From assembly GCA_018971065.1 (NCBI GenBank), contig JAGWVC010000072.1, forward strand, positions 1 through 20,650: DNA of 20,650 bases, in the 5' to 3' direction. The notes beneath the pieces were generated by a model that made no database searches, was not told the DNA's origin, and was given only the letters and a program-made list of their open reading frames with translations. The stretch is from Sphingomonadales bacterium (lineage in GTDB: Bacteria > Pseudomonadota > Alphaproteobacteria > Sphingomonadales > Sphingomonadaceae). Below, one piece after another: positions 1 to 20,650 of the stretch. Positions within the stretch are counted from its first letter, which is position 1. Every line of letters begins with the position of its first letter. The translations under genes were made by a program, and so were the position numbers.

Positions 1-324
1 CCGCCGTTCATGCGGGTGGAGGAATGCACCTGGTTCATCGACATGTACCTGCCCGGCCCCGAATACCGCCTCCACCCCGATTTCGCCCCGCTCCACGCCG
101 AGGGGCTGGAGGTGTTGCCGCCCACGCTGGTGATCACCGCCGAACACGACGTGATCACCGAACAGGCCGAAGCCTATGGCATGAAGCTGGCCGGCCTTGG
201 CGTCCCCGTGCAGATCGAGCGCATTCCCGGCCAGATCCACGGCTTCCTGACGCTCGATCCGTTCCTGCCCGGCGCTGCCGGCGAAACCATCGACCGCATG
301 GCGGCGTTCATCCGCCAGGTGTGA
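1..324 (+). CDS. Alpha/beta-hydrolase (HSL/lipase-esterase type), C-terminal end only
   Basis: The frame is open from the first base of the window and stops with TGA at 322-324, so only the last ~107 residues are present. The fragment contains TLVITAEHDVITEQAEAY, in which the Asp of EHD fits the acidic residue of the Ser-Asp-His triad, and IPGQIHGF, in which the His fits the catalytic histidine. This spacing and the HGF motif are typical of the alpha/beta-hydrolase fold-3 (hormone-sensitive lipase-like) carboxylesterases. The nucleophile elbow and HGGG oxyanion motif would lie upstream and cannot be seen. The last 17 bases overlap the end of the convergent TetR gene. It may release a carboxylic acid from an ester for the neighbouring acyl-CoA synthetase, but that is inference from position only; the true substrate is not visible. 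Confidence 0.8.
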   Translation, partial: PPFMRVEECTWFIDMYLPGPEYRLHPDFAPLHAEGLEVLPPTLVITAEHDVITEQAEAYGMKLAGLGVPVQIERIPGQIHGFLTLDPFLPGAAGETIDRMAAFIRQV

Positions 325-910
325 ACAGCCCGCCGCCCAGCAGCTTGGCATAAGCCGAAAGCACATGCGGTTCCGCAGGCTGGCCCGCCGCCTGCCGCTG
401 CGCCAGATAGCCGCGCGCGCCCATCAGGATATGCACCACCACGCCCAGCTCGGCATCGCTGAACGCGCCGATCTCGCCGCGCTCGCGCGCCCGCGCCAGT
501 ATCCGCTGGAACGGCCCGGCCATGTTGGCAATGTGCGCCGCATAAGCCGCCGGGGCCGCGAACTCCGCCTCGTTCAGAATGCGCAGGAACCCCGGCTGCG
601 CCGCCAGATAGTCGAAAAATGCCGCAAACCGCGCCACCTCGCGCGCCGCCTCGGGTTGCACGGCCTCGGTCTGCTGCTGGATGAACCGCGCCATTTCCTG
701 CCCCAGCGCGGGCAGCAGTGCGTCGAACAGCGCCTGTCGGCTGGCGTAGTGGTTGTAGAACGTGCCCTGCGCCACCCCGGCCCTGGCGGTGATCGCCGCC
801 ACCGAGGCATCGGCATAGCCCACCGCGCCCACCACATCGCAGGCCGCCTCGAACAGCCGCCGCTTCACCGCCGCATTGCGCTCTGAACGGGTCAATCGTG
901 GCGCGTTCAC
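308..910 (-). CDS. TetR/AcrR-family transcriptional regulator
   Basis: The product has 200 residues, normal for TetR repressors. The N-terminal helix-turn-helix is clear around residues 30-62 (SVAAITARAGVAQGTFYNHY followed by a DALL helix); the remainder is a helical ligand-binding region with no recognisable signature. I chose the GTG start at 910 because the first residues, APRLTRSERNAAVKRRLFEAA, are the usual TetR lead-in, and because this GTG overlaps the TGA of the upstream acyl-CoA synthetase in a 4-base GTGA. That overlap means the two are co-transcribed and probably translationally coupled. The frame stays open far upstream, but that stretch is out of frame with the synthetase and is not real. 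The regulator likely binds the palindrome at 2400-2422 and responds to an acyl-CoA or related ligand made by the locus. This is inferred from layout and the general habit of TetR regulators of acyl-CoA catabolism. Confidence 0.88.
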   Translation of the reverse strand: MNAPRLTRSERNAAVKRRLFEAACDVVGAVGYADASVAAITARAGVAQGTFYNHYASRQALFDALLPALGQEMARFIQQQTEAVQPEAAREVARFAAFFDYLAAQPGFLRILNEAEFAAPAAYAAHIANMAGPFQRILARARERGEIGAFSDAELGVVVHILMGARGYLAQRQAAGQPAEPHVLSAYAKLLGGGLFTPGG

Positions 911-2385
911 CGCGCGATCCCATCGCGCAACACCCGTTTCAGCACCTTGCCCGAAGCGCTGCGCGGCAGGCTCTCCACCAGTACCACGCGATCGGGCACC
1001 TTGAACCCGGCCAGATGCGCCCGACAATGCGCGCGCACGGCATCCTCGCGCACATCGCCCGCCACGAACGCCACCGGCCGCTCGCCCCACTTCGCATCGG
1101 GCACCGCCACCACCGCCACGTCCATCACACCCGGCATCGCCTGAATCACCCGCTCCACTTCCGACGAGGCGATGTTCTCGCCGCCCGACAGGATCATGTC
1201 CTTCTTGCGATCGGTCAGGAACAGGAAGCCCTCGTCGTCCAGATAGCCCACGTCGCCGGTCCGCAGCCAGTCGCCGAAGAAGCTTGCCGCCGTCTTCTCC
1301 GGCGCGTTCCAGTACCCGCGCGTCACCTTCTCGCCGCGCACGCACACTTCGCCTTCCACCCCCGCCGCCACCGCGTTGCCGCTGTCGTCGCGGATTTCCA
1401 CATCGACATGGGGCAGGGGGCGCCCCACCGATCCGATCCTGTCGATCTCGCGACCCGCCTCCATCAGCGTGTCGCCGCCGCAGGTCTCGGTCAGCCCATA
1501 GGCATCGATATAGCGCGACCCCGCAAACGCTTCCCCCCACGCGCGTATCCGCGCCTCGGGCGTGCGCTCGCCCCCGCCGATGACCCATTCCAGGCTGGCC
1601 ACATCCCGCGCCCGTGCCTGCTGGTCGGCCAGCATCGCGCTCGACATCACCGGCGCCAGCCATGCGCCGGTAAGCCGTTCGGCGGCGATCAGGTCCAGCG
1701 CCGCCCCCGCGTCGAACTCGCGCAGCACCGCCAGCATCCCGCCCGCCCACAGCACCGCCATGCCGGGCAGGTCGCACGCGCCGACATGGTACAGCGGCCC
1801 GCACACCAGCAGCCGCGTTGCCTCGCCCAGCCCCAGCACCACGATCTGGTCGGCGCTCTTGGCGTGGATATTGGCATGGCTGAGCATAACGCCCTTGGGA
1901 TGATCGGTGGTGCCCGATGTGTACATGATGCGCAGCAGATCGCTGCCGTTGCGCGCCGCGATGTCGGGCGAGGGGGCGCACCCCGTCAGCCGCGAGGCGT
2001 CGGCCCGCGCCGCCGCATCCAGCGTCACCACTGCCGCTACGTCGGCCGCCCAATCGGCCAGTTCGTCATCCGCCAGCAGCAATGCGGCGCCACTGTCGCG
2101 CAGGATATGGTCCACTTCGGCGGGCGACAGACGGAAGTTGATCGGCACCGCCACCGCGCCAATGTGGCTGATCGCCAGCGTGACCTCGATGAACGCCGCG
2201 CTGTTCTTCATCAGCAGCGCCACCCGGTCGCCGGGTTCGATGTCGCGCCCGCGCAGCATCCCCGCCACCGCCACGCACCGTTGCCACAGCGCGGCATATG
2301 TCACGCTTTCCCCCTCGAACCGCACCGCCACGCGATCGGGCGTGCGGGTGGCGTGATAGCGGATGGCGCGGGACAGGTTCGGCAT
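907..2385 (-). CDS. Acyl-CoA synthetase / AMP-dependent ligase (class I adenylate-forming enzyme)
   Basis: This enzyme activates a carboxylic acid through an acyl-adenylate and transfers it to CoA. From the start I prefer it has 492 residues, slightly short but usual for the family. Motifs in order are the P-loop-like YTSGTTDHPKG, YGLTE, the hinge region with TGDVGYLDDEGF and DRKKDMI, and the C-terminal catalytic lysine motif PRSASGKVLKR. The P-loop has Asp where Gly is more usual. A longer version could begin at ATG 2418, but that codon lies inside a palindromic operator. ATG 2385 has a GAGGG ribosome site about 6 bases upstream and gives a typical N-terminus (MPNLSRAIRYHATRTPDRVAV). The gene is followed by the coupled TetR gene and is divergent from the E1-alpha gene. 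The substrate cannot be read from sequence; a medium-chain, branched or alicyclic acid is plausible. Confidence 0.92.
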   Translation of the reverse strand: MPNLSRAIRYHATRTPDRVAVRFEGESVTYAALWQRCVAVAGMLRGRDIEPGDRVALLMKNSAAFIEVTLAISHIGAVAVPINFRLSPAEVDHILRDSGAALLLADDELADWAADVAAVVTLDAAARADASRLTGCAPSPDIAARNGSDLLRIMYTSGTTDHPKGVMLSHANIHAKSADQIVVLGLGEATRLLVCGPLYHVGACDLPGMAVLWAGGMLAVLREFDAGAALDLIAAERLTGAWLAPVMSSAMLADQQARARDVASLEWVIGGGERTPEARIRAWGEAFAGSRYIDAYGLTETCGGDTLMEAGREIDRIGSVGRPLPHVDVEIRDDSGNAVAAGVEGEVCVRGEKVTRGYWNAPEKTAASFFGDWLRTGDVGYLDDEGFLFLTDRKKDMILSGGENIASSEVERVIQAMPGVMDVAVVAVPDAKWGERPVAFVAGDVREDAVRAHCRAHLAGFKVPDRVVLVESLPRSASGKVLKRVLRDGIAR

Positions 2386-2399
2386 CGCGACCCTCGAAA

Positions 2400-2422
2400 A
2401 TGAATAATGACTCGTCATTCAT
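2400..2422. promoter_or_regulatory. Palindromic operator in the divergent gap, probable TetR site
   Basis: The core is a perfect dyad AATGAC-TC-GTCATT at 2406-2419. It is flanked by a further inverted pair, ATGAAT at 2400-2405 and ATTCAT at 2417-2422, with one extra base in the left half. The site lies between the acyl-CoA synthetase start (2385, minus) and the E1-alpha start (2467, plus), in the only AT-rich stretch of this region. A -10-like CATAAT lies at 2420-2425 on the plus strand. The half-site TCATTCA with a 4-base centre resembles the site known for Bacillus FadR, a TetR-family fatty-acid-degradation regulator; that resemblance is from memory. The symmetry is seen directly; the regulator assignment is inferred from the neighbouring TetR gene. 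Confidence 0.6.
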
Positions 2423-2466
2423 AATTTGCTAGCCGCCCGCTGGCAAGCGAAGGGGAATCGACGCGG

Positions 2467-3420
2467 ATGTCCAGCGCCAACGAAAGCACGCTGCTGCGCG
2501 CCTATGGCCAGTTGCAACTGATCCGCCAGGCCGAGGAACGGCTGTCCGCGCTGTTCGCCGCTGGCGAAGTGCCCGGTTTCATTCACCTTTCGATCGGGCA
2601 GGAAGCGGTCTCGGTCGGCGTCATGCAGGCGTTGACGGATGCCGACACCATCGCCTCCACCCATCGCGGCCACGGCCACGCGCTGGCCAAGGGCGTCGAT
2701 CTCTCCGGCTTCTTTGCCGAACTGCTGGCGCGCGGCACCGGCCTGTGCGGCGGGCGGGGCGGCTCGATGCACGTTGCGGACATGCGCGTCGGGATGCTGG
2801 GCGCCAACGGCATCGTCGGTGCCGGCCTGCCCATCGCGCTCGGCAGCGCGCTCGCGCACCGCAACCGCCGCACCGGCGGCGTCGCGGTGGCGTTCTTTGG
2901 CGACGGCGCGCTGGCCGAAGGCGTCCTTCACGAAACCGCCAACATGGCCGCGCTGTGGAAGCTGCCGCTGCTGCTGGTCTGCGAAGCCAACGGCTGGAGC
3001 GAATTTTCCGCCGTCCGCAAGCAGATCGCCTTCGACCTGCCCGCCTGGGCCGCCGCCTACGGTATTCCGCACGTCGAAGTGGACGGCAACGACGTTGAAG
3101 CGGTCGCTGCCGCCGCCGAAACCCTTGTCCGCGCCATCCGCAGCGGCAGCGGCCCGATGCTGCTCGAATGCCGCACCACCCGCATTCGCGGTCATTATGA
3201 AGGCGACGCGCAGAAATACCGCGCGGCCGAAGCGCTGCCGACCGATCCGCTCACCGTCGCTGCCGGCCGCCTGGCCGCGCAAGGCGTATCGCAACCCGAA
3301 CTCGACCGCATCGCCACCGATGTCACCGCCCGCATCGATGCCGCCGTCGCCGCCGCGCGCGCCGCGCCGCCGGCCAGCTTTGCCGCCGCCCGCGCCGACG
3401 TCTATGCGGGGGCATTGTGA
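2467..3420 (+). CDS. Thiamine-diphosphate-dependent 2-oxoacid/acetoin dehydrogenase E1 component, alpha subunit
   Basis: The E1-alpha subunit (317 residues) binds thiamine diphosphate and decarboxylates or cleaves a keto substrate, passing the acyl group to E2 lipoate. The ThDP motif starts with GDG at residues 145-147 and ends with Asn 175 (LLLVCEANG), the standard GDG-x(~27)-N spacing. STHRGHGHALAKG (64-76) and GLCGGRGGSMHVAD (92-105) are characteristic of the AcoA and bacterial pyruvate dehydrogenase E1-alpha group. The length suits AcoA, with no mitochondrial-type extension. The start ATG follows an AGGGGA about 12 bases upstream. The stop shares one base with the ATG of the E1-beta gene. 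Family membership is clear. True acetoin dehydrogenase activity is not: the companions here are beta-oxidation genes rather than acoX or acoR, so a different keto substrate is likely. Confidence 0.92.
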   Translation: MSSANESTLLRAYGQLQLIRQAEERLSALFAAGEVPGFIHLSIGQEAVSVGVMQALTDADTIASTHRGHGHALAKGVDLSGFFAELLARGTGLCGGRGGSMHVADMRVGMLGANGIVGAGLPIALGSALAHRNRRTGGVAVAFFGDGALAEGVLHETANMAALWKLPLLLVCEANGWSEFSAVRKQIAFDLPAWAAAYGIPHVEVDGNDVEAVAAAAETLVRAIRSGSGPMLLECRTTRIRGHYEGDAQKYRAAEALPTDPLTVAAGRLAAQGVSQPELDRIATDVTARIDAAVAAARAAPPASFAAARADVYAGAL

Positions 3421-4400
3421 TGGCTGAACTGCGCTATGGCGCCGCCCTCAACCGCGCGCTGGCCGACGCGATGGCGGCTGACCCCGACGTCATCGTCATG
3501 GGCGAGGACATCGCCAATGCCGGCGGCTCGTTCGGGGTGACGCGCGGCCTGCTCGATGCCTACGGCGCCGAACGCGTGATCGACACGCCGATCAGCGAAG
3601 CCGCGCTGGCCGGCATGGCGGTCGGCGCCGCGCTGTGCGGGCTGAAGCCCGTGGTCGAGATCATGTTCATGGATTTCACCACCCTGGTCATGGACGCGAT
3701 GGTCAACCAGGCCGCCAAGGCGCGCTTCATGTTCGGCGGCCAGTGCGCGATGCCGCTGGTGCTGCGCACCCCGCACGGTGGCGGCCTTTCCGCCGGCCCG
3801 CAGCATTCGCAGTGCCTGGAGGCGTGGTTCGCGCACGTCCCCGGCCTCAAGGTGGTCTGCCCGGCCGATGCCGCCAGCGCCTATGGCCTGCTGCGCGCTG
3901 CCATCGCCGATCCCGATCCGGTCGTGTTCGTAGAGCACAAGGGCCTCTACGCCCGCCGCGATTCGGTGCCCGATGACCTCCCGATCCTCCCGCTCGGCCG
4001 GGCGGCTGTGGCGCGCGAAGGCAGCGACGTCACCATCGTCTCCTACGGCGCCGCAGTCGTGCTGGCGCTCACCGCCGCCGACCAGCTTGCCGGGCAAGGC
4101 GTGTCCGCTGAAGTGATCGACCTGCGCACCATCCAGCCGTGGGACGAAGCCGCCGTGCTGGCTTCCCTCACCAAGACTCACAACCTCGTCATCGTCCACG
4201 AGGCGGTTGAGGCATTCGGCGTCGGCGCCGAAATCGCCGCGCGTATGGCCGACATCGGCTTCGACGAGCTCGACGGGCCGATCGTGCGCGTCGGCGCGCC
4301 GTTCATGCCGGTGCCGTTCGCCGCCGCGCTGGAAGCCGAATACCAGCCATCGGCCGCGCAAGTCGTCGCCGCCGTGCTGAAATCTCTGGGGAGTGTCTGA
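3420..4400 (+). CDS. 2-oxoacid/acetoin dehydrogenase E1 component, beta subunit (transketolase-like)
   Basis: The product has 326 residues, the normal size for an E1-beta subunit. It pairs with the preceding E1-alpha to form the ThDP site at the heterodimer interface. Family signatures are MGEDIANAGGSFGVTRGL near residues 25-42, DTPISEAALAGMAVGAAL near 58-75, the hydrophobic FMDFTTLVMDAMVNQAAK stretch and RTPHGGG. The C-terminal transketolase domain begins near VTIVSYGAAVVLAL and includes VIDLRTIQPWDEAAV and VIVHEAVEAFGVGAEIAA. ATG at 3420 overlaps the E1-alpha stop by one base (TGATG); a GTG three bases earlier is a possible alternative. The tight junction implies 1:1 coupled synthesis of the two subunits. 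As with E1-alpha, the reaction type is secure but the substrate is not. Confidence 0.92.
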   Translation: MAELRYGAALNRALADAMAADPDVIVMGEDIANAGGSFGVTRGLLDAYGAERVIDTPISEAALAGMAVGAALCGLKPVVEIMFMDFTTLVMDAMVNQAAKARFMFGGQCAMPLVLRTPHGGGLSAGPQHSQCLEAWFAHVPGLKVVCPADAASAYGLLRAAIADPDPVVFVEHKGLYARRDSVPDDLPILPLGRAAVAREGSDVTIVSYGAAVVLALTAADQLAGQGVSAEVIDLRTIQPWDEAAVLASLTKTHNLVIVHEAVEAFGVGAEIAARMADIGFDELDGPIVRVGAPFMPVPFAAALEAEYQPSAAQVVAAVLKSLGSV

Positions 4401-4401
4401 A

Positions 4402-5184
4402 ATGTCCGATGAGGCCGTCACCTATGACCTGCACGGCGCCGCCGCCGTCCTGACCATCAACCGCCCGAAGACGCTGAACGCGCTCGACCTGCCGACGCTC
4501 GACGCGCTTGAAGCCCAGGTCCGCCGCGCCGCCGCCGATCCGGCCGTCGCTGCGCTGGTATTCACCGGCGCGGGCAAGGCCTTCGTGGCCGGCGGCGACA
4601 TTGCCGATCTCGACAGCCGGCAGGGCCTTGCCCACTATCTCGAATTCGGCGAACGCATCCACGCGGTGTTTTCGGCTGTCGAAGCGCTCGACAAGCCCAC
4701 CATCGCCGCGGTCAACGGCTGGGCATTGGGCGGTGGCACCGAACTGCTGCTCTGCACCGACCTGCGTGTCGTCGCCCGTTCGGCGATGCTGGGCCTGCCC
4801 GAAATCACCCTCGGCCTGTTCCCCGGTGCGGGCGGCTCGCAGCGGCTGATGCGGCAGGTTTCGCCGTGCATGGCCCGCGAACTGATGTTCCTTGGCGAAC
4901 GGATCACGGCGGACGAAGCCCACCGCATCGGTCTGGTCAACCGCGTGGTCGATGACGGCACCGCGCTCGACGCCGCGCTGGGCATCGCCGTCAAGCTGGC
5001 CGCGAAATCGCCGATGACGCTGAAGCTGCTGAAGCGCACCTTGCGCGATGGCGCCGAAATGCCCCCCGCCGCCGCATTGCGCCACGAACAGGCGATGATC
5101 GGGCTGGTGCTCGACAGCCGCGATTCGCACGAAGGCTGCCGCGCGTTCCTCGAAAAGCGCCCCGCCGCGTTCACCGGGGCCTGA
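4402..5184 (+). CDS. Enoyl-CoA hydratase/isomerase family protein (crotonase)
   Basis: The 260-residue product is a crotonase-fold enzyme, predicted to add water across a 2-enoyl-CoA. The oxyanion-hole segments are FVAGGDIADL near residue 61 and WALGGGTELLLCTD near 107. Both catalytic glutamates of true hydratases are present: Glu114 in GGGTEL and Glu134 in LPEITLGLFPGAGGSQRL. This argues for hydratase activity rather than a hydrolase or decarboxylase variant. The ATG at 4402 has a GGGGAG site 8 bases upstream, at the end of the E1-beta gene; a GTG at 4393 would be three residues longer. Its position between the E1-beta and E2 genes is unusual for a dehydrogenase-complex operon and ties the complex to a beta-oxidation-like route. 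Confidence 0.93.
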   Translation: MSDEAVTYDLHGAAAVLTINRPKTLNALDLPTLDALEAQVRRAAADPAVAALVFTGAGKAFVAGGDIADLDSRQGLAHYLEFGERIHAVFSAVEALDKPTIAAVNGWALGGGTELLLCTDLRVVARSAMLGLPEITLGLFPGAGGSQRLMRQVSPCMARELMFLGERITADEAHRIGLVNRVVDDGTALDAALGIAVKLAAKSPMTLKLLKRTLRDGAEMPPAAALRHEQAMIGLVLDSRDSHEGCRAFLEKRPAAFTGA

Positions 5185-5190
5185 TCGACG

Positions 5191-6294
5191 GTGCGCCAAA
5201 CTCTCGTCATGCCCAAGCTCGGCCTGACCATGACCGAAGGCGTCCTCGCCGAATGGCGCGTCGCGTCCGGCGATCCGGTCACGCCCGGACAGGTGCTGTT
5301 CGTGGTCGAAACCGACAAGATCGCCAACGAGATCGAGGCACAGGTTCCCGGCACGGTTGCCGAACTGCTGGCCGTGGCTGGCACCACTCTCCCGGTCGGC
5401 GCCCCGGTCGCGGTGCTGCTGGCCGACGGCGAAACCGCGCTCGCCCCCGCCCCGGCCCCCCAACGCCGCATCGCCACCCCGCTCGCCCGCCGCATGGCTC
5501 GCCAGTCCGGACAGGACCTTGCCGCTATCGCCGGTTCCGGCCCGGGTGGCCGCATCATGGCGCGCGACCTTGCCGATGTTCCCGCCGCACCGCCCGCGCC
5601 TGAACCCGCGCCACACGTGATCCAGCCCGACAGCTTCCGCCGCACCACCGCCCGCCGCCTCAGCGAAGCCAAGCGCGACATCCCGCATTTCTACGTCTTC
5701 GCCGCTGCCGACGTGACCGACCTGCTGGCCTTGCGCGCCCAGCTCAACACCGGCTCCGGCCCCCGGCTCAGCGTCACCCATTTCCTCCTCGCTGCCGCCG
5801 CTCGCACCCTCGCCGCGATGCCCGCAATGAACCGCGTGTGGGCGGCCGACGCGATCCACCAGCTCGCCCTCGTTGACGTGGGCCTGGCGGTTGAATCCCC
5901 CAAGGGCCTCGTCGCCCCGGTCCTGCGCAATCTCGCCACGCAAACGCTGGATGAAGTGGCCGCCGCCACCGACAGCCTGATCGCCACCGCCCGCGCCGGC
6001 AAGGTGACGGGGGCCGATCTTTCCGGCGGGGCGCTGTCCATCTCCAACGTCGGCATGTTCGGCGTTTCGGCGCTGGTGCCGATCATCAACCCCGGCCAGT
6101 CCGGCATCCTCGGCGTCGGCGCCGCGCAGCCGCGCTTCCTGCCCGACGATCAGGGCCGTCCTGCGTTGCGGCAGGTGCTGGAACTTGCGCTGTCGTGCGA
6201 TCATCGGGTCATCGACGGCGCGCTTGCCGCCCGCTTCCTCGCCGCGCTGGCCCGCGCGCTGGAATCCCCCGCCACCTTGCTGCGCCGCCCGTGA
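5191..6294 (+). CDS. Dihydrolipoamide acyltransferase (E2 component) of a 2-oxoacid/acetoin dehydrogenase complex
   Basis: The E2 core protein has 367 residues with the standard order of domains. The N-terminal lipoyl domain (about 1-79) has the lipoylated Lys43 in VVETDKIANE. A short Ala-Pro linker follows, then a peripheral subunit-binding domain at about 92-127 (RIATPLARRMARQSG to GPGGRIMARDL). A catalytic acyltransferase domain from about 145 ends with SCDHRVIDGALAARFL, where His338 and Asp342 are the HxxxDG catalytic residues. It has one lipoyl domain only. The GTG start at 5191 gives MRQTLVMPKLGLTMTEG, matching the usual few residues before MPKLGLTMTEG; ATG 5209 would clip the first strand. 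The gene starts 6 bases after the hydratase stop. The E3 lipoamide dehydrogenase needed for turnover is absent here and must be supplied from elsewhere. Confidence 0.93.
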   Translation: MRQTLVMPKLGLTMTEGVLAEWRVASGDPVTPGQVLFVVETDKIANEIEAQVPGTVAELLAVAGTTLPVGAPVAVLLADGETALAPAPAPQRRIATPLARRMARQSGQDLAAIAGSGPGGRIMARDLADVPAAPPAPEPAPHVIQPDSFRRTTARRLSEAKRDIPHFYVFAAADVTDLLALRAQLNTGSGPRLSVTHFLLAAAARTLAAMPAMNRVWAADAIHQLALVDVGLAVESPKGLVAPVLRNLATQTLDEVAAATDSLIATARAGKVTGADLSGGALSISNVGMFGVSALVPIINPGQSGILGVGAAQPRFLPDDQGRPALRQVLELALSCDHRVIDGALAARFLAALARALESPATLLRRP

Positions 6295-6304
6295 AGGAAA
6301 TGGC

Positions 6305-7477
6305 ATGAACTTCGATTTCACCCCCGAACAGCAGATGCTTGCCGAAACCGCACGAAAAGTGGGCGAAAAGTACGGCCTCGATTACTGGCGCGGCCTCGAT
6401 GCCGAAAAGGCGTTTCCGGCGGAAATCTGGCAGGCGATCTGCGACGCGGGCCTGTGCGGCATCGCGATCCCTGAGGAATACGGCGGCTCGGGCCTCGGCA
6501 TGCTGGAGATGGCCGTCGCGGTCGAGAACCTCTGCGCGGCGGGGGGCGGCTCCACGCTCAGCCAGATGTTCATGCTCAACCCGATCTTCGGCGGCATCGC
6601 GCTCACCCGCATCGGCAACGCAGCGCAGAAGGCGGCGATGCTGCCGGGGCTGGTCAGCGGCAAGCTGATGTTCGCGATGGGCCTCACCGAACCGAACGCC
6701 GGCAGCAACACCCCTGAAATCCAGACGTTCGCCACGCAAGACGGAACCGGCTGGCGGCTCAACGGCCAGAAAATCTGGATCACCGCCGTCCCCCAGGCAG
6801 ACAAGTTGCTGCTGATCGCGCGCACGAAGACCATCGCGGAATCGAAAGGCAAGACCGACGGCATCAGCCTGTTCGTGATCGATCGGGACCGCGCCGGGCT
6901 GACTCACCAGGCGATCGACAAGCTGGGCACCCGCACGCTGCCGTCCAGCCTGATCTTCCTCGACAACGTCCGGGTCGAGCCGGAGGAGTTGCTCGGCACG
7001 CTCCACGGCGGCTTCCGCCAGTTGCTCGATGTGCTCAACACCGAACGCATCGTTACCACCGCCGGTCTCGTCGGCACCGCCGAACTGGCGACGAAACTCG
7101 CCATCGATTTCGCCGCGACCCGCAAGGTCTTCGCCGACAAGCCGATCGGCTCGTACCAGTCGATCCAGTTCCCCTTGTCCGAAGCGCATATCCAGACCGA
7201 GTGCGCGCGGCTGATGAACTACAAGGCCGCCGCGCTGCACGATTCCGGCCGCCCTTATGGCTCCGAGGCGAACATGGGCAAATGGCTGGCGGGCCACGCC
7301 GCCGCGCTGGCCACCGATCGAGCCATCCAGACGATGGGCGGCATGGGCTATGCCACCGAAAGCCATGTCGAACGGCTGTGGCGGGACGCCCGCCTGTTCC
7401 GCATCGCGCCGATCAGCGAGGAAATGGTGCTGAACTTCGTCGCCCAGCACGATCTGGGAATGCCGCGCAGCTACTGA
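6305..7477 (+). CDS. Acyl-CoA dehydrogenase (FAD flavoprotein)
   Basis: The 390-residue product has full-length acyl-CoA dehydrogenase architecture and should introduce a 2,3-double bond into an acyl-CoA. The FAD/substrate signature MGLTEPNAGSNTPEIQ lies near 125-140 and the C-terminal signature TMGGMGYATESHVERLWRDA near 343-362. The usual C-terminal catalytic Glu (YEGTSEI motif) is replaced by IAPISEEM. Instead, Glu248 in LNTERIVTTAG occupies the helix-G position used as base by isovaleryl-CoA and long-chain acyl-CoA dehydrogenases, so it is probably active and may favour branched or long substrates. ATG 6305 has AAGGAA 5 bases upstream and sits 10 bases after the E2 stop. A longer upstream reading is only overlap with E2. 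It is the last gene of the run and converges with bioA across one base. Confidence 0.93.
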   Translation: MNFDFTPEQQMLAETARKVGEKYGLDYWRGLDAEKAFPAEIWQAICDAGLCGIAIPEEYGGSGLGMLEMAVAVENLCAAGGGSTLSQMFMLNPIFGGIALTRIGNAAQKAAMLPGLVSGKLMFAMGLTEPNAGSNTPEIQTFATQDGTGWRLNGQKIWITAVPQADKLLLIARTKTIAESKGKTDGISLFVIDRDRAGLTHQAIDKLGTRTLPSSLIFLDNVRVEPEELLGTLHGGFRQLLDVLNTERIVTTAGLVGTAELATKLAIDFAATRKVFADKPIGSYQSIQFPLSEAHIQTECARLMNYKAAALHDSGRPYGSEANMGKWLAGHAAALATDRAIQTMGGMGYATESHVERLWRDARLFRIAPISEEMVLNFVAQHDLGMPRSY

Positions 7478-7478
7478 G

Positions 7479-8756
7479 TTACCGGCTCTGCGTCACCAGC
7501 CCCGCAGCCTCGCCCAGCGCCGCGTGCAGCGCGTTCAAGTCCGCTTCATCGATGCAATACGGCGGCATCAGGTAGGCGGTATTGCCCAGCGGGCGGACCA
7601 GCATCCCCCGCTCGCGAAAGAACGCCATCAGCTTCGGCGCCAGCGACGACAGGTATCCCGCCCCGCCGTTCACCGCATAGTCCAGCGCCAGGATCGTCCC
7701 GCAGGTGCGCGCGTTGGTGATCCCCGGCACTTCGGCCAGCGTGTGCCGCGCCGCCTCCTGCCGCGCCGCCAATGTCGCGATCCGCTGGCGCACCGGTTCC
7801 TCGCGCCACACCGCCAGGTTCGCCACCGCCGCCGCGCAGGCGATCGGGTTCGCGGTATAGCTGGACGAGTGGTAGAACATCTTTGCCCGGTCCACCGACC
7901 AGTGCGCGTCATAGATCGCCGCGCTGGCCATTGTTACCGCCAGCGGCATCGATCCGCCGGTCAGCCCCTTGGCCAGGCACAGGATGTCGGGCGCGATCCC
8001 GGCCTGTTCACAGGCCAGGAACGTGCCGGTGCGGCCCCACCCGGTCATCACCTCGTCGGCGATGAAAAGTACGCCATAATGCTCGCATATGCGCCGCATA
8101 TCGGCCAGCACGCGCGGGCCATAGAACAGCATCCCGCCGGCCCCCAGCACCAGCGGCTCGACGATGAACGCCGCCGGCGCATCCTCGGCACAGGCCTGTT
8201 CCAACGCGTCCAGCGTGCGCTGCTCGCCACCGTCACCGGGGAAGGGGATGGTCCCGACATCGAACAGCAGCGGCGCGTAAGTCTGGTTGAACACGCCGCG
8301 TTCGCCCACGCTCATCGCGCCGATGGTGTCGCCGTGGTACGAATGCTCCATCACCAGCAGCCGGTGGCGCGGCTCGCGGCGATTGGCCCAGAACCCCAGC
8401 GCCATCTTCAGCGACACTTCCACCGCCGTGGAGCCGCTGTCGGAGAAGAACACGTAAGGGCAGGCCGGCGGCCCCAGCGCCTCGTCCACCATTGCCACCA
8501 GCCCGGCGGCGACCTGCTGCGCCTGCTGGTGAGTCCACCCGGCAAAGATCAACTGGTCCAGCCTGCCCGCCTGCTCGGCGATGGCGCCGGCAATGCGCGG
8601 ATGGCAATGGCCGTGCGTCGTCACCCACCAGCTCGAGATCGCGTCGATCACGCGGGCGCCGTCGCGGGTCCACAGCGATGCGCCTTCGCCGCGCACGATC
8701 TCGGGGATCGGTTCCTGCAGGCCGTGCTGCGTGAACGGGTGCCAGACCGGGTTCAC
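7479..8756 (-). CDS. bioA: Adenosylmethionine-8-amino-7-oxononanoate aminotransferase (DAPA synthase)
   Basis: BioA converts 8-amino-7-oxononanoate (KAPA) to 7,8-diaminopelargonate in biotin synthesis, using PLP and normally S-adenosylmethionine as amino donor. The 425-residue length fits the family. Key features are the DAPA-specific [13 protein letters not shown] at 41-53, [14 protein letters not shown] near 108-120, HSYHGDT near 138-144, [12 protein letters not shown] near 233-244 and the PLP lysine Lys263 in [10 protein letters not shown]. The GTG start at 8756 overlaps the bioD stop in a GTGA. A long upstream extension of this frame is shadow sequence over bioD. It is the last gene of the yggS-bioF-bioD-bioA operon. 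No terminator hairpin is visible between it and the convergent acyl-CoA dehydrogenase one base away. Confidence 0.96.
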
Positions 8757-9349
8757 AGCGTGATCGCCTCTGCCGCCGCCCGCAATGCCTCGGGCGTCAA
8801 TGGATCGATCCGCCCCAGCCGCCCCAGATGCCGCACCTTGCCGATTGCGCAGATCACCCGTTCGCTCTCGGCGTTCGCTTCGCCATTGAACAGCACGCCG
8901 GCCACCGTGCAGCCTCGCGCCCGCAGCGCTTCCAGGCTCAGCAACGAATGGTTGATGGTCCCCAGTTCGGTCCGCGCCACCAGCACCACCGGCAGGCCCC
9001 ACGCGGCGAACTGGTCGGCATACAACCGATCCTCGCGGATAGGCACCAGCACGCCCCCCGCGCCCTCGACAACCAGCGGCCCATCGCCTTCGGGCAAGGG
9101 CAAATCGCCGATTACCACCCCGTCGATCGCCGCCGCGTGATGCGGCGAACACGGCGTGTTCAGCCGATGCGCCTCGGGATGCACCACCGCGCCGGGCACC
9201 AGTCGCGCCACGAACTGGCTGTCGGTCTCCTCGTCCAGCCCCGCCTGCACCGGCTTCCAGTAGCGTGCGCGCAGCTTCGCCACCAGCGCGGCGGCAGCCA
9301 CGGTCTTGCCGATGCCGGTGTCGGTGCCGGTGACGACGAAGGCCGTCAT
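8753..9349 (-). CDS. bioD: Dethiobiotin synthetase
   Basis: BioD closes the ureido ring, converting diaminopelargonate, CO2 and ATP to dethiobiotin. The protein is 198 residues, somewhat shorter than the E. coli enzyme (about 225). The P-loop GTDTGIGKT sits at residues 8-16, the [10 protein letters not shown] motif with Lys32 follows, then [15 protein letters not shown] and the [12 protein letters not shown] strand (Switch II region). ATG 9349 was chosen over a longer start because the family begins directly before the P-loop, AGGTGA lies 7 bases upstream, and the codon overlaps the bioF stop as ATGA. It is coupled on both sides to bioF and bioA. Confidence 0.95.
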
Positions 9350-10473
9350 GGCTGGATCACCTGAATGAGCTGCTGGGCAAGTTCCAGGATATCTTCGTTG
9401 CCGACGTTGTTCGTGATGACGATTCTCAGCCGCGATGTTCCCTCCGGCACAGTCGGAGGGCGAATTCCGCGAACATCGAATCCTGCAGCCTGCAATGAAG
9501 CGGCGACGGACATGGTCCGCGCATCGCTGCCCAGCACCAGCGGCATGATTGGCGAGCCTTGGCAAATCGCGCCAAGGCTGCGCAGCGCTTCAGTCGCCAT
9601 CATGATCCGGGTCTGTAGCGCGGCACGCAACATGTCGCTATGCTCACTTGCGCGCAAAGCCGCCCGCGCCACCGCCGCCATTAGCGGAGAAGGGGCCGTC
9701 GAAAAGATGAATCCCCGCGCCCGGTTGACCAGAAACGCGCGCATGGTCGAAGGCCCGCACAACAGCGCCCCCTCGCACCCCAGTGCCTTGCCCAGCGTGT
9801 GCAGGCTGATCACATTATCGCCGCGCGACCCCAATTGGGCCAACAATCCGCGCCCGCCCGGCCCATAGACCCCGCTGGCGTGCGCCTCGTCCACCAGCAG
9901 CATTGCCGCTTCGGCCTCGGCCAGGGCCTTCAGTTCGGCCAGCGGCGCGAAGTCGCCGTCCATCGAATAGAGCGATTCCACCGCGATCCATGCCGTCCCG
10001 GTGCCGCCCCCGGCGCGCCATTCGGCCATCGCCCCGGCAAACGCGGCCACGTCGTTGTGCGGCACCAGCTTGTGCGCCGCCCGGCTCAGCCGCAGTCCTT
10101 CGTGCATCGAGGCGTGGATCAGTTCGTCCGCCACGATCAGGTCGCCGCGCTGCGGCAGCGTTGCCAGCACGGCCGAATTCGCGGCGAAACCCGTGGAAAC
10201 GAACAGCGCGGCCTCAGTCCCGAAGAACGCAGCCGCTTCCGCTTCCAGCGCTTCATGCTCGGGGTGATTGCCGCGCAACAGCCGCGATCCACCCGATCCC
10301 ACCGGCACGCCCCGATCCAGCGCCGCCCGCGCGGCATCGGCCAGCACGCCGGACCCGGCCAGCCCCAGGTAATCGTTCGAGGCGAAATCCACGCCCGCGC
10401 GCGGCGCCAGCGTCCGCAACCGGTCGCGCGCGGCCAGCGCCGCCAGGTCCGCCGCTTGCGCTGCCAGTGTCAT
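9346..10473 (-). CDS. bioF: 8-amino-7-oxononanoate synthase (KAPA synthase)
   Basis: This PLP enzyme of the alpha-oxoamine synthase family condenses pimeloyl-ACP or pimeloyl-CoA with L-alanine, losing CO2, to start the biotin rings. It has 375 residues, the usual length. SNDYLGLAG (32-40), [19 protein letters not shown] (59-77), [16 protein letters not shown] (194-209) and the PLP lysine Lys229 in [18 protein letters not shown] are all present. Closely related glycine C-acetyltransferase or ALA synthase is unlikely given direct linkage to bioD and bioA. The start ATG overlaps the yggS stop (ATGA). The C-terminal ~70 codons look slightly less GC-rich than the rest, which I regard as normal variation. 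Confidence 0.95.
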
Positions 10474-11132
10474 CCGCGCGCCCCGAACAGCGCACTCCCC
10501 ACCCGCACGTGCGTCGCGCCCAGCAGGACCGCGGTCTCGAAATCGTCGCTCATCCCCATCGACAGGCCGGTGATGCCGTTATCGTCGGCCAGCTTGCCCA
10601 GCAGCGCAAAGTACGGCGCCGCCTCGGTTCCCACCGGCGGCACGCACATCAGCCCGGCCAGCGGAAGGTCCGCCGCGCGTGCCTCGGCCAGCAGCGCGGG
10701 CAGGTCGCCGATCGCACAGCCGCCCTTCTGGTCCTCGCCGCCGATGTTGACCTGCACGAAACACGGCACCCGCCGCCCGGCCTTGTCCATCGCGCGTGCC
10801 AGCGCATTCACCAGGGAAACCCGGTCCAGCGAATGAATCGAGTCGAACAGCGTGACCGCGTCCTCGGCCTTGTTCGACTGCAACTGGCCGACCAGATGCA
10901 GTGCCACGCCGGGAAACCGCTCACGCAACGCGGGCCACTTCGCCTGCGCTTCCTGCACCCGGTTCTCGCCGAACACGCGGTGCCCGGCCACCAGCAACGG
11001 CACAATCGCTTCGGCGGGATGAGTCTTGCTCACCGCCACCAGCGTCACTTCGGCTGCTTCGCGCCGCGCGATCCGGCAGGCGGAGGCAATGCGGTCGTTC
11101 ACGGCGCTGAGCAGTTCGGCTGGTTCGATCAT
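10470..11132 (-). CDS. yggS: YggS/PLPBP-family pyridoxal-phosphate homeostasis protein
   Basis: This 220-residue protein binds PLP without known catalytic activity and buffers vitamin B6 and amino/keto acid pools. The family is recognisable from LVAVSKTHP with PLP Lys36, FGENRVQEAQAKW, LHLVGQLQSNK, LMCVPP and the C-terminal MGMSDDFETAVLLGATHVRVGSALFG. It heads the biotin operon and overlaps bioF by four bases. Because BioF and BioA are both PLP enzymes, the linkage suggests coordinated supply of PLP to biotin synthesis; that is inference. No clear ribosome site precedes the ATG at 11132. The start region is shared with the divergent ThiE-like gene, and a GCTATAGC at 11141-11148 in the gap could be part of a promoter. 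Confidence 0.93.
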   Translation of the reverse strand: MIEPAELLSAVNDRIASACRIARREAAEVTLVAVSKTHPAEAIVPLLVAGHRVFGENRVQEAQAKWPALRERFPGVALHLVGQLQSNKAEDAVTLFDSIHSLDRVSLVNALARAMDKAGRRVPCFVQVNIGGEDQKGGCAIGDLPALLAEARAADLPLAGLMCVPPVGTEAAPYFALLGKLADDNGITGLSMGMSDDFETAVLLGATHVRVGSALFGARG

Positions 11133-11157
11133 GGCGCGGTGCTATAGCGCTGCCGAA

Positions 11158-11691
11158 ATGAAGCGCCACCCTCGAATCCCCGCAATCTGGCTGGTCAGCG
11201 ATGCCCGCAACGACGCGTGCGTCGAAGCCGCGTTGCGCAAACTGCCGCGCGGTTCGGGCTTCATCTTCCGCCACCACCACCTGCCCGAACCGCAGCGCCG
11301 CACCCGCTGGCAGGCGCTGCGCCGCCTTGCCCATGCCAATGGCCACCTCGCCATCCTTGCCGCCGGCCCCGCGCAAGCGCGCCACTGGCGGGCCGACGGC
11401 GCCTATGGTCCACCCGCGCGGCTTGCCCCCGGCCCGGCGTTGCTGCGGCTGGTCACCACGCACGGCCTCCACGAACTGCTTGCAGCTCGCCGCGCCCGCG
11501 CCGATGCCGTGCTGCTCTCTCCGGTCTACCCCACCCGCACCCATCCCGGCGCGCCGTCGCTTGGCCCCATCCGCTTCCGCGCGCTCGCCTGCCACGCGGG
11601 TATTCCCGTCATCGCGCTGGGCGGCATGACCGCGCATCGCGCCCGCGCCCTGCGCATCGCGCACTGGGCCGCCATCGACGGCCTCTCCTGA
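11158..11691 (+). CDS. Thiamine-phosphate-synthase-like (ThiE/TenI fold) protein, degenerate
   Basis: The 177-residue product carries the C-terminal half of the ThiE/TenI barrel. DAVLLSPVYPTRTHPGAPS matches the family's GPVFPTxTK region and PVIALGGMTAHRARAL matches its phosphate-binding PVVAIGG strand. The N-terminal half is weaker: IWLVSDARND replaces the usual LYLVTD with its downstream substrate residues, and the HLGQxD pyrimidine-binding motif reads GAYGPPA. It is also short for ThiE (about 210 residues). It may be a TenI-like or otherwise repurposed barrel rather than a working thiamine phosphate synthase. ATG 11158 is chosen for the N-terminus before the first beta strand; ATG 11131 is possible and would overlap the divergent yggS start. 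No strong ribosome site precedes either codon. Confidence 0.75.
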   Translation: MKRHPRIPAIWLVSDARNDACVEAALRKLPRGSGFIFRHHHLPEPQRRTRWQALRRLAHANGHLAILAAGPAQARHWRADGAYGPPARLAPGPALLRLVTTHGLHELLAARRARADAVLLSPVYPTRTHPGAPSLGPIRFRALACHAGIPVIALGGMTAHRARALRIAHWAAIDGLS

Positions 11692-11712
11692 ATTCTATTC
11701 ACCGCTCGCGCC

Positions 11713-11742
11713 TTGACGGCGAGTCGCCACCGGGCGCATTAG
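11713..11742 (+). promoter_or_regulatory. Possible promoter upstream of ftsK
   Basis: TTGACG at 11713-11718 is a good -35 match, and CATTAG at 11737-11742, 18 bases on, is a weak -10 match. If used, the whole bipartite repeat at 11739-11845 would be in the ftsK leader RNA. The -10 match is poor and overlaps the edge of the repeat, so this is tentative. Confidence 0.25.
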
Positions 11743-11845
11743 AGTGCGATGACAAAAAGTGGGCACCGGTTTTTGGCAATAAATCGCACGGCAACAATAG
11801 CTAGAGCATGATGACATTGGTCAATCCAATGTCATCATGCTCTAG
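11739..11845. repeat. Bipartite palindromic intergenic repeat, copy A
   Basis: Module 1 starts TTAGAG and contains outer arms GTGCGAT (11744-11750) and ATCGCAC (11783-11789). These enclose inner arms CAAAAA (11753-11758) and TTTTTG (11770-11775) around the loop GTGGGCACCGG. After a linker (GGCAACAATAG), module 2 is a perfect 20-bp inverted repeat, 11801-11820 against 11826-11845, with a 5-base loop TCAAT; it begins CTAGAGC and ends GCTCTAG. The element lies between the ThiE-like gene and ftsK. Copy B at 17779-17884 has the same layout. The AAAAAGTGGG-ACCGGTTTTT type of core is familiar from other alphaproteobacterial intergenic regions, from memory. No run of T follows module 2, so it is not a textbook intrinsic terminator. 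Confidence 0.9.
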
Positions 11846-11875
11846 AACAAACGGACACTCGGGGACGTCTTCGTC

Positions 11876-14242
11876 ATGGCATCACGCGCCTTTCCATCGC
11901 AGGGCACCGGCCCCGCCAACTGGCGCATCGTGCTGCGCCGCGCGGTGCGTCGCAGTGTCGAGCTGATCGGCGCGCTGGGCCTGTTCGGCCTGATGCTGTT
12001 CCTGGGCACCGCGCTGGCCACCTATCACCAGACCGATCCGTCCGCTTCCACCGCCGCCGGCGGTGAAGTGCTGAACTGGCTGGGCGCGCCCGGCGCCTGG
12101 GCGGCCGAACGCGTGCTGTTCCTGTTCGGCTGGGTCGCCATTCTGCTGCTGCCCTTGCTCTACGTCTTCGCCCGCAAGCTGTGGCGGCTGGCGGAAGAGG
12201 AGGACGACGCCGAACTCACCCCGCTGCACCAGCGCTGGTGGCGCCCGCTGGGGCTGCTGGCCTTTGCCATGTCGCTGATCGCCACCACGCTCAGCCTGCT
12301 GTTTTCCGAACCCGGCGGCACGCTTCCTGCATCGATGGGCGGAATCTCGGGCCTGCTCGGTGCGTTCGCCGTCCACAGCCTCGCCGCGCTGCTTCCCGCT
12401 GCTGTCCAGCCGTGGGCCGCTTTTGCCGCCGGCGTCGTCACGCTGGCCTGCGGCCTTGCGCTGGCCGGGCGTGTCTTCGCGGTGGACTGGATCGCGCTGC
12501 TGACGCTGCCCGGCCGCCTGCATCGCAACCCCGCCACCGCGCTGGCTACCCCGCTGACCAGGCCGCCCCGCGCGAAGCCGGTCGCATCCGAATCCGAGCC
12601 GATTGAGGATGCGCCGCTGGCCGAAGCCGCCATCGCCGGCGCGCTGACCCGCAAGGCGGTGGAAATCAGCGATCCCGCCAACGCCAGCAAGGCCGCGGCG
12701 CCGAAACGCCAGCGCGACCTGTTCGAGAAGCACGCGCTGCCCGGGCTGGACCTGCTTGACGATCCGCCCCCCGGCAACCAGCCGAAGATCGACAAGCTGG
12801 CGCTGGAACGCAACGCCCGCCTGCTGGAAACCGTGCTCGACGATTTCAACGTCAAGGGCGAGATTCAGGCGGTCCGCACCGGCCCGGTCGTCACCATGTA
12901 CGAGCTGGAGCCTGCGCCCGGGGTCAAGGCCGCGCGCGTCATCGGCCTGGCCGACGATATTGCCCGTAACATGTCGGCGATCTCGGCGCGCGTCTCGTCG
13001 ATCCCGGGTCGCACCGTCATGGGCATTGAGCTGCCCAATGCCGATCGCCAGATGGTCAGCTTCAAGGAACTGATCGCGTGCGAGAAGTTCGCCGCCAGCC
13101 GCGCGCTGCTGCCTATCATCCTCGGCAAGGACATCGCCGGTGAGCCGATCGTGGCCGATCTGGCGGCCATGCCGCACCTGCTGGTGGCCGGCACCACCGG
13201 CTCGGGCAAGTCGGTCGGCCTCAACGCCATCCTGCTGTCGCTGCTCTACCGCCTGACGCCCGACGAATGCCGCCTGATCCTGGTCGATCCCAAGGTGCTC
13301 GAACTCAAGTCCTACGACGATATTCCCCACCTGCTCTCACCGGTCGTCACTGAGCCGGCCAAGGCGGTCCGCGCGCTGAAGTGGGCGGTCGAGGAGATGG
13401 AGCGCCGCTACCGCCAGATGTCGTCGGTCTCGGTCCGCAACATCACCGGCTTCAACGACAAGGTCCGCGCCGCCATCGCCAAGGGCAAGCCGCTGGGTCG
13501 CCGTGTCTCGATCGGGTTCGACCAGGACACCGGCGAGGAGATGTTCGAGGAGGAACAGTACGATTACGCGCCGCTGCCGCTGATCGTCGTCATCGTCGAT
13601 GAGCTGGCCGACCTAATGGTCACCGTCGGCAAGGAAATCGAAGTGCTGATCCAGCGCCTCAGCCAGAAGTCGCGCGCCGCCGGTATCCACCTGATCATGG
13701 CCACGCAGCGCCCGTCGGTCGATGTCATCACCGGCGTCATCAAGGCCAACCTGCCCACCCGCATCAGCTTCGCGGTCACCAGCCGCATCGACAGCCGCAC
13801 CATCCTGGGCGAACAGGGCGCCGAACAACTGCTGGGCAAGGGCGACATGCTCTACAAGCCCAACAGCGCCCCGGTGCTGCGCGTCCACGGCCCGTTCGTC
13901 TCGGACGAGGAGGTGGAGAAGGTTGCCGATCACTGGCGCGCGCAAGGGTCGCCGGCCTACGTCGATTCGGTCACCGAGGAACCCGAGGAAGCGATGTTCG
14001 GCTTCGACGACCTCGACGCCACGGCTTCGGACAACCCGGACGAGCGCAAGTACCGCCAAGCCTGCCACATCGTCTTCGAAAGCCAGAAGGCGTCCACCTC
14101 GTGGCTGCAACGTCAATTGGGCGTCGGTTACAACACCGCCGCGAAGTGGATCGAGCGCATGGAGCAGGACGGCTTCGTCGGCCCTGCCAACCACGTCGGC
14201 CGCCGCGAGATCTATCGCGACACCGACGGGAATCCGCTTTGA
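11876..14242 (+). CDS. ftsK: DNA translocase FtsK (cell division, chromosome segregation)
   Basis: FtsK anchors at the division septum and pumps DNA toward dif during chromosome dimer resolution. The 788-residue protein has four hydrophobic stretches near 28-50, 80-100, 125-143 and 158-197, a fairly short linker, then the motor. PVVTMYELEPAPGVK marks the alpha/beta motor start. Walker A is GTTGSGKS at 439-446, LILVDPKVLELKSYDDIPHL follows, and Walker B is LIVVIVDELAD with Asp575/Glu576. ATQRPSVDVITGVIKANLP and FAVTSRIDSRTILGEQGAE are strongly conserved. The C-terminal winged-helix gamma domain (about 724-788, SWLQRQLGVGYNTAAKWIERME) reads the polar KOPS-type motifs. A GGGGA site lies 10 bases before the ATG. 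The gene appears monocistronic, separated from the ThiE-like gene by the repeat and from the dioxygenase gene by 101 bases. Confidence 0.97.
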   Translation: MASRAFPSQGTGPANWRIVLRRAVRRSVELIGALGLFGLMLFLGTALATYHQTDPSASTAAGGEVLNWLGAPGAWAAERVLFLFGWVAILLLPLLYVFARKLWRLAEEEDDAELTPLHQRWWRPLGLLAFAMSLIATTLSLLFSEPGGTLPASMGGISGLLGAFAVHSLAALLPAAVQPWAAFAAGVVTLACGLALAGRVFAVDWIALLTLPGRLHRNPATALATPLTRPPRAKPVASESEPIEDAPLAEAAIAGALTRKAVEISDPANASKAAAPKRQRDLFEKHALPGLDLLDDPPPGNQPKIDKLALERNARLLETVLDDFNVKGEIQAVRTGPVVTMYELEPAPGVKAARVIGLADDIARNMSAISARVSSIPGRTVMGIELPNADRQMVSFKELIACEKFAASRALLPIILGKDIAGEPIVADLAAMPHLLVAGTTGSGKSVGLNAILLSLLYRLTPDECRLILVDPKVLELKSYDDIPHLLSPVVTEPAKAVRALKWAVEEMERRYRQMSSVSVRNITGFNDKVRAAIAKGKPLGRRVSIGFDQDTGEEMFEEEQYDYAPLPLIVVIVDELADLMVTVGKEIEVLIQRLSQKSRAAGIHLIMATQRPSVDVITGVIKANLPTRISFAVTSRIDSRTILGEQGAEQLLGKGDMLYKPNSAPVLRVHGPFVSDEEVEKVADHWRAQGSPAYVDSVTEEPEEAMFGFDDLDATASDNPDERKYRQACHIVFESQKASTSWLQRQLGVGYNTAAKWIERMEQDGFVGPANHVGRREIYRDTDGNPL

Positions 14243-14292
14243 TTGAGAAAGATCAACGAACCCCTGCTCGAATCACGCCATCTCCCGCTCAT

Positions 14293-14306
14293 TGAACAGG
14301 TGTTCA
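14293..14306. promoter_or_regulatory. Perfect dyad upstream of the dioxygenase operon, putative operator
   Basis: TGAACA-GG-TGTTCA is a perfect 6-base inverted repeat with a 2-base centre, 37 bases before the dioxygenase start codon. Short dyads of this size in such positions are usual for dimeric regulators (TetR, GntR or similar). No regulator gene is adjacent, so the factor is unknown. It could also be a chance palindrome. Confidence 0.45.
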
Positions 14307-14343
14307 GCGCATCCCGCGCTGCACCTCCGACGGGAGACATGCC

Positions 14344-15192
14344 ATGAACGTGATGACCAAGGCCAAGCTCAAGTACCAGCTCATCAAGCCCAAGATCGGC
14401 GCGCGCATCCTCAACACCAAGGAAGAGCTGCTGTCGGGCGAACTGTCGGCCGAGATCAACGAACTGCTCGAAGATCGCGGCGTCCTCGTGTTCAAGCGCG
14501 TGATGTTCACCGACGCGGAGCAGATGGCCTTCACCAACTCGGTCGGCGGTCTGGCGGACGAAGTGCGCGGTGAACAGGTGTTCAAGATCAGCCTCGACAA
14601 GACCATCAACAAGGAAGCCGTCGAATACCTGAAAGGCTCGCTGTTCTGGCACGTGGACGGCACCATGAACTCGATCCCGATCCGCGGTTCGGTGCTGTCC
14701 AGCAAGGTGCTGCCCACCTGGGGCGGCAACACCGAATTCGCCAACTGCTACACCGCCTACGATGACCTGCCCGAGAACATCAAGGCCGAGATCGACGATC
14801 TGCGCGTCATCCACTCGATGTGGATCTCGCAGCTTTACCATTGCCCGGAACCGACGCTGGAGCAACTGCGCGACTGGCAGTCGAAGGGCGAGGGCGGCAA
14901 GGGTGAGCGCGAGCTGCCGCTGGTCTACAAGCACGCCAACGGCCGCAAGTCGCTGATCCTGGGCAACACCGCCGAATATGTCGTCGGCAAGGGCAGCCAG
15001 GAATCGGCGCGCATCCTGCACGGCCTGCGCGATTTCGCCACCAGCGAACCCTATCACTACGCGCACGAGTGGGAAGTGGGCGACGCGGTGATGTGGGACA
15101 ACACCGGCACGCTGCACCGCGCCATGCCCTATGACCCCGATTGCGGCCGCATGCTGCACCGCACGATCTTCAAGGGCGATAGCTGGGGCTGA
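14344..15192 (+). CDS. TauD/TfdA-family Fe(II)/2-oxoglutarate-dependent dioxygenase
   Basis: Members hydroxylate an unactivated carbon while oxidising 2-oxoglutarate to succinate, often leading to ether, sulfonate or ester cleavage. The 282-residue product has the iron triad His103 and Asp105 in LFWHVDGTM and His258 in WDNTGTLHRAMPYDP. Arg269, 11 residues after His258, fits the 2-oxoglutarate carboxylate arginine, and Arg273 is a further family arginine. The LHRAMPYDP context is closer to TfdA (aryloxyalkanoate) than to TauD. GGGAGA sits 6 bases before ATG 14344. It is the first gene of a likely operon with two acyl-CoA dehydrogenase genes, so the substrate may be a CoA-activatable acid or an ether of one. 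This substrate suggestion is inference; the family assignment is secure. Confidence 0.92.
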   Translation: MNVMTKAKLKYQLIKPKIGARILNTKEELLSGELSAEINELLEDRGVLVFKRVMFTDAEQMAFTNSVGGLADEVRGEQVFKISLDKTINKEAVEYLKGSLFWHVDGTMNSIPIRGSVLSSKVLPTWGGNTEFANCYTAYDDLPENIKAEIDDLRVIHSMWISQLYHCPEPTLEQLRDWQSKGEGGKGERELPLVYKHANGRKSLILGNTAEYVVGKGSQESARILHGLRDFATSEPYHYAHEWEVGDAVMWDNTGTLHRAMPYDPDCGRMLHRTIFKGDSWG

Positions 15193-15204
15193 TCGGCCAC
15201 GCCA

Positions 15205-15226
15205 CCCCTCCCGCTTGCGGGAGGGG
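15205..15226. repeat. GC-rich perfect hairpin (CCCTCCCGC type) between dioxygenase and dehydrogenase genes
   Basis: CCCCTCCCGC (15205-15214) and GCGGGAGGGG (15217-15226) form a perfect 10-bp stem with only two unpaired bases at the tip. It begins 13 bases after the dioxygenase stop. No T-run follows, so it is either an intercistronic processing/stability hairpin or one copy of a dispersed palindromic repeat. Very similar sequences are frequent in sphingomonad intergenic regions, from memory. Confidence 0.75.
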
Positions 15227-15348
15227 CAGGCCGGGCATCGCCGGGCGACTGTTCCATCGCTCCGGCGCTTGACCCGGCGCCGCTCTACCGCAATCCTCTC
15301 GCCCGCAAGCCGCGCGTCGTCTCGCGCGGCAGGGAGAGAAAACCGCCG

Positions 15349-16485
15349 ATGTGGCACGTCCTCGAACCCGATCAGGAAATGCTGCGCGACATGACCGCGC
15401 GCTACCTGGCCGATAACGCCCCGCTGCCCGCGCTGCGCAAGCTGCGCCATGATCCGGCCGGCTTCGAACCCGCCTACTGGACCGGCGGCGCCGAACTCGG
15501 CTGGACCTCGCTGCTGGTGCCCGAGGAACACGGTGGCGGCAGCGTCTCGGGGCGCGGCGCGGTCGATTGCGCGCTGATCGCGTACGAATTCGGCAAGACC
15601 GCCGCACCCGGCCCGCTGCTCGATTGCAACGTTGTCGCCGCCGCGCTCGCCGGCCAACCCGGTGACAACGCCCGTGACGTGCTGGCCGGGATCATCGCCG
15701 GCAGCGTCATCGCGTCCAGCGCGCTGGGCACCGCACCGTGGCAGCGGTCCGATCAGGCCACTCTGCGCGTGCGCCGCGATGGCGCGGATTTCGTGCTGGA
15801 CGGGGCCGTTCGCCCGGTCGAATCCGCCGCCCAGGCGCAGTGGCTGCTGGTCACCGCGCGGGGGGACGACGGGGTGACGCAAGCACTTGTCCCCACCACC
15901 GCCCCCGGGCTGACGATCCGGCCGTTGAAAGGCCTCGACGTCAACCGCCGCTTCTGCTCGGTCGGCTTCGACGGTGTGCGCATCCCCGCCTCGGCACTGG
16001 TGGGTGAACCAGGGCAGGCTGCCGGCCAACTGAACGCCCAGATCGCCAACGCCGCCGTCATCCTCTCGGCCGAAGCGGTTGGAGCGATGGATTCCGCGTT
16101 CGAGATGACGGTTGACTGGGCCTTCCAGCGCTACACTTTCGGCCGTGCGCTTGCCTCGTATCAGGCGCTCAAGCATCGCTTTGCCGACATGAAATCCTGG
16201 CTGGAAGCCAGCCACGCGGTTGCCGACGCCGCCGCCGAAGCCGTGGCCGACGCCACGCCGCTGGCCGCCGAATACACCAGTGCGGCCCGCACCTGGATCG
16301 GTGAGAAAGGCCCGGAACTCGCGCAGGAATGCGTCCAGCTTCACGGTGGCATCGGCGTCACCTACGAGCATGACCTGCACTTCTTCCTGCGTCGCGTCAC
16401 CCTCAACCGCCTGCTCTACGGCACCCCGGCCGAGCATCGGCGCCTGCTGGCCGCCATCCAGATCGAACAGGAGAAGGCAGCGTGA
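15349..16485 (+). CDS. Acyl-CoA dehydrogenase family protein, probable small/non-catalytic subunit of a heteromeric enzyme
   Basis: The 378-residue product has acyl-CoA dehydrogenase architecture: a helical N-terminal domain with LGWTSLLVPEEHGGG near 50-64, a middle beta domain, and a C-terminal helical domain with YTFGRALASYQALKHRFADM and LHGGIGVTYEHDLHFFLRR. The middle-domain signature normally reading TEPxxGSD is lost (SSALGTAPWQRSD), and no catalytic Glu is seen at the usual C-terminal site. This is the pattern of the smaller partner in the alpha2beta2 dehydrogenases of steroid catabolism (ChsE1-E2 and IpdE1-E2 type). The next gene, overlapping by four bases, has the complementary intact features. 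AGGGAGAG lies 10 bases before ATG 15349, just after an 8-bp inverted repeat at 15309-15330. The substrate is unknown. Confidence 0.88.
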   Translation: MWHVLEPDQEMLRDMTARYLADNAPLPALRKLRHDPAGFEPAYWTGGAELGWTSLLVPEEHGGGSVSGRGAVDCALIAYEFGKTAAPGPLLDCNVVAAALAGQPGDNARDVLAGIIAGSVIASSALGTAPWQRSDQATLRVRRDGADFVLDGAVRPVESAAQAQWLLVTARGDDGVTQALVPTTAPGLTIRPLKGLDVNRRFCSVGFDGVRIPASALVGEPGQAAGQLNAQIANAAVILSAEAVGAMDSAFEMTVDWAFQRYTFGRALASYQALKHRFADMKSWLEASHAVADAAAEAVADATPLAAEYTSAARTWIGEKGPELAQECVQLHGGIGVTYEHDLHFFLRRVTLNRLLYGTPAEHRRLLAAIQIEQEKAA

Positions 16486-17747
16486 GCGAGCCCGTTGAAT
16501 CCGTCGAAGCCTTCCGCCTTCGCGCCCGCGAGTGGATCAAGGCCAACCTCGGCCCGGTCCAGCCCTGGGATCTCGACCAGAACTGCGAGAACGACGCGGA
16601 AGAGCTGAAGGCGGTCGCGCGTGATCGCGCCCTGCAGCGCCGGCTTTACGACGGCGGCTTTGCCGGGCTGTGCTTCCCGAAGGAATATGGCGGCCAGGGC
16701 CTGACCCCCGCGCACCAGCGCGCATTCTGCGAAGAGCTTTCCGGCCACGAATACCCGTCGCGCTTCTCGGTGCCCACGTTCTCGCCTTGCGCGTCGATCA
16801 TCCTCGAATGCGGTACGACCGAGCAGAAGGTCCGCCATTTGCCTGCCATCCTGAAGGGCGAGGAAGTCTGGGTGCAGATGTTGTCCGAACCCGGCGGCGG
16901 CTCGGACGTCGCCGGCGCCACCACTTCGGCGGTGCGCGATCCCGAAACCGGCGACTGGATCATCAACGGCTCCAAGGTCTGGACCAGCCGCGCCTGGTGG
17001 GCCGACTGGGGCCTGATCCTGGCGCGCACCAACTGGAACGTGCCCAAGCATCAGGGTCTCACCGTGTTCCTGGTGCCGCTGCAGCAGCCCGCCATAGAAA
17101 TCCGCCGCATCGAACGCCTGAACGGTGAAAGCGAGGCCTGCGAGGAATTCCTCACCGACGTCCGCGTTCCCGACGATTGGCGGATGAGCGAGATCGACGG
17201 CGGGTGGACCGTCGGCCAGCGCTGGATGTTCCATGAGCGCATGGGCCACAACTCGCCGTGGGTGACGCGGCCGGTCGGTTTCACCCAGGCCGAGACGAAG
17301 GAGCCCACGCTTGTCGCCGTCGCCCGCCGCTCGGGTCGGCTCGACGATCCCGCCGCGCAGGAACTGATCGGCGAGGGCCGGGCGCTGAAGATCGTCACGC
17401 ACGAACTCCAGCGCCGCATCGGTGCCGCCGCCGCCTCGGGCAAGGGCAACCTCGACCTGTCCTCGATCGATCGCCTGTTCCGGGGCCTTGCCGGGGTCCG
17501 GCAGGCGACCATCGCGCTGGAACTCGCCGGCAGCGACGCCGCCGCCTGGACCGACGAGGAAGAGGACGACACCGGCGCCCAGGGGATGCGCTACCTGATG
17601 CGCCAGGTCGGGTGCATCGGCGGCGGCACCACCGAAATCTCGCGCAACGTCGTCGCCGAGCGCGTGCTGGGGATGCCGCGCGAACCGTCGGGCGACAAGG
17701 GCGTGCCCTTCCGCGACGTGCCGCGCGGGCCTTCGCGAAAAGGCTGA
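16482..17747 (+). CDS. Acyl-CoA dehydrogenase family protein, probable large catalytic subunit of a heteromeric enzyme
   Basis: The 421-residue flavoprotein has FPKEYGGQGLTPAHQRAFCEE near 65-85, the FAD/substrate signature MLSEPGGGSDVAGATT near 133-148, the WIINGSKVWTSRAWWADW strand and a C-terminal GGGTTEISRNVVAERVLGMP. The C-terminal position of the usual Glu is Gly, as is common in FadE-type steroid dehydrogenases. Glu252 in FHERMGHNS is placed in the helix-G region where such enzymes keep their base. The GTG start at 16482 overlaps the upstream dehydrogenase stop (GTGA), and AGGAG lies 8 bases before it, so equimolar coupled synthesis with that partner is likely. Together they would form a two-gene heteromeric acyl-CoA dehydrogenase following the TfdA-like dioxygenase. 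The basic C-terminal tail (SRKG end) is unremarkable. Confidence 0.9.
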   Translation: MSEPVESVEAFRLRAREWIKANLGPVQPWDLDQNCENDAEELKAVARDRALQRRLYDGGFAGLCFPKEYGGQGLTPAHQRAFCEELSGHEYPSRFSVPTFSPCASIILECGTTEQKVRHLPAILKGEEVWVQMLSEPGGGSDVAGATTSAVRDPETGDWIINGSKVWTSRAWWADWGLILARTNWNVPKHQGLTVFLVPLQQPAIEIRRIERLNGESEACEEFLTDVRVPDDWRMSEIDGGWTVGQRWMFHERMGHNSPWVTRPVGFTQAETKEPTLVAVARRSGRLDDPAAQELIGEGRALKIVTHELQRRIGAAAASGKGNLDLSSIDRLFRGLAGVRQATIALELAGSDAAAWTDEEEDDTGAQGMRYLMRQVGCIGGGTTEISRNVVAERVLGMPREPSGDKGVPFRDVPRGPSRKG

Positions 17748-17778
17748 GCCATACAGGCGCCGGCGTTTTCGCGACGGT

Positions 17779-17884
17779 TTAGAGCATCGTGCGAAAAAGT
17801 GGGAACCGGTTTTTCGCTTAAAACGATGCGACAACAAACAAGTAGAGCGGGCTGACGTTTCAGATTTCACGCAGCCCGCTCTAG
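17779..17884. repeat. Bipartite palindromic intergenic repeat, copy B
   Basis: Module 1 starts TTAGAG and has outer arms GCATCGT (17784-17790) and ACGATGC (17823-17829). Inner arms are GCGAAAAA (17791-17798) and TTTTTCGC (17810-17817) around the loop GTGGGAACCGG. Module 2, after a GACAACAAACAAG linker, is an imperfect hairpin with a perfect 12-bp outer stem, TAGAGCGGGCTG (17843-17854) against CAGCCCGCTCTA (17872-17883). Spacing within module 1 is the same as in copy A at 11739-11845 although the stem sequences differ. It lies between the large dehydrogenase gene and the chemoreceptor gene. Confidence 0.9.
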
Positions 17885-17995
17885 GTATTCCACCGCATGG
17901 ACGGGTAAGGCGCGGATTCACCCTGTTCGGTTACTTCCGAAAATCGATTGTTGCGGCCGCCCGAACGCCGTGACAGCCAGTCGGAAGGCCAATCG
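17885..17995. other. Leader region of the chemoreceptor gene
   Basis: This 111-base stretch between repeat copy B and the chemoreceptor start holds a small inverted repeat, TTCGG (17926-17930) and CCGAA (17937-17941), and the ribosome site GGAAGG at 17983-17988. I see no convincing sigma-70 or flagellar-type promoter. Confidence 0.4.
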
Positions 17996-19423
17996 ATGCA
18001 GGTGATGCAAACCCCGTTCATCACGTTCTCGGACGAAAACTACGCTTCGTTCGCCGACATCCGCACCCAGCTCGACCGGCACGGCGACAAGGCACTGGCC
18101 ACACTGTACCGCCGCATCGCCTTCCACCCCGAGACCGCCAAGCTGCTGCCCACCGACGACAAGCGCCACCGCGCCGCCACCGCACAGCTCAAGCACTGGC
18201 GCGCGCTGTTCGCGTCGGCACGGCTCGACGAGGCCGCACGTGAACGCTCCGCGCTGGTCGGCCGCCGCCACGCCCAGATCGGCCTGGCCCCCGAATACTA
18301 TATCGGCGGCTATGCGCTGGTGCTTGAAGAACTGATCATGGGAATGCTGGGCAGCCTGATCCCCGGCAGCAAGCGCCGCGCCCGCGCCGTCGCGGCGATG
18401 GTCAAAGCCGCGCTGTTCGACATGGAAGCGGCGCTGCTGGCCTACTTCAAGGCCGAGGATGAAAACCGCAGCAAGGTCATCGGCGAACTGGGCAAGGCGC
18501 TGGGTGCCCTGTCCACCGGCGACCTGCGCGCCGAACTGGCCAATCTTCCGGCGGCCTATGACCGGATCGCCCAGGATTTCCATGCCATGCGTTATGCGAT
18601 GTCCAGCCTGGTCATCCGCATCACCGATGCCGCCGACGGCATCCGGACCGGCGCCGCCGAGATCAGCTCGGCCTCGAACGACCTGGCGCACCGCACCGAG
18701 CACCAGGCTGCCGGCCTGGCCGACATCGCCACCCTGCTCGGCGATCTCACCGCCTCCGTCGAAACCACCGCTGGCAGTGCGCAACTGGTCAACGCCACGG
18801 TTGGCGAAGTCGATGAACACGCCCGCAACGGCGGCCGCATCGTCGAATCCGCCGTGGTTGCAATGGACAAGATTCGCGGCAGCTCCGAGGAAATTTCCAA
18901 AATCCTCGAAGTGATCGAGGCGATCGCGCTGCAAACCAACCTGTTGGCGCTGAACGCCGGGGTGGAGGCCGCGCGCGCCGGCGAGGCCGGCAAGGGCTTC
19001 GCGGTCGTCGCCAACGAGGTTCGCGCCCTGGCGCACCGCACCACCGATTCGGCCCGGGTGATCAAGGAACTGATCAACAAGTCCAGCGAGGACGTTCACG
19101 AAGGCGTCGATCTTGTTGCCCGCACCGGCGAGGCGCTGCGCTCGATCATCGAGACCGCCGACCGCGCCACCGGGCAATCACGCGAGATCGCGGACTTCGC
19201 CTCGCGCCAGTCCGACGCGCTTGGCCGGGTCAACCAGCAGATCAAGCAGATCGACCTGAACACGCAGCAGAACGCGGCGATGTCCGAACAGGCCAACGCC
19301 GCCGCGCGCGCGCTGGCCCAGCAATCGGCCGAACTGGCCCGCGTCGTCAGCCAGTTCCGCTTCGAACGCCGCGAAAAGCGCCGGGACGAGCGGGAAGGCC
19401 GGGAGGCCCGTCGGGCCGCCTGA
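17996..19423 (+). CDS. Globin-coupled methyl-accepting chemotaxis protein (HemAT-like soluble oxygen sensor)
   Basis: The 475-residue protein joins an N-terminal sensor globin (about 5-155) to a methyl-accepting signalling domain. The likely heme proximal ligand is His92 in [18 protein letters not shown], the conserved F-helix/G-helix stretch of globin-coupled sensors. A HAMP-like linker follows (about 163-210, [17 protein letters not shown]), then a long coiled coil with the hairpin tip [18 protein letters not shown] (313-330) and [15 protein letters not shown]. No transmembrane segment is visible, so it should be cytoplasmic and sense O2, NO or CO through heme. The C-terminus is a basic tail without a CheR/CheB-docking pentapeptide. 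ATG 17996 is preferred over an upstream TTG because GGAAGG lies 7 bases before it. No che genes are in the window, so its signalling partners lie elsewhere. Confidence 0.94.
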
Positions 19424-19437
19424 GCGCCGAAAGTTCG

Positions 19438-19764
19438 CTAATCGCCTTCGTGGCCCAGCCGCTCCGCCCGCGCCAGCACCGCGCGCACCGCAGCACCGGT
19501 CCACGCGCCGTTGCGCGCGGTTCGCAGGCCCTGCCTGTTCAGCGTCCAGGCGATGGCGTTGCAGCTTTCATTGCCCTGAGCCCGCGCCTGTTCGATCGCG
19601 GGCAGCACCGCCTCGACAAAGGCGTCGGCCTTGCGGCGATTGGCCTCGGCGCCGCTGCGTCGCGCCGCGTTGGCCGGCGTTGCCGGATCGGCTTGCGTTT
19701 CCTGCGCCTTGCGCAAGGCCAGCGCCGCCTTCGCCTGGCCCGCACTTTCAGAGCGCCCCGTCAT
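19438..19764 (-). CDS. Small protein resembling the C-terminal DNA-binding part of serine recombinases; function unknown
   Basis: From ATG 19764 the product has 108 residues. The N-terminal half is Ala/Gln/Arg-rich and helical. The C-terminal half, CNAIAWTLNRQGLRTARNGAWTGAAVRAVLARAERLG, has the pattern of the recombinase domain of large serine recombinases (an IAxxLNxxGIxTxxGxxW-type segment, then a VxxxLxR helix). No catalytic serine domain is present, so this is a stand-alone DNA-binding-like module or a relic. The ribosome site is weak, but the ATG overlaps the stop of a micro-ORF (ATGA), suggesting coupling. A longer upstream reading to 19878 looks like shadow sequence. It converges with the chemoreceptor gene 14 bases away. 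The family call is by pattern only. Confidence 0.55.
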   Translation of the reverse strand: MTGRSESAGQAKAALALRKAQETQADPATPANAARRSGAEANRRKADAFVEAVLPAIEQARAQGNESCNAIAWTLNRQGLRTARNGAWTGAAVRAVLARAERLGHEGD

Positions 19765-19832
19765 TCGCGGTGCCCGCTGGCGGCATGCCCGGTCGGCCGG
19801 TCCATGTCCCGCACGTTTGTCTGCACTTCCAT
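19761..19832 (-). CDS. Possible 23-residue micro-ORF coupled to the recombinase-like gene
   Basis: ATG 19832 is preceded by AGGGGG four bases away, the best ribosome site in this stretch. It encodes a short hydrophilic peptide (MEVQTNVRDMDRPTGH and a few more residues). Its TGA overlaps the ATG at 19764 as ATGA. The same frame stays open further upstream to about 19955, without a good start codon. I recognise no homologue; it may be a leader peptide that drives translation of the next gene, or chance. Confidence 0.3.
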   Translation of the reverse strand: MEVQTNVRDMDRPTGHAASGHRE

Positions 19833-20098
19833 TTCGCCCCCTGCTCCCGGCTTGGCGATCGCCCCCGCTGACCACCACTTCTGGTTGTTGCGGGCATGGC
19901 CTCCGACTGCTTGCTCCGCCTTTCCGACATGGCGCAACAACCCCTTGTGGCGCAATCGGGAATAGTTTTGAATCTGAAGTATTTGTGCAAAAAATTTCGG
20001 GGCGTTCGTTCTCGCATTTGCAGCATTAGGGTGAATTATGTAATTCGGTGCAGAATATTCCGATGGTCGATTGTGCGAAACATGAACTGACCAGATGG
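19833..20098. other. AT-richer intergenic stretch without a clear gene
   Basis: About 266 bases separate the micro-ORF from the histidine kinase end. From about 19960 to 20100 the sequence is clearly richer in A and T than the rest of the window (for example GCAAAAAATTTCGG and GAATTATGTAATTCGG). Short open frames exist on both strands but none has a convincing protein character or start. GAATT-ATGT-AATTC at 20033-20046 is a small inverted repeat. The region probably holds the promoter for the minus-strand small gene, possibly downstream signals of the kinase gene, or foreign DNA. Confidence 0.5.
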
Positions 20099-20650
20099 TT
20101 ACTTACTGATCGATCCTGCCATTCCGCGACAATCCAGCATCACGCGCAGGCCCGGAAACTTGTCATGCTGCGCCACCGAGCATTGCAGGCTGGCCGCCAT
20201 CGCCTCCACCAACCGGCTGCCCAGCCCGGTGCCGCGCGGTTGCGCCGCGGGCGGCATGCCCTGGCCGTCGTCTTCCACCACAAGGCAGAAGCCGCCTTCA
20301 TCCGCAGCGCTGCCGCCGTGGCGCAGGCTTACGCGGATTTCGCCCGGCTGGTCGGTGCGATAGGCGTACTTGCAGGCGTTGGTGACCAGTTCGTTGACGA
20401 CGATGCCCAGCGACACCGCCTGTCCGGTTGCCAGTTCCAGCGAATCGGCATCCAGCCGGATCGTCCGCGCCGCCCCCGGTGCCGACCAGGTTTCCGACAG
20501 CTCGGCCACCAGCGATTCGAGGTACGGCGCCACATCCACGGTACTGATGCTGGCCGAGGAATAGAGCCGTTGGTGAATCCGCGCGATCGCGAAGATGCGC
20601 TGGCGGGTATTGTCCAGTGCCGCGCGTGCCGCCGGGTCGGTCACCGTCCG
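20099..20650 (-). CDS. Sensor histidine kinase of the HWE/HisKA_2 type, C-terminal part only
   Basis: The frame enters from the right edge of the window and ends with TAA at 20099-20101, leaving about 183 residues. The visible part starts in the dimerisation helix (RQRIFAIARIHQRLYSS, typical of HisKA_2/HWE kinases). It contains the ATP-binding domain: N box VVNELVTNACKYAY, G1 box VEDDGQGMP and G2 box GTGLGSRLVEAMA. The phosphorylated histidine and any sensor or PAS domains lie outside. Kinases of this type are common in sphingomonads, including in the general stress response, but the partner regulator is not in view. A GTG at 20644 is in frame but lies within the dimerisation helix, so it is not the true start. 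Confidence 0.9.
   Translation of the reverse strand, partial: RTVTDPAARAALDNTRQRIFAIARIHQRLYSSASISTVDVAPYLESLVAELSETWSAPGAARTIRLDADSLELATGQAVSLGIVVNELVTNACKYAYRTDQPGEIRVSLRHGGSAADEGGFCLVVEDDGQGMPPAAQPRGTGLGSRLVEAMAASLQCSVAQHDKFPGLRVMLDCRGMAGSISK

Follow-up and report, generated by a model that had tools for sequence, protein, structure and literature searches.

The window analysed here, 20,650 nucleotides of contig JAGWVC010000072.1 from a sphingomonad, carries two similar palindromic elements between its genes, and the question is what kind of element they are, how they reached their sites and what keeps their arms paired. A preliminary description had reported two bipartite elements, and both were located at the coordinates that it gave, on the + strand and in intergenic positions. 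From sequence comparison, we consider that they very probably belong to an alphaproteobacteria-wide family of non-autonomous miniature transposons of the IS630 type (IS630/Tc1-mariner-type), similar to the Caulobacter CcrM-associated intergenic repeats (CIR). Their parts are the following.

11740..11844, + strand: copy 1, whole bipartite element from TA to TA, 105 bp; absent in the relative L001.
11740..11741, no strand: left TA of copy 1, presumed target-site duplication with 11843-11844; L001 has GCATTA and then diverges.
11744..11789, + strand: copy 1, module 1 hairpin with GTGCGAT/ATCGCAC as its arms and the apical core at 11756-11772; 66.7 bits with model R1.
11802..11844, + strand: second hairpin (module 2) of copy 1, reading TAGAGCATGATGACATTGG inward from the right end, to be compared with the IS630 end TAGAGCATGATGATATTA in L508.
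11843..11844, no strand: right TA of copy 1.
17780..17883, + strand: copy 2, whole bipartite element from TA to TA, 104 bp, with full-length relatives on Sphingobium plasmids.
17784..17829, + strand: copy 2, module 1 hairpin with GCATCGT/ACGATGC as its arms and the apical core at 17796-17812; 76.6 bits with model R1.
17843..17883, + strand: module 2 hairpin of copy 2, with GAAAC at nt 23-27 from the right end, where many relatives have GANTC.

Copy 1 is flanked by a TMP-TENI gene (11131-11691) and ftsK (11876-14242), and copy 2 by the genes of an acyl-CoA dehydrogenase (16482-17747) and a protoglobin/MCP protein (17996-19423). Module 1 is 46 nt long in both copies, exactly as had been described, and module 2 is a second hairpin with a GCTCTA end. 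Position 23 counted from the right end reads GACCA in copy 1 and GAAAC in copy 2, neither with a GANTC. Rfam gave no family at or above its gathering score in the window. By their FtsK proteins, the relatives of the window are Novosphingobium/Erythrobacteraceae-like sphingomonads, the closest one (91% protein identity) being the metagenome bin L001/G001.

A search with a covariance model was among the checks proposed for the element, and model R1, built on module 1, produced many further copies: 300 of the 313 model matches in the fetched loci were unique, 298 of them beyond the two of the window. Both modules are present in 104 distinct copies (modal length 104, window copies included), a number that depends on the rule applied (1 with a strict finder, 18 with a relaxed one, 104 with a looser one) and that includes a few chance right ends, because the rule that defined them was permissive (TA, no more than two mismatches). 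Copies within one genome are kin, in such a way that the counts given here are not independent and are inflated by kinship. The core pattern AAAGTGNGNANCGGTTT was found in 34 of 149 genomes of the family (up to 17 per genome) and in 28 of 385 of the class (up to 47 per genome); some of its single matches are due to chance, because the reversed pattern also gave 3 and 7 single matches, respectively. Under stricter filters, and with at most 37 candidates scored per genome, model R1 detected copies in 17 of 142 class genomes. On plasmids, the same model found 44 matches in pSymB and 10 in pSymA of S. meliloti 1021 (54 in total), 3 and 5 on Terrarubrum plasmids, and none on p42f and pNL2. BLAST with copy 2 matched 25 plasmid records. 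In 15 the match covers 80% or more of copy 2 at 78-86% identity; Sphingobium accounts for 12 of the 15, four of these 12 being nearly one same plasmid, and full-length copies are present on Sphingobium megaplasmids. Of 167 copies checked with a crude gene caller, 4 were placed within a gene and 27 had a flank missing.

Other arrangements of the repeat were also observed. Module 1 alone forms tandem arrays with periods of 52-60 bp (G096 C1:879299-879551, L089, L095 and L124). On a single contig of 3.74 Mb in G164, the + strand carries 30 of the 31 hairpin copies among the matches listed (37 of 1444 candidates scored), and 10 of 11 BLAST matches listed, read in one sense, are also on a single strand. 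The exact 18-mer core occurs in 76 stretches of IMG/VR viral contigs, some with two or three copies.

Comparison of filled and empty sites bears directly on the origin of the copies, as the empty sites show a single TA where the filled ones have TA...TA. On pTomTYG46a (site A) the element lies within the stop codon of TomTYG46_32220 (CDS end at locus position 3003, match from 3001), and three related plasmids, those read among nine listed two-piece matches above 95%, are empty and have a TGA stop at the same place; by eye, removing the element and one TA makes the lengths equal, with two bases different. On pTomTYG64a (site B) the filled sequence reads CATTTA, the element and then TAGAGGCG, versus CATTTAGGGGGCG and CATTCAGGGGGCG in two empty relatives. 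The empty relatives match the inferred target at both plasmid sites except for a few bases. L001 has no counterpart of window copy 1; it reads GCATTA at the left junction, and the right side is diverged. A TA duplication, as predicted for an IS630-derived MITE, was thus read at sites A, B and window copy 1 with small flank differences, and duplication of the TA target would be the simplest reading of these filled and empty pairs, none of which is a perfect match. A further site (L433) was too diverged to be read as filled or empty, and site C was rearranged. In G245 a recent burst was detected, with 20 loci whose flanks differ (5 hold complete, near-identical copies of 104 bp and 15 run off contig ends), and a search for empty sites in its relatives found no orthologous site.

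Insertion at a TA could be harmless at gene ends. The G that follows the left TA makes TAG, in such a way that insertion into a TAA or TAG stop would leave the encoded protein unchanged; as the stop is regenerated, copies can survive there. A co-directional gene lies upstream of 101 of the 167 copies, and in 29 of these 101 its stop codon is formed by the first three bases of the element. The flanks were resolved for 70 bipartite copies; of these, 28 occupy the TA of a stop codon versus 19.9 expected from random intergenic TA (sd 2.0), a modest excess obtained with the crude gene caller, and 27 lie in convergent gaps versus 5 in divergent ones. Such insertion would be a low-cost way of spreading for a bacterial element.

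A segment of around 850 bp, bounded by CTAGRGCATGATCATG and enclosing an annotated membrane protein gene, was seen in L463 (approximately 948-1810) and L436. It occupies the place where another plasmid has a 106-bp repeat, contains CGTC-type REPs (by eye), and is possibly a cargo-bearing relative of the repeat.

The termini point to the type of enzyme. In 280 copies, GCTCTA (up to one mismatch) is concentrated at 53-56 nt beyond the hairpin (88 copies), a peak that three control words do not show; TAGAGC, with which module 2 begins, has its own peak at 17-21 nt. The IS630 element of G523, of 1055 bp, itself ends in TAGAGC...GCTCTA, and that of G245 is broken, with TAGAGC at its promoter-side end and two candidate left ends (TAGAGC at 945 and TAGACT at 1387). 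The transposase of G523 has matches in 51 of 240 class genomes. Searches with PF13358 (IS630) found the domain in 5 of 14 repeat-bearing genomes and no current IS630 helper in the other 9, and the idea of a helper in every repeat-bearing genome was rejected.

We examined 48 IS630 loci, 30 from the survey with the G523 transposase and 18 from the PF13358 search. Most have no clean end pair, and an exact TAGAGC/GCTCTA pair surrounds the transposase gene in 13 of them. Fifteen elements, two of them copies of one, were chosen by size (1015-1070 bp) and TAGA ends, leaving out other subgroups, fragments, contig ends and one 808-bp pair (L472). Each of the 15 has, at one end, a GANTC whose first base is exactly nt 23, and the excluded L472 has it too. 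Among named plasmid IS630s, 5 of 6 have ends of this kind, and the site is present in those of Sphingobium, Sphingomonas, Rhizobium and Methylobacterium; Paracoccus has GGGTC, and the end search found no end pair in the Mesorhizobium element. Once the promoter side was set by the transposase strand, read from its own motif, 18 of 19 distinct IS630s (19 of 20 counting the second copy of one) had the nt-23 GANTC at their promoter-side end, and none had it at the far end.

The same site is present in the repeats. Counted from the right end, nt 23 is the start of a GANTC in 41 of 104 bipartite copies, versus a mean of 0.25 at 40 other positions, with one case at nt 22 and none at nt 24. It is present in 37 of the 86 repeats with the clearest right ends and in 31 of 87 distinct 30-nt right ends. 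The 41 copies come from nine source groups; the 63 copies lacking the site include those of the window, and it is absent from eight groups, among them the window, the 13 plasmid copies and G245. The likeness goes beyond this site: 24 of the first 27 nt agree by eye between repeat L522 and IS630 L495, and identity with an IS630 promoter-side end is at least 15/22 for 21 of the 87 distinct right ends (0.0000 in shuffled controls). With the far ends, 12 of 87 reach it, also above the shuffled level, although in this comparison the ends of L494 and L465 were swapped. By contrast, none of 81 left ends reached 15/22 with IS630 ends, with no likeness past TAGAGC. The two ends of one element resemble each other more than those of different elements (5.48 of 11 positions alike versus 3.94; 0 of 500 shuffles). 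The apex of module 1 falls on nt 23 of the left end, where GANTC at nt 23 or 24 was found in 12 of 104 copies, mostly kin, and never together with the right-end site.

Terminal repeats in common with IS630, expected of an IS630-derived MITE, are therefore present as TAGAGC ends plus the nt-23 site, the left end contributing only TAGAGC. From the likeness of the right end and its lack on the left, module 2 looks like a palindromised promoter-side end of IS630, and module 1 like a rebuilt hairpin which shares with the IS630 end only TAGAGC and perhaps the position of nt 23. An IS630-family transposase supplied in trans would bind both ends and insert the element at a TA.

The strongest competitor of this transposon reading starts from the structure of module 1. 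The preliminary description had interpreted the changes in its arms as compensating, and the covariation data bear this out. In 57 of the 81 unique copies found by pattern, an alignment selected partly by foldability and with a core invariance partly forced by the search pattern, the covariation score was 0.481 versus 0.134 after shuffling, a value reached in 0 of 500 shuffles. In the same copies 94.6% of the cells pair, against 41.7-50.2% in slid controls, and all 7 pairs of the outer arms vary on both sides. Selection on structure or a spread that keeps palindromes, as had been proposed, is hence supported for module 1 by many copies and strong covariation. The claim of a fixed unpaired loop, on the other hand, did not hold, because the minimum-energy fold of the GTGGG(C/A)ACCGG apex is itself a short stem (U.G, G-C and x-y) closing a loop of 3 nt, in which x and y covary. 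In the 81 unfiltered copies x/y is G-C in 61, T-G in 8, G-T in 3, C-G in 2 and others in 7. Among 215 unique model-found copies it is paired in 208, versus 145.5 after shuffling, with a marked asymmetry in wobbles (T.G plus G.T 29, A.C plus C.A 1), and in 64 copies chosen by model or BLAST, with no pattern, 62 pair and the wobble ratio is 6 to 1. A folded top strand is expected to produce such a bias, in such a way that the conserved "loop" can be re-read as a structured apex with strand preference, and selection acting on the top strand in its folded form, as RNA or as single-stranded DNA, may preserve module 1.

Two further signals were discarded: a GNA triloop in 81% of the 215 copies, inflated by a search pattern that fixes the G and the A (32 of 64 in copies not chosen by pattern), and, as support for RNA, an excess of G.U over A.C in the arms, where the mismatches show no strand asymmetry (G.T 14, A.C 18). 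In L278 (2125-2197) and L279 (1582-1655) a much longer apical stem separates GTG from CGG, and so the apex can grow if paired.

On these grounds, module 1 could be a cis-acting structured RNA hairpin of mRNA leaders or trailers whose dispersal is secondary, a reading that we regard as unlikely although the best of the alternatives. The two-sided variation of the outer arms and the pairing and wobble asymmetry at x/y fit it, as do the copies located, by eye, just upstream of rpsL, rplQ, rpsD, ribE and tRNA genes. In addition, the Brucella sRNA BASRCI27 (RF02600) aligns at relaxed thresholds over both modules of both copies (E 0.0023 and 5.3e-5), although with 24.0 and 30.0 bits versus a gathering score of 59.8 neither copy reaches membership. 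However, the form upstream of rpsL was found in 2 of 30 rpsL loci of the family and in none of the 22 class loci in which the start was found, the arm mismatches lack strand asymmetry, the orientation relative to neighbouring genes is only weakly biased (45 (+,+) versus 27 (-,-) of 167), and the empty sites indicate gain by insertion. A general leader of ribosomal protein genes, considered at first from 8 hairpins upstream of rpsL, was rejected as clade-limited on these rpsL counts. The copies next to these genes could be cases of local co-option.

Several placements of this kind were noted. In sphingomonads, module-1 hairpins stand 14-54 nt upstream of start codons (genes by eye) in L085, L112, L114, L127, L129-L132 (rpsL), L109 (rplQ), L110 (rpsD) and L124-L125 (ribE). 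At the rpsL loci a second variable hairpin follows module 1, and co-option as a leader is possible. Others lie directly 5' of tRNA genes, by eye, in L321 and L324 (G046) and in L158.

Alternatively, the covariation could be mutational, with template switching between the arms keeping imperfect palindromes perfect without any selection. This would account for arms whose sequence varies freely while pairing stays, and also for arm mismatches with no strand asymmetry, but a U.G pair beside the apex and the top-strand asymmetry of the closing pair are unexpected from arm copying alone, and we give it slightly less credit than the RNA reading. Spread by a palindrome-copying enzyme such as a RAYT-like transposase had also been suggested, and of this proposal the enzyme-driven spread stands, whereas the evidence names a DDE, TA-target transposase of the IS630 type in place of a RAYT. 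The repeats are palindromic and intergenic and form tandem module-1 arrays with a 59-bp period, as REPs copied by a Y1 transposase could, but the TA duplication and terminal inverted repeats suit a DDE enzyme, the ends are TAGAGC/GCTCTA and not the GTAG/CGTC tags that mark one end of REP palindromes of 20-40 nt, and a CGTC-type repeat (by eye) lies nearby as a separate element. Moreover, the part of the literature consulted reports alphaproteobacterial CGTC repeats as unlinked to transposase genes (PMC3733652), and with the empty sites weakening it further, this origin is very improbable. Two chance palindromes are refuted by the 298 further unique copies, the full-length named copies and the empty sites, leaving that reading practically no probability.

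Returning to the IS630-type miniature transposon, its anatomy has a precedent. The preliminary description knew of no described function, which holds for function; the anatomy matches published repeats, the CIR1-4 of Caulobacter, described in the available part of the source as of around 110 bp, with two inverted repeats and a linker, TA ends and GANTC in one loop, and with mobility called unknown (PMC2229807). The size and the two inverted repeats with linker are found in both window copies and in the 104 bipartite copies, the TA at both termini in the repeats here, and the intergenic location in both window copies, a likeness by description and not by sequence. A GANTC in the terminal loop is absent from the window copies and present in 41 of 104 repeats, so those of the window are named CIR-like and not CIR. 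A second difference from the CIR as described there is that IS630 ends were found here. Chen and Shapiro (2003) reportedly gave the original description of CIR1-4 and noted their CcrM sites without explanation.

Other systems show partial likeness. RUP of pneumococcus is a non-autonomous element of 107 bp with ends like those of IS630-Spn1 and a TA target (PMC2229807). It works in the same way as we propose for the repeats here, but no bipartite hairpins or GANTC are mentioned in the portion of the source at hand, and the repeats are not members of RUP. The host of RUP belongs to another phylum. The Bru-RS of Brucella are described, in the text available, as palindromic intergenic repeats of 103-105 bp (PMC2267715), similar to those here in these three aspects by description, not by sequence. 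The S. meliloti matches of model R1 may have a parallel in the Rhizobium intergenic mosaic elements (RIME). RIME are said to have been described by Osteras in 1995.

The fixed position of GANTC suggests a broader, tentative proposal, to which we give somewhat less than even chances: alphaproteobacterial IS630s and their two-hairpin miniatures may have, in the end with the transposase promoter, a CcrM site at the fixed position nt 23 that couples movement, and transposase expression, to the cell cycle, and the CcrM sites of CIR would be inherited transposon-end signals. CcrM is an alphaproteobacterial enzyme, and the Dam-regulated IS10 and IS50 likewise have a methylation site in the transposon end; here the site is GANTC and the effect on transposition is putative. 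The proposal offers a reason for the CcrM sites in such repeats, and the transposon reading a concrete candidate mover for those of Caulobacter and Brucella, here found also in rhizobia and sphingomonads. In the parts consulted of PMC2229807, PMC10969869, PMC2267715, PMC3733652, PMC2873474, PMC9296519 and PMC5172544, a scope outside which most subscription papers fall, the original CIR description among them, we found no link of these repeats to IS630 and no explanation of the GANTC.

A second GANTC, usually GGATTC, was also seen at nt 34-38 of the promoter-side ends in 12 of the 15 chosen IS630 elements. As a single control, the gammaproteobacterial IS630 of Azotobacter (L652), with TAGAGC ends, has AGTTT at nt 23 and no GANTC, as expected from this one case if CcrM is the reason for the site.
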